From Pseudomonas oleovorans subsp. oleovorans (GTDB taxonomy: Bacteria; Pseudomonadota; Gammaproteobacteria; Pseudomonadales; Pseudomonadaceae), in contig NZ_NIUB01000011.1 of the NCBI RefSeq assembly GCF_002197815.1, positions 62,001 through 126,000 on the forward strand: a DNA stretch of 64,000 nucleotides, in the 5' to 3' direction. Positions 1-64,000 of the stretch are shown here, piece by piece. The translations under genes were made by a program, and so were the position numbers. Position 1 is the first letter of the stretch. The number at the start of each line of letters is the position of its first letter. Below the pieces are notes generated by a model. It worked only from the letters and a program-made list of their open reading frames with translations. It made no database searches and was not told the DNA's origin.

Positions 1-436
1 CCTGGGCCTTCTGCGCGGCGCTTACGCGGGCATTGGCGAACAGCCCGGACACGCCCTGACGCAGCAGCGCCGGTGTGTTGGGCATGCAGCGCACCACTGC
101 ACGCTCGCCCAGCCAGTTTTCCAGGCTGGCGCAGCTGATGCCGGCGGCGATGGAGATGATCACCTGATTGGGAGCCAGGTGCGGTGCCAGATCCAGGCAT
201 ACCGCCTTCATGATCTGCGGCTTGACCGCCAACACGATCAGATCGGCGCCTTTTATGGCTTCAGCGTTGTCGGCGAAGGTGGCGATACCGTGCTCCTGCT
301 GCAGGCGTGCACGTTGTTCGTCACCAGGCTCGCTGGCACGAATGGCGCTGGCCGCCACGCCCTGGGCGCGCAGGCCGCCAATCAGGCTGGCGGCCATGTT
401 GCCGGCGCCGACGAAGGCGATGCTCGGGTTGCTCAT
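1..436 (-). CDS. proC: Pyrroline-5-carboxylate reductase, partial (C-terminus outside window)
   Basis: Catalyses the last step of proline synthesis, NAD(P)H-dependent reduction of pyrroline-5-carboxylate, in the cytoplasm. Reading leftwards from the ATG at 436, the protein opens with a Rossmann fold whose dinucleotide-binding stretch reads AFVGAGNMA at residues 7-15. The later motif VLAVKPQ and the stretch MPNTPALLRQG near the window edge are typical of ProC. About 145 residues are visible; the catalytic C-terminal dimer domain lies outside the window. It sits 17 bases downstream of the yggS-like gene on the same strand, and the order pilT / yggS / proC is standard in Pseudomonas, so co-transcription with yggS is likely. 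Confidence 0.93.
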   Translation of the reverse strand, partial: MSNPSIAFVGAGNMAASLIGGLRAQGVAASAIRASEPGDEQRARLQQEHGIATFADNAEAIKGADLIVLAVKPQIMKAVCLDLAPHLAPNQVIISIAAGISCASLENWLGERAVVRCMPNTPALLRQGVSGLFANARVSAAQKAQ

Positions 437-453
437 TGCAGAAATTCCTTCAT

Positions 454-1146
454 TCAGTGAGTGGGCTGGCCGTAATCGCGGGCGCCGAACAGGGCCGTGC
501 CGATGCGCACCCAGGTGGCGCCTTCGGCGATTGCGGCCTCCAGGTCATGGCTCATGCCCATGGACAGGGTATCGAGGTTCAGCGCCAGCTCATCACGCAA
601 TTGGCGCAAGTGGGCGAAGGCGGCATGTTGCGCCGCGATATCGTCGGTAGGTTCGGGAATCGCCATCAGCCCACGCAGGCGCAGGTTGGGCAGGGCGGTT
701 ACAGCCTTGGCCAGCTCTGGCAGCGCTTCCGGGCTGCAGCCGGATTTGCTGTCCTCACCGCTGACGTTGACCTGCAGGCAGATATTCAGCGGCGGCAGGT
801 GGGCGGGGCGCTGCTCGGAGAGGCGTTGGGCGATTTTCAGGCGATCCACCGAATGTACCCAGTCGAAATGCTCAGCGATGGGCCGGGTCTTGTTCGATTG
901 AATGGGGCCGATGAAGTGCCAGATCAAGGGCAGATCACTCAGTTCGGTCTGTTTTTCCAGCGCTTCCTGCAGGTAGTTCTCGCCAAAATCGCGCAAACCA
1001 GCCACATGAGCTTCACGAATGGCCGCTGCCGGTTTGGTCTTGCTCACCGCGAGCAGGCCGATATCCGTCAAATTACGCTGCGAGGCTTGCGCCGCCTCAC
1101 GGATGCGCGCTCCGACCTTTGCAATATTCTCTGCTATCGTGGACAT
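454..1146 (-). CDS. yggS: YggS/PROSC family pyridoxal phosphate homeostasis protein
   Basis: A 230-residue single-domain protein with the alanine-racemase-type TIM-barrel fold. It binds PLP and buffers the cofactor pool without a known enzymatic reaction. The PLP lysine is expected in LLAVSKTKP (Lys36), followed by the family signature GLRDFGENYLQE, and the phosphate-binding region near the C-terminus reads LSMGMSHDLEAAI. Length matches the family (about 225-235). It is divergent from pilT (71 bases between starts) and upstream of proC, the usual Pseudomonas arrangement. Confidence 0.93.
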   Translation of the reverse strand: MSTIAENIAKVGARIREAAQASQRNLTDIGLLAVSKTKPAAAIREAHVAGLRDFGENYLQEALEKQTELSDLPLIWHFIGPIQSNKTRPIAEHFDWVHSVDRLKIAQRLSEQRPAHLPPLNICLQVNVSGEDSKSGCSPEALPELAKAVTALPNLRLRGLMAIPEPTDDIAAQHAAFAHLRQLRDELALNLDTLSMGMSHDLEAAIAEGATWVRIGTALFGARDYGQPTH

Positions 1147-1217
1147 TACCTGCGCTCTATAAGCCTGGCCGTTGCGTTCGCGGCATTCTACCTGCTTGCT
1201 TGTAATTGGGGAGTCCC

Positions 1218-2252
1218 ATGGATATCACTGAGCTGCTCGCCTTCAGCGCCAAGCAAGGCGCGTCGGATTTGCACCTCTCGGCGGGTCTGCCGCCGATGAT
1301 CCGCGTCGACGGCGATGTACGCCGCATCAACCTGCCGCCGCTGGATCACAAGCAGGTACACGCGCTGATCTACGACATCATGAATGACAAGCAGCGCAAG
1401 GACTTCGAAGAGTTCCTCGAGACCGACTTCTCCTTCGAAGTGCCGGGTGTGGCGCGTTTCCGGGTCAACGCCTTCAACCAGAACCGTGGCGCCGGTGCGG
1501 TGTTCCGTACCATTCCGTCCAAGGTGCTGACCATGGAAGACCTGGGCATGGGCGAGGTGTTCCGCAAGATCACCGACGTGCCGCGCGGCCTGGTGCTGGT
1601 CACCGGCCCCACCGGTTCGGGCAAGTCGACCACCTTGGCGGCGATGCTCGACTACCTCAACAGCAACAAGTACCACCATATCCTCACCATCGAAGACCCA
1701 ATCGAATTCGTTCACGAGTCGAAGAAGTGCCTGGTCAACCAGCGCGAGGTGCACCGCGACACCCACGGCTTCTCCGAAGCGCTGCGTTCGGCCCTGCGTG
1801 AAGACCCGGACATCATCCTGGTGGGTGAGATGCGCGACCTGGAAACCATCCGCCTGGCGCTGACCGCCGCGGAAACCGGTCACCTGGTGTTCGGCACCCT
1901 GCACACCACCTCCGCTGCCAAGACCATCGACCGCGTGGTCGACGTGTTCCCGGCCGAAGAGAAGTCGATGGTGCGTTCGATGCTCTCCGAGTCGCTGCAG
2001 GCGGTGATCTCACAGACCCTGCTGAAGAAGATCGGTGGCGGTCGCGTGGCCGCGCACGAAATCATGATCGGTACGCCTGCCATTCGTAACCTGATCCGCG
2101 AGGACAAGGTCGCGCAGATGTATTCGGCGATCCAGACCGGCGGTGCGCTGGGCATGCAGACCCTCGATGCCTGCCTCAAGACCCTGGTATCCAAGGGCCT
2201 GGTCAGCCGCGACAGTGCGCGCGAGAAGGCCAAGAGCCCGGAAAACTTCTAG
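1218..2252 (+). CDS. pilT: Type IV pilus retraction ATPase PilT
   Basis: Hexameric cytoplasmic ATPase that drives pilus retraction and twitching motility. The protein is 344 residues, the usual PilT length. An N-terminal PAS-like domain is followed by Walker A GPTGSGKST at 130-138, the Asp box LTIEDPIE near 157, Walker B IILVGEMRD near 199-207, the His box GHLVFGTLHT at 221-230, and the C-terminal AIRNLIRE motif needed for retraction. I chose the ATG at 1218, because the in-frame TTG at 1206 would add four residues not seen in PilT; GGGGAG just upstream is the ribosome binding site. pilU follows after 165 bases that hold an inverted repeat. Confidence 0.97.
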   Translation: MDITELLAFSAKQGASDLHLSAGLPPMIRVDGDVRRINLPPLDHKQVHALIYDIMNDKQRKDFEEFLETDFSFEVPGVARFRVNAFNQNRGAGAVFRTIPSKVLTMEDLGMGEVFRKITDVPRGLVLVTGPTGSGKSTTLAAMLDYLNSNKYHHILTIEDPIEFVHESKKCLVNQREVHRDTHGFSEALRSALREDPDIILVGEMRDLETIRLALTAAETGHLVFGTLHTTSAAKTIDRVVDVFPAEEKSMVRSMLSESLQAVISQTLLKKIGGGRVAAHEIMIGTPAIRNLIREDKVAQMYSAIQTGGALGMQTLDACLKTLVSKGLVSRDSAREKAKSPENF

Positions 2253-2265
2253 GAAAACCCAGTGG

Positions 2266-2325
2266 GTAGGGTGGGCTTCAGCCCACCAAGGCCGGCCACT
2301 GTTGGTGGGCTGAAGCCCACCCTAC
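2266..2325. repeat. Inverted repeat of the GTAGGGTGGGC family between pilT and pilU
   Basis: A perfect 24-base inverted repeat (2266-2289 against 2302-2325) beginning GTAGGGTGGGCTTCAGCCC, with a 12-base spacer. Each arm is itself a short palindrome. The same unit occurs at 30658-30892 after purU, so this is a dispersed REP-like family. It could fold into a strong hairpin in the pilT-pilU transcript and make expression unequal; that effect is inference. Confidence 0.85.
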
Positions 2326-2417
2326 GGACTGCTTCACGGCTGTGATGACACGCTCGCAGCCGCTGGCCCTGCGCTGCGGGGCCATGCATTCATGCGTGCG
2401 GATGAGCGAACACGACG

Positions 2418-3563
2418 ATGGAATTCGAAAAACTACTGCGTCTGATGGTCGAAAAAGGCGGCTCCGATCTGTTCATCACCGCTGGCGTGCCGCCGTCGAT
2501 GAAGGTCAATGGCAAGATCATGCCGGTGACCAAGAACGCCATGTCGCCGGAAATGACCCGCGAAACCGTGCTGGGGGTGATGAACGAGGCGCAGCGTCGC
2601 GAGTTTGCCGAAAAGCACGAATGCAACTTCGCCATCAGCGCCCGCGGCATCGGTCGCTTCCGTGTCAGCGCCTTCTACCAGCGCAACCTGGTGGGCATGG
2701 TGCTGCGCCGCATCGAGACCAATATCCCCACCATCGACGACCTCAAGCTGCCGGACATCCTCAAGAAGCTGGCGCTGACCAAGCGCGGCCTGGTGCTGTT
2801 CGTCGGGGCTACCGGTACCGGTAAGTCCACCTCGCTGGCGGCGATGATCGGCTACCGCAACAAGAACAGCAGCGGCCATATCATCTCCATCGAAGACCCG
2901 ATCGAGTACATCCACCAGCATCAGAGCTGCATCGTCACCCAGCGTGAAGTGGGCATCGACACCGAGTCCTTCGAAGTGGCGCTGAAGAACACCCTGCGTC
3001 AGGCGCCAGACGTGATCCTCATCGGTGAGGTGCGCACCCGCGAGACCATGGACCATGCCGTGGCTTTCGCCGAAACCGGTCACCTGTGTCTGGCCACCCT
3101 GCACGCCAACAACGCCAACCAGGCGCTGGACCGCATCATCAACTTCTTCCCGGCCGACCGGCAGAACCAGGTGTGGATGGACCTGTCGCTCAACCTCAAG
3201 GCCATTGTCGCTCAGCAGCTGATTCCAACCCCAGATGGTAAAGGTCGCCGCGCGGTGATCGAGGTCCTGATCAACACCCCGCTGGCCGCCGACCTGATCC
3301 GCAAGGGCGAGGTGCACGAGCTCAAGGGCCTGATGAAGCGCTCCACCGAGCAGGGCATGCAGACCTTCGACCAGGCGCTGTACAACCTCTACACCCAGGG
3401 CGAGATCACCTACGAAGATGCGTTGCTCTACGCCGACTCGGCCAACGACCTGCGCCTGATGATCAAGCTCGGTTCGGAAACCGATGGCGATCACCTGACC
3501 AGCATGGCTCAGGGGTTGGCGCTGGAGGTCAGCGAGGAAGATCCGGGGCGTCGCTTCCGCTGA
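2418..3563 (+). CDS. pilU: PilT/PilU family type IV pilus ATPase PilU
   Basis: The second retraction ATPase, which assists PilT. It has 381 residues with Walker A GATGTGKST at 130-138, Asp box ISIEDPIEY, Walker B VILIGEVRT and His box GHLCLATLHA. The C-terminus is extended relative to PilT (ends around LALEVSEEDPGRRFR), as is usual for PilU. The AIRNLI motif of PilT is replaced by a divergent sequence (LINTPLAADLIRKG). Its last 35 bases overlap the end of the convergent DUF4130 gene on the other strand. Confidence 0.96.
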   Translation: MEFEKLLRLMVEKGGSDLFITAGVPPSMKVNGKIMPVTKNAMSPEMTRETVLGVMNEAQRREFAEKHECNFAISARGIGRFRVSAFYQRNLVGMVLRRIETNIPTIDDLKLPDILKKLALTKRGLVLFVGATGTGKSTSLAAMIGYRNKNSSGHIISIEDPIEYIHQHQSCIVTQREVGIDTESFEVALKNTLRQAPDVILIGEVRTRETMDHAVAFAETGHLCLATLHANNANQALDRIINFFPADRQNQVWMDLSLNLKAIVAQQLIPTPDGKGRRAVIEVLINTPLAADLIRKGEVHELKGLMKRSTEQGMQTFDQALYNLYTQGEITYEDALLYADSANDLRLMIKLGSETDGDHLTSMAQGLALEVSEEDPGRRFR

Positions 3564-4416
3564 CGCTGGCTGACGGGGGACGCGATGCGTCCCCTTCGTT
3601 TATCTGGACGATGCGTTTGCCCTTTCTGCCGGCCAGCACCAATGCCTGGCCATCGCGCTGCGCGCCGGCGCGTGCTTCGCTCATCAGTTGCGGAATCAGT
3701 GGGCCTTCCGGCAAGTGCTTCCAGAACCTCAGTGGCAGATGCTGCTGCATCACCGTGCGGTTTAGGCGTGCCGGGTTGAAGGTGCTGCCGTAATAGGCGC
3801 GCCACAGGGCCTGGCCGTCATCCTCGGGCTGCTGTGCCCAAGCCTGCCATTGTACCGGGCAGCGGCGTTCGTGCTGCAGGCGCTGGCCATCCCAGTACAC
3901 GCCGTCACGCGGCGTGGCGATCAGCCAGCTGTGTTTGCCCAGGCGTTCGGCGAAGTGCCCGCTGGCCGAGGCGAGAATGTCATGCGCGGGTTCGAACCAG
4001 GCGACGAAGTCCGGCGCGTCAGGGGTTTTGCATGGCTGGAAACGCACGAAGGCATGCAGGTGATGCGCCTCGCGGCGCACCGCCTTGAGCCGGCGATGCA
4101 GCTCGCTGCCGTCCGGATCGCCGGCCAGCACAGCGCTGCGTTCACCCTGCACGAAGCGCCAGAGCACGCGGTAGAGCAGGCTCCAGCGTTCATCGCCGCG
4201 GTACTGGGAGGCACTTCCCAGCAAGTCCAGCAGTTCGGGGGACACGCGCAAGCGACCATTGGGCTCCGGCGCGCGTTCGGCGGGTTGGTCGAACAGGCTG
4301 GGTGGGGCCTCCTCGTCCAGCCATTGCAACTGATCGGGAGCCAGACCCTGCAGCAGAGCACGGCGCGCGGCCTGGCGCCAGGTGGCGAAGCTGCCGTCGA
4401 AGCGCAGGCTGTGCAT
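3529..4416 (-). CDS. DUF4130 / TIGR03915-type predicted DNA metabolism protein
   Basis: A 295-residue cytoplasmic protein of the family that almost always accompanies a radical SAM protein with a DNA-binding tail. Its reaction is unknown. Recognisable stretches are LYRVLWRFVQGERS, HHLHAFVRFQPC, ARLNRTVMQQHLPLRFWKHLPEG and a C-terminal basic segment LVLAGRKGKRIVQIN. I start it at the ATG at 4416, which overlaps the upstream TGA by one base (TGATG), a classic translational-coupling arrangement; two GTG codons just upstream are alternatives. The operon is preceded by a LexA-type box at 5645. The 3' end overlaps pilU by 35 bases. Confidence 0.85.
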   Translation of the reverse strand: MHSLRFDGSFATWRQAARRALLQGLAPDQLQWLDEEAPPSLFDQPAERAPEPNGRLRVSPELLDLLGSASQYRGDERWSLLYRVLWRFVQGERSAVLAGDPDGSELHRRLKAVRREAHHLHAFVRFQPCKTPDAPDFVAWFEPAHDILASASGHFAERLGKHSWLIATPRDGVYWDGQRLQHERRCPVQWQAWAQQPEDDGQALWRAYYGSTFNPARLNRTVMQQHLPLRFWKHLPEGPLIPQLMSEARAGAQRDGQALVLAGRKGKRIVQINEGDASRPPSASVSGSDAPDLPR

Positions 4417-5627
4417 CACCACAACGCCATTTGTGCCGGGGTGTCGCGCAGTTGCTGACGCAGCACCACGGATTCGTGTTCGGCGCGCGGTGGCCGGTAG
4501 TCCTGAGTGACGATAAACGGCTTGGCCTTTTCCAGTACGCAGCGCAGGCGGGTCAGATCCTCGTAGCGGATGCGCCGTTCACGCCGCAGCGCGCCCAGGC
4601 GTCGTGCGCTGAGTACGCCGATGCCGGGTACACGGGCAATCAGTGATTCGTCTGCGCGGTTGAGATCGACGGGAAACTGCTCGCGGTTGGCCAGGGCCCA
4701 GGCCAGCTTGGGGTCGATATCCAGATCCAGGTTGCCGGGGCCGGCGAGCAGCTCCGTGGCGCTGAAACCGTAGCCGCGCATGAGGAAGTCGGCCTGGTAC
4801 AGGCGATGCTCGCGCAGCAGTGGCGGCGCCTCGAAGGGCACGGTCTTGGGGCTCTGCGGAATCGGACTGAAGGCCGAGTAGTAGACGCGGCGCAGGCGGT
4901 AGTCGTGGTACAGGCTCTGGGCGTTGTGCAGGATGGTGCTGTCATCGGTGGCGTCGGCGCCGACGATCATCTGCGTGCTTTGTCCGGCTGGGGCGAAACG
5001 TGGCGCGCGACGTTCTTCCTGGGCCTCGCGCTCGCCGAGATGAATGTTGTGCATGGCCTGGTGGATGCTGCCGACGTTCTTTTCCGGTGCCAGGCGCACC
5101 AGGCTGGTTTCGGTGGGCAGCTCGATGTTGACGCTGAGGCGGTCCGCGTACAGGCCGGCTTCGGCGATCAACTCCGGTGCGGCATCGGGAATGGTCTTGA
5201 GGTGAATGTAGCCGCGGAACTGGTGCTCCTGACGCAGCAGCTTGGCGACGCGAATCAGCTGCTCCATGGTGTAGTCGGCCGAGCGGATGATGCCGGAGCT
5301 GAGGAACAGGCCGCTGATGCAGTTGCGCTTGTAGAAGTCCAGTGTCAGCGTCACTACTTCCTCGGGGGTAAAGCGCGCGCGAGGTACGTCACTGGAACGA
5401 CGGTTGATGCAGTATTGGCAGTCGTACAGGCAGAAGTTGGTCAGCAGTACTTTGAGCAGCGCCACGCAGCGACCGTCTGGCGTATAGCTGTGGCAGATGC
5501 CCATGCTGTTGGTCGAACCGATGCCGTCCTTGCCCTTGGAGCTGCGTTTTGGTGCGCCGCTGCTGGCGCAGGAGGCGTCATACTTGGCGGCGTCGGCGAG
5601 GATGGTGAGCTTTTCGATCAGTTGCAT
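4416..5627 (-). CDS. Putative DNA modification/repair radical SAM protein (TIGR03916-type)
   Basis: Predicted radical S-adenosylmethionine enzyme acting on DNA; substrate unknown. With the start at the ATG at 5627 it has 403 residues. The [4Fe-4S] cysteines are Cys66, Cys70 and Cys73 in CLYDCQYC (CX3CX2C). The C-terminal third carries helix-hairpin-helix DNA-binding sequence (VDLNRADESLIARVPGIG, then SARRLGALRRERR), which fits a nucleic-acid substrate. The downstream partner starts at its stop codon. A box CTGT-N8-ACAG lies 17 bases upstream of this start, so induction by DNA damage through LexA is likely. An in-frame codon at 5636 would add three residues but is less well placed. Confidence 0.87.
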   Translation of the reverse strand: MQLIEKLTILADAAKYDASCASSGAPKRSSKGKDGIGSTNSMGICHSYTPDGRCVALLKVLLTNFCLYDCQYCINRRSSDVPRARFTPEEVVTLTLDFYKRNCISGLFLSSGIIRSADYTMEQLIRVAKLLRQEHQFRGYIHLKTIPDAAPELIAEAGLYADRLSVNIELPTETSLVRLAPEKNVGSIHQAMHNIHLGEREAQEERRAPRFAPAGQSTQMIVGADATDDSTILHNAQSLYHDYRLRRVYYSAFSPIPQSPKTVPFEAPPLLREHRLYQADFLMRGYGFSATELLAGPGNLDLDIDPKLAWALANREQFPVDLNRADESLIARVPGIGVLSARRLGALRRERRIRYEDLTRLRCVLEKAKPFIVTQDYRPPRAEHESVVLRQQLRDTPAQMALW

Positions 5628-5644
5628 GGCGGGCAATATCTATA

Positions 5645-5660
5645 CTGTTTTTTTATACAG
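5645..5660 (-). promoter_or_regulatory. LexA-type SOS box upstream of the radical SAM/DUF4130 operon
   Basis: On the minus strand the site reads CTGTATAAAAAAACAG, a perfect CTGT-N8-ACAG LexA operator for gammaproteobacteria. The dyad extends to TACTGT/ACAGTA. It lies directly upstream of the radical SAM start. Known: LexA binds this consensus in Pseudomonas. Inferred: this operon belongs to the SOS response. A nearly identical site stands at 43300-43315. Confidence 0.8.
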
Positions 5661-5774
5661 TATATGGGCGTCGTACAGCTATCAAGCCATTCGTTGTGTT
5701 GCGCTGCCTCATTGCAAATGAAACCTTCACTCGGCGCGCAGCGTCATAGCTGTATCTCGCACAAGGAGTTCGCC

Positions 5775-6173
5775 ATGCAACGACAGGATACGCACAGCAA
5801 GCTGATTGGCTACCTGCTGTGGATTTTCGGCTTTCTCGGTTCGCACCGTTTCTACTACGGCAAACCGGTCACCGGCACCATTTGGTTCTTCACCCTGGGA
5901 TTGTTCTTCATCGGTTGGATCATTGACCTGTTCCTGATTCCCTCGATGGATCGCGAGGCCGACCTGCGTTTTACCGCAGGTGATACTGACTACAACGTGG
6001 CGTGGATCCTGCTGACCTTCCTTGGCATTTTCGGCGTACACCGCATGTATCAGGGCAAGTGGATCACCGGGATCATCTACCTGTTCACTGGCGGCCTGTT
6101 CCTGATCGGCGTGCTCTACGACTTCTGGACGCTCAATACGCAGATCTCGATCAAGAACGCGCAGCGTGGTTGA
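5775..6173 (+). CDS. TM2 domain-containing membrane protein
   Basis: A 132-residue inner-membrane protein made of two tandem TM2 units, each with a pair of hydrophobic helices around a DRF-like loop. The first runs about 7-60 (GYLLWIFGFLGSHRFYYGK), the second about 73-125 (WILLTFLGIFGVHRMYQGK). The repeated (S/V)HR-YxGK turn is the TM2 hallmark. Start ATG at 5775 with AAGGAG ten bases before it. Role unknown. It is divergent from the radical SAM operon. Confidence 0.88.
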   Translation: MQRQDTHSKLIGYLLWIFGFLGSHRFYYGKPVTGTIWFFTLGLFFIGWIIDLFLIPSMDREADLRFTAGDTDYNVAWILLTFLGIFGVHRMYQGKWITGIIYLFTGGLFLIGVLYDFWTLNTQISIKNAQRG

Positions 6174-6201
6174 GTCAGAGGCAAGTGATTTGCACGATCT
6201 G

Positions 6202-6325
6202 CCTCCTCTCCCATTTATTGGGGCACGCCTAGTGGAGAGAGCTGGGGAGAGGGTGGTTCAGGCGGTTCGGTGTCGCCGGATAGACCCTCTCCCCCGGCCC
6301 CTCTCCCGCAAGCGGGAGAGGGGAG
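6202..6325. repeat. CCCTCTCCC-type intergenic palindrome, copy 1
   Basis: Two hairpin arms built from CCTCTCCC/GGGAGAGG. The right arm reads CCCCTCTCCCGC then GCGGGAGAGGGG with a 2-base loop. The same architecture recurs at 25377-25487 and 29656-29755, so this is a dispersed non-coding family. No coding potential is apparent. Confidence 0.75.
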
Positions 6326-6362
6326 TCAAGCGCCGTTGCCCGGATGCACTCCGGGGAAAATG

Positions 6363-6392
6363 AAAAAGGGCATCCCACGGAATGCCCTTTTT
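6363..6392 (-). terminator. Rho-independent terminator of ntrBC (possibly bidirectional)
   Basis: A perfect 11-base stem AAAAAGGGCAT / ATGCCCTTTTT with an 8-base loop, just after the ntrC stop at 6409 on the minus strand. The A/T tails on both sides let it work in either direction. Confidence 0.85.
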
Positions 6393-6408
6393 CGTAGCGT
6401 TGGCGGAA

Positions 6409-7842
6409 TCAGTCGTCGCTGTCGTCGTCGTCCCCGCCGTCGACCTTCATGCCCAGCTCCTTGATCTTGCGCGTCAGGGTGTTGCGACCCCAACCCAGCA
6501 GCAGGGCGGCGTCGCGGCGGCGACCGGCGGTGTGCTTGAGCGCGGTCTCTATCATGATGCGCTCGAACGCCGGCACGGCGCTGTCGAGCAGATTGGACTG
6601 GCCGCGTGCCAGGGCCTGGTCGGCCCACAGGCGCAGCGCCTGCTCCCAGTTGGTCACCGGTGCGGCGTCTTGCGGCTGGGTCAGCAGCTCCGGTGGCAGG
6701 TCGTCGACATGCACCTCACGGCCCGAGGCCATGACGGTGATCCAGCGGCAGGTGTTCTCCAGCTGGCGCACGTTGCCCGGCCAGGGCAGGTGCTTGAGGT
6801 AATCCTCGGTTTCGCTCTTGAGCAGCTTGGGCTCTACCGCCAGCTCCTGCGCAGCGCGGGCGAGGAAGTGATGAGCCAGGGTCGGAATGTCCTCGCGGCG
6901 GTCGGCCAGACGCGGGATATGGATGCGGATGACGTTGAGGCGGTGGAACAGGTCTTCACGGAACTTGCCGGCCTGTACCAGGGTTTCCAGGTTCTGGTGG
7001 GTGGCGGCGATGATGCGCACGTCAACCTTCACCGGGGTGTGACCACCGACGCGGTAAAACTCGCCATCGGCCAGCACGCGCAGCAGGCGGGTCTGGGTGT
7101 CGGCCGGCATGTCGCCGATTTCGTCGAGGAACAGCGTGCCGCCGTCGGCCTGCTCGAAGCGACCACGGCGCTGGTTGGCCGCGCCGGTGAAGGCGCCTTT
7201 CTCGTGGCCGAACAGCTCGGACTCCATCAGGTCCTTGGGAATTGCCGCCATGTTCAGGGCAATGAACGGCGCTGCTGCGCGTGGGCTATGGCGGTGCAGG
7301 GCGTGCGCCACCAGCTCTTTACCCGTACCGGATTCGCCGTTGATCAGCACGGTGATATTGGAGTGGCTCAAGCGGCCGATAGCGCGGAACACCTCCTGCA
7401 TCGCCGGTGCTTCACCGATGATTTCCGGGGTACGCGCCTGTGCGGCGGGAGCGGCCAGGCTCTGCTGTTCCTGGGCGTGCTGGAAGGCGCGCTTGACCAG
7501 CGACACCGCTTCATCGACGTCGAACGGCTTGGGCAGGTATTCGAAGGCGCCACCCTGGTAGCTGGCCACCGCGCTGTCCAGGTCGGAATGCGCGGTCATG
7601 ATGATCACCGGCAAGCGCGGATACAGCTCGCGGATGCGGGCCAGCAGGTCGAGGCCGCTGGCGCCGGGCATGCGGATGTCGGAGATGATCACGTCCGGCT
7701 GTTGGCGGGTCAGGCGGGCGAGTACACCGTCGGCACTGTCGAAACTCTGGGTGGTCATGCCTTCCTGTTGCAGGGCCTTTTCCAGTACCCAGCGGATGGA
7801 ACGATCGTCGTCGACAATCCAGACGGTTTCACTGCGGCTCAT
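6409..7842 (-). CDS. ntrC: Nitrogen regulation response regulator NtrC
   Basis: Sigma-54 activator of nitrogen-limitation genes, phosphorylated by NtrB. It has 477 residues: receiver domain 1-120 with phospho-acceptor Asp55 in [11 protein letters not shown]+ domain with Walker A GESGTGKE at 169-176, the sigma-54 contact loop GAFTGA at 216-221 and Walker B LFLDEIGD near 237-244, and a Fis-type helix-turn-helix at the C-terminus ([19 protein letters not shown]). The start overlaps the ntrB stop by four bases (ATGA), so the two are translationally coupled. Terminator at 6363-6392. Confidence 0.97.
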
Positions 7843-8927
7843 GGCGTGGGCGCTCCTTGTTCCAGCGGTAGGAAGATCGAGAATACGGTGTGGCCGGGAT
7901 AGCTCTCGCACTCGATCAGCCCCTGGTGCTGGCTGATGATGTTCTGGGTGATGGCCAGGCCCAGACCGGTGCCGTCGGCACGACCGCTGACCATGGGGTA
8001 GAAGATGGTTTCCTGCAGTTCCGGCGGAATGCCGGGACCGTTGTCGATGATCTCGACCTTGACCACCAGGCGGTGGCGCGTGTGGCCGATGGTGAACTGG
8101 CGCAGGGTACGGGTACGCAGGCTAATGCGCCCGAGGCCCATGTCGTGCTTCTGCCCGGCGATGGCCTGCATGGCGTTGCGCACGATATTGAGCACGGCCT
8201 GGATCATCTGCTCACGGTCGATCAGCAGATCCGGGATGCTCGGGTCGTAGTCGCGCACCAGAGTGATGCCGCCCTGGCATTCCGCTTCGATCAGATTGGC
8301 GACGCGCTCGAGCACTTCATGCACGTTGGTCATGGCCAGCGACGGCAGCTTGTTCGAGCCGAGCATGCGGTCGACCAGATTTCGCAGGCGGTCGGCCTCT
8401 TCGATGATGACGTTGGTGTAGTCCTTGAGGTCTTCGTGGGGCAGTTCGCGGGCCAGTAGCTGCGCTGCGCCACGAATGCCGCCGAGCGGGTTCTTGATCT
8501 CGTGAGCCAGGCCGCGCACCAGCAGTTTGGTGGTCTCCTGCTTGGACAGCTGCGCCTCTTCCTTGGTGATGCGCAGCAGGCGGTCGCGCGGGTGCACCTC
8601 CAGCAGCAGCAGGGTTTCGCCCATGCTGAACAGCGGCGTTACCGCGTAGTCCACGGTCAGCGTCTGGCCGGTGACCGAGGTCAATACGGCTTCGCGCTTG
8701 TTGAATGGATGCGCCTGTTCCACCGCCTGGCGCAAGGATGACAGCGCCTCGGGCGATTCGGTGAACAGGTCGCTGATGAACTGACCGTGGCTGCGTTGGC
8801 CGCTGACGGCCAGGAGCATTTCCGCCGCCGGGTTCATGTATTCAAGGCACAGCTGGCTGTTGAGCAGCAGGGTGGCGGTGGTCAGGTTGTCGAGTAGCAG
8901 GCGGTGCAGCGCGTCGTTGATGGTCAT
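7839..8927 (-). CDS. ntrB: Nitrogen regulation sensor histidine kinase NtrB
   Basis: Soluble two-component kinase that, under PII control, phosphorylates NtrC when nitrogen is limiting. It has 362 residues: N-terminal PAS domain about 8-110, H-box with phosphorylated His142 in GLAHEIKNPLGG, then the HATPase domain with VLNIVRNAMQA (N box), DNGPGIPPE and GTGLGLAIT. I start at the ATG at 8927 (MTINDALHRL), which matches the family; the open frame upstream to 9059 is not conserved. It lies in the usual order glnA / DUF4124 genes / ntrB / ntrC. Confidence 0.96.
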   Translation of the reverse strand: MTINDALHRLLLDNLTTATLLLNSQLCLEYMNPAAEMLLAVSGQRSHGQFISDLFTESPEALSSLRQAVEQAHPFNKREAVLTSVTGQTLTVDYAVTPLFSMGETLLLLEVHPRDRLLRITKEEAQLSKQETTKLLVRGLAHEIKNPLGGIRGAAQLLARELPHEDLKDYTNVIIEEADRLRNLVDRMLGSNKLPSLAMTNVHEVLERVANLIEAECQGGITLVRDYDPSIPDLLIDREQMIQAVLNIVRNAMQAIAGQKHDMGLGRISLRTRTLRQFTIGHTRHRLVVKVEIIDNGPGIPPELQETIFYPMVSGRADGTGLGLAITQNIISQHQGLIECESYPGHTVFSIFLPLEQGAPTP

Positions 8928-9116
8928 AGGCAGTGCGTTCCGGCGATGGGCAGGAAAATGCAAGAAGCAAACCAAAGCCCCGAAAAGACGCATTTTTTGT
9001 GCAGCCTGCCAGGTTTTAGTGGGGTTGCTGCGGGGGGCGGGCTGATCGAGGTGACCCAAAACAGGGAGAGCTTAGGGGATGGTGCGCCATATTGCACTGT
9101 TATGGTGCGATTGCGC

Positions 9117-9734
9117 TCAGAGGAATGGAAGGATGCTGCTCTGTTCCTTGGGTTTGTCTTTGAGTGGGCACTCGGGGCGAACGCCGTATTCATCTTTCTG
9201 GCACGGATTGATCTTGCGCTTTTGCGACAGGCTGATGCGATGCATATGAAATGGCTGCGCCGGCGTACGTTCGACGATGAGGCCGGCAGAGTCGATGATC
9301 TCTGCTGCCAGTTGGTGCGTGCCCCGGTCGATGTGCTGCAGGGAAAAAACCGGGCTGCGGCTGGTGCCACCCTGCTGCTCACCGTTGAGTAGCAGGCGGT
9401 AGCTGTGCCCCGGCAGCAGGCCGGGCTCGCTGGTCAGGGTAACGATCATGTCGCCGGAACCGTTATGGATCGAGGCGTCCGGCTCCGGCACGAGGATGCG
9501 CAGCAGCTGATAGTGCACGGTCGGTTTGCTTACCGCGGGTGGCGGGGCCATGCGCACCGTGGGTTGGGGCTGGCTCATTTGCGCGCTGTTGGACGGCGCG
9601 AGCACCACTCGTTCGGCATTGCTGCTGCGCGGTTTGTCAGTGAAAACGCGGTTACCTTCAGCATCGATATAGGTATAGACCTGAGCCGAAGCAGCTTGGG
9701 TGATGAACAGCAGGCAGAGCAGCAGTGTACGCAT
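9117..9734 (-). CDS. Secreted DUF4124 domain protein
   Basis: A 205-residue exported protein. A signal peptide of about 17 residues (MRTLLLCLLFITQAASA) leads into the DUF4124 motif QVYTYIDAEGNRVFTDKP at 18-35, a short beta-rich unit. A proline-rich linker is followed by a fibronectin-like region (MIVTLTSEPGLLPGHSYRL). Function unknown. The upstream paralogue on the same strand ends five bases before it, so the two form an operon and likely arose by duplication. Such pairs between glnA and ntrB are usual in Pseudomonas. Confidence 0.85.
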   Translation of the reverse strand: MRTLLLCLLFITQAASAQVYTYIDAEGNRVFTDKPRSSNAERVVLAPSNSAQMSQPQPTVRMAPPPAVSKPTVHYQLLRILVPEPDASIHNGSGDMIVTLTSEPGLLPGHSYRLLLNGEQQGGTSRSPVFSLQHIDRGTHQLAAEIIDSAGLIVERTPAQPFHMHRISLSQKRKINPCQKDEYGVRPECPLKDKPKEQSSILPFL

Positions 9735-9739
9735 CGTGG

Positions 9740-10306
9740 TCAGTTCGTCGGTCTTGGGGTCGGGCGCGGTGGCGTGACCGGTGGGCGAGCAGGGCTGTTG
9801 ACGCTGATGCGCTGCACGGTAAAGGTTTCGGTGGCGCTCTGCTGGATGATGCGTTCGCCGGCCACCACTGCTACCGCCAGGCTGTGTTCGCCGCGCTCGA
9901 CATTGGTCAACTGCAGGCTCGGTACGTTGCTGGCCTGGCCGTATGGCTCGCCATCGAGAATCAGTCGTAGCTGGTGGCCGGGTTGCAAGCGTGGCTGGAT
10001 GTTCACGCCGACGACGAAGGTACCGTTGTTGGCGCGCATGGCTTCATCATCCGGGATGCCGGTCAGGCTCAACACGGAGTAAGGGGCCGCGCTCTGTGCT
10101 GAGGTGTCGCCGCTGGTGTCCGCAGGAATGCTGGGTGTCTGCATCTCTACCGTATTGGTTGGCGGCAGGTTGACGCTTTCGGCTGCTGCGCCATCGGGCG
10201 GCTGGTTGGTGAAGACCGTGTTGCCGTTGGCGTCGATGTATTTGTAGATCTGCGCACTGGCCGGCAAGGCCAGGGCAAGCAGCAGGCAGACGAGTAGCGG
10301 GCGCAT
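9740..10306 (-). CDS. Secreted DUF4124 domain protein, paralogue of its neighbour
   Basis: A 188-residue exported protein beginning MRPLLVCLLLALALPASA (signal peptide), then the DUF4124 unit QIYKYIDANGNTVFTNQP, a linker, and a beta-rich C-terminal part (LQPGHQLRLILDGEPYGQA) that aligns by eye with the downstream paralogue. I use the ATG at 10306, since the 24 extra codons upstream would precede the signal peptide. A proline-rich tail (PARPPVTPPRPTPRPTN) ends the protein. Function unknown; periplasmic or cell-envelope location expected. Confidence 0.85.
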   Translation of the reverse strand: MRPLLVCLLLALALPASAQIYKYIDANGNTVFTNQPPDGAAAESVNLPPTNTVEMQTPSIPADTSGDTSAQSAAPYSVLSLTGIPDDEAMRANNGTFVVGVNIQPRLQPGHQLRLILDGEPYGQASNVPSLQLTNVERGEHSLAVAVVAGERIIQQSATETFTVQRISVNSPARPPVTPPRPTPRPTN

Positions 10307-10419
10307 GGGCCGATCCTTCCGCGGATGATGCGCTAAGCCTTGCACTGCTATCGGTTCCTGGCAAGCGCAGGGCTCCATGGCTGTGATATTCGGCTACAAA
10401 AAGTGGACTCGGATCTGCC

Positions 10420-10485
10420 GTAGGCGCGAGCGTCGCGAGCGAAGCTCTTCAGGTCGCCAGGTCCGCTCGCGATGCTCGCTCCTAC
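10420..10485. repeat. REP-type inverted pair (GTAGGCGCGAGC ... GCTCGCTCCTAC)
   Basis: A pair of imperfectly inverted arms, GTAGGCGCGAGCGTCGCGAG and GCTCGCGATGCTCGCTCCTAC, around a short spacer in the gap between glnA and the DUF4124 genes. It resembles other Pseudomonas REP doublets in this window (49445-49504, 63890-63958). Confidence 0.65.
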
Positions 10486-10512
10486 AGGGCATGGTGCCGC
10501 TGCGTGTCCATG

Positions 10513-10548
10513 AAAAAGCCCCGCCAGGCAGGGCCGGGCAGGGCTTTT
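10513..10548 (-). terminator. Rho-independent terminator of glnA
   Basis: On the minus strand a GC-rich stem of AAAAGCCC against GGGCTTTT, with a GC-rich interior and a T tract, 35 bases after the glnA stop. Confidence 0.75.
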
Positions 10549-10582
10549 GAAACGCGCCGCACGAGGGCGGCGCGAGACTGGC

Positions 10583-11989
10583 TTAGACGCTGTAGTACAG
10601 GTCGTATTCCAGCGGGTGTACGAAGGTACGTACCTTAATTTCTTCTTCCGATTTCAGCTCGATGTAGGCATCGATGAAGTCGTCGGAGAACACGCCGCCC
10701 TTGGTCAGGAACGCGCGGCCCTTGTCCAGCTCTTCCAGGGCTTCCTTCAGGCTGCCGCAGACTTGCGGGATCAGCTTGCCTTCTTCCGGCGGCAGGTCGT
10801 ACAGGTTCTTGTCGGCCGCATCGCCCGGGTGGATCTTGTTCTGGATGCCGTCGATACCGGCCATCAGCAGAGCAGCGAAGGCCAGGTACGGGTTGGCAGC
10901 CGGGTCCGGGAAGCGCGCTTCGATGCGGCGGGCTTTCGGGCTGGCAACGTACGGGATACGGATCGAGGCGGAGCGGTTGCGAGCCGAGTAGGCCAGCATG
11001 ACCGGCGCTTCGAAGCCCGGAACCAGACGCTTGTAGGAGTTGGTCGACGGGTTGGTGAAGCCGTTCAGGGCCTTACCGTGCTTGATGATGCCGCCGATGA
11101 AGTACAGGGCGGTCTCGGACAGACCGGCATAGCCTTCACCAGCGAAGGTGTTCTTGCCGTCTTTGGAGATCGACATGTGCACGTGCATGCCCGAACCGTT
11201 GTCGCCGTACAGCGGCTTCGGCATGAAGGTAGCGGTCTTGCCGTAGGCGTCGGCCACGTTGTGCACGCAGTACTTCAGGGTCTGAACTTCGTCAGCCTTG
11301 GCGACCAGGGTGTTGAACTTCACGCCGATTTCGTTCTGACCGGCAGTGGCCACTTCGTGGTGGTGCACTTCGACGACCAGGCCCATTTCTTCCATGGCAT
11401 TACACATGGCAGTACGGATTTCGTGGTCGTGGTCGCACGGCGGAACCGGGAAGTAACCACCTTTGACGGCGGGACGGTGGCCTTTGTTGCCGCCTTCCAC
11501 GTCCTGGTCGGTCATCCAGGAGCCTTGCTCGGAGTAGATCTTGAACATCGAGCCGGAGATGTCGGACTTGAACTTCACTTCGTCGAAGATGAAGAACTCG
11601 GGCTCCGGGCCGACGAATACGGTGTCACCGATGCCGGTGGTTTTCAGGAACTCTTCGGCACGCTTGGCGATGGAGCGCGGGTCACGATCGTAGCCCTGCA
11701 TGGTGCTTGGCTCAATGATGTCGCAAACGATGATCAGGGTCGGCTCTTCGGTGAACGGGTCCAGTACCGAAGTTTCGTCGACCGGCATCAGGATCATGTC
11801 GGAGGCTTCGATGCCTTTCCAGCCATGGATGGACGAGCCGTCGAACATTTTGCCGTGCTCGAAGAAGTCTTCGTCCAGGGCGTCACGGGCCGGCATGGTC
11901 ACGTGGTGCTGCTTGCCTTTGGTATCGGTGAAGCGCAGGTCTACCCACTTCACGTCGTGTTCTTTGATCAGTTGAACAGCCTTAGACAT
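10583..11989 (-). CDS. glnA: Glutamine synthetase, type I
   Basis: Forms glutamine from glutamate, ammonia and ATP; a cytoplasmic dodecamer and the main ammonia-assimilating enzyme. It has 468 residues from the ATG at 11989. Signatures are [17 protein letters not shown] (latch region), the ATP-binding [16 protein letters not shown], and the adenylylation loop [11 protein letters not shown] with Tyr397, so activity is likely controlled by GlnE adenylylation. A sigma-54 promoter lies about 100 bases upstream, consistent with NtrC control. ntrBC are downstream on the same strand. Confidence 0.98.
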
Positions 11990-12086
11990 GTTGTCCTCCA
12001 GATGGAAAAGGCTCGCTTCGTGGAGCCCCGATATGTGCGGTGAAGCCCGGCGGGATAGTCCTTTAGGGCGACCTGCCTCACAAGGG

Positions 12087-12102
12087 AGCAAATTGCATGC
12101 CA
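12087..12102 (-). promoter_or_regulatory. Sigma-54 promoter of glnA
   Basis: Minus strand TGGCAT-N5-TTGCT, matching the -24/-12 consensus TGGCAC-N5-TTGCW with one change and the invariant GG and GC ten bases apart. It is correctly oriented 98 bases before the glnA start. A GCACCAAAATAGGC segment about 115 bases further upstream (12212-12225, minus strand) resembles one half of an NtrC site, but this is weak. The rest of the 329-base gap also holds the thiI leader. Confidence 0.75.
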
Positions 12103-12270
12103 GTGCCCTTTATTGGGCAGAGGCCGCGAAACTCAGGCGCTACGCCGGCTGCGCGCCGATTCCGCGGAGATATTTGCACTATTTAAGGGCTGAAATTTAT
12201 GGAAAAGGCCTATTTTGGTGCGCCAACTTGGGGTTGCAGTATTTTTGGTCAAAGCTTGAACAATTTCCGC

Positions 12271-12276
12271 TATAAT
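12271..12276 (+). promoter_or_regulatory. thiI: Candidate -10 box of thiI
   Basis: A perfect TATAAT 43 bases before the thiI ATG. No good -35 stands at 17 bases; TGGTCA at 12247-12252 is the nearest candidate at 18 bases. Confidence 0.45.
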
Positions 12277-12318
12277 CCGCGCCCCTGTTTTTTCGTCCCC
12301 CAAGCGGGCGCTCTATTC

Positions 12319-13773
12319 ATGAAGCTCATCGTCAAAGTTTTCCCGGAAATCACCATCAAGAGCCGCCCGGTGCGCAAGCAGTTCATTCGCCAGCTGGGGA
12401 AGAACATTCGCTCCGTGCTGCGTGATCTTGACCCTGCTCTGCGGGTCACGGGTGTCTGGGACAACCTCGAGGTCGAGACCGACCTGGACGATCCCAAGCT
12501 GCTGGCCGAGATGACCGAACGCCTGCGCAACACGCCGGGCATTGGTTTGTTCCTCGAGGTGAATGAGTACCCGCTGGGCGATCTGGACGAGATCACTGAA
12601 CACTGCAAGCGCCACTACGCCGACCAGTTGCCGGGCAAGATCTTCGCCGTGCGTTGCAAGCGTGGCGGCAAGCACGCGTTCAGCTCAATCGATGTCGAAC
12701 GCCATGTCGGTTCACGTCTGCGTCAGGAGTGCGGTGCGGCCGGTATCGACCTGAAGAAACCGGACGTCGAAGTGCGCATGGAAATTCGCGACCAGCGCCT
12801 CTTCGTGGTGCATAACCGCCACGAAGGCCTCGGCGGTTACCCGCTGGGCTCGTTGGAACAGACCCTGGTGCTGATGAGCGGCGGCTTCGACTCCACCGTC
12901 GCGGCCTATCAGATGATGCGCCGCGGCCTGGTCAGCCACTTCTGCTTCTTCAATCTCGGTGGCCGTGCCCATGAACTGGGCGTGATGGAAGTGGCGCACT
13001 ATATATGGCAGAAGTTCGGCCGCTCGCAGCGTGTGCTGTTCGTCAGCGTGCCGTTCGAGGAAGTGGTCGGCGAGATTCTCGGCAAGGTCGACAACAGCCA
13101 GATGGGTGTGATCCTCAAGCGCATGATGCTGCGCGCCGCCACCCGTGTTGCCGAAAAGCTGCAGATCGAAGCGCTGGTCACCGGCGAGGCGATCAGCCAG
13201 GTGTCGAGCCAGACTCTGACCAACCTGGCGGTGATCGATTCGGCGACCGACATGCTGGTGATGCGCCCGCTGATTGCCAGCCACAAGCAGGACATCATCG
13301 ACACCGCCACGCAAATCGGTACCGCCGAGTTCGCTAAGAACATGCCCGAGTACTGCGGCGTGATCTCGGTCAACCCGACCACCAAGGCCCGCAGTTATCG
13401 CGTGGAGAAGGAGGAGGCCCAGTTCGACATGGCCATCCTCGATCGCGCCCTGGAACGCGCCACCCAACTGCCCATCGACCGCGTCATCGACGAGCTGGGC
13501 AAGGATGTGCAGGTCGAGGAAGTGCGTGAGGCGCTGGCCGGGCACATCGTCATCGACATTCGCCACCCCGACGCCGCCGAAGACGAGCCGCTGGACGTGC
13601 CGGGTGTCGAGGTGCAGGCGCTGCCGTTCTACGCGCTGAACAACAAATTCAAGGAACTGGATGAGAACCGCCAGTACCTGCTGTATTGCGACAAGGGCGT
13701 CATGAGCCGCCTGCATGCCCATCACCTGCTGAGCGAGGGGCATGCCAATGTGCGCGTTTATCGTCCGACATAA
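12319..13773 (+). CDS. thiI: tRNA 4-thiouridine synthase ThiI with rhodanese domain
   Basis: Transfers sulfur to U8 of tRNA; ThiI with a C-terminal rhodanese domain can also supply sulfur for the thiamine thiazole. It has 484 residues: ferredoxin-like and THUMP domains to about 170, PP-loop ATPase with MSGGFDST at 186-193, the conserved cysteine of MPEYCGVIS near 347, and the rhodanese domain with active-site Cys457 in YCDKGVMS. Start ATG at 12319 ([10 protein letters not shown]); the frame is open further upstream without conserved residues. Divergent from glnA. Confidence 0.96.
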
Positions 13774-13821
13774 GACGCCGGGGCTTAATGGCGGCAGTAT
13801 CCGCCATCGCCCTCCCGACCC

Positions 13822-13975
13822 GGGGCACCTCTAAAAACTACCTGCGTTGTCATTGCTGCGTTAAAAACAAGCTCAAAATGCTCACATAGCTCGTAAAGTC
13901 GAGCGCGACTCCGACCGTTTTTCGCTTGTTTCTGCCTTGCACTGACTGCCTCGCCTACGTTTATAGAGGTGCCCC
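13822..13975. mobile_element. MITE-like element with terminal inverted repeats, between thiI and typA
   Basis: A 154-base element whose ends are inverted repeats: left GGGGCACCTCTAAAAAC, right (reverse complement) GGGGCACCTCTATAAAC, 16 of 17 identical. The interior has runs such as GCTGCGTTAAAAACAAGCTC and no reading frame that looks real. No clear target duplication is visible. It leaves only about 80 bases to the typA start, so it may influence typA transcription. No transposase is present, so the source of mobility is unknown. Confidence 0.65.
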
Positions 13976-14057
13976 GATCAGCTCGCTGATCCCAGTTTCT
14001 ACATATTCGTCGTCCAGGCTGGGCGACACACCGAATCCTCTGATCGAGATACATACA

Positions 14058-15881
14058 GTGATCGAAAAACTGCGCAACATCGCCATCATCGCCCACGTCG
14101 ACCATGGCAAAACCACCCTCGTCGACGCCCTGCTGCGTCAATCCGGCACCCTTGAGCGTAACGAGCTCAACGACGAGCGCGTGATGGACAGCAACGACCA
14201 GGAAAAAGAGCGCGGCATCACCATTCTGGCCAAGAACACCGCCATCAAATGGAACGACTACCGCATCAACATCGTCGACACCCCCGGCCACGCCGACTTC
14301 GGCGGTGAAGTAGAGCGCGTGATGTCGATGGTCGACTCCGTACTGCTGGTGGTCGACGCCCAGGACGGCCCGATGCCGCAAACCCGCTTCGTGACCAAGA
14401 AGGCCTTCGAAGCCGGCCTCAAGCCGATCGTCGTGATCAACAAGATCGACCGTCCGGGCGCGCGTCCTGACTGGGTCATGGATCAGATCTTCGACCTGTT
14501 CGATAACCTCGGCGCCACCGATGAGCAACTCGACTTCCAGGTCGTCTACGCCAGCGCCCTGAACGGCATCGCCGGTCTCGACCACACCGCCATGGCCGAA
14601 GACCTGACCCCGCTGTACCAGGCCATCGTCGACCACGTACCGGCGCCGAACGTCGACCTCGACGGCCCGTTCCAGATGCAGATCTCCGCGCTGGACTACA
14701 ACAGCTTCCTCGGCATCATCGGTGTCGGCCGTATCGCCCGTGGTCGCGTCAAGCCGAACACGCCGGTAGTGGCCATCGACGTCGACGGCAAGAAGCGTAA
14801 CGGCCGTATCCTCAAGCTGATGGGCCACCATGGCCTGCACCGCGTAGACGTCGAAGAAGCCACCGCCGGTGACATCGTCTGCGTCAGCGGCATGGACCAG
14901 CTGTTCATCTCCGACACCCTGTGCGACATCAACCATGTCGAGGCGATGAAGCCGCTGACCGTCGACGAGCCGACCGTGTCGATGACCTTCCAGGTCAACG
15001 ATTCGCCGTTCTGCGGCAAGGAAGGCAAGTTCGTCACCAGCCGCAACATCAAGGAGCGTCTGGACAAGGAGCTGCTGTACAACGTGGCCCTGCGCGTTGA
15101 AGAGGGCGACAGCGCCGACAAGTTCAAGGTCTCCGGTCGTGGCGAGCTGCACCTCTCGGTACTGATCGAAACCATGCGCCGCGAAGGCTTCGAAATGGGC
15201 GTCGGCCGTCCGGAAGTGATCATCCGTGAAGTTAACGGCGTCAAGCAGGAACCGTACGAGAACGTCACCATCGACATCCCGGAAGAAGCCCAGGGCAAGG
15301 TCATGGAAGAGATGGGCCTGCGTAAGGGCGACCTGACCAACATGGCGCCGGACGGCAAAGGTCGTGTGCGCCTGGAATACAACATCCCGGCTCGCGGTCT
15401 GATCGGTTTCCGTAACCAGTTCCTCACCCTGACCAACGGCGCCGGCATCCTGACCTCGATCTTCGACCGTTACGACACCGTTAAGCCGGGCACCATGTCT
15501 GGCCGTCAGAACGGCGTACTGGTGTCGATCGATACCGGCAAGGCGCTGACCTACTCCCTGGAAACCCTGCAGGCGCGCGGCAAGCTGTTCATCGAGCACG
15601 GCCAGGAAATCTACAACGGTCAGATCATCGGCCTGAACAGCCGCGACAACGACCTGGGCGTCAACCCCACCAAGGGCAAGAAGCTCGACAACATGCGTGC
15701 TTCGGGCAAGGATGAAACTATCGCCCTGGTACCGCCGGTTCGCTTCACCCTGGAGCAGGCTCTGGAGTTCATCCAGGATGACGAGCTGTGCGAAGTGACG
15801 CCGAAGTCGATCCGTCTGCGCAAGAAGATCCTCGACGAAGGCGAGCGCACCCGCGCTGCCAAGAAAGCCAACAAGGCTTGA
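14058..15881 (+). CDS. typA: Ribosome-associated GTPase TypA/BipA
   Basis: Translational GTPase of the EF-G family that binds the 70S ribosome and helps growth and assembly under stress. It has 607 residues from the GTG at 14058 (reads [19 protein letters not shown]). G1 is AHVDHGKTT near 12-20, the switch region holds [13 protein letters not shown]3 is [11 protein letters not shown] and G4 is [12 protein letters not shown]. The C-terminal TypA-specific domain reads [15 protein letters not shown] and ends with a basic tail. The GTG start is chosen because the homologous N-terminus begins there; the open frame back to 13926 runs into the MITE-like element. Terminator at 15907. Confidence 0.96.
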
Positions 15882-15906
15882 TGCGGCTAGCTTAGCGCTG
15901 TAACTG

Positions 15907-15942
15907 AAAAGCCCCGCCAGAGCGATCTGGCGGGGCTTTTTT
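15907..15942 (+). terminator. Rho-independent terminator of typA
   Basis: Perfect stem GCCCCGCCAGA / TCTGGCGGGGC with a 4-base loop (GCGA) and a run of six T, 26 bases after the typA stop. Confidence 0.92.
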
Positions 15943-15987
15943 GTGGGTTTTCGCCGAGCGCCGGGACGCGCGGGCATGAGTCGCGGG

Positions 15988-16713
15988 CTAGCGGCTCAGC
16001 TCATACACACAGATGTTTACCGTGCTGGCCAGGTTCAGTGACTCGATCGCGCCGCTGCCGGCGATGGTGAACGGCGTGGCGTTGAGCTCGCTCAGCGCCT
16101 GGCTGGGGACGCCGCGCGCTTCGTTGCCGAACAGGTAGCACTCGGCCTGCGCGAAGGCCGGTGCGCGCAGGCTTTGGCCCTGCATGTCGAGGCAGGCGAT
16201 GCGTGCAAAGCGCGTGCTCAGGTTGTCGAGGCTGACATCCTGCTCGATGGGGGTGTGAAAGATTGCCCCCATGCTGGCGCGCACCACCTTGGGATTGAAG
16301 GGGTCGACGCTGCCGGGGCTGAGCAGGCAGCGGAAGCCGCCGAACCAGGCGAGGCTGCGCAGGATGGTGCCGAGGTTGCCGGGGTCCTGGATCTCGTGCA
16401 GGTAGATGGCCTTGCCGGCCGGCGCCGACGGGTCGGAGCCAATCGCCGCCATCGGCACTACCGCGATGATCCCCTGGGGGGTCTTGGTGTCGGCGATCTG
16501 CGCCATCTGCCGGTCACTGATCAGGTGCGTCCTGAACGGGCTCTGCCAGTGCTCGTAGGCGGCCGTGACGTAGAGTTCGCTGCTTGCCAGCAGGGGCGCG
16601 TGCTGCGCCGCTTTCTGCAGTTCCAGCACCAGGTGTTCGCCCTCGACGAGGAAGTGGCCGAATTGCTCCCGGTACTTTTTCTGCTGCAGTTTCTTAACGT
16701 CGTCGAGTTTCAT
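15988..16713 (-). CDS. TrmH/SpoU family RNA 2'-O-methyltransferase
   Basis: A 241-residue SPOUT methyltransferase. The N-terminal substrate-binding part opens with LDDVKKLQQKKYREQFGHF and VEGEHLVLE. The catalytic domain shows the SpoU motifs LHEIQDPGNLGTILRS near 109-124, LFGNEARGVP and a C-terminal SLNLASTVNICVYELS. Target RNA and position cannot be read from sequence; related proteins modify 23S rRNA or tRNA. It is divergent from the rlmE-like gene, so two RNA methyltransferases share one intergenic region. Confidence 0.88.
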   Translation of the reverse strand: MKLDDVKKLQQKKYREQFGHFLVEGEHLVLELQKAAQHAPLLASSELYVTAAYEHWQSPFRTHLISDRQMAQIADTKTPQGIIAVVPMAAIGSDPSAPAGKAIYLHEIQDPGNLGTILRSLAWFGGFRCLLSPGSVDPFNPKVVRASMGAIFHTPIEQDVSLDNLSTRFARIACLDMQGQSLRAPAFAQAECYLFGNEARGVPSQALSELNATPFTIAGSGAIESLNLASTVNICVYELSR

Positions 16714-16915
16714 GGAAGGCCTGGAAAGGGGCGTGAAAGCGGGGCTCCTCGCGGTAGCGAGGCCGCTGCGATTGTACCTGCCACCCGGCGGGCTGTCAGG
16801 CTGCAGGGCCGGCCGGCGTGAGCCGGAGGGCTGCGATGGCTTATACTCGCGACAATTGTGCAGCCCGGGTCACCATGCCGGCGGGCTGCCTTCCTGGAAT
16901 TGATCTGGTTGAACG

Positions 16916-17545
16916 ATGAAACGCTCAAAAAGCAGCAGCCGCTGGCTGAACGAACATGTGAACGATCCCTACGTGAAGCAGGCGCAGAAGGACGGCTACC
17001 GCTCGCGTGCCGCCTACAAGCTGATCGAGATCAACGAAAAGGACAAGCTGATTCGTCCCGGTATGCTGATGATGGACCTGGGCTCGGCCCCCGGTGGCTG
17101 GTCGCAGATCGCCGGACGTATGGTGGGGGCCACCGGCCGGGTAATCGCCAGCGACATCCTGCCGATGGATTCGCTCGATAACGTCGACTTCATTCAGGGT
17201 GACTTCACCGACGACAAGGTGTTCCAGCAGATTCTCGATCTGCTCGATGGTCGTCGCCCGGATTTGATCGTCTCTGACATCGCCCCCAACATCAGCGGCG
17301 TCGGCGTGGCCGATCAGGCGGCGTCGATGTATCTGGTGGAGCTGGTGCTGGACATGGCCCGACAGGTGCTCAAGCCTGGCGGCAACTTCGTCGCCAAGGT
17401 GTTTCAGGGCGAGGGTTCGGATGAGTACCTGCGCGACGTCCGGCGTTCCTTCGAGAAGGTCATGGTGCGCAAGCCGGCAGCCTCGCGTCCGCGTTCGCGT
17501 GAGGTGTATTTCGTCGCCAAGGGCTTCAAGGGCGACGCTCAGTAG
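16916..17545 (+). CDS. rlmE: 23S rRNA (uridine-2'-O)-methyltransferase RlmE/FtsJ type
   Basis: S-adenosylmethionine-dependent methyltransferase of the RrmJ family, which in E. coli modifies U2552 of 23S rRNA. The 209 residues match the family length. The SAM site is [11 protein letters not shown] at 54-64, and the catalytic K-D-K-E tetrad is complete: Lys35, Asp121, Lys161 and Glu196. An N-terminal basic arm [10 protein letters not shown] fits rRNA binding. In most gammaproteobacteria rlmE precedes ftsH; here it stands alone beside a SpoU methyltransferase and gbcA. It could be a relocated copy or a second paralogue; the window cannot decide. Confidence 0.88.
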
Positions 17546-17687
17546 GGATCAGTCTGCGCGCCCGCGCGGCGTTTGTGCTGAGCCAGTCAGCGCTCGGCGT
17601 TCTGTGATGCGCTTGCTGCGGGGAGGCATACGGGGGAAGTGGCCGGCTTAATGAGGCCGGCCACTGGCATGGCCCAGCGGGGCGGCG

Positions 17688-18974
17688 TCAGCCCTCTACC
17701 TGGCGCAGTTGCGCCGGGGTGTCGCCGAGGTTGTTGAGCATGCGCTCGCTGTACCAGTCGAGGAAGTTGATCACGCCGAACTCGTAGGTCTTGGAATACG
17801 GGCCCGGCTGGTAGGCGGTGGAGTTGATGCCGCGCTGGTTTTCCTCGCCGAGGCGTCGATCCTGGTCGTTGGTGGCGTCCCACACCTGGCGCAGGCGCGC
17901 CACGTCATAGTCGACGCCTTCTACTGCATCCTTGTGCACCAGCCATTTGGTGATGACGATCGTCTCCTGGGCGCTGATCGGCCATACGGTGAAGTTGATC
18001 AGGTGATCGCCCATGCAGTGGTTCCACGAATGCGGCAGGTGCAGGATGCGCATGGAGCCCAGGTCCGGGTCGGTGATGCGCCCCATCAGCTTGTTACAGC
18101 CTGGCTTGCCGTCCAGGGTCATGGAGACGGTGCCCTTGAGCAGCGGCATGCGCACGATGCGGTTGCGCAGACCGAAGCTGGCGTGGGCGTAGGGGATGTT
18201 GTCCTTGTCCCAGCGGCTGGTGCATTCGGCCACCTGATCCTTGAACGCCTGGCTGGCGCGCGGGTCGGTGACGTCATCCCATTCCAGCAGGGTGTTGAGC
18301 AGTTCCGGGTGCGAACCGTTGCAGTGGTAGCACTCGCGGTTGTTCTCGATCACCAGCTTCCAGTTGGCCTTCTCGTGCATGACGCTCTGCACCGCGACCT
18401 TGGTGTTCTCCATGTCGTACGGCTCCATGTAATGAGCCAGGGTGCTCAGGAACTCGTCGATGGCCGGCGGGTTGTCCGCCAGGCTGATGAAGATGAAGCC
18501 GCCAGCGGTCTTGCAGTTGACCGGTTTGAGGTTGTAGTCGGAGAGCTTGAAGCCTTCGCCCATCTCGGTGCCGGCGAACAACAGGCGACCATCGAGCTCA
18601 TAAGTCCATTGGTGGTAGGGGCAGACCAGCTTGGCGACCTTGCCTTTGTCGGAGACGCACAGGCGCGAACCGCGATGGCGGCAGACGTTGTGGAAGGCAT
18701 GGATCTGACCTTCGGCACCGCGGATGACGATGATCGGGTTGTCGCCGATCTGCAGGGTGAGGAAGTTGCCCTTGGTCGGGATTTCGCTGGTCATGCCGGC
18801 GATCAACCATTCCTTGTGGAAGATCTCCTGCATGTCGACCTGGAACAGGCGCTCGTCGTTGTAGAACGGCTGCGGCAGCGAGAAGCTGTGGTCGCGTTCG
18901 TGCAGCATCTGCGCGGTGGCCTTGCGGACGGGCTCCAGCGGGTCGCCCAGGCTCAGATTTTGGGTGCAGTCCAT
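17688..18974 (-). CDS. gbcA: Glycine betaine monooxygenase, Rieske oxygenase subunit GbcA
   Basis: Terminal oxygenase that, with GbcB, oxidatively demethylates glycine betaine to dimethylglycine and formaldehyde. It has 428 residues. The Rieske [2Fe-2S] ligands are Cys98 and His100 (VCRHRGSRLC) and Cys118 and His121 (CPYHQW). The mononuclear iron site lies in the bridging motif NNRECYHCNGSHPE near 210-225. It is divergent from gbcB across 314 bases. In P. aeruginosa both are activated by GbdR in response to glycine betaine and dimethylglycine; that control is inferred here from synteny, as I did not identify a binding site. Confidence 0.95.
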   Translation of the reverse strand: MDCTQNLSLGDPLEPVRKATAQMLHERDHSFSLPQPFYNDERLFQVDMQEIFHKEWLIAGMTSEIPTKGNFLTLQIGDNPIIVIRGAEGQIHAFHNVCRHRGSRLCVSDKGKVAKLVCPYHQWTYELDGRLLFAGTEMGEGFKLSDYNLKPVNCKTAGGFIFISLADNPPAIDEFLSTLAHYMEPYDMENTKVAVQSVMHEKANWKLVIENNRECYHCNGSHPELLNTLLEWDDVTDPRASQAFKDQVAECTSRWDKDNIPYAHASFGLRNRIVRMPLLKGTVSMTLDGKPGCNKLMGRITDPDLGSMRILHLPHSWNHCMGDHLINFTVWPISAQETIVITKWLVHKDAVEGVDYDVARLRQVWDATNDQDRRLGEENQRGINSTAYQPGPYSKTYEFGVINFLDWYSERMLNNLGDTPAQLRQVEG

Positions 18975-19288
18975 GTTGGCTCCTCAGTGGCTGGCGCGTT
19001 ATGCCTGCCGGAAAAAGTGGCTGATACGGTATGTGCCGCAAGGTGGTCGTTTATCACTGCCGCCTGCGATGGGCGTGCATGCGTGGTGAGGCGGAGTGTG
19101 GAGCCGAGCCAAGGCGAAACCTTATCCATGGGCGACATGGCCGGATGCGTTTCCGACGCGCTAGCCCCCGTGCTATCAGGCAGGTCGCGATAAGCATGTG
19201 GATGTCGCTGGTAGATAAATGACGGTGCTCGGCCTTTCGCACAATCCGCCGTATATAGGCCGATATCCGGCCGTGTGGAGAGCTGTTC
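18975..19288. other. gbcA-gbcB divergent regulatory region
   Basis: 314 bases without a gene between two divergent starts. A promoter region for both is expected, and activation by a GbdR-type regulator is likely from synteny. I could not pick out a confident -35/-10 pair or operator. A short palindromic stretch GCCGTATATAGGCCGATATC stands at 19248-19267, about 20 bases before gbcB. Confidence 0.4.
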
Positions 19289-20395
19289 ATGACCACCACC
19301 AACGCCTTCCTCAACCCGGTTACCACGCAGACCTGGACCAACGGCCGCCACCTGGTGCGTTGCGTCAAGGTGATCCAGGAAACCTGGGATGTGCGCACCT
19401 TCTGCTTCATGGCCGACCAGCCCGTGCTGTTCTTCTTCAAGCCCGGGCAGTTCGTCACCCTGGAGCTGGAGATCGATGGCCAGCCGATCATGCGCTCCTA
19501 CACCATTTCCAGCTCGCCTTCGGTGCCGTACAGCTTCTCCATCACCATCAAGCGGGTGCCGGGCGGCAAGGTCTCGAACTGGCTGCACGACAACTTCAAG
19601 GAAGGCGACGAGGTGCCAGTGCATGGGCCGGTGGGCCTGTTCAATGCCATCGATTTTCCCTCCGACAAGGTGCTGTTCCTCTCCGGTGGGGTCGGCATCA
19701 CGCCGGTGATGTCGATGGCGCGCTGGTTCTACGACACCAATGCCAATGTCGACATGGTCTTCGTGCACAGCGCCCGTTCGCCGAAGGACATCATCTACCA
19801 GCGCGAGCTGGAGCACATGGCGGCGCGCATCAACAATTTCAGCCTGCACGTGATCTGCGAAAAGCATGGCCTGGGTGAGTCCTGGGCTGGCTATCGCGGT
19901 TACCTGAACAAGCCAATGCTGGAGCTGATGGCACCGGACTTCCTCGAACGCGAAATATTCTGCTGTGGCCCGACGCCCTACATGAGCGCGGTCAAGCGTC
20001 TGCTCGAGGCGGCGGGCTATGACATGAGCCGCTACCACGAGGAGGCCTTCGGCCCGACGCCACCGGAGATCCGCGCCGAGGTCAAGGAACTGGCCGCCGA
20101 AGCCGCCGAGGCGCCCGAGGTGCCGGTGGCCGAGCTCAATCAGGTGGAGTTCATCAGTACCGGCAAGAGCATCCGTGTGGTGCCTGGTGAAACCGTGCAC
20201 GCCGCTGCGGCCAAGCTTGGCCTGCATATCCCTAAGGCCTGTGGCATGGGTATCTGCGGTACCTGCAAGGTGATGAAGACCGCCGGGGAAGTGGAAATGG
20301 AGCACAACGGCGGCATCACCGACGAGGATGTGGCCGAGGGCTACATCCTGTCGTGTTGCAGCGTGCCGAAAGGGGATGTGGCGATCGACTATTGA
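19289..20395 (+). CDS. gbcB: Glycine betaine monooxygenase reductase GbcB
   Basis: Flavin/iron-sulfur reductase that passes electrons from NAD(P)H to the Rieske centre of GbcA. It has 368 residues: an FNR-type barrel with FAD-binding RSYTISSSP near 71-79, a nucleotide-binding domain with LFLSGGVGITPVMSM near 130-144 and IFCCGPTPYMS, an Ala/Glu-rich linker (ELAAEAAEAPEVP), and a plant-type [2Fe-2S] domain with CGMGICGTCK and a final Cys near 357. The reductase-then-ferredoxin order is that of this family. Confidence 0.95.
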   Translation: MTTTNAFLNPVTTQTWTNGRHLVRCVKVIQETWDVRTFCFMADQPVLFFFKPGQFVTLELEIDGQPIMRSYTISSSPSVPYSFSITIKRVPGGKVSNWLHDNFKEGDEVPVHGPVGLFNAIDFPSDKVLFLSGGVGITPVMSMARWFYDTNANVDMVFVHSARSPKDIIYQRELEHMAARINNFSLHVICEKHGLGESWAGYRGYLNKPMLELMAPDFLEREIFCCGPTPYMSAVKRLLEAAGYDMSRYHEEAFGPTPPEIRAEVKELAAEAAEAPEVPVAELNQVEFISTGKSIRVVPGETVHAAAAKLGLHIPKACGMGICGTCKVMKTAGEVEMEHNGGITDEDVAEGYILSCCSVPKGDVAIDY

Positions 20396-20454
20396 TCGCC
20401 ACCTTGGTTCTGGTCGCGGTTAAAGCCCCTCCCACAGGTGCGTCATGGCGTCAT

Positions 20455-21495
20455 TCAGGCGCTCATTACTTCACGGATATCCGCGGCCAACTGACGTACG
20501 CGGGCTTCGTCGGTATCCCAGCTGCACATGAAGCGCGCGCCGCCGGCGCCGATGAAGGTGTAGAAGCGCCAGCCACGGGCGGTGAGGGCGGCGATGGCCG
20601 GCTCCGACAGTTGCAGGAACACGCCGTTGGCTTCCACCGGGAACATCAGGCTGACGCCGGGTACATCCGCCACCAGGTTGGCCAGCAACTGCGCGCAGCG
20701 GTTGGCGTGGTTGGCGTATTTCAGCCAGACATCGTTCTGCAGGATGCCGACCCAGGGCGCGGACAGGTAGCGCATCTTCGAGGCCAGTTGGCCGGCCTGC
20801 TTGCAGCGGTAGTCGAAGTCCTCGGCCAGATCCTTGTTGAAGAAGACGATGGCCTCACCGACGGCCATGCCGTTCTTGGTGCCGCCGAAACACAGCACGT
20901 CGACGCCGGCCTTCCAGGTCAGCTCTGCCGGGCTGCAGCCGAGGAAGGCGCAGGCGTTGGAGAAGCGTGCGCCGTCCATGTGCAGGTGCAGGCCCAGCTC
21001 CTCGCAGACCTGGCTGATGGCGCGGACTTCTTCCGGGCGATAGACAGTGCCTACTTCGGTGGCCTGGGTGAGGGTGACCACGCGCGGTTTCGGGTAGTGG
21101 ATATCCTGACGCTTGCGAGCGATCTCGCGGATCGCTTGCGGGGTCAGCTTGCCGTTATCGGTCTTGGCCAGCAGCAGCTTGGAGCCGTTGGAGAAGAACT
21201 CCGGTGCGCCGCATTCGTCGGTTTCGACGTGGGCGGTCTCCGAGCAGATCACGCTGTGGTAGCTCTGGCACAGCGAGGCCAGGGCCAGGGAGTTGGCGGC
21301 GGTGCCGTTGAAGGCGAAGAACACCTCGCAGTCGGTCTCGAACAGGCGGCGGAAGTGATCGGCAGCGCGCGCCGTCCATTCGTCATCGCCGTAGGCGCGC
21401 TGGTGGCCCTGGTTGGCCTCGGCCATGGCGGCCCAAGCTTCGGGACAGATGCCGGAGTAGTTGTCGCTGGCGAATTGCTGGGCATTGTCGGGCAT
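20455..21495 (-). CDS. ltaE: Low-specificity L-threonine aldolase
   Basis: PLP-dependent enzyme of fold type I that cleaves threonine and allo-threonine to glycine and acetaldehyde. It has 346 residues. The PLP-phosphate loop is FAFNGTAANSLALAS, the cofactor-binding acidic motif is LHMDGARFSNA, and the Schiff-base lysine sits in CFGGTKNGM near 202-210. It lies in the glycine betaine cluster, where it links glycine and threonine pools. It is convergent with gbcB and divergent from the small secreted protein gene. Confidence 0.93.
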   Translation of the reverse strand: MPDNAQQFASDNYSGICPEAWAAMAEANQGHQRAYGDDEWTARAADHFRRLFETDCEVFFAFNGTAANSLALASLCQSYHSVICSETAHVETDECGAPEFFSNGSKLLLAKTDNGKLTPQAIREIARKRQDIHYPKPRVVTLTQATEVGTVYRPEEVRAISQVCEELGLHLHMDGARFSNACAFLGCSPAELTWKAGVDVLCFGGTKNGMAVGEAIVFFNKDLAEDFDYRCKQAGQLASKMRYLSAPWVGILQNDVWLKYANHANRCAQLLANLVADVPGVSLMFPVEANGVFLQLSEPAIAALTARGWRFYTFIGAGGARFMCSWDTDEARVRQLAADIREVMSA

Positions 21496-21734
21496 TGGCG
21501 CGTTCCTTCTGAAAAACCTGCCGGCGGGTCTGCCGGGAAAGCCTCTACTTTAACCCTGCGGCTATCTGTCAGGCGTCCGTCGCCGCGACGAGTTGTTGCG
21601 CTGAAGCGTACTGCCGAGTCGGTTCGTGGCCAAACGTTCGGCTAGCAGATGGAACTTGAAGCTTGCTCTGGCGTTCACACTTACCAGAGGGCGGCAGTCG
21701 ATCCGCTCTCCGCAATCAAGAGAAGGAGTTTCCC

Positions 21735-22034
21735 ATGACTTATCGTCACCTGCTCGCCCTTGCTCTGCCGCTGGCCGTGGCGCTGCCCGTTTCCGCCGCC
21801 GAGTGGTCGGATGATGCCAAGACCGAATTCGTTCAGCAGTGCATCGCTGGCGCACCGGCAGGCTACGAGGAGCCACAACTGCGTGCTTATTGCGACTGCG
21901 CTGCGACCAGCGTCAGCAAGGAATTCAGCGAGGCCGAGTTGCAGGAAATGAGTCGCCAGTCTCCGCCTGACCCTACCATGCAGCAGCGCCTGGTGAATGC
22001 CTCCAGCAGTTGCGGAGAGAAACTCAAGCCATAA
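21735..22034 (+). CDS. Small secreted cysteine-containing protein, unknown function
   Basis: A 99-residue protein with a clear signal peptide (MTYRHLLALALPLAVALPVSA, cleavage near 21). The mature part has four cysteines (QQCIAG, AYCDCA, SSCGEK) able to form two disulfides, and a charged helical centre (VSKEFSEAELQEM). ATG at 21735 with AGAAGGAG upstream. A gene of this kind occupies the same place between the threonine aldolase and glyA in P. aeruginosa, as I recall. Role unknown. Confidence 0.8.
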   Translation: MTYRHLLALALPLAVALPVSAAEWSDDAKTEFVQQCIAGAPAGYEEPQLRAYCDCAATSVSKEFSEAELQEMSRQSPPDPTMQQRLVNASSSCGEKLKP

Positions 22035-22096
22035 GTGGCTGAGTAAATAACGTGCGCTTGTGCCGGAGCCCCGTGGGCTCTGGCCTGGCGCCGGAT

Positions 22097-22553
22097 TTCC
22101 ACAGGCAGTGCACAGTGGCGCCCACAGTATTTGTGCACAAGCCGCGTCTATCTATTTGATCCTGTTCGATTTTTAGCCGTCTCTCGGCAAGCCCCGGCTG
22201 CTCTGGCTTCGCGCCTGCGTCGAACAGCCTATGCACAGTTTCATCCACATCTTCTGTGCATATCCCCAACCGATCCCTGCCTCTCGCTCATGTCGCTGGT
22301 GGATAAGCCAGGGTGGCGGTGCGGGTGTATGGATATTGAGCGCAGCCCTGTATCGCAGTGAGTGCAAGGCCGGCAGCAATCTGCTGACAGCTTTTCCACA
22401 GGCTAGTCCACGGCTTCTGTGTATGGCTGATGTTGTTAACTGCTTGATATCGATCAGGAAATGACCTTTTTGCGGGAGCCCCTGCCATTCCTGGGGCGGG
22501 CGTTGTATGCACGGTTTATCCACAGTTTGATCCCCGTGATTTGTGTGCAAACC
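22097..22553. repeat. Cluster of degenerate palindromic units with TTATCCACAG cores upstream of glyA
   Basis: The 690-base gap 22035-22724 has no convincing gene. It contains at least four related units at 22097-22143, 22228-22266, 22391-22427 and 22513-22553, plus a half unit (GTGGATAAGCC) at 22301-22311. The clearest, 22513-22553, pairs GGTTTATCCACAG with TTTGTGTGCAAACC as an imperfect inverted repeat around an ATCCCC centre. The other units keep CCACAG, ATCCAC and TTCTGTGCATA in the same order. A fifth copy at 58272-58312 is inverted. Confidence 0.6.
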
Positions 22554-22724
22554 AGCGGCGCACCCGCGACGCGCCTGATTGCGACAAGGCCATGTCGCAA
22601 ACGAATGCTCTCACGGCGTTGGCAGGCATTTGAGCGGGCAGGGGCGGCCCTACCATCGCTGCACAGGGCCTTGCCGGCCTGCCCGTCCAAGACCGCCGCC
22701 CACAGGCGCTGCAGGAGAGTTGAG

Positions 22725-23978
22725 ATGTTCAGCAAGCAGGATCAGATTCAGGGTTACGACGACGAGTTGCTCGCGGCGATCGATCAGGAAGAACGCCGTC
22801 AGGAAGAGCATATCGAGCTGATCGCCTCGGAGAACTACTGCAGTCAGCGGGTGATGGAAGCGCAGGGCAGCGGCCTGACCAACAAGTACGCCGAAGGTTA
22901 TCCGGGCAAGCGTTATTACGGTGGCTGCGAGTATGTCGACAAGGTCGAGCAACTGGCCATCGACCGCGCCAAGGCGCTGTTCGGCGCCGATTACGCCAAC
23001 GTTCAGCCGCACTCCGGTTCCTCGGCCAACAGCGCCGTGTACCTGGCGTTGCTCAATGCCGGCGACACTATCCTCGGCATGAGCCTGGCCCACGGCGGCC
23101 ACCTGACTCACGGCGCCAAGGTGTCGTCCTCGGGCAAACTCTACAACGCCGTGCAGTACGGCCTGGACACCGCTACCGGGCTGATCGACTACGACGAGGT
23201 CGAGCGCCTGGCCGTGGAGCACAAGCCGAAGATCATCGTCGCCGGGTTTTCCGCCTACTCCAAGACCCTGGATTTCCCGCGCTTTCGCGCCATCGCCGAC
23301 AAGGTCGGTGCGCTGCTGTTCGTCGACATGGCCCACGTCGCTGGCCTGGTCGCCGCCGGTCTGTACCCGAACCCGATTCCCTTCGCCGATGTGGTCACTA
23401 CCACCACCCACAAGACTCTGCGTGGCCCGCGTGGCGGCCTGATCCTGGCCAAGGCCAACGAAGAGATCGAGAAGAAGCTCAACTCCGCCGTATTCCCCGG
23501 TGCCCAGGGCGGCCCGCTGATGCACGTCATCGCCGCCAAGGCCGTGTGCTTCAAGGAGGCCATGGAGCCGGAGTTCAAGGCCTACCAGCAGCAGGTGATC
23601 GACAACGCCCAGGCCATGGCCAAGGTCTTTATCGAGCGCGGCTACGAGGTGGTCTCCGGTGGCACCGACAACCATCTGTTCCTGCTCAGCCTGATCAAGC
23701 AAGGGCTGACCGGTAAGGAGGCTGACGCCGCCCTTGGCCGCGCTGGCATCACCGTGAACAAGAACGCCGTACCGAACGACCCACAGTCGCCGTTTGTCAC
23801 GTCGGGCATCCGTATCGGCACGCCGGCGGTGACCACCCGTGGCTTCAAGGTCGCCCAGTGCCAGGCGCTGGCCGGCTGGATCTGCGACATCCTCGATCAC
23901 CTCGGCGATGCCGATGTCGAGGCGCAGGTGGCCAAGCTGGTCGCCGGGCTGTGCGCGGACTACCCCGTATACCGCTAA
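22725..23978 (+). CDS. glyA: Serine hydroxymethyltransferase
   Basis: PLP enzyme interconverting serine and glycine with transfer of a one-carbon unit to tetrahydrofolate. It has 417 residues from the ATG at 22725, with AGGAGAG just upstream. Motifs: [10 protein letters not shown] at 31-40, [11 protein letters not shown] at 96-106, and the PLP lysine Lys230 in [14 protein letters not shown]. As the first gene of the sarcosine oxidase region it uses the methylene-tetrahydrofolate and glycine made from sarcosine to give serine. The genome may carry a second glyA; this one is the catabolic-cluster copy. Confidence 0.96.
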
Positions 23979-23994
23979 AGCCTTCTGCTCTGTT

Positions 23995-24062
23995 GTAGGA
24001 GCCAGCTTGCTGGCGATCCAGCCGAGCTCGTTGTAATGGATCGCCAGCAAGCTGGCTCCTAC
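23995..24062. repeat. REP inverted pair (REPIN-like) between glyA and soxB
   Basis: A perfect 26-base inverted repeat (23995-24020 and 24037-24062) starting GTAGGAGCCAGCTTGCTGG, with a 16-base spacer. It belongs to the same family as 32360-32419 and the pair at 49445-49504. A strong hairpin between glyA and soxB may stabilise or separate the transcripts. Confidence 0.88.
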
Positions 24063-24100
24063 AGGTTAGGCGTTCGAGAACAGATTCAAGGAGCATCTCC

Positions 24101-25351
24101 ATGCAACGTTATTCCGGCTTCGGCCTGTTCAAGCACTCGTTCAGCCACCATGAGAACTGGCAGCGCATGTGGCGTAACCCGACGCCCAAGCCGGTGTACG
24201 ACGTGGTCATCGTCGGCGGTGGCGGCCACGGCCTGGCCACGGCCTATTACCTGGCCAAGGAATTCGGCGTGAAGAACGTCGCAGTGGTGGAGAAGGGCTG
24301 GCTCGGCGGCGGCAACACCGCGCGCAACACCACCATCGTGCGTTCCAACTACCTGTGGGACGAGTCCGCGCAGCTCTACGAACACGCGATGAAGTTGTGG
24401 GAAGGGCTGTCGCAGGACATCAACTACAACGTCATGTTCTCCCAGCGCGGTGTCTACAACCTCTGCCACACCCTGCAGGACATGCGTGACGCCGAGCGCC
24501 GCGTCAGCGCCAACCGCCTCAATGGCGTGGATGGTGAACTGCTGGATGCCAAGCAGGTCGAGGCGGAGATTCCCTACCTCGACTGCAGCAAGAACACCCG
24601 TTACCCGGTGATGGGTTCCACCGTACAGCGTCGCGGTGGCGTCGCCCGTCACGACGCCGTGGCCTGGGGCTACGCACGTGCCGCCGATGCCTTGGGCGTC
24701 GATCTGATCCAGAACACCGAGGTGATCGGTTTCCGCAAGCAGAACGGTGCGGTGATCGGCGTGGAGACCAACAAGGGTTTCATCGGCGCCAAGCGCGTCG
24801 GTGTGGTCACTGCCGGTAATTCCGGGCACATGGCGGGGCTCGCCGGCTTCCGTCTGCCGCTGGAATCGCACCCGCTGCAAGCGCTGGTGTCCGAGCCGAT
24901 CAAGCCGATCATCGACAGCGTGATCATGTCCAACGCCGTGCATGGCTACATCAGCCAGTCGGACAAGGGCGATCTGGTCATCGGTGCCGGCATCGACGGC
25001 TACAACGGCTACGGCCAGCGCGGCTCCTACCACACTATCGAGCACACCCTGCAGGCCATCGTCGAGATGTTCCCGGTGCTCTCGCGCGTGCGCATGAATC
25101 GCCAGTGGGGCGGCATCGTCGATACCAGCCCCGATGCCTGCCCGATCATCTCCAAGACCCCGGTGGACAACCTGTTCTTCAACTGCGGTTGGGGCACTGG
25201 TGGCTTCAAGGCCACGCCGGGTTCGGGCCACGTGTTCGCCGCCAGCCTGGCCAAGGGTGAGATGCACCCGCTGGCCAAACCGTTCTCCATCGACCGTTTT
25301 CACACCGGCGCACTGATCGACGAGCACGGCGCCGCTGCGGTGGCTCACTAA
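24101..25351 (+). CDS. soxB: Sarcosine oxidase beta subunit
   Basis: Part of the heterotetrameric sarcosine oxidase, which converts sarcosine to glycine, hydrogen peroxide and methylene-tetrahydrofolate or formaldehyde. It has 416 residues. The FAD site is [20 protein letters not shown] near 35-54, with [10 protein letters not shown] shortly after. The family places a covalent FMN on a histidine of this subunit; [10 protein letters not shown] is one conserved region. The C-terminal FAD-contacting motif [16 protein letters not shown] is intact. First gene of soxBDAG. Confidence 0.95.
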
Positions 25352-25376
25352 AAGCGCGCGTAGCGCAAAGCTGATG

Positions 25377-25487
25377 ACCCTCTCCCGCTTGCGGGAGAGG
25401 GTGGCCCGCAGGGCCGGGAGAGGGTAGCGCGGCCAACACCGAATGCCCTCTCCCCCGACCCCTCTCCCACAAGTGGGAGAGGGGAGA
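25377..25487. repeat. CCCTCTCCC-type intergenic palindrome, copy 2
   Basis: Two hairpins in series: CCCTCTCCCGC / GCGGGAGAGGG at the left and CCCCTCTCCCAC / GTGGGAGAGGGG at the right. It fills nearly the whole soxB-soxD gap inside an otherwise tight operon. Confidence 0.8.
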
Positions 25488-25539
25488 CAAGATAAACCCC
25501 GTTGGCATCTGCGAGCGGGGAGTGTTTCAGGAGGCCAAC

Positions 25540-25866
25540 ATGCTGCACATCTTCTGCCCTTACTGTGGCGAACTGCGCTCCGAAGAGGAATTCCACGCCA
25601 AGGGCCAGGCGCACATCGCTCGCCCGCTCGATCCCGATGCCTGCAGCGATGCAGAGTGGGGCGAGTACATGTTCTTCCGCGACAACCCGCGTGGTATCCA
25701 CCACGAGCTGTGGGTGCATGCGGCCGGTTGCCGCAAGTATTTCAATGTCACCCGCCACACCGTGACCTACGAGATTCTCGAGACCTACAAGGTCGGCGAG
25801 AAGCCTTCGGTCACCGCAGCCGGGGCCCCCGACAAGCAAGTCGTGGCAGAAGGAGTAACGGCATGA
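25540..25866 (+). CDS. soxD: Sarcosine oxidase delta subunit
   Basis: Small zinc-binding subunit of heterotetrameric sarcosine oxidase, 108 residues from the ATG at 25540 (CAGGAGG eight bases before). Zinc ligands lie in IFCPYCGELRSEEEF (Cys6 and Cys9) with a distal His and Cys in LWVHAAGCRKYFNV. Typical delta-subunit sequence RDNPRGIHHELW is present. Its stop overlaps the soxA start by four bases (ATGA). Confidence 0.94.
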   Translation: MLHIFCPYCGELRSEEEFHAKGQAHIARPLDPDACSDAEWGEYMFFRDNPRGIHHELWVHAAGCRKYFNVTRHTVTYEILETYKVGEKPSVTAAGAPDKQVVAEGVTA

Positions 25867-28800
25867 GTCAGGTCAATCGTCTTGCCAAGGGCGGTCGCAT
25901 CGACCGCAGCCAGGCGCTGAGCTTCACCTTCAATGGCCAGACCTATCAGGGCTTCGCCGGCGACAGCCTGGCCGCCGCGCTGCTGGCCAACGGCGTCGAC
26001 ATCGTCGGCCGCAGCTTCAAGTACTCGCGCCCACGCGGCATCGTCGCTGCGGGCGCGGAAGAGCCCAATGCCGTGTTGCAGATCGGCTCCAGCGAGGCGG
26101 CGCAGATCCCCAACGTGCGTGCGACCCAGCAGGCGCTGTACAGCGGCCTGGTGGCCAACAGCACCAATGGCTGGCCGAGCGTCAACACCGACCTGATGGG
26201 CATCCTCGGCAAGGTTGGTGGCGGCATGATGCCGCCCGGTTTCTACTACAAGACCTTCATGTATCCACAGAACCTGTGGATGACCTACGAGAAGTACATC
26301 CGCAAGGCCGCAGGCTTAGGCCGTTCGCCCACCGAGGTCGACCCGGATATCTACGACCAGCTCAACCAGCACTGCGACGTGCTGATCGTCGGCGCCGGCC
26401 CTGCCGGTCTCGCCGCCGCGCTGGCGGCTGGCCGTAGCGGTGCGCGGGTGATCCTCGCCGATGAACAGGAAGAGTTCGGTGGCAGCCTGCTCGACACCCG
26501 CGAGACCCTCGACGGCAAGCCTGCCACCGACTGGGTGGCGCAAGCCATCGCCGAGTTGCAGGCCATGCCGGAAGTGACCCTGCTGCCCCGCGCCACGGTC
26601 AACGGCTACCACGACCACAACTTCCTCACCATTCACCAGCGCCTGACCGATCACCTCGGCGAAACCGCGCCGATGGGACAGGCCCGTCAGCGCATGCACC
26701 GCGTGCGTGCCAAGCGTGTGGTGTTGGCCAGCGGCGCCCATGAGCGGCCGCTGGTGTACGCCAACAACGATGTACCGGGCAATATGCTGGCTGGCGCCGT
26801 GTCGACCTACGTCCGCCGTTACGGCGTGGCACCGGGCCAGGAACTGGTGCTGTCGACCAACAACGATTATGCCTACCGCGTGGTGCTCGACTGGCTCGAT
26901 GCCGGTCGCAAGGTGGTTGCTGTCGCCGATGCACGCAGCAACCCGCGTGGCGCCTGGGTCGAGGAAGCACGTGCCCGTGGCGTGCGCATTCTCACCGGCA
27001 GCGCGGTGATCGAAGCGCGCGGCAGCAAGCGCGTCACCGGCGCGCGTATCTGCGCCATCGATGCCAAGGCACACAAGGTCACCAGCCCTGGCGAAGTGCT
27101 CGACTGCGACCTGATCGTCAGCTCCGGTGGCTACAGCCCGGTGGTGCACTTGGCGTCGCACCTGGGTGGTCGCCCCGAATGGCGCGAGGACATCCTCGGT
27201 TTCGTGCCGGGGCCGGGCAACGGCATCCAGCAGCGCATCGACGCGGGTGCGGTGAATGGCGTGTTCGCCCTCGGTGACGTGCTCGCCAATGGCTTCGAGG
27301 CGGGCGCCAAGGCAGCTGCCGAGGCCGGTTACAAGGCGGTTAGCGGCAGCCTGCCGCAGGTCGAGGCGTTGCACGAGGAGCCGATGCTGGCGCTGTTCCA
27401 GGTGCCGCACGACAAATCCACCGCGCGCGCACCCAAGCAGTTCGTCGACCTGCAGAACGACGTCACCGCCGCCGGCATCGAGCTGGCCACGCGCGAGGGC
27501 TTCGAGTCGGTCGAGCACGTCAAACGTTACACCGCACTGGGCTTCGGCACCGACCAGGGCAAGCTGGGCAACATCAACGGCCTGGCTATCGCCGCGCGTT
27601 CGATGGGCATCAGCATCGTGCAGATGGGCACCACCATGTTCCGTCCGAATTACACGCCGGTGACTTTCGGCGCCGTGGCCGGTCGCCACTGTGGTGAGCT
27701 GTTCGATGCCAAGCGCTACACCGCGATGCAGGCCTGGCATGTGAAGAACGGCGCCGAGTTCGAGGACGTCGGCCAGTGGAAGCGCCCCTGGTACTTCCCG
27801 AAAAATGGCGAGGACCTGCACGCAGCCGTGGCCCGCGAGTGCCTGGCCGTGCGCAGCAGCGTGGGCATCCTCGATGCTTCCACCCTGGGCAAGATCGACA
27901 TTCAGGGCCCGGATGCGCGCGAGTTCCTCAACCGCGTCTACACCAACGCCTGGACCAAGCTCGATGTGGGCAAGGCGCGCTATGGCCTGATGTGCAAGGA
28001 AGATGGCATGGTCTTCGACGACGGCGTTACCGCCTGTCTCGGCGACAACCATTTCCTCATGACCACCACCACTGGCGGCGCGGCGCGCGTGCTGGAATGG
28101 CTGGAAATATACCACCAGACCGAATGGCCGGAGCTGAAGGTGTACTTCACCTCGGTCACCGACCACTGGGCGACCATGACCCTGTCCGGCCCCAACAGCC
28201 GCAAGCTGCTGGCCAAGGTCACCGATATCGACCTGGACAAGGACGCCTTCCCCTTCATGAGCTGGAAGGAAGGTCTGGTTGGCGGTGTGCCGGCGCGGGT
28301 GTTCCGCATTTCCTTCACCGGCGAGCTGAGCTACGAGGTCAACGTGCAGGCCGACTACGCTCTGGGCGTGTGGGAGCAGATCATCGAAGCCGGCAAGGAG
28401 TTCGACCTGACTCCCTACGGCACCGAGACCATGCACGTACTGCGTGCGGAGAAGGGCTTCATCATCGTTGGCCAGGACACCGACGCCTCGGTGACCCCGG
28501 ACGATCTGAACATGGGCTGGTGCGTCGGCCGTACCAAGCCGTTCTCCTGGATCGGCAAGCGCGGCATGAACCGCGCCGACTGCCTGCGCGAAGACCGCAA
28601 GCAGCTGGTCGGGCTGAAACCGGTCGACCCGAATCAGGTGCTGCCGGAAGGTGCGCAACTGGTGTTCGACCCGAAACAGTCCATCCCGATGCAGATGGTC
28701 GGCCACGTCACCTCCAGCTACATGAGCGCGGCGATGGGTTACAGCTTCGCCATGGCGGTGGTCAAAGGCGGCCTCAAGCGCATGGGCGAGCGTGTGTTCG

Positions 28801-28886
28801 CACCGCTGGCCGATGGCAGCGTGATCGAAGCCGAAATCTGCAGCTCCGTGTTCTATGACCCGAAAGGGGATCGCCAGAATGTCTAA
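25863..28886 (+). CDS. soxA: Sarcosine oxidase alpha subunit
   Basis: Large subunit of 1007 residues binding NAD+ and tetrahydrofolate. The N-terminus is a [2Fe-2S]-like fold (YQGFAGDSLAAALLANG). An NAD-binding domain follows with IVGAGPAGLAAALAAGRSG near 177-195, then a region with SGGYSPVVHLASHLG. The C-terminal third is a glycine cleavage T-protein-like domain (LDASTLGKIDIQGPDA, GTETMHVLRAEKG) where the folate reaction occurs. Length and order match family members. Overlaps soxD by 4 bases and soxG by 8. Confidence 0.95.
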   Translation: MSQVNRLAKGGRIDRSQALSFTFNGQTYQGFAGDSLAAALLANGVDIVGRSFKYSRPRGIVAAGAEEPNAVLQIGSSEAAQIPNVRATQQALYSGLVANSTNGWPSVNTDLMGILGKVGGGMMPPGFYYKTFMYPQNLWMTYEKYIRKAAGLGRSPTEVDPDIYDQLNQHCDVLIVGAGPAGLAAALAAGRSGARVILADEQEEFGGSLLDTRETLDGKPATDWVAQAIAELQAMPEVTLLPRATVNGYHDHNFLTIHQRLTDHLGETAPMGQARQRMHRVRAKRVVLASGAHERPLVYANNDVPGNMLAGAVSTYVRRYGVAPGQELVLSTNNDYAYRVVLDWLDAGRKVVAVADARSNPRGAWVEEARARGVRILTGSAVIEARGSKRVTGARICAIDAKAHKVTSPGEVLDCDLIVSSGGYSPVVHLASHLGGRPEWREDILGFVPGPGNGIQQRIDAGAVNGVFALGDVLANGFEAGAKAAAEAGYKAVSGSLPQVEALHEEPMLALFQVPHDKSTARAPKQFVDLQNDVTAAGIELATREGFESVEHVKRYTALGFGTDQGKLGNINGLAIAARSMGISIVQMGTTMFRPNYTPVTFGAVAGRHCGELFDAKRYTAMQAWHVKNGAEFEDVGQWKRPWYFPKNGEDLHAAVARECLAVRSSVGILDASTLGKIDIQGPDAREFLNRVYTNAWTKLDVGKARYGLMCKEDGMVFDDGVTACLGDNHFLMTTTTGGAARVLEWLEIYHQTEWPELKVYFTSVTDHWATMTLSGPNSRKLLAKVTDIDLDKDAFPFMSWKEGLVGGVPARVFRISFTGELSYEVNVQADYALGVWEQIIEAGKEFDLTPYGTETMHVLRAEKGFIIVGQDTDASVTPDDLNMGWCVGRTKPFSWIGKRGMNRADCLREDRKQLVGLKPVDPNQVLPEGAQLVFDPKQSIPMQMVGHVTSSYMSAAMGYSFAMAVVKGGLKRMGERVFAPLADGSVIEAEICSSVFYDPKGDRQNV

Positions 28887-29508
28887 CGTCAACGTCTACT
28901 CACAACGTCCCGCCGACATCGCCGGGCAATCGCCGCTGCACCACGCCGGCCTGCATGAGCTGGTCGGCAAGGGCCGCAAGAACGCCGGTATCACCCTGCG
29001 CGAGAAGAAACTGCGCGGGCATCTGGTGATTCGTGGGGATGCCAAGGACGCCGGTTTCTCCGGCGGTGTGCACAAGGCCCTGGGTCTGGAACTGCCGGTG
29101 GCGCTGACCCTGGTCGCCGACGGCGACACCTCGCTGCAGTGGCTGGGCCCGGACGAATGGCTGCTGATCGTGCCCGGCGGCAGCGAGTTCGAGGTCGAGC
29201 GCCGGCTGCGCGAAGCGCTGGATGGCCAGCATATCTCGGTGGTCAACGTCAGCGGCGGACAGACCCTGCTGGAGCTGTCCGGGCCGAAGGTGCGTGAGCT
29301 GCTGATGAAATCGACCAGCTACGACGTGCACCCGAGCAACTTCCCGGTGGGCAAGGCGGTGGGCACGGTGTTCGCCAAGTCCCAACTGGTGATTCGCCAC
29401 ACTGGCGAGGAGACCTGGGAGCTGGTGATCCGCCGCAGCTTCGCCGACTACTTCTGGCTGTGGCTGCAGGATGCCAGTGCCGAGTATGGGTTGGCGGTTG
29501 AGGCCTGA
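28879..29508 (+). CDS. soxG: Sarcosine oxidase gamma subunit
   Basis: Small subunit of 209 residues that completes the heterotetramer. Recognisable gamma-subunit sequence includes LQWLGPDEWLLIVP near 89-102, VVNVSGGQTLLELSGPKV near 121-138, and RRSFADYFWLWLQDA at the C-terminus. I use the ATG at 28879, which overlaps soxA by eight bases; upstream in-frame codons lie inside soxA. Confidence 0.93.
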   Translation: MSNVNVYSQRPADIAGQSPLHHAGLHELVGKGRKNAGITLREKKLRGHLVIRGDAKDAGFSGGVHKALGLELPVALTLVADGDTSLQWLGPDEWLLIVPGGSEFEVERRLREALDGQHISVVNVSGGQTLLELSGPKVRELLMKSTSYDVHPSNFPVGKAVGTVFAKSQLVIRHTGEETWELVIRRSFADYFWLWLQDASAEYGLAVEA

Positions 29509-29655
29509 AGCTGAACCTGAGGTATACGCGGACAGCTCCCTCTTCCTCCCGGAGACGACTGCATGGAGCAGGAGGTAGGGGGCGCAGGATGCCAACGCTG
29601 AGGGGAGTTCGCTATTACGTGTGTCTGGCGTGGGTCTCACAAGCAGCCACGAACA

Positions 29656-29755
29656 ACCCCCTCTCCCTCCGGGAGAGGGGTGGGGTGAGGGAAGGGGCAG
29701 ACCGAGTTGTGTCGGATAGCCCTCACCCCCGGCCCCTCTCCCAAGGGAGAGGGGT
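29656..29755. repeat. CCCTCTCCC-type intergenic palindrome, copy 3
   Basis: Left hairpin CCCCTCTCCCTCCGGGAGAGGGG, right hairpin CCCCTCTCCCAAGGGAGAGGGG, joined by about 45 bases. It lies between soxG and purU and ends within 25 bases of the purU start, so its right arm sits close to the purU ribosome binding site. Confidence 0.8.
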
Positions 29756-29775
29756 GAACAGCAATGGAGTCTATT

Positions 29776-30639
29776 ATGAGCCGCACCCCCGACACCTGGA
29801 TTCTCACCGCCCATTGCCCGAGCGTGCTCGGCACCGTGGACGCGGTGACGCGCTTTCTCTTCGAGCAGCGCTGCTACGTCACCGAGCACCACAGCTTCGA
29901 TGACCGGCTGTCCTCGCGCTTTTTCATCCGCGTCGAGTTCCGCCAACCGCAGGACTTCGACGAGGCCGCCTTCCGCGCTGGCGTTGCCGAGCGTCTGGCG
30001 CCCTTCGACATGCAGGTCGAGCTGACCCCGCCGGGCTACCGCGCCAAGGTGGTGCTGATGGTGTCCAAGGCCGACCACTGCCTGCATGACTTGCTGTATC
30101 GCCAGCGCATCGGCCAGTTGGCCATGGACGTGGTGGCGGTGGTGTCCAACCACCCGGATCTGGAACCGCTGGCGCGCTGGCACGGCATTCCCTACCACCA
30201 TTTCCCGCTCGATCCGGCCGACAAGCCGGCGCAAGAGCGCAAGGTGCTGCAGGTGATCGAGGACACCGGCGCGGAGCTGGTGGTGCTCGCCCGCTACATG
30301 CAGGTGCTGTCGCCCGAGCTGTGTCGCCGGCTGGACGGCTGGGCGATCAATATCCACCACTCGCTGCTGCCCGGTTTCAAGGGCGCCAAGCCCTACCACC
30401 AGGCCTACCAGAAGGGCGTCAAGTTGGTCGGTGCCACGGCGCACTACATCAACAACGACCTCGACGAGGGGCCGATCATCGCCCAGGGCGTGGAGGCGGT
30501 GGATCACGCGCATTACCCGGAGGACCTGATCGCCAAGGGCCGCGATATCGAATGTCTGACCCTGGCCCGCGCCGTCGGCTACCACATCGACCGCCGTGTG
30601 TTCCTCAATGCCAACCGCACTGTGGTGCTCAACGCCTGA
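29776..30639 (+). CDS. purU: Formyltetrahydrofolate deformylase
   Basis: Hydrolyses 10-formyl-tetrahydrofolate to tetrahydrofolate and formate, recycling folate during one-carbon overflow. It has 287 residues: an N-terminal ACT domain (TWILTAHCPSVLGTVDAV) and a formyltransferase-fold domain with the catalytic region INIHHSLLPGFKGAKPYHQA and the conserved ATAHYINNDLDEGPII. The ATG at 29776 follows GGAG by six bases; the in-frame ATG four codons earlier has no site. Its place after soxG fits disposal of one-carbon units from sarcosine. Confidence 0.94.
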   Translation: MSRTPDTWILTAHCPSVLGTVDAVTRFLFEQRCYVTEHHSFDDRLSSRFFIRVEFRQPQDFDEAAFRAGVAERLAPFDMQVELTPPGYRAKVVLMVSKADHCLHDLLYRQRIGQLAMDVVAVVSNHPDLEPLARWHGIPYHHFPLDPADKPAQERKVLQVIEDTGAELVVLARYMQVLSPELCRRLDGWAINIHHSLLPGFKGAKPYHQAYQKGVKLVGATAHYINNDLDEGPIIAQGVEAVDHAHYPEDLIAKGRDIECLTLARAVGYHIDRRVFLNANRTVVLNA

Positions 30640-30657
30640 ACACGAGGCTACCTGGCT

Positions 30658-30892
30658 GTAGGGTGGGTCGGGCGGCGCTCCGCTTCAGCCCACAGGCTTT
30701 TTCGGTAGGCTAAAGTGGAAGGCCGCCCGGCCCACCCTAGAGAAGGAGTCGCAACGTAAAACGCTATTTGGTGGGCTAAAGCCCACCCTACGGTAACAAC
30801 GGTGCCATTTGTAGGGTGGGCTTTAGCCCACCAGGCGCAACGGAAGAACGTAATTGGTGGGCTAAGGCGGATCGCCGCTCGGCCCACCCTAC
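30658..30892. repeat. Cluster of GTAGGGTGGGC repeats between purU and fdhA
   Basis: The 373-base gap 30640-31012 contains several arms of one repeat in alternating orientation: 30658-30693 and 30717-30739 (long form with a GGCGGC-containing centre), 30768-30791 and 30811-30832 (short palindromic form around GGGCTTTAGCCC), and 30854-30892 (long form). They could fold into a series of hairpins. No gene is seen in the gap. The same unit occurs at 2266-2325. Confidence 0.82.
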
Positions 30893-31012
30893 GGAAACCG
30901 CCCTGCCAGGCTTTACCGGCGGTTTCCGGCAACAGATGCAACAAGCTCCAGTGCAAGGTCGCGCGGCCCGTCGGTCGCGTCTTGTGTCCACAACAAGAAA
31001 GGAGAGTTACGC

Positions 31013-32212
31013 ATGTCTGGTAATCGTGGTGTGGTTTATCTCGGTACGGGCAAGGTCGAAGTGCAGAAGATCGACTACCCGAAAATGCAGGATCCGCGCG
31101 GCAAGAAGATCGAGCACGGGGTCATCCTGAAAGTCGTTTCCACCAATATCTGTGGCTCCGACCAGCACATGGTGCGTGGCCGTACCACCGCACAGGTCGG
31201 CCTGGTGCTGGGCCACGAGATCACCGGTGAGGTGATCGAGAAGGGCCGCGATGTCGAGCGTCTGCAGATCGGCGATCTGGTTTCCGTTCCCTTCAACGTC
31301 GCCTGCGGTCGCTGCCGCAGCTGCAAGGAACAGCACACCGGCGTCTGCCTGACCGTCAACCCAGCGCGTGCCGGTGGCGCCTACGGCTACGTCGACATGG
31401 GCGACTGGACCGGCGGTCAGGCCGAATACGTGCTGGTGCCCTACGCCGACTTCAATCTGCTCAAGCTGCCGGACCGCGACAAGGCCATGGAGAAGATCCG
31501 TGACCTGACCTGCCTGTCCGACATTCTGCCCACCGGTTACCACGGTGCGGTCACTGCGGGCGTTGGCCCGGGCAGCACCGTCTACGTCGCCGGTGCCGGC
31601 CCGGTCGGTCTGGCCGCCGCCGCTTCGGCGCGTCTGCTCGGCGCCGCCGTGGTCATAGTCGGCGACGTCAACCCGGTGCGCCTGGCCCATGCCAAGGCGG
31701 TGGGCTTCGAGATCGCCGACCTGTCCAAGGACACGCCGCTGCATGAGCAGATCGCCGAGCTGCTCGGCGAGCCGGAAGTCGATTGCGCCATCGACTGCGT
31801 GGGCTTCGAGGCCCGCGGTCACGGCCATGACGGCGCGCAGCACGAGGCCCCGGCCACCGTGCTCAACTCGCTGATGCAGGTCACCCGCGTGGCCGGCAAG
31901 ATCGGTATTCCCGGCCTCTACGTCACCGAAGACCCGGGCGCGGTGGACGCGGCGGCGAAGATCGGCGCCCTGAGCATCCGCTTCGGCCTCGGCTGGGCCA
32001 AGTCGCACAGCTTCCACACCGGCCAGACCCCGGTGATGAAGTACAACCGCGCGCTGATGCAGGCCATCATGTGGGATCGCATCAACATCGCCGAGGTGGT
32101 CGGTGTGCAGGTCATCAGCCTGGACGATGCGCCGCGTGGCTACGGCGAGTTCGATGCCGGCGTGCCGAAGAAATTCGTCATCGACCCGCATAAGACCTTC
32201 AGTGCGGCGTGA
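31013..32212 (+). CDS. fdhA: Glutathione-independent formaldehyde dehydrogenase
   Basis: Zinc- and NAD-dependent medium-chain dehydrogenase of 399 residues that oxidises formaldehyde to formate. Catalytic zinc ligands lie in VSTNICGSDQHM (Cys47) and GLVLGHEITGEV (His and Glu). The structural zinc loop is CGRCRSCKEQHTGVC near 98-112. The Rossmann motif is VAGAGPVGLAAAASARLLG. It detoxifies the formaldehyde released by the GbcAB and sarcosine oxidase steps. ATG at 31013 with AAAGGAGAG upstream. Confidence 0.96.
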   Translation: MSGNRGVVYLGTGKVEVQKIDYPKMQDPRGKKIEHGVILKVVSTNICGSDQHMVRGRTTAQVGLVLGHEITGEVIEKGRDVERLQIGDLVSVPFNVACGRCRSCKEQHTGVCLTVNPARAGGAYGYVDMGDWTGGQAEYVLVPYADFNLLKLPDRDKAMEKIRDLTCLSDILPTGYHGAVTAGVGPGSTVYVAGAGPVGLAAAASARLLGAAVVIVGDVNPVRLAHAKAVGFEIADLSKDTPLHEQIAELLGEPEVDCAIDCVGFEARGHGHDGAQHEAPATVLNSLMQVTRVAGKIGIPGLYVTEDPGAVDAAAKIGALSIRFGLGWAKSHSFHTGQTPVMKYNRALMQAIMWDRINIAEVVGVQVISLDDAPRGYGEFDAGVPKKFVIDPHKTFSAA

Positions 32213-32325
32213 CGTCGTGACCTGGGCTTAGTCCCAGGCCGCTACCTTTCACGACAAAGGCGCAGTTGTTGGCGTCGTCTTTCGGGAGCCCGCAGGCTAA
32301 TGCTGATCAGATAAGTTCGTCACCA

Positions 32326-32357
32326 CCCCCTCCTACTTGCAGTAGAGGGGGCGCTTT
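32326..32357 (+). terminator. Terminator-like hairpin after fdhA
   Basis: Stem CCCCCTCCTACT / AGTAGAGGGGG with one bulge, loop TGC, followed by CGCTTTT. It lies inside the mini-element and is now the first strong hairpin after fdhA. Confidence 0.55.
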
Positions 32358-32359
32358 TC

Positions 32360-32419
32360 GTAGGAGCCAGCTTGCTGGCGATGCTTTTTATGGCGGATCG
32401 CCGGCAAGCCGGCTCCTAC
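32360..32419. repeat. REP inverted pair downstream of fdhA
   Basis: Arms GTAGGAGCCAGCTTGCTGGC and (inverted) GTAGGAGCCGGCTTGCCGGC around a short spacer; same family as 23995-24062. It is nested inside the IS4-ended mini-element. Confidence 0.8.
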
Positions 32420-32487
32420 AAAGATCGAGTGCAACGGCTTAACTGACTGGCATTAGCCTGCGGGCTCCCATTTTCTGTTACGTGCAA

Positions 32488-33378
32488 TCACTGCCACTCG
32501 GCACGGATTTGCGCGATGCGCGCGTCCTTCTCCTGCCAGAGTTGAGTGACCCAGTCCTGCATGTACTGGCGAAATACCGGGTCGTTCTGGTAGTCGCCCT
32601 GCCACAGTTCGGCAGCCAGGTTGCGCGTCTGGATATCGACGATCACCTTGCCCACTTGGCCGCTGAGCAAGGCCCAGAAGCCAGGGGGATTGCCCTCGGG
32701 ATAGACCAACGTAACGTCCAGCACGGCGTCGATCTGCTCACCCAATGTAGCGAGTACGAAGGCCACACCGCCGGCTTTGGGCTTGAGCAGGTAGCGGTAG
32801 GGTGATTGTTGCTGAGCCTGCTTGGCGGGTGTGAAGCGAGTGCCTTCGAGGAAGTTGACCACGGTCACCGGCAAGCGCTTGAACTTCTCGCAGGCGGCCT
32901 TGGTGATCTCCAGATCCTTGCCCTTCATGTGCGGGTTCTTGTCGAGGAAGGCCTTGGAGTAACGCTTCATGAAGGGGTAATCGAGCGCCCAGAAGGCCAG
33001 GCCGAGAAAGGGCACCCAGATCAGTTGCTGCTTGAGGAAGAACTTGAAGTAGGGCGTCCTGCGGTTGAAGGCCTGCACCAGGGCGGGAATATCGACCCAC
33101 GACTGGTGATTGCTGATCACCAGGTAGGAGTGGTCTCTGCGCAGCTCGGCGTTGCCGCGGATGTCCCAGTGTGTCGGCGTCAGCAGGGCGAAGATGCGTT
33201 TGCAGTTCTCCGCCCAAAATTCGGCCACCCACATCACCCCGCGCGAGCAGGCATCGCGCGCCGCCTGGCCCGGCAGGACGAACTTGGCCAGGGCGATCAG
33301 CAGCAGTGGGCCGATCAGCAGCAGGGTGTTACCCAGCAGCAGAATGACATTGAGTAGACCGATCAACAGGGGGCGCAT
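32488..33378 (-). CDS. 1-acyl-glycerol-3-phosphate acyltransferase-like protein (PlsC/YihG type)
   Basis: A 296-residue inner-membrane acyltransferase. A long hydrophobic N-terminus (residues 4-31) anchors it. The catalytic HX4D motif is NHQSWVD (His91, Asp96), and the glycerol-phosphate-binding motif is FLEGTRF near 177-183. It is longer than the biosynthetic PlsC (about 240-260) and resembles E. coli YihG, an accessory lysophosphatidate acyltransferase. Acyl specificity cannot be read. Divergent from the HD-GYP gene. Confidence 0.88.
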   Translation of the reverse strand: MRPLLIGLLNVILLLGNTLLLIGPLLLIALAKFVLPGQAARDACSRGVMWVAEFWAENCKRIFALLTPTHWDIRGNAELRRDHSYLVISNHQSWVDIPALVQAFNRRTPYFKFFLKQQLIWVPFLGLAFWALDYPFMKRYSKAFLDKNPHMKGKDLEITKAACEKFKRLPVTVVNFLEGTRFTPAKQAQQQSPYRYLLKPKAGGVAFVLATLGEQIDAVLDVTLVYPEGNPPGFWALLSGQVGKVIVDIQTRNLAAELWQGDYQNDPVFRQYMQDWVTQLWQEKDARIAQIRAEWQ

Positions 33379-33561
33379 GGCAACTCCTTGGCAGGCGTGG
33401 ACGCCGCATCATAAGCACCTGTTGGGTGTGGCTCAAAATCGTCACCAGTGGCCTATGGCCATTTTTTGTCAAAGCCCTGATGCGGGTCAGTGTGAAAAAA
33501 CAGGGAATTATCCGACAATGACAAGGCCCAGCTCCCGGACTCCCTCGCCAACCCGTTCTGG

Positions 33562-34809
33562 ATGATGTCGATGTTGAAACGCATTGCGGTGGCCGATCTG
33601 CGGATCGGTATGTACATCCAGGAGTTTTGCGGATCATGGATGGATCACCCCTTCTGGAAGTCCAAGTTCATGCTCAGCTCGGAAAAGGATCTGGCCCGCA
33701 TTCACAGCAGTGCGATCACCGAGCTGTGGATCGATGTCGGCAAGGGGGCTGATGTAGCCCCAGGTGTGCAGGCCACGACCGAAGAAGAGGCCGAATGCGA
33801 GGCCGAAGCGCGGCTGCTGGCCGCCATCGAGCCGCCCAAGGTCAAAGCCCTGTCGATGGAGCAGGAGCTGGAACAGGCCGTCAAACTCTGCGCGCGTTCC
33901 CGGCAGGCGGTCATGGAGATGTTTAACGATGCGCGCATGGGGCAGGCGCTGCAGTTCGAGCAGGCCGAGGCCCTGGTCGAGGAGATTTCCGAATCGGTTC
34001 TGCGTCATCCCAACGTGCTGATCAGCCTGGCGCGGCTCAAGCACAGCAACGAATACACCTACATGCACTCGGTTGCCGTATGCGCGCTGATGATCGCGCT
34101 GGCGCGCAAGCTCGGCTTGCCCGACGATGCCGTGCGTGAGGCCGGGCTGGCCGGGCTGCTGCATGACATCGGCAAGATGGCCGTCCCGCAGGAGCTGCTG
34201 GACAAGCCCGGCAAGCTTACCGACACCGAGTTCGCCAAGGTGCGCAAGCACCCGGAGGAAGGCGGCAGCATTCTGCTGGCGAGCAAACAGATCAGCGCGC
34301 TGGTGCTCGACGTATGCCTGCATCACCACGAAAAGGTCGACGGCAGTGGCTATCCTCACCGTCTGCAGGGTGACCAGATCAGCCTGATGGCGAAGATGGG
34401 CGCGGTCTGCGACGTGTATGACGCCATCACCTCGAACCGTCCCTACAAGCAGGGCTGGGACCCGGCCGAGTCGATCCGCAAGATGGCCGAGTGGAAGGGG
34501 CACTTCGACGAGGCCGTGTTCCAGGCCTTCGTCAAAACGGTTGGCATCTACCCGGTCGGCGCGCTGGTGCGCCTGCAGAGCGGGCGTCTGGCGGTGGTCA
34601 TGGAGCAGAATCCCAAGGCGCTGCTGGCGCCCAGGGTCAAGGTGTTCTTCTCGACCAAGTCGCGCTTGCCGCTGCCGCAAAGCATCGTCGACCTGAGCAA
34701 GATTACCGACCAGGACCGTATCGTCGGGCGCGAGTCGGCCGAAGAGTGGGGGTTCGAGCGGCTCGACGAGTTGTGGAGTGGGATGGATCTGGAGGGGCGC
34801 GGCCGCTGA
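33562..34809 (+). CDS. HD-GYP domain cyclic-di-GMP phosphodiesterase with DUF3391
   Basis: Predicted to hydrolyse cyclic-di-GMP, lowering biofilm signals. It has 415 residues. DUF3391 occupies about 1-140 (LKRIAVADLRIGMYI). The HD-GYP domain carries GLLHDIGKMAVP, the GYP motif HHEKVDGSGYP, and DVYDAITSNRPYK, with all metal ligands present. No transmembrane segment, so cytoplasmic. The start is uncertain: ATGs at 33562, 33565 and 33571 lie within nine bases and none has a strong ribosome binding site; homologues usually begin MLKRI, which would favour 33571. Confidence 0.9.
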   Translation: MMSMLKRIAVADLRIGMYIQEFCGSWMDHPFWKSKFMLSSEKDLARIHSSAITELWIDVGKGADVAPGVQATTEEEAECEAEARLLAAIEPPKVKALSMEQELEQAVKLCARSRQAVMEMFNDARMGQALQFEQAEALVEEISESVLRHPNVLISLARLKHSNEYTYMHSVAVCALMIALARKLGLPDDAVREAGLAGLLHDIGKMAVPQELLDKPGKLTDTEFAKVRKHPEEGGSILLASKQISALVLDVCLHHHEKVDGSGYPHRLQGDQISLMAKMGAVCDVYDAITSNRPYKQGWDPAESIRKMAEWKGHFDEAVFQAFVKTVGIYPVGALVRLQSGRLAVVMEQNPKALLAPRVKVFFSTKSRLPLPQSIVDLSKITDQDRIVGRESAEEWGFERLDELWSGMDLEGRGR

Positions 34810-34923
34810 GACTGTGCTGCAAAAGCCATCTGTCGTCACTCCCGCTATGGCGTGAGCCCAGATGCTTTGCAGGTTTTGGATACCCGCTGCGCGGGCATGA
34901 CGATTTTTTCAGTGTTTCCCTGA

Positions 34924-35367
34924 CGGCGTGCGGGTGAGGCTGGGCGAGGCTTCGCCGTGGTCGCTGATGAAGTGCGCTCGCTGTCCAATCGCACCCAGGA
35001 CTCGACCCAGGAAATCGCCCAGACCGTGGACAACCTGCAGCGCGTGGTTGGACAGTCGGTCACCCTGATGGAAGAAGCCTGCAGCCAGGCCGACGGCGAC
35101 ATCGGCAGCGTGCTGGCCATGGGTGATGAACTGCAGAACATCGTCGACTCGGTGCAGCGCGTCAGCGACCGACTGGCGCAGATCGCCACGGCTGCCGAGC
35201 AGCAGGCGGCCACCGCCGATGAGGTCAGTGGCAATATCCAGCAGGTCGATCAGGCCGCCGGACAACTGCTCGATGGCGCCCAGGCCGTGAGCAGCGCTGC
35301 CGAGCAACTGCGCCTAGGCAGCGAAAGGGCTGGTGCAGAATATACCGGGCGCTTCACCCTCAGCTGA
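34924..35367 (+). pseudogene. Methyl-accepting chemotaxis protein, 5'-truncated remnant
   Basis: The frame opens just after a stop at 34921-34923 and encodes only the tail of the signalling domain of a chemoreceptor: AGEAGRGFAVVADEVRSL, then heptad-rich coiled coil (ATAAEQQAATADEVSGNI) to the stop at 35367. The sensor, membrane helices, HAMP and the hairpin tip before AGEAGRGF are missing. No start codon or promoter suits it, so it is a fossil. The 114 bases before it, after the HD-GYP gene, hold nothing recognisable. Confidence 0.85.
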
Positions 35368-35524
35368 AGCCAGGGAAAGATTGCAGAGGTCGTCATGATC
35401 CACGCAGGCGGGCGCCCGGAATATCCGGGTTGCTGTCGCCGATAAACGGCTTGTAGAACATTACCGGGCTGACCTGGCTGGCCAACTCTGCTAAAAACAC
35501 TGCAAACAACGCGGAGCCCCCAGC

Positions 35525-35965
35525 ATGAAAACGGTTGCCGAACTGCTCAGAACCAAGTCCAACACCTTTCTCTACAGCGTCGACGCGGACGACTCCCTGC
35601 TCGATGGGCTGCGCATCATGGCGGAAAAGGGCGTTGGTGCGCTCGTGGTGCTCTCCGGCGGACGTATGGTCGGCATCGTCAGCGAGCGCGATTACGTGCG
35701 CAAGGCGGCACTGGCCGACCGCTCGATGCTGGATGCCAAGGTCAACACGATCATGACCCGTGAGGTGATCAGCGTCAGCCCGCGTGACAATCTGCAATAT
35801 TGCATGCAACTGATGACCGAGCGTCGCCTGCGTCACCTGCCGGTGCTGGCCGAGGGCGAACTGATTGGCCTGCTGTCCATCGGTGACCTGGTCAAGGAAA
35901 CCATTGCCGAACAGGCCGACCTGATCCGTCAGCTGGAGCAGTACATCCGCGGCGAGATTCCCTGA
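35525..35965 (+). CDS. CBS-domain pair protein
   Basis: A 146-residue cytoplasmic protein made of two CBS motifs (about 8-60 and 76-130), which typically bind adenosine nucleotides. Signature stretches are GVGALVVLSGGRMVGIVSERD and LRHLPVLAEGELIGLLSIGDL. A helical tail (DLIRQLEQYIRGEIP) ends it. Regulatory target unknown. The frame is intact although both neighbours are decayed. ATG at 35525 follows a GCGGAG site. Confidence 0.88.
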   Translation: MKTVAELLRTKSNTFLYSVDADDSLLDGLRIMAEKGVGALVVLSGGRMVGIVSERDYVRKAALADRSMLDAKVNTIMTREVISVSPRDNLQYCMQLMTERRLRHLPVLAEGELIGLLSIGDLVKETIAEQADLIRQLEQYIRGEIP

Positions 35966-36177
35966 GCGCGTAGCCCAATGCAATCCGGGAAGTCGTCCGT
36001 TCACTCCCCCGGATTCCATCCGTATATGGACTCCTCCCGTTTTGCCAGTTGCGTAGGGCGGGTGCAACCCGCCAACCACCCCTGACGGGCTGCCCCAGTC
36101 CTACGCTATCGCCCGCTTGATGCATGATCCGGCCCCCGGCAGTCTGCCGCTGTTGCCCAACAGGTGCAGGACGCCCG

Positions 36178-36862
36178 ATGCCGCAGATACTCGTAGACGA
36201 AGACTAAGCCGCGATTGCCGATACGCTGGTCTATGCCCTGCAGGCTGAAGGCTTCGTCACGCACTGGTCGAGCCTGGGCGGCGAGGCGCTGACGCTGCTG
36301 GAAAATGGCGCCTTCGACCTGGCCATTCTCGACGTCGGTCTGCCCGATATCAGCGGCTTCGAAGTGTGCAAGCGCCTGCGTCTCTTCTCCGAACTACCGG
36401 TGATCTTCCTCACCGCGCGCAGCGAGGAGATCGACCGCGTGGTGGGTCTGGAAATCGGCGCCGACGACTACGTGGTCAAACCCTTCAGCCCGCGTGAGGT
36501 CGCCGCCAGGGTCAAGGCCATCCTCAAACGCGTGGCGCCGCGTGAAGCACCAGCAGCCAGCGCGCCGAGAACCTTTCAGATCGATGATGCCGCCTTTCGC
36601 ATTCACTACCATGGCCAGGCCCTGAGCCTGACCCGCCACGAATTTCGCCTGCTGCGCACGCTGCTCGGCCAGCCACGCCGGGTCTATGCGCGCGAGCAAT
36701 TGCTCGATGCCCTCGGCGTGGCCAGTGAGGCCGGCTACGAGCGCAACATCGACAGCCATATCAAGAGTGTGCGCGCCAAACTGCGCGCCATCGCCCCGCG
36801 CGAAGAGGCGATCCAGATGCATCGCGGCCTGGGCTACAGTTTCGAAGCGGGGGGCCTGAGTC
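36178..36862 (+). pseudogene. creB: CreB response regulator, interrupted by a nonsense codon
   Basis: OmpR-type regulator of the CreBC two-component system. From the ATG at 36178 the frame reads MPQILVDED and then TAA at 36205-36207, where CreB has a GAA codon; the frame then continues as AAIADTLVYALQAEG. The phospho-acceptor region LAILDVGLPDISG, the KPFSP motif, and the winged-helix (RHEFRLLRTLLGQP, GYERNIDSHIKSVR) are all present. Near the 3' end a run of six G at 36849-36854 appears to hold one extra base, moving the expected stop out of frame. At least two lesions, so CreB is unlikely to be made. Confidence 0.85.
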
Positions 36863-38282
36863 ATGCCACTTGGCGTACGCATCGTCCTCGTCTACTTCCT
36901 CTTCGTCGGCCTGGCCGGCTGGTTCGTGCTGAGCACGGTGATGGACGAGATTCGCCCGGTGTACGCCAGAGCACCGAGGAGGCGCTGGTCGACACCGCCA
37001 ACCTGCTGGCCGAGATCCTGCGTGACGAGGTCAAGGCCGGCACCCTCGGCGAGGGCCGCCTGAACGACGCACTGGAGGCCTATGGCCGGCGCCAGCCCAG
37101 GCCAGCATCTGGGGGCTGACCAAGGCCGAGGTCAACCACCGCATCTACGTCACCGACGCCCAGGGCATCGTCCTGCTCGACTCCACTGGCCTGGCGGTCG
37201 GCCAGGATTATTCGCGCTGGAACGATGTGCTGCTGACCCTGCGCGGCCAGTACGGCGCCCGCTCGACCCGCGAAGACCCGGACGATCCCGACTCTTCGGT
37301 GATGTATGTCGCCGCACCTATCAGGGATGGCGAGCAGATCATTGGCGTGGTCTCGGTGGCCAAACCCAACCGCACCCTGCAGCCCTATATCGAGCGCTCG
37401 CAAACGCGTCTTGGCTGGCTCGGTGCCGGGTTGATCGGCCTTGGCCTGTTGATTGGCGCGGGGCTGTCCTGGTGGCTCAGCGCCGCACTGGGCAAGCTCA
37501 CTCGCTATGCCCAGGCGGTCAGCGAGGGGCAGCGCGCCGAGGCGCCCACTGTGCGCGGCGGCGAACTGGGGCAACTGGCCAAGGCGGTGGAGCGCATGCG
37601 CACCGAGCTGGAAGGCAAGGCCTACGTCGAGCGTTACGTGCACACCCTGACCCACGAACTGAAGAGCCCGCTGGCCGCCATCCGCGGCGCCGCCGAACTG
37701 CTCGACGGCGACATGCCGGCCGAGCAGCGCCAGCGTTTCGTGGCCAATATCCAGCAGGAAAGCGCACGCCTGCAGAACCTGATCGAGCGGTTGCTGCACC
37801 TGGCGCAGGTGGAGCAGCGCCAGGGCCTGGAAGAGCGCGTTGCCGTGCCGCTGGCGGCGCTGGTAGACGAACTGCTGCAGGCGCAGCAGGCACGCATCAC
37901 CGCCGCCAATCTGCAGATCGAACAGGCACTGCCTACCGGCATCGAGCTGCGCGGCGAGCGCTTCCTGCTGCGCCAGGCACTGGCCAATCTGCTGGACAAC
38001 GCCCTCGACTTCACTCCGCCAGGCGGGCGCATCCGCATCGCCGCCGAGCGCCAGGACGAGCGCGTGACGCTGCGTCTGTTCAACCAGGGCGAAGCCATCC
38101 CCGGCTACGCGCTGGCACGCCTGACCGAGCGCTTCTACTCCCTGCCGCGCCCCAACGGCGGCCGCAAGAGCACCGGCCTGGGCCTGAACTTCGTGCAGGA
38201 GGTGGCCGAGCTGCATGGTGGCGAGTTGCAGATCGGTAATGTCGAAGGCGGTGTGGAAGTACGTCTGACACTACCCGCGTAG
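36863..38282 (+). pseudogene. creC: CreC sensor histidine kinase, two frameshifts
   Basis: Membrane sensor kinase partner of CreB. The frame starts MPLGVRIVLVYFLFVGLAG at 36863 and loses register at about 36960 (one G missing in the codons for VVRQST). It continues in another frame through STEEALVDTANLLAEILRDE and shifts again near 37097 (CCC where CCCC is expected). The last 350 codons, from ASIWGL to the stop at 38282, are intact and include the second membrane helix (LGWLGAGLIGLGLLIGAG), the H-box THELKSPLAA, NLLDNALDF and STGLGLNFV. The kinase core could be translated only if internally initiated. Confidence 0.87.
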
Positions 38283-38614
38283 GCAGCGCTGCTGTTGCCT
38301 TGTGGGAGGGGCTTTAGCCGCGACTCGCCGCTAAAGCGCCTCCCTCAACAGCCTGAGCGTCAGCCTTTGTAGGAGCGGCTGGGCGGCACTCCGCTTCAGC
38401 CGCGAAACTTCTCGGCTGTTTAGGATGGGTAGCAACGCGACGTTCCTGTTTTCGCTGCGCTCAATCCAGGCATGGTGGACAAGCTTCGCGTTGTCCACGC
38501 CACTATGTCTTCCTTAGCGCTCAGAACAGGCCGGATATACGAATGCAACCGCGCTGACGACAGGTGCAAAGGCAAAGCTTTGCTCACTACTTGTGGGGAG
38601 AGTCCATATAAGTT
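38283..38614. other. Gene-free stretch between creC and the cassette-like gene
   Basis: No convincing gene. It holds a REP-like palindrome at 38306-38345 (GGGAGGGGCTTTAGCCGCG against CGGCTAAAGCGCCTCCC), a partial GTAGGAGCGGC repeat near 38370, and an imperfect hairpin TGGACAAGCTTCGCGTTGTCCA near 38474. The sequence becomes less GC-rich from about 38560. Confidence 0.5.
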
Positions 38615-39084
38615 GTTAGGCGGTGTAGCGCTGACGCTGTGCCCCGACTGATTGGTAATTTAGTTTCTGTACTGATTTTAGTAATTTATTCAACTTCGAT
38701 AAATGTACTTGTTACAACATCGCTGGCATTGAAGCGCACTACCATAGAGCTGTGTTTCCAGTCCCAATGGCACTGACCGAGGCTATAGCGAAATTCATTA
38801 GTAGTTGAAGGTGTTGTAGCTTCTCCTAAAAGTTTATCTACCTCATGTTTTTTAAGGCCAGTTAACCGTTCATTTCGTATTAGAGATAGAGCCATCCCGC
38901 CCCGAACGCAGCCAGGGTCGTTTAACATGGATTCTTTATTGAGCTCACTCCATAAGGTGGTGTCAAACGACTGCTCTTCTGTATGAGGCGTTGTGAAGTT
39001 TAGATATATGCTACCTATAACAATAACTAGGATAAGGGCTACGGTGATGCGAGCAATCATACTCATGCTTTGAAATAGCCTAAC
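38615..39084 (-). mobile_element. Candidate single integron gene cassette
   Basis: A 470-base segment bounded by core-site-like heptamers: on the minus strand it begins after GTTAGGC (complement of 39078-39084) and ends at GCCTAACAA (complement of 38621-38613). It carries one small low-GC gene whose ATG comes 11 bases after the first core site with no ribosome binding site, as cassette genes often do. An inverted pair GCATAACCTGC / GCAGGTTATAC at 39107-39212 resembles another attC outline. No integrase is present. The full imperfect stem of an attC site could not be drawn convincingly. Confidence 0.4.
38686..39066 (-). CDS. Small membrane-anchored protein with SmpA/OmlA-like tail, low GC
   Basis: A 126-residue protein of unknown function. 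A hydrophobic helix at 4-23 (IARITVALILVIVIGSIYL) is followed by a soluble domain with two cysteines. The stretch LTGLKKHEVDKLLGEAT then FRYSLGQCHWDW then MVVRFNASDVV has the pattern of BamE/SmpA-like folds (helix-G-x3-V-x2-LLG, then two strands). Codons are rich in A and T, unlike the surrounding genes, pointing to transfer. No lipobox. It is flanked by integron-like core sites. The fold assignment is by eye only. Confidence 0.65.
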   Translation of the reverse strand: MSMIARITVALILVIVIGSIYLNFTTPHTEEQSFDTTLWSELNKESMLNDPGCVRGGMALSLIRNERLTGLKKHEVDKLLGEATTPSTTNEFRYSLGQCHWDWKHSSMVVRFNASDVVTSTFIEVE

Positions 39085-39356
39085 TATAAATAGACACCAA
39101 ATGGCGCATAACCTGCGGGTGGTTTTGGTGGATAACCTTTCTGGTCATTTTCGAAATCCTTCTCTATCTCGCGGCCTGCAGCGAGGCGGTGGGGTGTTTG
39201 GCAGGTTATACACCATGTCGGATAACCGCTGGCAACTCGTATTCAGTCGTGGCGTGCTGACGCTCACGATCCTCCCGGGTATTGCTTCGCTCAGCCCTGG
39301 CTACGGTTCTCTGGCGGTGATGATCGCGGCTAAAACGGAATGCCGCCCACCCGATC
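39085..39356. other. Gene-free stretch between the cassette-like gene and the helicase gene
   Basis: Contains the inverted pair 39107-39117 / 39202-39212 (GCATAACCTGC, GCAGGTTATAC), several GGTTATC motifs, and a fragment of the GGTGGGC-type repeat at 39337-39355. No coding region is supported. Confidence 0.5.
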
Positions 39357-41657
39357 CTACAGGTCGGGTTGCGGCTCGGGTGTGGGTGTTTTGTATGGCA
39401 AGCGCAGCAGTTCAACTTGCCACCAGCTCGGCAGCAAGCGGCGGACTTCGGGGCGGGCGAAGCGGTCGTCGATCAGGTAGAGCACGCCCTGGTCTTCTGG
39501 GGTGCGGATCACCCGGCCGGCGGCTTGTACGACCTTTTGCAGGCCGGGGTAGAGGTAGGTGTAGTCGTAGCCGTTGCCGAACAGGGTGTCCATGCGCTGG
39601 CGGATTTCTTCGTTGATCGGGTTGAGTTGGGCCAGGCCGATGGTGGCGACGAAGGCGCCGATCAGGCGTTCGCCGGGCAGGTCGACGCCTTCGCCGAATA
39701 CACCGCCGAGAACGGCGAAGCCGATGCCGCGGCCGCCGATCTGGAAGCGCTCGATAAAGCCCTGGCGCGCCGCTTCGTCCATCTGCCGGGACTGCGTCCA
39801 CACCGGGATCTGCGGGTGGTCGCAGCGCAGCTCCTGCAGTACCTGTTCCAGGTACTGGTAGCTGCTGAAGAAGGCCAGGTAGTTGCCGGGGCGTTCGGCG
39901 TATTGGCGCGCCATCAACTGGCAGATCGGCGCCAACGAGGCGTCGCGGTGCTGGTAGCGGGTCGACAGGTTGCGCACCACCTGTACGTGCAGTTGTTCGG
40001 CGCTGAACGGTGAGGCGACGTCCAGGCACTGGGTCTCTTCCGGCAGGCCGAGCAGGTCGAGGTAGTAGTGGCTGGGGCTGAGGGTGGCGGAGAACAGCGT
40101 GGCGCTGTGGGCGTCCTCGAAGCGCGGACCGAGGAAGGGCGCCGGCAGGATATTGCGGATGCACAGGGTCGAGTAGCTGCGCCCGTTGCCCGCCTCGATG
40201 CGGTTGATGTCGAACAGCGAATGCGGGCCGAAGCTTTCCGCCAGGCGGCAGAACAGCATGGCGTCCATGTAGAAGCTGAGCAGTTCACCGCCATTGCCTT
40301 CGGGCTGGTCGGTAAGCAGGTCGGTGATGGCGCTGACCGCCTTGCCCAGCGCGGCAAGCAGCAAGTCCGGCGCCAGCGGGTAGACCTGATAGGGCACCTC
40401 TTGCTCGCGGTGCAGTTGATCCCAGTGGCGGTCGACCCGTTCCAGCACGCTTTTCAGACGCTTCGGCGCATCGCGGCACATGGCCTTGAAGCGCGCCTGA
40501 TCCAGCTCGGCGCTGTACATGCCGCGTCCGCGCTCCACCAGGTTGTGCGCTTCGTCCACCAGCAGGCAGACGCGCCACTGGTTGATCAGGGTGAGGCTGT
40601 GTAGCAGGGCGCCGAGGTCGAAGTAGTAGTTGTAGTCGCCCACCACCACGTCGCTCCAGCGACACAGCTCCTGGCTCAGGTAGTAGGGGCACACGCCATG
40701 GGCGATGGCGATATTGCGCACGGCTTGCTGATCCAGCCAGCGTTCCTTCAGCGCCGCGCTGCGTGCTGCCGGCAGGCGGTCGTAGAAGCCCTTGGCCAGC
40801 GGGCAGGAGTCGCCATGGCAGGCCTTGCTCGGGTGTTCGCAGGCCTTGTCACGGGCCACGTGTTCCAGCACGCGTAGCGGCGTGTCGGGTTCGCGCAGGC
40901 GTTGCAGGGCATCCAGTGCCAGGCGCCGGCCTGGCGTCTTGGCGCTGAGGAAGAACAGGCGGTCGAGCTGCTGGCCAGGCATGGCCTTGAGCTGCGGGAA
41001 CAGGGTGCCGAGGGTTTTGCCGATGCCGGTGGTGGCCTGCGCCAGCAGGTAGTGGCCGTCGCGCGCGGCGCGGTACACGGCTTCTGCCAGTTGCCGTTGG
41101 CCATGGCGAAATTCGCCGTAGGGGAACTCCAGCGCGTCCAATGCCTGATTGCGTGCTTGCTGATGCGCCTGCTCCTGCCGCGCCCATTCGATGTAACGGC
41201 GGCAGTGCAGGGCGAAGAACTCGCCCAGTGAGGCGGCGCTATGGCGCTCGCGGAACACTGTTTCCTGCTGAGTCATGACGTTGAAGTACACCACCGCCAG
41301 ATCCAGTTCATCGAAGCCCAGCTCCTGGCATAGCAGCCAGCCGTAGATCTTCACCTGCGCCCAGTGCAGCAGGCGGTGGTTGGCCGGGATGCGCGAGATG
41401 TCGCCACGATGGGTCTTGATCTCTTCCAGCAGGCGAAACTCGGGGTCGAAGCCATCGGCGCGGCCGCTGACCGTCAGCCCCTCGAACTGGCCGATCAGTG
41501 GCAGCTCGGAGACATAATCCGGGCCGCGCCGGGCCACCACCGTGGCGTGCCCGGCCATGCCTTCCTGCGCGGTGGGCGAGGGGGTGAAGCGCAGGTCGAG
41601 GTCACCTTCCTTGGCGGTGAACTCGCACAGCTCGCGCACGGCGATACGCAGGCTCAA
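39357..41657 (-). CDS. DinG/XPD-like ATP-dependent helicase with N-terminal PD-(D/E)XK nuclease domain
   Basis: A 766-residue predicted DNA repair nuclease-helicase. Residues 1-165 look like a RecB/Cas4-type nuclease: Asp68 in SGRADGF, Glu79 and Lys81 in LEEIKTH, and QVKIYGWLL near 101. The superfamily 2 helicase follows: Walker A ATTGIGKT at 208-215, cysteines for a probable 4Fe-4S cluster (KACEHPSKACHGDSC and a later GVCPYY), DEAH box LVDEAHNLVERGR, and motif VI QAAGRVIRTPEDQG. I use the TTG at 41657, which overlaps the upstream TGA (TTGA) after GGAG; a GTG at 41678 is the alternative. Operon with the FAN1-type gene. Confidence 0.88.
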   Translation of the reverse strand: MSLRIAVRELCEFTAKEGDLDLRFTPSPTAQEGMAGHATVVARRGPDYVSELPLIGQFEGLTVSGRADGFDPEFRLLEEIKTHRGDISRIPANHRLLHWAQVKIYGWLLCQELGFDELDLAVVYFNVMTQQETVFRERHSAASLGEFFALHCRRYIEWARQEQAHQQARNQALDALEFPYGEFRHGQRQLAEAVYRAARDGHYLLAQATTGIGKTLGTLFPQLKAMPGQQLDRLFFLSAKTPGRRLALDALQRLREPDTPLRVLEHVARDKACEHPSKACHGDSCPLAKGFYDRLPAARSAALKERWLDQQAVRNIAIAHGVCPYYLSQELCRWSDVVVGDYNYYFDLGALLHSLTLINQWRVCLLVDEAHNLVERGRGMYSAELDQARFKAMCRDAPKRLKSVLERVDRHWDQLHREQEVPYQVYPLAPDLLLAALGKAVSAITDLLTDQPEGNGGELLSFYMDAMLFCRLAESFGPHSLFDINRIEAGNGRSYSTLCIRNILPAPFLGPRFEDAHSATLFSATLSPSHYYLDLLGLPEETQCLDVASPFSAEQLHVQVVRNLSTRYQHRDASLAPICQLMARQYAERPGNYLAFFSSYQYLEQVLQELRCDHPQIPVWTQSRQMDEAARQGFIERFQIGGRGIGFAVLGGVFGEGVDLPGERLIGAFVATIGLAQLNPINEEIRQRMDTLFGNGYDYTYLYPGLQKVVQAAGRVIRTPEDQGVLYLIDDRFARPEVRRLLPSWWQVELLRLPYKTPTPEPQPDL

Positions 41658-43285
41658 TCGCTCCACTCCACGTAGCACACGCTGACTGGCATGCCGTGTT
41701 CGGCGCAGAAGGCCAGCCAGCGTTTCTGGTTGTCCTGCAGGCGGTCGCCCGGGCCTTTCACCTCGATCATTCGGTAGCGGCCCTCGGCCGGCCAGAACTG
41801 GATCAGGTCGGGCATGCCGGCGCGGTTTTCGCGGATATCGGCCAGCAGGCGGCGAAACCAGGCGCCCAGGTGCGCCGGTGGCAGGCAGGCCAGCGCCTGC
41901 TCCAGTCGTTCGGTATCGAGCAGTTCCCAGAACACGAAGGGCGACTGAATGCCGAACTTCTCGGCGTGCGTGCGGCGCATGGCCTCGATGTAGCTGCCGT
42001 CCTCCAGGCGCGCCAGGCAGGCGCTGAACAGCTCGCTGCGACGGGCGTGAAAGTCGGCGCGGTGCAGATCCACCGGGCCGGTGTGGAAGGGGTGGAAGAA
42101 GGCGCCGGACAGCGGGGCGAAGATCGCTTCCCAGCAGAGCAGGCCGAACAGCCCGCAGATCAGCGTGTTCTCCACGTAATGCACCGGTGCATCGGGTTCG
42201 GCCAGGTGCATGGCTACGGCCAGCTCGACGCTAGCGGCGCGCGGCAGGCGCAGGTCGAGGCGATCCTCGATCAGCTTCGCCGCCTTGGCCGTTGGCGGCA
42301 GGCCGAGGCGTTTGCGCAGACGTGTGCGGGCTCGTTCGGCCAGTTGCGCCTCTTCGGCGTTGTACGGCGCCGCGATCACCTGTTCGGCCAGCGCTAATGC
42401 TTCGGCATCTTGGCCCAGGCGCTCCAGCACGCGGATCTGCCGTTGCCGTGAGCCCACCGCGCGGGTGTCGCGATATAGCGCAAGCGCTGAGTCCAGTTTA
42501 CCGGCGCGTTCCAGATGCTGCGCCAGTTGCAGCAGCAGGCGCTGGTGGCGTTCGCCGATATGCGCGCTGTCGCTGCAGAAATCGCCGAGCTGCTGCAGCA
42601 CCTCGGTGACCGCCATGCCGGCCTCGAAGGCCTCGCGGCAGGCGCGCAGATGCAGGTAGTCGTCCACATCCTGGCGGCTGCGAAAACCGCGCGAACCTGG
42701 GGTGATCGGCACCTGTTCGTAACGGAAGATGCCCAGGTCGGCGAGCACGAATTCCGACCAGTCCTGCGCCAGGTTGCCGAAGAACATCAGGCGCAGGCGG
42801 TCACACAGTGGGCCGATGGCCAGGCTCAGCAGGCGCTCGTCCAGTTGCGGGCACCAGTCGGCCAGGCTGCGCGGTTCGATATGCAGCTCACGCAGGTGCT
42901 CGAGCACTTCGCTTTTCTTCAACGTCCCGCGCGGCAGGTCGGCGGCGAAATGCGCGGCCAGTTCGTCCTTGAGCAGCAGGGCGCCGAGTTCTTCGAAGCT
43001 CAGTGCGGCGCAGTCGATCAGCCAGCCCAGTTCCAGCAATGGTTCTGCGGCAGTTGGGATATCGCCGATCTCGGCGTAGCGCAGTTTGCTCGCGCGAAAG
43101 TGAATGCCCTTGCGCATCACCAGGCGCACCAGCAGCGCCTGGGTGGGCAATGGCAACTGGGGAAAGTCCGCAACGAAGGCGCGCTCGGCGTCATCCATCA
43201 GTTCACGGTGATGGGTGTCGAGCCAGGCGAGGGCCTTGCGGAAGTTGGCCAGATAATAGAGTTCGGGAGCGTCGAGGCTGAGCAT
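41654..43285 (-). CDS. FAN1-type VRR-NUC structure-specific nuclease
   Basis: A 543-residue predicted 5'-flap/interstrand-crosslink nuclease, the bacterial counterpart of FAN1. The VRR-NUC domain is at the C-terminus: GMPDLIQFWP with Asp493, IEVKGPGDRLQDNQ with Glu508 and Lys510, ending CYVEWSD. Upstream are an SAP-like region and a helical TPR-like part (LQLAQHLERAGKLDSALALY). I start at the ATG at 43285 (MLSLDAPELYYLANF); the open frame above it crosses the promoter. A LexA-type box sits 14 bases before this start. Divergent from creD, co-transcribed with the helicase. Confidence 0.9.
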   Translation of the reverse strand: MLSLDAPELYYLANFRKALAWLDTHHRELMDDAERAFVADFPQLPLPTQALLVRLVMRKGIHFRASKLRYAEIGDIPTAAEPLLELGWLIDCAALSFEELGALLLKDELAAHFAADLPRGTLKKSEVLEHLRELHIEPRSLADWCPQLDERLLSLAIGPLCDRLRLMFFGNLAQDWSEFVLADLGIFRYEQVPITPGSRGFRSRQDVDDYLHLRACREAFEAGMAVTEVLQQLGDFCSDSAHIGERHQRLLLQLAQHLERAGKLDSALALYRDTRAVGSRQRQIRVLERLGQDAEALALAEQVIAAPYNAEEAQLAERARTRLRKRLGLPPTAKAAKLIEDRLDLRLPRAASVELAVAMHLAEPDAPVHYVENTLICGLFGLLCWEAIFAPLSGAFFHPFHTGPVDLHRADFHARRSELFSACLARLEDGSYIEAMRRTHAEKFGIQSPFVFWELLDTERLEQALACLPPAHLGAWFRRLLADIRENRAGMPDLIQFWPAEGRYRMIEVKGPGDRLQDNQKRWLAFCAEHGMPVSVCYVEWSD

Positions 43286-43299
43286 GGGGCGAAGTTTTA

Positions 43300-43315
43300 C
43301 TGGTTTTTTATACAG
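43300..43315 (-). promoter_or_regulatory. LexA-type SOS box upstream of the FAN1/helicase operon
   Basis: Minus strand CTGTATAAAAAACCAG: CTG-N10-CAG is kept, with one change from CTGT-N8-ACAG. It differs from the box at 5645-5660 at one base only. It lies directly before the FAN1-type start, where bound LexA would block transcription. Confidence 0.7.
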
Positions 43316-43460
43316 ATGCCAGTGCCGCCGAGCTGCTGGATGACGAATCGGCGTACAGCGCTCCCGCATTCTCCACACAATCTCCACGTGCGCCCCACAC
43401 GCCTCCCACCATCGCTGCGCAGACTCTGCCGTACCTTCACTCGCTACGGAGAGCCGTACC

Positions 43461-44774
43461 ATGAGCCGTTCCCTAGGCTTCAAGCTGGGCGCCATCGCCC
43501 TGCTGATTTTGTTGCTGATGATTCCCCTGTTGATGATCGATGGCCTGGTCGATGAGCGCCAGGGCCTGCGCTATGAGGTGATGCAGGGCATTGCCCGCAG
43601 TTCCAGCTACCGCCAGCAGATCACCGGGCCGATCCTGGTGCTGCCTTACATCAAGACCACCCACGAGTGGAAAACCAACGAGAAGACCGGCGAGCGCTAT
43701 AGCGAAAAGCGTCAACGGCGTGGTCGCCTGTACTTCCTGCCGGAGCGCTTCGTGCTTGAAGGAGCGGTTGGCACCGAGCTGCGTGCCCGTGGCATCTATG
43801 AGGCGCGCCTGTACCGCAGCGACAGCCAGGTCAGCGGCCAATTCCGCCTGCCGGCGCGCCTGGGGCTGGGCGACGACCTCGGTTTCTACCGCTTTGAGAA
43901 ACCCTTCCTCTCGGTCGGCATCAGCGATATCCGTGGCATCAGCAACGACCTGCAACTGCGCCTCAATGGCCAGACCCAGAGCTTCGCGCCGGGCAGCGGT
44001 GACGACAATTTCGGCGCTGGCGTGCATGCGCCGCTTCCTGCGCTGGACGCGCAGAGTGGGCAGACGCTCGACTTCGCCTTCGACCTCAAGCTGCAGGGCA
44101 CCGAGCAACTGTCGGTGGTGCCGGTCGGGCGCGACAGCCGGGTCAAGCTGAGTTCCGACTGGCCGCACCCGAGCTTCGTCGGTGAATACCTGCCGAGCCG
44201 CCGCGAAATCTCTGACAAGGGCTTCAGCGCCGAGTGGCAGACCAGCTTCTTCGCCACCAACCTGGAAGAGGCATTGCGCGACTGCGTGGGCGCCGAGCGT
44301 TGCCAGGGCCTATTCGGCCGCAACTTCGGGGTGAGTTTTGTCGACCCGGTGGATCAGTACCTGAAGACCGACCGCGCGATCAAATATGCGCTGCTGTTCA
44401 TCGCCCTGACCTTCGCCACCTTCTTCCTCTTCGAGGTGCTCAAACGCCTGGCCGTGCATCCGATGCAGTACGCCCTGGTCGGCCTGCTGCTGGCGCTGGG
44501 CTTTATGCGCCTGTGGTATCGCTCATGGGCGGGCATATCGGTCTGCGCGAGGAGGCGCGTGCCGGGCATCTGCTGGCGCGGCGGATTGCCGGATTGTTTC
44601 GTCAATGGCAGACGCAACAACGGACCTGTCAGAGGTTATATACCGAGGTGCGGCAGAAGGCGTGCTTGCATGGTGAGACGAGGTGGCAAGCCAGATGAAC
44701 CGGGTTCACCTGGCGCCCGTTTTTACAGGCTGAGCGAAATCCCCGCATGCAGGGTGCGCGGTTCGCCCGGATAG
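43461..44774 (+). pseudogene. creD: CreD inner-membrane protein, 3' end replaced
   Basis: CreD is an inner-membrane protein of the CreBC regulon. Residues 1 to about 348 are normal: N-terminal helix (FKLGAIALLILLLMIPLLMI), ARSSSYRQQITGPILVLPY, the large periplasmic domain, then FIALTFATFFLFEVLKRL and HPMQYALVGLLLALGF. At about 44504 the sequence departs, and the remaining helices expected in CreD are absent; an unrelated Arg-rich tail runs to 44774. In another frame 44524-44697 reads GGHIGLREEARAGHLLARR, perhaps the end of a different lost gene. creD is separated from creC by about 5 kb. Confidence 0.82.
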
Positions 44775-45120
44775 CTCCAGACGTTCCTCGTAGTGCTTGT
44801 CGAAGACGTTGTTGAGGTTGAGGTTCAGGCGCACGTTCTCGGTCAGCGGGTAGTAGGCCAGCAGGTCGACCAGGCCGTAGCCGTCCATGTCGAAGGTGTT
44901 GTTGCTGGCCTGGCCCTGACGCTCGCTGACATATTTCAGACCAACGCCCAGGCCCAGGCCGGCCAGTGCGCCGCTGTCGAACTCGTAGGTGTCGAGCAGG
45001 TTGAAGCTATGCCGTGGCACGTTGGCCAGGCGCGAGCCCACCGGTATGGTGGTCGTGGTGCTTTCGGTCACTTCGGCGTCGACATAGGCATAGCCGCCGA
45101 TCACCCGCCATGCGGGGTGA
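44723..45120 (-). pseudogene. TonB-dependent siderophore receptor, C-terminal remnant with frameshifts
   Basis: The minus strand encodes the last strands of an outer-membrane receptor barrel: AWRVIGGYAYVDAEVTES, ANVPRHSFNLLDTYEF, GLGVGLKYVSERQGQ, and LNLNNVFDKHYEE. The natural end NVWSYPGEPRTLHAGISLSL is in a different frame, so one base has been gained or lost near 44784. Another shift seems to separate VTGNITP from AWRV at about 45112. Everything before it is gone. The next bases on the plus strand (45120-45257) end an open frame QFWQAVDGSGNNCMGQGAS that I do not recognise. Confidence 0.8.
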
Positions 45121-45324
45121 TGTTGCCGGTCACCTTTGAAAACGCCACTTTTCTTCTACAGTTCTGGCAGGCCGTTGATGGTTCGGGCAACAACTGCATG
45201 GGGCAGGGGGCCAGTGCCGGGGGGGGTGTTCAGCAGCCTGCTAATACCAATGTCTAGCTGTCGGTAGGTGCTGGCCTGCTGCTAGCTTGAAGATGCATCA
45301 GAATAACAATAACCGGAGGCGTCT

Positions 45325-45585
45325 ATGACTTCTGAACAAAGCAATGCCGCGGCCTATTGGAAGGCCAATGTGCGGCTCATCACCTGGAGCCTGATTGTCT
45401 GGGCGCTGGTTTCCTACGGATTCGCCATGATCCTGCGTCCGATGGTCGCGGGAATCTCCGTTGGCGGTTCCGACCTCGGATTCTGGTTCGCCCAGCAAGG
45501 CTCAATCCTCTTCTTTATCGGGCTCATTTTTCACTACGCGTGGAGACTGAACAAACTTGATAAAGAATTTGGCGTTGAGGAGTAA
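45325..45585 (+). CDS. DUF4212 small subunit of a sodium:solute symporter
   Basis: An 86-residue membrane protein with two helices (about 16-40 and 51-71), family DUF4212, found directly before a VC_2705-type sodium:solute symporter gene. Sequence marks are AAYWKANVRLITWSL and LDKEFGVEE at the end. RBS GGAGG before the ATG at 45325. The next start lies six bases past its stop, so the two are translated together. It probably forms a complex with the symporter. Confidence 0.9.
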   Translation: MTSEQSNAAAYWKANVRLITWSLIVWALVSYGFAMILRPMVAGISVGGSDLGFWFAQQGSILFFIGLIFHYAWRLNKLDKEFGVEE

Positions 45586-45591
45586 GTGGTC

Positions 45592-47361
45592 ATGAGCCAG
45601 TTCGTTATCAACATGTTGTTCGTAGGGGCGTCCTTCGTGCTCTATATCGGCATCGCCATCTGGGCGCGTGCCGGCTCCACCAAGGAGTTCTACGTCGCTG
45701 GCGGTGGTGTGCATCCGATCACCAACGGCATGGCGACGGCCGCTGACTGGATGTCCGCTGCTTCCTTCATTTCCATGGCGGGCCTGATTGCCGCCGGTGG
45801 TTATGCCAACTCCACCTTCCTCATGGGCTGGACCGGTGGCTACGTGCTGCTGGCGATGCTGCTGGCACCGTACCTGCGCAAGTTCGGCAAGTTCACCGTG
45901 CCGGATTTCATCGGTGATCGCTTCTACAGTCGAGGCGCACGCCTGACTGCGGTGATCTGCCTGGTGATCATCTCCGTGACCTACGTGATCGGCCAGATGG
46001 CCGGTGCCGGTGTTGCCTTCTCGCGCTTCCTCGAAGTGAGCAACTCCACTGGTATCTGGATCGCTGCGGCGGTGGTCTTCGCCTACGCCGTATTCGGTGG
46101 CATGAAGGGCATCACCTACACCCAGGTCGCTCAGTACGTGGTACTGATCGTGGCCTACACCATCCCGGCCATCTTTATCTCCCTGCAGCTGACCGGTAAC
46201 CCGATCCCGCCGCTGGGCCTGTTCGGTGACCACGTCGAGTCCGGCGTGCCGCTGCTGCAGAAACTCGATGAAGTGGTGCGTGACCTGGGCTTCGCTGCCT
46301 ACACCGCGGATGTCGACAACAAGCTGAACATGGTGCTGTTCACCCTGTCGCTGATGATCGGTACTGCCGGTCTGCCGCACGTGATCATTCGCTTCTTCAC
46401 CGTACCGAAGGTAGCCGATGCGCGCTGGTCCGCTGGCTGGACCCTGATCTTCATCGCCATGCTGTACCTCACCGCTCCGGCCGTTGCCTCGATGGCGCGC
46501 CTGAACCTGATGACCACTATTTATCCGGAAGGCGCTTCCGCCCCGGCTCTGTCCTATGAAGAGCGTCCTGAGTGGGTCAAGACCTGGGAACAGACCGGCC
46601 TGATCAAGTGGGAAGACAAGAACGGTGACGGCCGCATCCAGATGTACAACGATGCTGCACCGGCCTTCACCGCGACCGCTCAGGAGCGTGGCTGGAACGG
46701 TAACGAGCTGACCGTGAACAACGACATCCTGGTTCTGGCCAACCCGGAGATTGCCAACCTGCCTGGCTGGGTAATCGGTCTTATCGCGGCCGGTGCAATT
46801 GCAGCGGCGCTATCGACGGCGGCTGGTTTGTTGCTGGCGATTTCTTCGGCGATCAGTCATGACCTGATCAAGACCTTGATCAATCCGAAGATCAGCGAGA
46901 AGAACGAGATGTTGGCAGCGCGGCTGTCGATGGCTGCAGCGATCCTGCTGGCGACCTACCTGGGCTTGAATCCACCCGGATTCGCCGCGCAGGTGGTGGC
47001 ATTGGCCTTCGGTATCGCGGCGGCGACCCTGTTCCCGGTGCTGATGATGGGGATCTTCTCCAAGCGCATGAACGACAAGGGCGCGATCTGCGGTATGGTT
47101 GCCGGTCTGGTGGTCACCCTGCTGTACATCTTCACCTACCTGGGCTGGTTCTTCATTCCGGAGACCAACATGCTGCCCAACACTCCGGACCAGTGGTTCA
47201 TGGGTATCTCCCCGGCTTCCTTCGGTTCCGTTGGTGCGCTGATCAACTTCGCCGTGGCTTACGCGGTGTCGAGCGTCACTGCTGCCCCACCGCAGGAAAT
47301 CCAGGACCTGGTGGAAAGCGTGCGTACCCCCAAAGGTGCTGGTGCCGCTCTGAACCACTAA
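45592..47361 (+). CDS. Sodium:solute symporter (VC_2705/ActP-like)
   Basis: A 589-residue inner-membrane Na+-coupled transporter with about 13 helices, probably for short organic acids such as acetate. Family marks: STKEFYVAGGGVHPITNGMATAADWMSAA in the first loops (29-57), GTAGLPHVIIRFFTV and AAALSTAAGLLLAISSAISHD. A periplasmic loop near 341-355 holds DKNGDGRIQMYND, an EF-hand-like calcium loop. I prefer the ATG at 45592 (GAGGAG nine bases before) to the GTG at 45586. Substrate is inferred from relatives only. Confidence 0.92.
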   Translation: MSQFVINMLFVGASFVLYIGIAIWARAGSTKEFYVAGGGVHPITNGMATAADWMSAASFISMAGLIAAGGYANSTFLMGWTGGYVLLAMLLAPYLRKFGKFTVPDFIGDRFYSRGARLTAVICLVIISVTYVIGQMAGAGVAFSRFLEVSNSTGIWIAAAVVFAYAVFGGMKGITYTQVAQYVVLIVAYTIPAIFISLQLTGNPIPPLGLFGDHVESGVPLLQKLDEVVRDLGFAAYTADVDNKLNMVLFTLSLMIGTAGLPHVIIRFFTVPKVADARWSAGWTLIFIAMLYLTAPAVASMARLNLMTTIYPEGASAPALSYEERPEWVKTWEQTGLIKWEDKNGDGRIQMYNDAAPAFTATAQERGWNGNELTVNNDILVLANPEIANLPGWVIGLIAAGAIAAALSTAAGLLLAISSAISHDLIKTLINPKISEKNEMLAARLSMAAAILLATYLGLNPPGFAAQVVALAFGIAAATLFPVLMMGIFSKRMNDKGAICGMVAGLVVTLLYIFTYLGWFFIPETNMLPNTPDQWFMGISPASFGSVGALINFAVAYAVSSVTAAPPQEIQDLVESVRTPKGAGAALNH

Positions 47362-47408
47362 GCATAATCCTGGCCTGAGGCCATCTTCCGATGGTCCAGG
47401 GTCTGACA

Positions 47409-47439
47409 GACGGGCCTCCAGTGGAGGCCCGTCTTTTTT
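47409..47439 (+). terminator. Rho-independent terminator after the symporter
   Basis: Perfect 11-base stem GACGGGCCTCC / GGAGGCCCGTC with a 3-base loop and six T, 47 bases after the symporter stop. The next gene starts 13 bases later. Confidence 0.93.
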
Positions 47440-47452
47440 CGGGAACAGTCAT

Positions 47453-47959
47453 ATGTTGTGGACTTTGCTTGCCATCGTGGTCGCGGGGCTCGGCGCTGCC
47501 GGTATCGCTCTGCTGCTACGCAAATTGACGCGCAACAAGCTGCCGCGGTGGATCGTGCCACTGTTTGGTGGTCTGGGGATGCTGGGCTATCAGGTGTTCT
47601 ACGAGTACTCCTGGTTCGAGCATCAGCAGGCACGTCAGCCCGCGGAATCGGTCGTCGTTGCGACCGAGGCGGGTCATGTGTTCTGGCGCCCGTGGAGCTA
47701 CTTCGTGCCGATGGTCACCGCGTTCACCGTGCTCGACAGCAAGAGCGTCGTGCGCGAGCAGGTGGCGGACGCGCAAGTGGCCGAGTTCATGCTCTATCGT
47801 TTCGAGAAGCAGCACATCGACCACGTATCGCACCGCGCTCATCTGCTCAATTGCACAACTGGCGAGTTGCTGCCGCTGGACGAGAAGAAACAGCCTCAGC
47901 TTGCCCAGCTCAAGCGCATCGACAAGGACGACGCGCTGTACCGCCAAGTGTGTCGCTAG
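47453..47959 (+). CDS. Small membrane-anchored protein of unknown function
   Basis: A 168-residue protein. Two N-terminal helices (about 3-22 and 33-51) separated by a basic turn RKLTRNKLPRW are followed by a soluble domain with SVVVATEAGHVFWRPWSY and DHVSHRAHLLNCTTGELLP. No family recognised. It begins directly after the symporter terminator, so expression must come from read-through or a promoter overlapping the hairpin. Confidence 0.75.
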   Translation: MLWTLLAIVVAGLGAAGIALLLRKLTRNKLPRWIVPLFGGLGMLGYQVFYEYSWFEHQQARQPAESVVVATEAGHVFWRPWSYFVPMVTAFTVLDSKSVVREQVADAQVAEFMLYRFEKQHIDHVSHRAHLLNCTTGELLPLDEKKQPQLAQLKRIDKDDALYRQVCR

Positions 47960-47984
47960 CCCGCCATTCTTGTGTCGCGGCAGT

Positions 47985-48005
47985 GGTGCGCACGGCGCAC
48001 CCTAC
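47985..48005. repeat. GTAGGGTGCGC palindrome, copy 1
   Basis: Palindromic GGTGCGCACGGCGCACC followed by CTAC. The same sequence in inverse orientation occurs at 49549-49569 and 58458-58477. Confidence 0.7.
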
Positions 48006-48123
48006 GCGACCGCCTGATCCATTTAACCCACCAGGTGCTTCTCCGCGCCCGATAGACCCAGATCAATATCCACGCCTGCCACCTGCATAGAATCGCCAGC
48101 CCCTGATTTTCGAGCGTGCGGTC

Positions 48124-49431
48124 ATGCCCCGTTTCCCTGAGCTGTTGTCGCCAGCCGGCACCCTGAAGAACATGCGTTATGCCTTCGCCTACGGCGCCGA
48201 TGCGGTGTATGCCGGGCAGCCGCGTTACAGCCTGCGCGTGCGCAATAACGAGTTCGACCACGCCAACCTGGCCCTGGGCATCGCCGAGGCACATGCGCAG
48301 GGCAAGCAGTTCTATGTGGTGGTCAACATCGCCCCGCACAATGCCAAGCTCAGGACCTTCCTCAAGGATCTGGCGCCGGTGATCGAGATGGCGCCCGATG
48401 CGCTGATCATGTCCGACCCGGGCCTGATCATGCTGGTGCGTCAGCACTATCCGCAGGTGCCGATTCACCTCTCGGTGCAGGCCAACGCGGTGAACTGGGC
48501 CAGTGTCGAGTTCTGGCGTCAGCAGGGGCTGAGCCGGGTGATCCTCTCGCGCGAGCTGGCGCTGGAAGAGATCGAGGAAATCCGCAGTCAGGTACCGGAC
48601 ATGGAGCTGGAGGTGTTCGTCCATGGCGCGTTGTGCATGGCCTATTCCGGGCGTTGCCTGTTGTCGGGCTACATCAATCGCCGCGACCCCAACCAGGGCA
48701 CCTGCACCAACGCCTGCCGCTGGCAATACCAGGCCACGCCCGCGACCGAGAACGAGCTGGGTGAGATCGTCCGCGTGGTCGAGCCGACGCTTGGCCAGGG
48801 TGCGCCGACTGCGCAAGCCTTCGTGCTCGAAGAGGCCGGCCGGCCGGGCGAGGAAATGGCCGCCTTCGAGGACGAGCACGGTACTTACATCATGAACTCC
48901 AAGGACTTGCGCGCGGTGCAGCACGTCGAGCGCCTGGTGCGCATGGGCGTGCATTCGCTAAAGATCGAGGGGCGCACCAAGAGCCATTTCTACGTGGCGC
49001 GCACGGCGCAGGTCTACCGCCGAGCCATCGACGATGCCCTGGCCGGAAAGCCATTCGACCCGAGCCTGCTGGGCAGCCTGGAGTCATTGGCGCATCGCGG
49101 TTACACCGAAGGCTTTCTGCGTCGTCATGTGCACGACGAATACCAGAATTACGAGCGCGGCAGCTCGGTCGCGGAGCGCCAGCAGTTCGTTGGCGAGCTC
49201 ACCGGCGAGCGCCGTGGCGAGCTGGTCGAGGTGCGGGTGAAGAACCGCTTCGCCGTGGGTGACGGCCTGGAGCTGATGACGCCGCAGGGCAATCTGCGTT
49301 TCACGTTGGAACACCTGCAGAACGCGCAGGGCCAGGCGCAGCAGGTGGCGCCGGGGGACGGTCACGTGCTGTACCTGCCGTTGCCGGCGGAAGTGGGGTT
49401 GGATTATGGATTGCTGATGCGCGATCTGTAG
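48124..49431 (+). CDS. trhP: U32 peptidase-family tRNA hydroxylation protein TrhP/YegQ
   Basis: A 435-residue cytoplasmic protein of the U32 'peptidase' family. E. coli YegQ (TrhP) is needed for prephenate-dependent 5-hydroxyuridine formation at tRNA position 34. Marks: ELLSPAGTLKNMRYAFAYGADAVY at 6-29, the signature EVFVHGALCMAYSGRCLLS near 162-180, and cysteines in GTCTNACRW that fit an iron-sulfur cluster. MNSKDLRAVQHVERL and SLKIEGRTKS are further conserved stretches. The length is that of YegQ. Confidence 0.92.
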   Translation: MPRFPELLSPAGTLKNMRYAFAYGADAVYAGQPRYSLRVRNNEFDHANLALGIAEAHAQGKQFYVVVNIAPHNAKLRTFLKDLAPVIEMAPDALIMSDPGLIMLVRQHYPQVPIHLSVQANAVNWASVEFWRQQGLSRVILSRELALEEIEEIRSQVPDMELEVFVHGALCMAYSGRCLLSGYINRRDPNQGTCTNACRWQYQATPATENELGEIVRVVEPTLGQGAPTAQAFVLEEAGRPGEEMAAFEDEHGTYIMNSKDLRAVQHVERLVRMGVHSLKIEGRTKSHFYVARTAQVYRRAIDDALAGKPFDPSLLGSLESLAHRGYTEGFLRRHVHDEYQNYERGSSVAERQQFVGELTGERRGELVEVRVKNRFAVGDGLELMTPQGNLRFTLEHLQNAQGQAQQVAPGDGHVLYLPLPAEVGLDYGLLMRDL

Positions 49432-49444
49432 AGCGGCCAAGATG

Positions 49445-49569
49445 GATCGCCGGCAAGCCGGCTCCTACGGGGGATTGCGTCGTGGGAGCCCGCTTGCGGG
49501 CGATGTGCTGTATATGGCCTGCCGACGCCGACGCCGGCTGGCCAGTCCGTAGGGTGCGCTGTGCGCACC
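49445..49569. repeat. REP pair and GTAGGGTGCGC palindrome after trhP
   Basis: A REP doublet (ATCGCCGGCAAGCCGGCTCC against GGGAGCCCGCTTGCGGGCGAT, 49445-49504), then GTAGGGTGCGCTGTGCGCACC at 49549-49569, and near 49589 a TAGGGTGGATGACGCTTCAC segment. The remainder of the gap to 49700 has no gene. Confidence 0.7.
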
Positions 49570-49700
49570 TTGAAGTTGTGGATAAGCTTCGTAGGGTGGA
49601 TGACGCTTCACCCATTCACCAGGTTTGTTGCCCTCGAGGTGGATGAAAAGAGCGTCGACTACGCGCCCCGATCCCCCCTACGAGCCGACGTGGCGTCTGT

Positions 49701-50402
49701 TTACATGGCGTGTTGACGCCGGCGTTGGCTGGCCAGTTGGCGCTCTAGATCGCAAAGACTGTCGATGCCCTGACGGCGCGCCTTGCTGAACAGCATCAGC
49801 GCCAGTTCAGCGGTCACCAGCGCATCGGCACTGGCGTTGTGGCGCTGGTGCACCTGCAGGCCGAATTCGGCGACCCAGTCATCGAGCCCGCCCTGACGAA
49901 TGCGCGCTTGCGGGCACAGCAGCGGGGCGATTTCGGCGACATCGAAGAAATGGTGCTGCAGGCGATAGCCCAGGCTTTGGCGCAGTGCGCGAGCCAGCAT
50001 GCGCTGGTCGAATTCGGCATGAAAGGCCAGCAGCGGGCTGCTGCCGACGAACTCCATGAAATCCAGCAGCGCCTCAGCCGGTTCCACACCCCGGGCCACT
50101 GCGCTGGGCGCGATGCCATGGATCAGCGTGCTGGCGCTGGCCTGATGGTCGGGGCGGTGCAGGGTGCATTCGAACTGTTCGGCGAAATTGATGGCGCCGT
50201 TGTCGATCACCACCGCGCCGATGGCCAGCACCTGATCACGGCGCATGTTCAGCCCGGTGGTTTCCAGGTCGAGGACGACGAAGCGCTGCTGGTGCAGCGG
50301 ACGTTCGTCGAACAGCGCCGGGGCGCTCAAGGCCTCGCGGCGCTGCAACTGCTGCTGGGTCAGGGCCGGACCGCGGCCGGTGAACCAGGTGAACTTGCTC
50401 AT
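49701..50402 (-). CDS. DnaQ-like 3'-5' exonuclease
   Basis: A 233-residue DEDD-family exonuclease. Exo I is FVVLDLETTGLN (Asp45, Glu47), exo II lies in LLAFHAEFDQRML, and exo III is HNASADALVTAELAL, giving the H-x4-D of the DEDDh type. Related to polymerase III epsilon but free-standing. Its start overlaps the stop of the upstream DUF294 gene by four bases, so the two are coupled. Substrate unknown. Confidence 0.9.
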   Translation of the reverse strand: MSKFTWFTGRGPALTQQQLQRREALSAPALFDERPLHQQRFVVLDLETTGLNMRRDQVLAIGAVVIDNGAINFAEQFECTLHRPDHQASASTLIHGIAPSAVARGVEPAEALLDFMEFVGSSPLLAFHAEFDQRMLARALRQSLGYRLQHHFFDVAEIAPLLCPQARIRQGGLDDWVAEFGLQVHQRHNASADALVTAELALMLFSKARRQGIDSLCDLERQLASQRRRQHAM

Positions 50403-52330
50403 AACTGATACCTCATGGCCAGGCTGCTCTGCAGGCGCTGCGCCTGGCGGAACGACTCGCGCAGAATACGCCGGTCCAGGTGGTTGAGGTGGTCGGGGTC
50501 GACCCGATTGGAGTAGGGCAGCTCGTCGCGTGCCTGCAGTTGATGCTGCTGCATGCGCGTCTGCTGAATGAAGTGGTAGGCCTCTTCATAGGCGGCGCCG
50601 TCCAGGGCCTCGATCACGCCCTTGGTGATCAGCGCGCGCAGGCGCTCCAGGGTGCCGACCGCACTGATGCCGTTGGCCAACGCGAGCAAACGGGCGCCGT
50701 CGACGAAGGGCGTCAGGCCCTGCACCTTGAGGTCGAGAGTGTCCTTGTCGGCGCCCGAACGGGCCACCACGAAGTCGCGGAAGCGTCCAACCGGCGGGCG
50801 GTGGCGCAGGGCGTTCTCCGCCATCATGCGCTGGAACAGGCTGTTGTTGGCGATGCGTCCGAGCAGCTCCTCGCGTAGCTGTTCGCAGCCTTCGTCCGGG
50901 CCCCAGATCGCGCGCAGGTCGAAATAGATGGTCGAGCCCAGCAGATTTTCCGGCGTGGCTTCGAGGACGAAGCCGGCGAAGCGCCGCGACCACTCCTCGC
51001 GCGACAGGCACAGCTCGGGGTTGCCGGCCATGATATTGCCCTTGCACAGGGTGAAGCCGCACTGCGCCAGGCGCTGGTTGATCTCGCGGGCGATCGGCAG
51101 CAGGCGCTCGCGGATGGCAGCAGACTCGCTGGCGCTTTCGGCCTCGAAGAGAATGCCGTTGTCCTGATCGGTGTGCAGGGTCTGCTCGCGGCGGCCTTCG
51201 CTGCCGAAGCACAGCCAGGTGAAGGGTATGCCCGGATCGCCCATGTCCTCGAGGGTCAGTTCGATCACTCGGCATACGGTGTGGTCGTTGAGCAGGGTGA
51301 CGATATGGGTGATCTGCGTCGAGCTGGCGCCGTGGGCGAGCATGCGGTCGACCAGCAGGCGGATGTCGCTGCGCAGCCCGGCCAGGGTCTCGACTTTGCC
51401 GGCGTGGCGGATGGTGCGTGCCAGATGCACCAGGTCGACGCGCTGCAGGCTGAACAGGTCGCGCTCGGAAATCACCCCGCAGAGTTTTTCGTGCTCCACC
51501 AGGCAGACGTGAGCGATATGCCGCTCGGTCATGGCGATGGCGGCGTCGAAGGCGCTGGCGTCCGGCGCCAGGTGGAAGGGCCTGGGGGTCATCAGGTTGC
51601 TGATCGGCTGGGCCAGGTCGACGCCGTCAGCGACCACCCGGCGCAGGTCGCGCAGGGTGAATATGCCCAGCGGTTTGTCGGCCGGATCAAGCACCACGAT
51701 GCTGCCCACGTGCTGCTCGTGCATCAGCCGCACGGCATCGCGAACAGGCGTGTCGGGCGCGCAGCCGATGGGTTGGCGCATGGCCAGTTCGCCCAGACGG
51801 GTGTCCAGCGAGTATTGCGCGCCGAGGGTTTCCACCGCGCGCAGCTGTACCTGCTGGTTGACCTGATCGAGCAGGCTGCTGACCCCGCGCAGGGCGAAGT
51901 CGCGCAGCGGGTTGGAAACGGCGAACAGCTTGATGAAGGCGTGTTTGGCCAACAGCAGGCAGAAGGTGTCCTCGGCGGCCAGGTGCTCGGTACGCGTGGC
52001 GCGTTCGCCGATCAGCGCCGCCAGGGGAAAGCACTCGCCAGCCGTGATCTCGAAGGTGGTCTCGGTGCCACGCCGCGCACTGTGCGGGCGTTCACCGTGC
52101 ACGCGGCCCTGCTTGACGATGTAGAAGTGCTCGACCGGGCCATCGCTGGGTTTGATGATCGAGTCGCCCTCGGCATAGAAGCGCAGCTGGCAGTGCTCGA
52201 CCAGAAACGCCAGGTGGGCGGTGTCCATCTGGTTGAAGGGCGGAAACTTCTGCAGGAACTCCATGGTGCCGTGGATGTTCTGCAGTACCGCTGTCTTGCC
52301 CGCATCGGCCATCGCGTCGGCCTTGCTCAT
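50399..52330 (-). CDS. cNMP-binding, CBS and DUF294 nucleotidyltransferase-like protein
   Basis: A 643-residue signalling protein. A cyclic-nucleotide-binding domain (about 35-160) is followed by two CBS motifs (180-300, with HEQHVGSIVVLDPADKPLG and HIAHVCLVEHEKLCGVISERD). A DUF294 nucleotidyltransferase-like domain has GSEGRREQTLHTDQDNG (the GS-x-DxD pattern), and a DUF294 C-terminal helical domain closes it. No membrane helix. In P. aeruginosa a related pair lies near the acetate permease region, as here. Reaction not established. Confidence 0.9.
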   Translation of the reverse strand: MSKADAMADAGKTAVLQNIHGTMEFLQKFPPFNQMDTAHLAFLVEHCQLRFYAEGDSIIKPSDGPVEHFYIVKQGRVHGERPHSARRGTETTFEITAGECFPLAALIGERATRTEHLAAEDTFCLLLAKHAFIKLFAVSNPLRDFALRGVSSLLDQVNQQVQLRAVETLGAQYSLDTRLGELAMRQPIGCAPDTPVRDAVRLMHEQHVGSIVVLDPADKPLGIFTLRDLRRVVADGVDLAQPISNLMTPRPFHLAPDASAFDAAIAMTERHIAHVCLVEHEKLCGVISERDLFSLQRVDLVHLARTIRHAGKVETLAGLRSDIRLLVDRMLAHGASSTQITHIVTLLNDHTVCRVIELTLEDMGDPGIPFTWLCFGSEGRREQTLHTDQDNGILFEAESASESAAIRERLLPIAREINQRLAQCGFTLCKGNIMAGNPELCLSREEWSRRFAGFVLEATPENLLGSTIYFDLRAIWGPDEGCEQLREELLGRIANNSLFQRMMAENALRHRPPVGRFRDFVVARSGADKDTLDLKVQGLTPFVDGARLLALANGISAVGTLERLRALITKGVIEALDGAAYEEAYHFIQQTRMQQHQLQARDELPYSNRVDPDHLNHLDRRILRESFRQAQRLQSSLAMRYQL

Positions 52331-52495
52331 GGGCGTGCGCCTCGCAGTTTCGGGATGCTGTCAGTGTGGCCCTGGCTGGCCGGCTTGCCCATTGCACCTA
52401 AGTAGGGTGCAGACAACGCAGTTTTGACGAAATTTTGACCTGCACTCAGGCAAGCTGCACCGGCCCTCCTATGCCATAAAGAGCAAGGCACATCC

Positions 52496-54562
52496 ATGCA
52501 GTCATCCGTACCAGCTGCCCGCAAGGCGGCGCAGGTCAGTGTTGGTAGTCACCTGGCTTTCATCCTCGGCAGCGCGCTGTGCATGCTGCTGCTTTTCGCC
52601 CTGGCTCGGCTGGGCTTGCTGGCCTACAACCAGGCGCTGATCGCCGATACATCGGTCAGCACCTTCGCCGAGGCCTTCGTCAATGGCGCGCGCTTCGACC
52701 TGCGTCTGGTCGTCTACCTGTGCATTCCGCTGAGTCTGTCGCTGCTGAGTGTGACTGCGATGCGCGCGCGGCGTCTGCATGTAGCCTGGCTGACCGTCGT
52801 CACCAGCCTGTGTCTGTTTTTTGCCGTGGTCGAGCTGAATTTCTACCGCGAATTCCATCAGCGCCTGAACAGTCTGGTGTTCCAGTACATGCAGGAGGAC
52901 CTGGGCACCGTCACCAGCATGATCTGGAACGGTTTCCCGGTGTTGCGCCTGCTGCTGGCCTGGGCCCTGGCCACGCTGCTGCTGGCCTGGCTGTTCCGCT
53001 GTATCGAGCGCGCCACGCGTGCGCGCGGGCATGCTGCGCCGCCGCGCTGGCCGGCTCGCATCGCCGTGTTTGTGATGTTCCTGCTGGTCTGCGTGGTCGC
53101 TGCGCGTGGCACCCTGCGCTCCGGCCCGCCGCTGCGCTGGGGCGACGCCTACACCACCGATTCGATGTTCGCCAATCACCTGGGCCTCAACGGCAGTCTG
53201 ACCCTGGTCGATGCCGCCGAGAACTTCTTCTCCGATCACCGCGACAACAGCTGGAAGGCCACCCTGCCGGCTGACGAAGCGCGGCAGATCACCCGCGACC
53301 TGCTGCTGACCCCACGCGATCAGTTGCTCGATGCCGACCTGGCCGCCGTGCGCCGCGTATACACGCCACCGGCCGAAGGCCAACTGCCGCAGGTGCGCAA
53401 CGTGGTGGTCATTCTCATTGAGAGCATGGCCGGCCGTTACATCGGCGCCATGGGCAACCAGGACGGCATTACCCCCAACTTCGATGCCCTGGCCAAGGAG
53501 GGGCTGCTGTTCCAGCGCGTGTTCTCCAACGGCACCCACACCCACCAGGGCATGTTCGCCACCATGGCCTGCTTCCCCAACCTGCCGGCGTTCGAATACC
53601 TGATGCGCATGCCCGAAGGTGGCCACCAGTTCTCCGGCCTGCCGCAGTTGCTCAGTGCCCGTGGTTATGACGATGTGTACGTGTACAACGGCAGCTTCGC
53701 CTGGGATAACCAGTCCGGCTTCTTCGCCAACCAGGGCATGCGCAACTTCGTCGGCCGCGACGATTTCGTCGACCCGGTCTTCATCGACCCGACCTGGGGC
53801 GTGTCCGACCAGGACATGTTCAGCCGCGGTGCCGACGAGCTGACCAAGCTCGGCAGCCAGGGCAAGCCGTTCTATGCACTGCTGCAGACGCTGTCCAACC
53901 ACACGCCTTACGCGCTGCCGGAAGACCTGCCGGTCGAGCGCGTCACCGGCCACGGTTCACTGGACGAACACCTGACTGCCATGCGCTACGCCGACTGGGC
54001 GCTCGGCCAGTTCTTCGCCAAGGCGCGCCAGGAGCCCTATTTCAAGGACACCCTGTTCGTGATCCTGGGTGACCATGGTTTCGGCAACGACGAGCAGATT
54101 ACCGAGATGGATCTGTCGCGCTTCAGCATTCCGCTGCTGCTGATCGGCCCTGGCGTGCAGGACACCTTCGGCAGCAGCCGCGACACCGTTGGCAGCCAGA
54201 TCGACGTGGTACCAACCATCATGGGCCGTCTCGGTCAGCCGGTGCAGCAGCAATGCTGGGGCCGCGACCTGCTGGCGCTGCCAGAGGGCGATGCCGGCGT
54301 GGCGGTGATCAAACCGTCCGGGAGCGACCAGACCGTGGGTTTGGTGACCGGTGACAACATCCTGGTCAAACCGCGTGACCGTGATGCGCGCCTGTATCGC
54401 TACCAGCTGGGCCATGATGCGCGCGGCGAAGTGATCGACGATGCGCAGCGGCGCAGTGATCTGGAGCGCAAACTGTCGGCCTTCGTGCAGACTGCCACCG
54501 CCAGCCTGCTGAGCAATACCACCGGGGTAACAGCGGACAAGGCGGCGCAGGCCACGCGCTAG
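52496..54562 (+). CDS. LTA synthase family (sulfatase-fold) membrane phosphotransferase
   Basis: A 688-residue inner-membrane protein with about five helices in the first 210 residues, then a periplasmic sulfatase-like domain: VVVILIESMAGRYIGAMG (metal-binding Glu), SNGTHTHQGMFATMACFPN with the probable catalytic Thr, VYNGSFAWDNQSGFF, and LGDHGFGND (Asp/His metal ligands). In Gram-negative bacteria such proteins transfer phosphoglycerol or phosphoethanolamine to envelope glycans. Substrate unknown. It is divergent from the DUF294 gene; a REP-like hairpin follows at 54569-54627. Confidence 0.9.
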   Translation: MQSSVPAARKAAQVSVGSHLAFILGSALCMLLLFALARLGLLAYNQALIADTSVSTFAEAFVNGARFDLRLVVYLCIPLSLSLLSVTAMRARRLHVAWLTVVTSLCLFFAVVELNFYREFHQRLNSLVFQYMQEDLGTVTSMIWNGFPVLRLLLAWALATLLLAWLFRCIERATRARGHAAPPRWPARIAVFVMFLLVCVVAARGTLRSGPPLRWGDAYTTDSMFANHLGLNGSLTLVDAAENFFSDHRDNSWKATLPADEARQITRDLLLTPRDQLLDADLAAVRRVYTPPAEGQLPQVRNVVVILIESMAGRYIGAMGNQDGITPNFDALAKEGLLFQRVFSNGTHTHQGMFATMACFPNLPAFEYLMRMPEGGHQFSGLPQLLSARGYDDVYVYNGSFAWDNQSGFFANQGMRNFVGRDDFVDPVFIDPTWGVSDQDMFSRGADELTKLGSQGKPFYALLQTLSNHTPYALPEDLPVERVTGHGSLDEHLTAMRYADWALGQFFAKARQEPYFKDTLFVILGDHGFGNDEQITEMDLSRFSIPLLLIGPGVQDTFGSSRDTVGSQIDVVPTIMGRLGQPVQQQCWGRDLLALPEGDAGVAVIKPSGSDQTVGLVTGDNILVKPRDRDARLYRYQLGHDARGEVIDDAQRRSDLERKLSAFVQTATASLLSNTTGVTADKAAQATR

Positions 54563-54568
54563 TTGTAT

Positions 54569-54627
54569 GTCGCGGCTGAAGCCCCTCCCACAACATTAGC
54601 GCCCGAGGGAGGGCTTCAGTCGCGACT
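54569..54627. repeat. Inverted repeat GTCGCGGCTGAAGCCC between the LtaS-like gene and glcB
   Basis: Arms GTCGCGGCTGAAGCCCCTCC (from 54569) and GGGAGGGCTTCAGTCGCGAC (54608-54627) with an 18-base spacer. Related to the arms at 38306-38345. Confidence 0.75.
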
Positions 54628-54633
54628 GCTCAA

Positions 54634-54660
54634 TAAAAAACCGCCCCGGAGGGCGGTTTA
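54634..54660 (-). terminator. Rho-independent terminator of glcB (probably bidirectional)
   Basis: Stem AAACCGCCC / GGGCGGTTT with loop CGGA; the T tract on the minus strand follows the glcB stop by 22 bases. Confidence 0.88.
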
Positions 54661-54681
54661 TTCATTCGCGCAATGAGCGAA

Positions 54682-56859
54682 TCACAGGCCGTTCTTTTCC
54701 TTGAATTCGCGACGACGGCGATGCAGCACCGGCTCGGTGTAGCCGTTGGGCTGCTTGGTGCCCTCGATCACCAACTCCAGCGCGGCCTGGAAGGCGACGT
54801 TGTTGTCGAAGTCCGGAGCCATCGGGCGATACAGCGGGTCATTGGCGTTCTGACGATCCACCACCGGAGCCATACGCTTGAGGCTTTCGACCACCTGCGC
54901 CTCGGTGACGATGCCGTGGCGCAGCCAGTTGGCCAGCAACTGACTGGAGATGCGCAGGGTGGCGCGGTCTTCCATCAGGCCGACATCGTTGATGTCCGGC
55001 ACCTTGGAGCAGCCGACGCCCTGGTCGATCCAGCGCACCACGTAACCGAGGATGCCTTGCGAGTTGTTGTCCAGCTCGTTGCGGATTTCCTCGTCGCTCC
55101 AGCTGGTGTCCTTGGCCAGCGGGATGGTCAGGATGTCGTCCACCGAAGCCGGGGTGCGCTTGGCCAGTTCGGCCTGACGGGCGAACACGTCAACCTTGTG
55201 GTAATGCAGCGCGTGCAGGGTGGCGGCGGTCGGCGAGGGCACCCAGGCGGTGTTAGCGCCGGACAGCGGGTGGGCGATCTTCTGCTCGAGCATGGCGGCC
55301 ATCAGGTCCGGCATGGCCCACATGCCCTTGCCGATCTGCGCACGGCCCTGCAGGCCGGTGGCCAGGCCGACGTCGACGTTGTTGTTCTCGTAGGCGCCGA
55401 TCCAGGTCTCGCTCTTCATGGCGGCCTTGCGCACCACGGCGCCGGCCTCCATGGAAGTGTGGATCTCGTCACCGGTGCGGTCGAGGAAGCCGGTGTTGAT
55501 GAACACCACGCGCTCGCTGGCAGCCTTGATGCACGCCTTGAGGTTGACGGTGGTGCGACGCTCTTCGTCCATGATGCCGACTTTCAGGGTGTTGCGGGCC
55601 AGGCCCAGCACATCCTCGACGCGGGCGAAGAGTTCGCTGGTGAAGGCGACTTCTTCCGGGCCGTGCATCTTCGGTTTGACGATATACACGCTGCCGGTGC
55701 GGGTATTCTTGCGCGTGGTGTTGCCGATCAGGTTGTGCACCGCGATCAGGCTGGTGAACAGTGCGTCCTGGATGCCTTCCGGAACCTCGTTGCCTTCGGC
55801 GTCGAGGATGGCCGGGTTGGTCATCAGGTGGCCGACGTTGCGCACGAACAGCAGCGAGCGGCCGTGCAGGGTCAGCTCGGAGCCGTCCGGCTTGGTGTAG
55901 ACCCGGTCCGGGTTCATGGTGCGGGTGAAGGTGCTGCCGCCCTTGGACACTTCCTCGGCCAGGTCGCCTTTCATCAGGCCCAGCCAGTTCTTGTAGACCA
56001 CCACCTTGTCGTCGGCATCGACGGCGGCGACGGAGTCTTCGCAGTCCATGATGGTGGTCAGCGCGGCTTCCATCAGCACGTCTTTGACGCCGGCGGCGTC
56101 GGTGCTGCCGATGGGGCTGGAGGCATCGATCTGGATTTCGAAGTGCAGGCCGTTGTGCTTGAGCAGCACGGCGATCGGTGCGCTGGCCTCGCCCTGGAAA
56201 CCGACCAGTTGCGCGTCGTCACGCAGGCCGCTGTTGCTGCCGCCCTTGAGGGCAACGACCAGCTTGCCGTCGACGATGGCATAACCGGTGGAGTCGACGT
56301 GAGAGCCGGCAGCCAGCGGCGCGGCCTCGTCGAGGAAGGCGCGGGCGAAGGCGATGACCTTGTCGCCGCGCACCTTGTTGTAGCCCTTGCCCTTCTCGGC
56401 GCCGCCTTCTTCGCTGATCACGTCGGTGCCGTACAGTGCGTCGTACAGCGAGCCCCAGCGGGCGTTGGAGGCGTTCAGGGCGAAGCGCGCGTTCATCACC
56501 GGCACCACCAGCTGCGGGCCGGCCAGACGGGCGATCTCTTCGTCGACGTTGGTGGTGGTGGCCTGGAAGTCTTCCGGCTCCGGCAGCAGGTAGCCGATTT
56601 CCTGGAGGAAGGCCTTGTAGGCGGCCGCGTCATGAGCCTGGCCCTGGCGCGCCTGGTGCCAGGCATCGATCTGCGCCTGCAGCTCGTCACGCTTGGCCAG
56701 CAGGGCGCGGTTCTTCGGCGCCAGGTCCTTGATGACCGCGGCGGCACCGGCCCAGAACTGGTCGGCAGCGATGCCGGTACCGGGAATGGCTTCGTTGTTC
56801 ACGAAGTCGTACAGGGCTTTGGCGACCTGCAGGCCACCGACTTGAACGCGTTCAGTCAT
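54682..56859 (-). CDS. glcB: Malate synthase G
   Basis: Condenses glyoxylate and acetyl-CoA to malate; the monomeric G isoform of the glyoxylate and glycolate pathways. It has 725 residues from the ATG at 56859 ([10 protein letters not shown]). Marks: [18 protein letters not shown] near 263-280, the core [35 protein letters not shown] (catalytic acid region) and [17 protein letters not shown]. Length is exactly that of isoform G. Confidence 0.97.
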
Positions 56860-57161
56860 CACTTGCCTCACTCTCTCTGAGCTCTACTCAATAGCCGCTT
56901 TGGAGACGGGTTTTCCGTCTTGTAGTCCAAAGCGCGGCATACTACATCAAGATCCTGGGGAAACGCAGCTGGGTAGCGTCAGTCTGCGACCAAAAGGCTA
57001 TTTGCGGTCACGATCAATACTTTATGTATTCAAAAAATTGCACTATTGTCCCATAAAATATGCAAAAATGTACACGATTAATTGAATGGGCACTGACAAC
57101 CGCGCCAATATGGCCTACGCCTCCTCGCCTATACTGCTTTTCGAGCATCCTGGAGCCCGCC
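56860..57161. other. glcB / GNAT divergent intergenic region
   Basis: 302 bases without a gene. A short hairpin GACGGGTTTTCCGTC lies at 56907-56921 in the glcB leader. The part 57020-57090 is strongly A+T-rich and probably holds the glcB promoter, though I could not fix the boxes. TATACT at 57130-57135 is a possible -10 for the GNAT gene. Confidence 0.4.
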
Positions 57162-57611
57162 ATGACGGTATCTGCTGCTGTTGCTGCCGACCTTGCCGAC
57201 CTCACCCGCCTGTTCGCCGGCTATCTGCGTTTCTATCAGGTGCTGCGCGCAGATGCGGACATCGCCGCCTTTCTCGGTGCGCGCCTGCAGCACGGTGATG
57301 CGCAGCTGTTCATCGCTCGTGACGGGCAGGGCGCCGCGCAGGGCTTCGTGCAGCTCTACCCCTTTCATTCTTCGTTGGCACTGGAACCGGCCTGGTTGCT
57401 CAGCGATCTATATGTCGATGAAAGCGCGCGCCGCTCAGGCGTTGGCGAGGCGCTGATGAATGCCGCTCGCGTGCATGCCGAGGCGACCGGCGCCTGCGGT
57501 CTGCAACTGGAAACGGCGCAGACCAACCTGGCTGCTCGGCGTCTTTACGAGCGTCTTGGCTACGTGCGTGACGAGCAGTTCTTCACCTACTGGTTGTCGC
57601 TACGCGGCTGA
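57162..57611 (+). CDS. GNAT family N-acetyltransferase
   Basis: A 149-residue acetyl-CoA-dependent acyltransferase. Motif A reads LSDLYVDESARRSGVGEALMN near 83-103 (R/Q-x2-G-x-G/A type), followed by LQLETAQTNLAARRLYERLGY, the usual alpha4/beta7 end. Substrate unknown. ATG at 57162 with TGGAG upstream. gcvR-like gene follows 33 bases later. Confidence 0.88.
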   Translation: MTVSAAVAADLADLTRLFAGYLRFYQVLRADADIAAFLGARLQHGDAQLFIARDGQGAAQGFVQLYPFHSSLALEPAWLLSDLYVDESARRSGVGEALMNAARVHAEATGACGLQLETAQTNLAARRLYERLGYVRDEQFFTYWLSLRG

Positions 57612-57644
57612 CCTTCCCAATCCTGTGAACGAGTGAGGTAGTAC

Positions 57645-58163
57645 ATGGACCATCTGGTACTGACGGTGATTGCCGAGGACCAACCGGGTCTGGTCGAGCG
57701 TCTGGCCGGCTGCGTGGCCAATCATGGTGGCAACTGGCTGGAGAGCCGTATGGCGCGCATGGCCGGGCAGTTCGCCGGAATCGTGCGGGTGGATGTGCCG
57801 GCCGAGGCCCACGGCGGCCTGATCAAGGAGCTCGAAGCGCTCAGTGCACAGGGTATTCGTGTGCAGCTGGCGGCCAGCGGCAGCGAGCCGGGCGGGCGTT
57901 TCACTGCGATTCGTCTGGAGCTTGTGGGTAATGACCGACCCGGTATCGTCCGTGATATCACCCGTGTGCTGGCCGAGCAGGGTGTCAACCTGGAGAGCCT
58001 GCTGACCGAGGTGGCGCCAGCGCCGATGAGCGGCGAGTTGCTGTTCACCGCCGAAGCACTGCTGGCCGTGCCGGAAACGCTGGCGCTGGAGCAATTGCAG
58101 GCACGCCTGGAAACCCTGGCCGATGACCTGATGGTGGAGCTGAATCTGCGCGCTGAGGATTGA
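57645..58163 (+). CDS. GcvR-like double-ACT regulatory protein
   Basis: A 172-residue cytoplasmic protein made of two ACT domains (1-80 and 86-168), as in the glycine cleavage repressor GcvR. Marks are VIAEDQPGLVERLAGCVANHGGN and LVGNDRPGIVRDITRVLAEQG. Such proteins sense amino acids such as glycine and act through a partner regulator. Whether it controls gcv genes here is not shown by the window. RBS GTGAGGTAG is weak. Terminator at 58207. Confidence 0.85.
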   Translation: MDHLVLTVIAEDQPGLVERLAGCVANHGGNWLESRMARMAGQFAGIVRVDVPAEAHGGLIKELEALSAQGIRVQLAASGSEPGGRFTAIRLELVGNDRPGIVRDITRVLAEQGVNLESLLTEVAPAPMSGELLFTAEALLAVPETLALEQLQARLETLADDLMVELNLRAED

Positions 58164-58206
58164 TATCCACGGTATGCGTGGATCAGCCTGTGGATAAACT
58201 GGGGAG

Positions 58207-58239
58207 CCTCGGCGCACTGCCTAGTGCCCCGGGGTTTTT
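58207..58239 (+). terminator. Rho-independent terminator of the GcvR-like gene
   Basis: Stem CCTCGGCGCACT / AGTGCCCCGGGG with one mismatch and one wobble, loop GCCT, then five T, 43 bases after the stop. Confidence 0.8.
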
Positions 58240-58271
58240 CATTGGCTGGCTAAAAATGCAGCAGGATCAAT

Positions 58272-58312
58272 GGTTTGTGCACAAATGTTGGGGATGGATC
58301 TGTGGATAAGCC
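58272..58312 (-). repeat. Fifth copy of the 41-nt palindromic unit with TTATCCACAG core
   Basis: On the minus strand this reads GGCTTATCCACAG, an ATCCCC centre, then ATTTGTGCACAAACC. It matches the unit at 22513-22553 in 32 of 41 positions. It lies in the gap between the gcvR-like gene and rarD, after the terminator. A GTAGGGTGCGC-type palindrome follows at 58458-58477. Confidence 0.7.
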
Positions 58313-58482
58313 GGGGGTGACAGGCGCCGACCCAAGGCTGGCGCGGCCTGGAGATGCTTGAACGTTTTCTGCTCAACGCCCTTTCGATGCCAGTGCGCAT
58401 AGCCTGGGCGGCCCCGCGACACCCTACGAGGTTCGCAGATCCGCCTGCGCTCGGTCATAGGGTGCGCCGTGCGCACCAGCGC

Positions 58483-59376
58483 TTACGCGCTGCGCCCCTT
58501 GCGCAGGTTCAGCCAGATATCCAGGCTGTATACAAAAAGCCCGGCCCAGATGCAGGCGAACGCCAGCAGGGCGCTCGGCGAGAAGTGTTCATCGAACAGC
58601 AGGATGGCCTGAAGCAGTACCAGGGTTGGAGCCAGGTATTGCAGGAAGCCCAGCGTGGTGTAGGGCAGATGCCGCGCCGCGGCGTTGAAGCACACCAGCG
58701 GCACCAGGGTGATCGGCCCGGCGGCTGCCAGCCACAGTGCTTCGCTGCTGGTCCAGAAACTTGCCTGGCTGCTCATCGCTGCAGGGTGCAGAGCGAGCCA
58801 GGCCAACGCTACCGGCACCAGCAGCCAGGTTTCCACCACCAGCCCGGGCAGGGCTGCCACGGGCGCCTGCTTGCGAATCAATCCGTAGAAGCCGAAGGTC
58901 AGCGCCAGCACCAGCGACACCCAGGGCAGGCTGCCGACCTGCCATAGCTGCTGCAGCACGCCCAGCGCGGCCAGCGCCACGGCCAGCCACTGCAGGCGGC
59001 GCAGGCGCTCGCCGAGAATCAGCAGGCCGAGCAACACGTTGATCAACGGGTTGATGTAGTAGCCCAGGCTGGCCTCGATCATGCGGCCATTGTTCACCGC
59101 CCACACGTACACCAGCCAGTTGGTCGCGATCAGCAGGCCGCAGCCGGCCAGCACTGCCAGGCGTTTGGGATTGTCGCGCAGCTCGCGCCACCAGCCAGGG
59201 TGCTTCCACACGAGCAGCAGCAGGCCGCCGAACAGTGCGGACCAGAGCACGCGGTGCACGATGATTTCCATCGCCGGAACGCTTTGCAGGGCTTTGAAGT
59301 AGAGCGGGAACAGGCCCCAGATGATGTAGGCGGTAAGGCCCAGAACGTACCCGCGTTGCGGGTTGGCGGTAGCCAT
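58483..59376 (-). CDS. rarD: RarD-type EamA transporter
   Basis: A 297-residue inner-membrane protein with ten predicted helices in two EamA halves. RarD marks: GLTAYIIWGLFPLYFKAL at 14-31, EIIVHRVLWS, the loop WAVNNGRMIEASLGYYINPL, and RHLPYTTLGFLQYLAPT. The substrate of RarD proteins is unclear despite the 'chloramphenicol-sensitive' name. Divergent from nothing close; a small gap separates it from the kinase gene. Confidence 0.9.
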   Translation of the reverse strand: MATANPQRGYVLGLTAYIIWGLFPLYFKALQSVPAMEIIVHRVLWSALFGGLLLLVWKHPGWWRELRDNPKRLAVLAGCGLLIATNWLVYVWAVNNGRMIEASLGYYINPLINVLLGLLILGERLRRLQWLAVALAALGVLQQLWQVGSLPWVSLVLALTFGFYGLIRKQAPVAALPGLVVETWLLVPVALAWLALHPAAMSSQASFWTSSEALWLAAAGPITLVPLVCFNAAARHLPYTTLGFLQYLAPTLVLLQAILLFDEHFSPSALLAFACIWAGLFVYSLDIWLNLRKGRSA

Positions 59377-59554
59377 CGAGAATCCTTGGTTAGGCAGCTA
59401 ACGGTTGCCGCGGAATTCTAGCGCTCTGCTTCAGGGCTTGTCTGTTCGTTCAGTTTTTCCGTATACCGAAGCGCCGGCAAAGTCGTAAGGCAAACTTTAC
59501 ACGGTGCGCGCAACTGTATGGGTGCGCGGACCTGGCGCCCCGGATGCCATCGGC

Positions 59555-60529
59555 TCAGAACAGCCGCAGTGGCTCTTCATCCAGGGCGGCCATCTGTTCG
59601 CGCAGGGCGAGAATCTGGTCGCCCCAGTAGCGCTCGCCGGCAAACCAAGGGAAGGCCAGGGGGAATGCCGGGTCGTCCCAGCGGCGGGCGATCCAGGCGC
59701 TGTGATGCATCAGGCGCAGGGCACGCAGGCCCTCGATCAGTGGCAGCTCGCGGGCGGCGAAGTCATGGAATTCCTGATAACCGTCGACCAGTTCGGCCAA
59801 CTGACCGAGGCGTTCATGACGCTCGCCGGCCAGCATCATCCACAGATCCTGTACCGCCGGGCCCATGCGGCAGTCGTCGAGGTCGACCATATGGAAGGCA
59901 TCATCGCGGTGCAGCAGGTTGCCCGGGTGGCAGTCGCCGTGCAGGCGAATCGGCGAGTAGCGCACGCGGGCGAACAGTTCATCGAGGCGCGCGAGCAGAT
60001 CGCGAGCGACCGACTCGTAGGCAGGCAGCAGGCTGCGCGGCACGAAGCCGCCGTCGAGCAGCGAGGCCAGGGCGGCGTGGCCAAAGTTGTCCACCGCCAG
60101 GGTTTCGCGATGAGCGAAAGGACGGCTGGCACCGATGGCGTGCATGCGTCCGAGCAACTGGCCGAGGCGGTACAGCTGGTCGAGGTTGCCCGGCTCCGGC
60201 GCCCGGCCACCCCGGCGCGGGAACAGGGCGAAGCGGAAGCCACCGTGCTCGAACAGCGTCTCGCCATCGCGCGCCAGTGGCGCCACCACCGGGACCTCGT
60301 GTTCGGCCAGCTCGGCGCTGAAACTATGCTCCTCGCGGATCGCCGCATCGCTCCAGCGGTCCGGGCGATAGAACTTGGCGATCAGCGGCGTTTCATTCTC
60401 GATACCGACTTGATAGACGCGGTTCTCGTAGCTGTTGAGTGCCAATACGCGGGCGTCGCTGAGATAGCCAAGGCTCTCCACGGCATCGAGCACCAGATCC
60501 GGGGTGAGGGTGGAAAAAGGATGGCTCAT
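59555..60529 (-). CDS. srkA: SrkA/YihE-type stress response kinase
   Basis: A 324-residue aminoglycoside-phosphotransferase-fold protein kinase. The nucleotide lysine lies in TPLIAKFYRPDRW, the catalytic loop is LHGDCHPGNLLH near 200-211, and the metal-binding motif is DLDDCRMGPAVQD. In E. coli SrkA phosphorylates Ser/Thr proteins and counters stress-induced death. Start ATG at 60529 (MSHPFSTLTPDL); the frame upstream crosses a repeat. No neighbour suggests a pathway. Confidence 0.9.
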   Translation of the reverse strand: MSHPFSTLTPDLVLDAVESLGYLSDARVLALNSYENRVYQVGIENETPLIAKFYRPDRWSDAAIREEHSFSAELAEHEVPVVAPLARDGETLFEHGGFRFALFPRRGGRAPEPGNLDQLYRLGQLLGRMHAIGASRPFAHRETLAVDNFGHAALASLLDGGFVPRSLLPAYESVARDLLARLDELFARVRYSPIRLHGDCHPGNLLHRDDAFHMVDLDDCRMGPAVQDLWMMLAGERHERLGQLAELVDGYQEFHDFAARELPLIEGLRALRLMHHSAWIARRWDDPAFPLAFPWFAGERYWGDQILALREQMAALDEEPLRLF

Positions 60530-60580
60530 GAGCGGCTCCGTGTGAGTGGGCGCCCAGTGTACCTGGCGGATGCGCTTGCC

Positions 60581-60726
60581 GTAGGGCGGGTGCAACCCGC
60601 CGTTGAAATGACTGGCGGCTGCATTCGCCCTGTAGCCTTGTAGTCCGGATGAAATCCGGGGCACGCCTATGCGAACTTCCCGGATTTCATTGGGCTACGG
60701 TGCTGGCGGGTTGTACCCGCCCTACA
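60581..60726. repeat. Nested intergenic palindromes between srkA and modE
   Basis: Outer arms GTAGGGCGGGTGCAACCCGCC (60582-60602) and GGCGGGTTGTACCCGCCCTAC (60706-60726), and inner arms TAGTCCGGATGAAATCCGGG (60640-60659) and CCCGGATTTCATTGGGCTAC (60680-60699). The right outer arm overlaps the modE stop. Similar arms occur in pieces at 35972-36080. No gene in the gap. Confidence 0.75.
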
Positions 60727-61486
60727 GTTGCGTACCGAGCAGCACCTGACTGGCAGTGAACTGCGCACGCACCGGATCGCCCACCGTCAGCCTCAGGGCT
60801 GCCAGGCGCTCGGGTTCGATTGATGCGCACAGGGTCTGGCCGTTGCTCAGGCTCACGCGTACTTCGCTGGGGCCATCGTTGGCCGGCAGAATCTGTTCGA
60901 TATGGCCTTCGAGTGCGTTGTGCTGTGCTGTGCGGGGAGCCTGTAGCGGTTGCAATTCCAGCCAGCCTGCTTTGATCAGCGCGACCACGCTGCTGCCTTC
61001 GCTCAATTGCAGGTTTTCCGTGCTGTCATGGGTAATCTGCGCCTGCAGGCGGCTGCCGCCGGGCAGTTCGATGTCGATCAGGTCGTTGTGGCCGTGGGCG
61101 TGAATCGCGCGCACACGGCCGGTGAGCTGGTTGCGCGCACTGGTGCGCAGCATCAGGCGACCGAGCAGTTCCAGGTCGGCGTCGTCACCGGCCGCCTGCA
61201 GCAGTTGCACCTGCAGCGCCTGCAGACGTTGTTGCAGTGCCAGCAGGCGCTCGCCAGCGGGTGTCAGGCGTGCGCCACCGCCACCTTTGCCGCCGACATT
61301 GCGGCTGACCAGTGGCTGCTCTGAGAGGTTGTTCAGCTCATCGATGGCGTCCCAGGCGGCCTTGTAGCTCAGTCCGGCGGCCTTGGCGGCGCGGGTGATG
61401 GAGCCTTGTTCGGCGATCTGCTCGAGCAGCGCCAGGCGTTTCGGGCGGCGGCTGAGCAATTGGGCAATGGAATCGAGCTGCGACAT
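60722..61486 (-). CDS. modE: Molybdate-responsive regulator ModE
   Basis: A 254-residue regulator: N-terminal winged helix (LALLEQIAEQGSITRAAKAAGLSYKAAWDAID at 18-49), GGKGGGGARLTPAGERLL, then two Mop/TOBE molybdate-binding domains beginning TSARNQLTGRVRAI and APRTAQHNALEGHIEQI. Molybdate-bound ModE normally represses modABC. No molybdate transport gene is in the window, so this copy stands alone here. Downstream overlap with a repeat arm at its stop codon. Confidence 0.92.
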   Translation of the reverse strand: MSQLDSIAQLLSRRPKRLALLEQIAEQGSITRAAKAAGLSYKAAWDAIDELNNLSEQPLVSRNVGGKGGGGARLTPAGERLLALQQRLQALQVQLLQAAGDDADLELLGRLMLRTSARNQLTGRVRAIHAHGHNDLIDIELPGGSRLQAQITHDSTENLQLSEGSSVVALIKAGWLELQPLQAPRTAQHNALEGHIEQILPANDGPSEVRVSLSNGQTLCASIEPERLAALRLTVGDPVRAQFTASQVLLGTQL

Positions 61487-61547
61487 GGTTCAGGCGTGGC
61501 CAGGGAGAATGTCGGGCAAGGTGCGTGACTGCGCCTGGCGCGTCAAG

Positions 61548-62288
61548 TCAGCCATCGCCCGGTCGTGGCGTGCGTGCCAGGCAATACACATCGACGCGCA
61601 GTGCGCCCGCGCGACGCAGCAGGTGGGCGAGCACGCCCGCCGTGGCGCCGGTGGTGAGCACGTCGTCGACCAGCGCCAGATGAGCGCCGGCGACCTTGGC
61701 TTGCAGTTCCAGGCTGAAGGCCTGACGCAGATTGCGCTTGCGCGTTGCGGCATCCAGCCCTTGCTGTGCGGGTGTATCGACGCGGCGCTGGAGCCAGTCT
61801 TGTTGCACCGGCAGGTGGAGGCTGGCGCCCAGCCAGTCGGCGAGCATCTGTGCCTGATTGAAGCCGCGTCGTCGCTGGCGCTTGCGGGCCAGCGGCACCG
61901 GCAGCAGCGCCTGTGGTCGTGGCAGGCCTTCGTCATAGGCATGGCTAAGGTGTTCAGCCAGCAGTTCGGCGAGCAGACGACCGTGCGGCCATTGCGCCTG
62001 GTGCTTGAAGCGGGTGATCAGATTGTCGACGGGAAAGGCATAGCGCCAGGGCGCTTCCACACGGCTGAAACTTGGCGGCTTGTTCTGGCAGGCGCCGCAG
62101 ATCATGCCGTGGGCCGGCAATGGCACCGCACAGATCTGGCAGTGCGCACCGAGCCACGGCAACTCGGCCTCGCAGGCCGTGCAGACCACGTGCGTGGGGT
62201 GATCGGTGGTTTCGTCGCAAAGCTGGCAATGGCGGCGCGGTCGCAGCCAGGGGAGGCGTTGCAGAAGGGTTGGGTCGAACAATGGCAT
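61548..62288 (-). CDS. ComF family phosphoribosyltransferase-like protein
   Basis: A 246-residue protein with an N-terminal zinc ribbon of cysteines (CQLCDETT, CTACEAELP, CQICAVPLP, CGACQ) and a type I phosphoribosyltransferase domain with LLPVPLARKRQRRRGFNQAQ and the PRPP loop ALVDDVLTTGATAG. Related to ComF (DNA uptake) and GntX. Found upstream of and divergent from the biotin operon, a common place in gammaproteobacteria. Enzymatic activity unproven. Confidence 0.9.
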   Translation of the reverse strand: MPLFDPTLLQRLPWLRPRRHCQLCDETTDHPTHVVCTACEAELPWLGAHCQICAVPLPAHGMICGACQNKPPSFSRVEAPWRYAFPVDNLITRFKHQAQWPHGRLLAELLAEHLSHAYDEGLPRPQALLPVPLARKRQRRRGFNQAQMLADWLGASLHLPVQQDWLQRRVDTPAQQGLDAATRKRNLRQAFSLELQAKVAGAHLALVDDVLTTGATAGVLAHLLRRAGALRVDVYCLARTPRPGDG

Positions 62289-62331
62289 CGCGGCTCATCC
62301 ATGAGCGGTGGTGCCAGAAGTGTAGTTCGCG

Positions 62332-62625
62332 TCAGCGGATGAGCCAGCCCATGACGATCAGGCCGAGAAACAGCCAGATCACCCCGCCGATGATCGAGCC
62401 GCGCAGCAGTGAACGAGCGCCGCCGAACAAGAACAGCAGACCGATGATCAGCAGGATGATGCTGAAGATCGACACGTCCATGCCAATGGCCCTGGCCATA
62501 CCCTGGAGAAAGTCGTCGATGGCATCGGCCATGGCGCCTAGCACGCCGGACAACATGTCGACGATGAAACGGATGGCGCGACCCAGCGCTTCGCCGAGTC
62601 CTTCAAAAAAACCTTCAACCTGCAT
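62332..62625 (-). CDS. Small membrane protein of unknown function
   Basis: A 97-residue protein: amphipathic N-terminus (MQVEGFFEGLGEALGRAI), then two hydrophobic helices (about 52-67 and 75-96; SIFSIILLIIGLLFLFGG and IGGVIWLFLGLIVMGWLI). I start at the ATG at 62625, preceded by AGGA at eight bases; the ATG three codons earlier is an alternative. No family recognised. Between comF and the biotin operon promoter. Confidence 0.75.
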   Translation of the reverse strand: MQVEGFFEGLGEALGRAIRFIVDMLSGVLGAMADAIDDFLQGMARAIGMDVSIFSIILLIIGLLFLFGGARSLLRGSIIGGVIWLFLGLIVMGWLIR

Positions 62626-62702
62626 GCAGAACATCCTGTGGGAGGGGTAAGCATTGGGCCTTATGCCATGACATAAGTTCTATTGGTTGCTATTTGATCA
62701 TA

Positions 62703-62732
62703 TGTAAACCTGTGTCTTTGTCGTGGTTGACA
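62703..62732 (+). promoter_or_regulatory. BirA-type biotin operator of bioB
   Basis: TGTAAACC-N14-GGTTGACA, matching the BirA operator TTGTAAACC-N14/15-GGTTTACAA with one change in each arm region, 90 bases before the bioB ATG. Known: biotinyl-AMP-bound BirA represses at such sites. Inferred: biotin represses bioB-bioF here. Confidence 0.75.
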
Positions 62733-62821
62733 GCATCCAATCGCCACTTATGATGGCCAAAGCCTGAATGCCCCGTGTGGGCCTGACAACAGATGCCACC
62801 AAGCGTCGAAGGACTTCTCAG

Positions 62822-63880
62822 ATGAGCGCAACCGCCGAAATCACCACCCGCCACGACTGGAGCCTCGCCGAGGTTCGCGCGCTGTTCGAGCAGCCTTTCA
62901 ACGACCTGCTGTTCCAGGCGCAGAGCATCCATCGCCAGCACTTCGACCCGAACCGCGTGCAGGTCTCGACCCTGCTGTCGATCAAGACCGGCGCCTGCCC
63001 GGAAGACTGCAAGTACTGCCCGCAGTCCGGCCACTACAACACCGGCCTGGACAAGGAAAAGCTGATGGAAGTGCAGAAGGTGCTGGAGGCTGCCGCTGAG
63101 GCCAAGGCCATCGGCTCCACGCGTTTCTGCATGGGTGCGGCCTGGAAGCATCCGTCCGCCAAGGACATGCCTTACGTGCTGGAAATGGTAAAGGGCGTGA
63201 AGAAGCTCGGCCTGGAAACCTGCATGACCCTTGGTCGCCTCGATCAGGAGCAGACCCAGGCGCTGGCTGACGCAGGCCTGGATTACTACAACCACAATCT
63301 CGACACCTCACCGGAGTTCTACGGCAGCATCATCACTACCCGCACCTACGGTGAGCGCCTGCAGACCCTGGCCTACGTGCGCGAGGCGGGGATGAAGATC
63401 TGCTCGGGCGGCATCCTCGGCATGGGCGAGTCGGTGGATGACCGCGCCGGGTTGCTGATCCAGCTGGCGAATCTGCCGGAGCACCCGGAAAGCGTGCCGA
63501 TCAACATGCTGGTCAAGGTCAAGGGCACGCCGCTGGCCGAGGAGAAGGACGTCGACCCGTTCGACTTCATCCGCACTTTGGCCGTGGCGCGGATCATGAT
63601 GCCGAAATCCCACGTGCGCCTGTCTGCCGGCCGCGAGGCGATGAACGAGCAGATGCAGGCCCTGGCCTTCATGGCGGGCGCCAACTCGATTTTCTACGGC
63701 GAGAAGCTGCTGACCACCGCCAACCCACAGGCGGACAAGGACATGGCCCTGTTCAAGCGCCTTGGCATCAAACCCGAAGAGCGCGAAGAGCATGCCGATG
63801 AGGTGCACCAGGCGGCCATCGAGCAGGCGCTGGTCGAGCAGCGCGATTCCAAGCTGTTCTACAACGCCGCTTCGGCCTGA
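62822..63880 (+). CDS. bioB: Biotin synthase
   Basis: Radical SAM enzyme that inserts sulfur into dethiobiotin. It has 352 residues from the ATG at 62822 ([13 protein letters not shown]). The [4Fe-4S] cysteines are Cys59, Cys63 and Cys66 in [14 protein letters not shown]. The second cluster's ligands lie in [20 protein letters not shown] and the arginine of [12 protein letters not shown]. Glycine-rich SGGILGMGE contacts SAM. It is the first gene of a bio operon (bioF follows after 88 bases that include a REP-like arm pair), under a BirA-type operator. Confidence 0.97.
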
Positions 63881-63889
63881 TTCCTTTTA

Positions 63890-63958
63890 TGTGGGAGCGA
63901 GCTCTGCTCGCGAATGACCTCCTGTCCTGGTTTTTCGCTCGCCACGCTCGCTTCTACG
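63890..63958. repeat. REP-like arms between bioB and bioF
   Basis: GTGGGAGCGAGCTCTGCTCGCGAAT faces CGCTCGCCACGCTCGCTTCTAC as an imperfect inverted pair filling most of the bioB-bioF gap. Confidence 0.6.
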
Positions 63959-63968
63959 GAAAACGTGC

Positions 63969-64000
63969 ATGAGCTTCGATCTTGCTACGCGCCTGGCCGA
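63969..64000 (+). CDS. bioF: 8-amino-7-oxononanoate synthase, start only
   Basis: The last 32 bases open a frame MSFDLATRLA directly after bioB, matching the usual N-terminus of Pseudomonas BioF, the PLP enzyme that joins pimeloyl thioester and alanine. The call rests on position in the bio operon and ten residues, the rest being outside the window. Confidence 0.7.
   Translation, partial: MSFDLATRLA

Follow-up and report, generated by a model that had tools for sequence, protein, structure and literature searches.

A radical SAM/DUF4130 operon of Pseudomonas oleovorans preceded by a conserved, predicted LexA box

The window, that is, the whole stretch of 64,000 nucleotides of Pseudomonas oleovorans subsp. 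oleovorans that was analysed, carries the features collected in Table 1. Two genes stand alone between a neighbour that we take to be pilU and a palindromic site. The initial annotation had named them a radical SAM gene and a DUF4130 gene, and both identities are upheld by curated families (TIGR03916, 552.8 bits; TIGR03915, 208.6 bits; both above cut-off). The genes are adjacent and overlapping, and nothing distinguishes this pair from the TIGR03916 and TIGR03915/DUF4130 families at large. The radical SAM gene ends in a TGA (4418-4416) whose A is also the first base of an ATG (4416-4414), forming the TGATG at which the partner had been said to begin; the overlap is present, with GTG at 4419 or 4422 as alternative starts. 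On the other strand, a divergent TM2-domain gene (5775-6173) starts about 115 bases from the palindromic site.

Table 1. Features of the radical SAM/DUF4130 locus (positions in the window).
Feature	Position	Strand	Details
TIGR03915/DUF4130 partner, at most 297 aa, without UDG domain	3529-4422	minus	Start GTG 4422, GTG 4419 or ATG 4416; TIGR03915 208.6 bits, cut-off 112.25; PF13566 128.4 bits, cut-off 27
Radical SAM protein, 403 aa, TIGR03916 rSAM_link_UDG	4416-5627	minus	552.8 bits, cut-off 343.5; PF04055 32.8 bits, cut-off 29.5
Helix-hairpin-helix part, residues 319-351	4575-4673	minus	PF12836 19.8 bits, E=0.00088, cut-off 27
C66-x3-C70-x2-C73, SAM-cluster motif	5409-5432	minus	Invariant in 164 aligned sequences
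C20, C45, C54 stretch, candidate second Fe-S cluster ligands	5466-5570	minus	Invariant in 164 aligned sequences
Predicted LexA (SOS) box, TACTGT-N8-ACAGTA	5643-5662	.	Core CTGT-N8-ACAG at 5645-5660
Candidate promoter (weak inference)	5657-5685	minus	TTGATA 5685-5680, 17-bp spacer, TACTGT 5662-5657 (left box arm)

Homologous loci were drawn from two sets. The first holds the best 80 of at least 587 relatives, from Pseudomonas and allied genera, Burkholderiales and Salinicola. The second is a sample of 398 genomes of the phylum, 84 of which carry TIGR03916 above the family cut-off; 83 loci besides the window genome were analysed. A DUF4130 gene lies downstream in each of the best 80 relatives, with a 4-base overlap in 66, and a DUF4130 match is found in 81 of the 83 phylum loci, the exceptions, as far as the examined DNA extends, being L168 and L173. 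TIGR03916 is present in 210 of 298 sampled genomes of the window's genus. As to mobile DNA, the pair occurs on one IMG/VR contig. The 158 plasmid records are predicted to be mostly non-mobilizable (142, against 9 mobilizable and 7 conjugative), and the 20 of them that were listed all exceed 200 kb. Ten phage records were also found. Eight of these are unannotated faecal contigs, and we do not read the pair as phage cargo.

On the plus strand, positions 5643-5662 read TACTGTTTTTTTATACAGTA; on the minus strand, the same site is TACTGTATAAAAAAACAGTA (5662-5643), 17 bases upstream of the radical SAM gene, with CTGTATAAAAAAACAG at 5660-5645. A minus-strand CTGT-N8-ACAG lying 17 bases before the radical SAM gene had been claimed, and on re-reading the sequence it is there exactly as described, the ATG being at 5627-5625 and the gap between box and ATG (5628-5644) being 17 bases. 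This core is seen once in the 64,000-nucleotide window against 0.90 expected, so that CTGT-N8-ACAG by itself is not significant there. The longer TACTGT-N8-ACAGTA occurs once in the window against 0.00 expected, and in 0 of 100 shuffles; TACTGT-N9-CAG on both strands of one dyad is found at only two sites in the 4.85-Mb genome, one being the radical SAM box and the other lying on contig 21. On the bare pattern, it could be argued that the palindrome arose by chance, or that it is an AT-rich promoter dyad to which LexA does not bind. The expectation of 0.90 per window would favour such a reading, and so would the genome-wide count of 36 CTGT-N8-ACAG sites, against 12 for the reversed control; a good many of the 36 are GC-rich and do not look like LexA boxes.

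The homologous loci speak to this directly. CTG-N10-CAG is present 9-28 bases upstream of the start codon in all of the best 80 of at least 587 relatives. Scored against the E. coli LexA consensus, these boxes reach 14-19 of 20, with 78 of the 80 at 15 or above, while the best CTG-N10-CAG outside the boxes, in 729,419 bases of the same loci, scores 14. In the controls on these 80 loci, the stretch from -200 to -100 gave 1/80 and a coding stretch 0/80; shuffles gave a mean of 1.71 and a maximum of 5. Since homologues of pilU and the TM2 gene occur in the 4-kb flanks of just 20 of the 80, the box travels with the operon and not with the genomic place. Might the box then serve the divergent TM2-domain gene, instead of or besides the radical SAM operon? 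The TM2 start is near, and a TM2 homologue flanks 20 of these best 80 loci, but the other 60 keep the box with no TM2 match in their flanks, and the box is tightly spaced to the radical SAM start throughout. We consider this very unlikely.

In the phylum sample, a LexA-type box lies within 100 bases of the start in 78 of the 83 loci; three control stretches each gave 0/83, and shuffles averaged 0.5 (maximum 2). Start codons in these loci were picked by script, and the box overlaps the chosen start in L196, L197 and L212. The type of repeat follows the class. Outside the window's class, a GAAC/GTTC-N7 direct repeat is present in 54 of 54 loci and the CTGT type in none of them; inside it, a CTGT-type box (CTGT-N9-CAG) is present in 24 of 29 loci and the GAAC/GTTC-N7 repeat in none; no locus among the 83 has both. 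In PMC8565304, GAAC/GTTC-N7 is given as the LexA motif of Alphaproteobacteria, and the assignment of the 54-locus group to the Alphaproteobacteria would rest on that motif. The relative set and the phylum sample overlap and hold many close kin that are not independent, so the tallies should be read as counts and not as probabilities.

Five of the 83 phylum loci have no recognised box. One genome, G370 (locus L134), has no full LexA, its match giving 62.8 bits over residues 83-202 against a cut-off of 110.95; another, G649 (L165), has a LexA-like match of 99.6 bits, under the same cut-off. The other three (L170, L171 and L175, in G593, G390 and G681) belong to one genus and have lexA above the cut-off of 110.95. 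In this genus, the palindrome GTCTCATCCAATGAGAC lies upstream of the gene, with one mismatch in G593, and it was not found in the 1,500 bases upstream of the lexA matches of the three genomes. As a separate observation, the upstream region in G649, scored here as a miss, looks by eye faintly like the dyad before that genome's own lexA-like gene.

The initial annotation had called for a scan of homologous loci, holding a lack of the dyad upstream of orthologues to count against it; the dyad stands upstream of 80/80 of the best of at least 587 relatives, and a LexA-type box in 78/83 phylum loci. Because of this conservation, and because the repeat type switches by class, SOS control of the radical SAM/DUF4130 operon is, as a prediction from sequence, very likely. 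The change of repeat type from class to class while the apparent control persists is the strongest single argument that LexA would be the regulator. With controls near zero and so clean a switch, a chance origin or a dyad that LexA ignores is hardly credible; the chance origin was rejected after these conservation tests and not from the bare pattern.

The genome offers a suitable context. Its own lexA (256.8 bits, cut-off 110.95) has boxes of the CTGT type upstream. Twenty-four of the 36 genome sites were scored, namely 15 loci and 9 sites in 8 stretches chosen by eye as AT-rich. Among these 24, a score of 17 is shared by the radical SAM/DUF4130 operon, a PA0069-family radical SAM gene (L003) and a divergent pair (L128); a yebG-family gene and two TnpB-like genes score 16, and L131 scores 15. 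An integron integrase, lexA itself, L126, L127 and L129 score 14, L132 scores 13, and eleven score lower. The yebG-family gene lies above the Pfam cut-off at 91.6 bits and, at 39.4 bits, below the NCBIfam cut-off of 161.

The box may overlap the radical SAM gene's core promoter, for which the signs are weak. The candidate -10 element, TACTGT, equals TATAAT at 3 of 6 positions. In the column profile of the best 80 of at least 587 loci, what stands out is the box with its edges and a CTTG peak that precedes TACTGT by 17 bp; the remaining columns are near background. TTGACA is matched at four or more positions in just 18 of these 80 loci, with 0-10/80 for offset controls, and a consensus promoter scanner found no promoter.

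The radical SAM protein has six cysteines, at residues 20, 45, 54, 66, 70 and 73, that are invariant in an alignment of 164 radical SAM sequences. The last three form the SAM-cluster motif, while C20, C45 and C54, as candidate ligands, suggest a second iron-sulfur cluster. The C-terminal helix-hairpin-helix part that the initial annotation had seen is present at residues 319-351, but its match to PF12836 stays under the Pfam cut-off. The predicted structure has a mean pLDDT of 69.1, falling below 50 at residues 17-31, 40-56 and 67-80, and resembles radical SAM barrels, with a best Z of 12.6 (NifB); its fold matches include lipoyl synthase, NifB and MiaB. Foldseek returned no match for this model at E 0.001 or below, and no solved structure is similar to the protein by sequence.

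These features bear on the kind of reaction that may be catalysed. Three cysteines N-terminal to CX3CX2C is the arrangement of LipA and MiaB. A sulfur-inserting or other auxiliary-cluster enzyme, modifying DNA or protein rather than restoring a base, would have such an arrangement, and lipoyl synthase, NifB and MiaB are found by the fold search. However, those fold matches span the barrel that such enzymes share, the model is poor in its cysteine-rich N-terminal part, and neither a fourth ligand nor a sulfur source was found, so we hold this to be unlikely. An enzyme that directly reverses a pyrimidine photoproduct, like spore photoproduct lyase, would be in line with the radical SAM barrel of the model and the probable SOS control, and PMC3765255 puts DUF4130 together with radical SAM photolyases called 'SplB-like'. 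Against it, TIGR03916 is the sole NCBIfam match at E 0.001, with no spore photoproduct lyase or PA0069 model, the three extra cysteines are invariant, and the same genome holds, besides this gene, one of the PA0069 family that has a box to itself. We give this reading little credence; the absence of spore photoproduct lyase among the 50 listed fold matches of the model excludes nothing.

The DUF4130 partner is variable in length. A protein of more than 440 residues, taken to mean a fused domain, is found in 86 of 162 cases (the window, the best 80 of at least 587 relatives and 81 phylum loci), that is, in 26 of the 80 relatives and 60 of the 81 phylum loci. The window's partner is of the short form, like those of 54 of these 80 relatives; L167 is labelled short, yet it is cut by a contig end. 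Four long partners were scanned, and TIGR03914 matches all four, above cut-off in three and below it in L032. In a PDB search, the fused domain is closest to UdgX (6ail, 196.3 bits) compared with 119.9 bits for the family-4 type 1vk2, and the alignment rows shown contain GEQPGD and KRRLH. Both are close to motifs given for UdgX in PMC10359453.

Mapped onto a quickly built tree, the long/short label calls for 10 or more changes, of which well-supported branches force 4; the mislabelled L167 may explain one or two of the total. The predicted UdgX domain, then, comes and goes between lineages. It is fused to DUF4130 in relatives and absent from the window's protein and genome: the partner matches TIGR03915 alone, and the genome has 0 TIGR03914 matches at E 0.001. 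Since the window genome lacks UdgX, the core of the operon seems not to need it.

The DUF4130 model has a mean pLDDT of 82.4 and no Foldseek match at E 0.001. With VIA-align its best Z is 7.9, a typical noise level, and the upper rows are mostly RecJ/Cdc45-type chains, presumably of the DHH superfamily. An hhalign comparison with 16 RecJ sequences gave a probability of 0.2-0.3 of 100; these came from 30 RecJ loci, 14 of which were left out since their trimmed translations contained a stop. A DHH or RecJ/Cdc45-like fold for DUF4130 may be kept as a lead from the model.

From the layout, the box and its conservation, the domains and the cysteines, all of which are read directly from sequence, we infer the following course of events. 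LexA would bind at 5643-5662 upstream of the radical SAM gene and keep the two-gene operon off; upon DNA damage, RecA-driven cleavage of LexA would release it. These RecA and LexA steps are modelled on established LexA biology together with the box. The radical SAM enzyme and DUF4130 would be made together from their overlapping genes. With its SAM cluster, probably a second cluster, and DNA contact through the helix-hairpin-helix, the radical SAM protein would most likely act on damaged DNA by a radical reaction, and DUF4130 would be its substrate-handling partner. A role in radical-based DNA repair or modification is reasonable in view of the helix-hairpin-helix, the family names and the UdgX fusions of relatives. 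For SOS control and a DNA-damage role taken together, we put the probability at about 0.75.

What, then, would be the lesion? UdgX is a type of UDG that cross-links itself to AP sites. Since a UdgX domain is fused to DUF4130 in many of these proteins, it is tempting to think of a uracil- or abasic-site-related lesion; this is a tentative guess that rests on relatives, because the window's partner and genome have no UdgX. Going further, the pair might be an SOS-induced radical repair system of a hitherto undescribed type, in which a two-cluster radical SAM enzyme, guided by DUF4130, processes abasic or uracil-derived lesions or UdgX-DNA cross-links, with UdgX as an optional lesion-trapping module that is gained and lost while the SOS-controlled core is kept. 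We regard this as a long shot.

The proteins of the SRAP/YedK-HMCES AP-site shield belong, we assume, to a family unrelated to the pair. They offer a comparison in the way of working, since they cross-link AP sites (PMC9436759), which is also what we propose for relatives with UdgX; they involve no radical chemistry, which the pair is predicted to use. Radical SAM proteins and uracil DNA glycosylases are described as associates of DUF4130 in PMC3765255, where gene neighbourhoods lead to the prediction that it is a mutagenesis-related enzyme. Accordingly, the pair could assist SOS mutagenesis (translesion synthesis) instead of repairing DNA; the window operon, though, consists of the two genes alone between pilU and the box, and we think this quite improbable.

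We take COG4277 to be the same family as TIGR03916. A pair of the same kind, COG1573-COG4277, has already been placed under LexA: PMC8565304 predicts its SOS control in Bacteroidetes and cites reports for Verrucomicrobia and Alphaproteobacteria. The window's pair differs in that its partner has no UDG half, its motif is of the CTGT type and it belongs to another group of organisms. Because such control has been reported or predicted in other groups, SOS control of the pair is not a new idea; it is an already known kind of thing, and its novelty is below what the initial annotation implied.

Other radical SAM proteins have been linked to LexA. The PA0069/SplB-like proteins, one of them (L003) in the same genome, likewise combine radical SAM with a LexA-type box and fall under a different family model. 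PMC3323433 predicts that splB is under SOS control in alpha- and betaproteobacteria, as are two hypothetical betaproteobacterial genes, and PMC9380542 counts a radical SAM gene, not further specified, among those of the LexA regulon in Streptomyces. For P. fluorescens, PMC5435343 records up-regulation of a UDG and of a 'DNA repair photolyase SplB', which may or may not correspond to the present genes, and PMC5554334 concerns a P. stutzeri chromate/uranium screen. Term searches of the UdgX papers PMC10359453 and PMC10776899 gave no occurrence of radical SAM, SOS or operon, nor, in the former, of DUF4130.

In the literature searched, we found no report of LexA control of the pair in Pseudomonas, although regulon studies may hold an earlier one, and no description of its chemistry. 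What appears to be new here is the extent of the box in Pseudomonas, Burkholderiales and their relatives, the retention of the box without UdgX, and the extra cysteines; none of these was found in the literature searched, with reports in Pseudomonas regulon studies being possible.

To our knowledge, very few radical SAM enzymes act on DNA, spore photoproduct lyase being an example. LexA control that is kept across classes with different repeats would show when the cell needs the pair, which would give damage-survival and enzyme assays a clear aim. Should the enzyme prove to act on damaged DNA by a radical reaction, it would join those very few.

The terminator-like hairpin that separates two converging genes, pilU and the one for DUF4130, may be a product of chance, since the terminator scan of the region that holds it returned 2 matches, where 1.9 were expected. 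In three radical SAM loci of one genus (L170, L171, and L175), a conserved palindrome, GTCTCATCCAATGAGAC, stands upstream of the radical SAM start where a known LexA box would be expected. This palindrome could be another operator, but it is absent before lexA in that genus. The UdgX domain of the long DUF4130 protein of a relative (L032) scores under the family cut-off, as if it were decaying.

Coordinates of features in the window, the source genome and a relative
Feature	Location	Strand	Match or context
Terminator-like hairpin	window 3575-3595	+	
Long DUF4130 protein	L032:5209-6585		UdgX domain, 116.4 bits (family cut-off 189.95)
Stretch with the genome's other TACTGT-N8-ACAGTA palindrome	L128:1108-1964		two divergent flanking open frames
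TnpB-like gene	L130:1532-2796		LexA-like palindrome 7 bases before start
TnpB-like gene	L133:1493-1861		LexA-like palindrome 7 bases before start
Integron integrase	L005:527-1516 (contig 6)		TIGR02249, 403.9 bits
PA0069-family radical SAM gene	L003:1501-2594 (contig 3)		NF033668, 499.7 bits

Elsewhere in the source genome, the frames around the other full palindrome, of 110 and 132 residues, have no NCBIfam match, nor does the 110-residue frame, the one searched in Pfam, match a family there. The palindrome preceding the TnpB-like genes, whose family assignment was checked by HMM for L130, is as likely to be the end of an insertion element as a site of LexA control. A CTGT-N8-ACAG box lies 14 bases upstream of the integron integrase, and a strong LexA-type box is found 19 bases upstream of the PA0069-family gene, which probably encodes a second SOS radical SAM protein of this genome.
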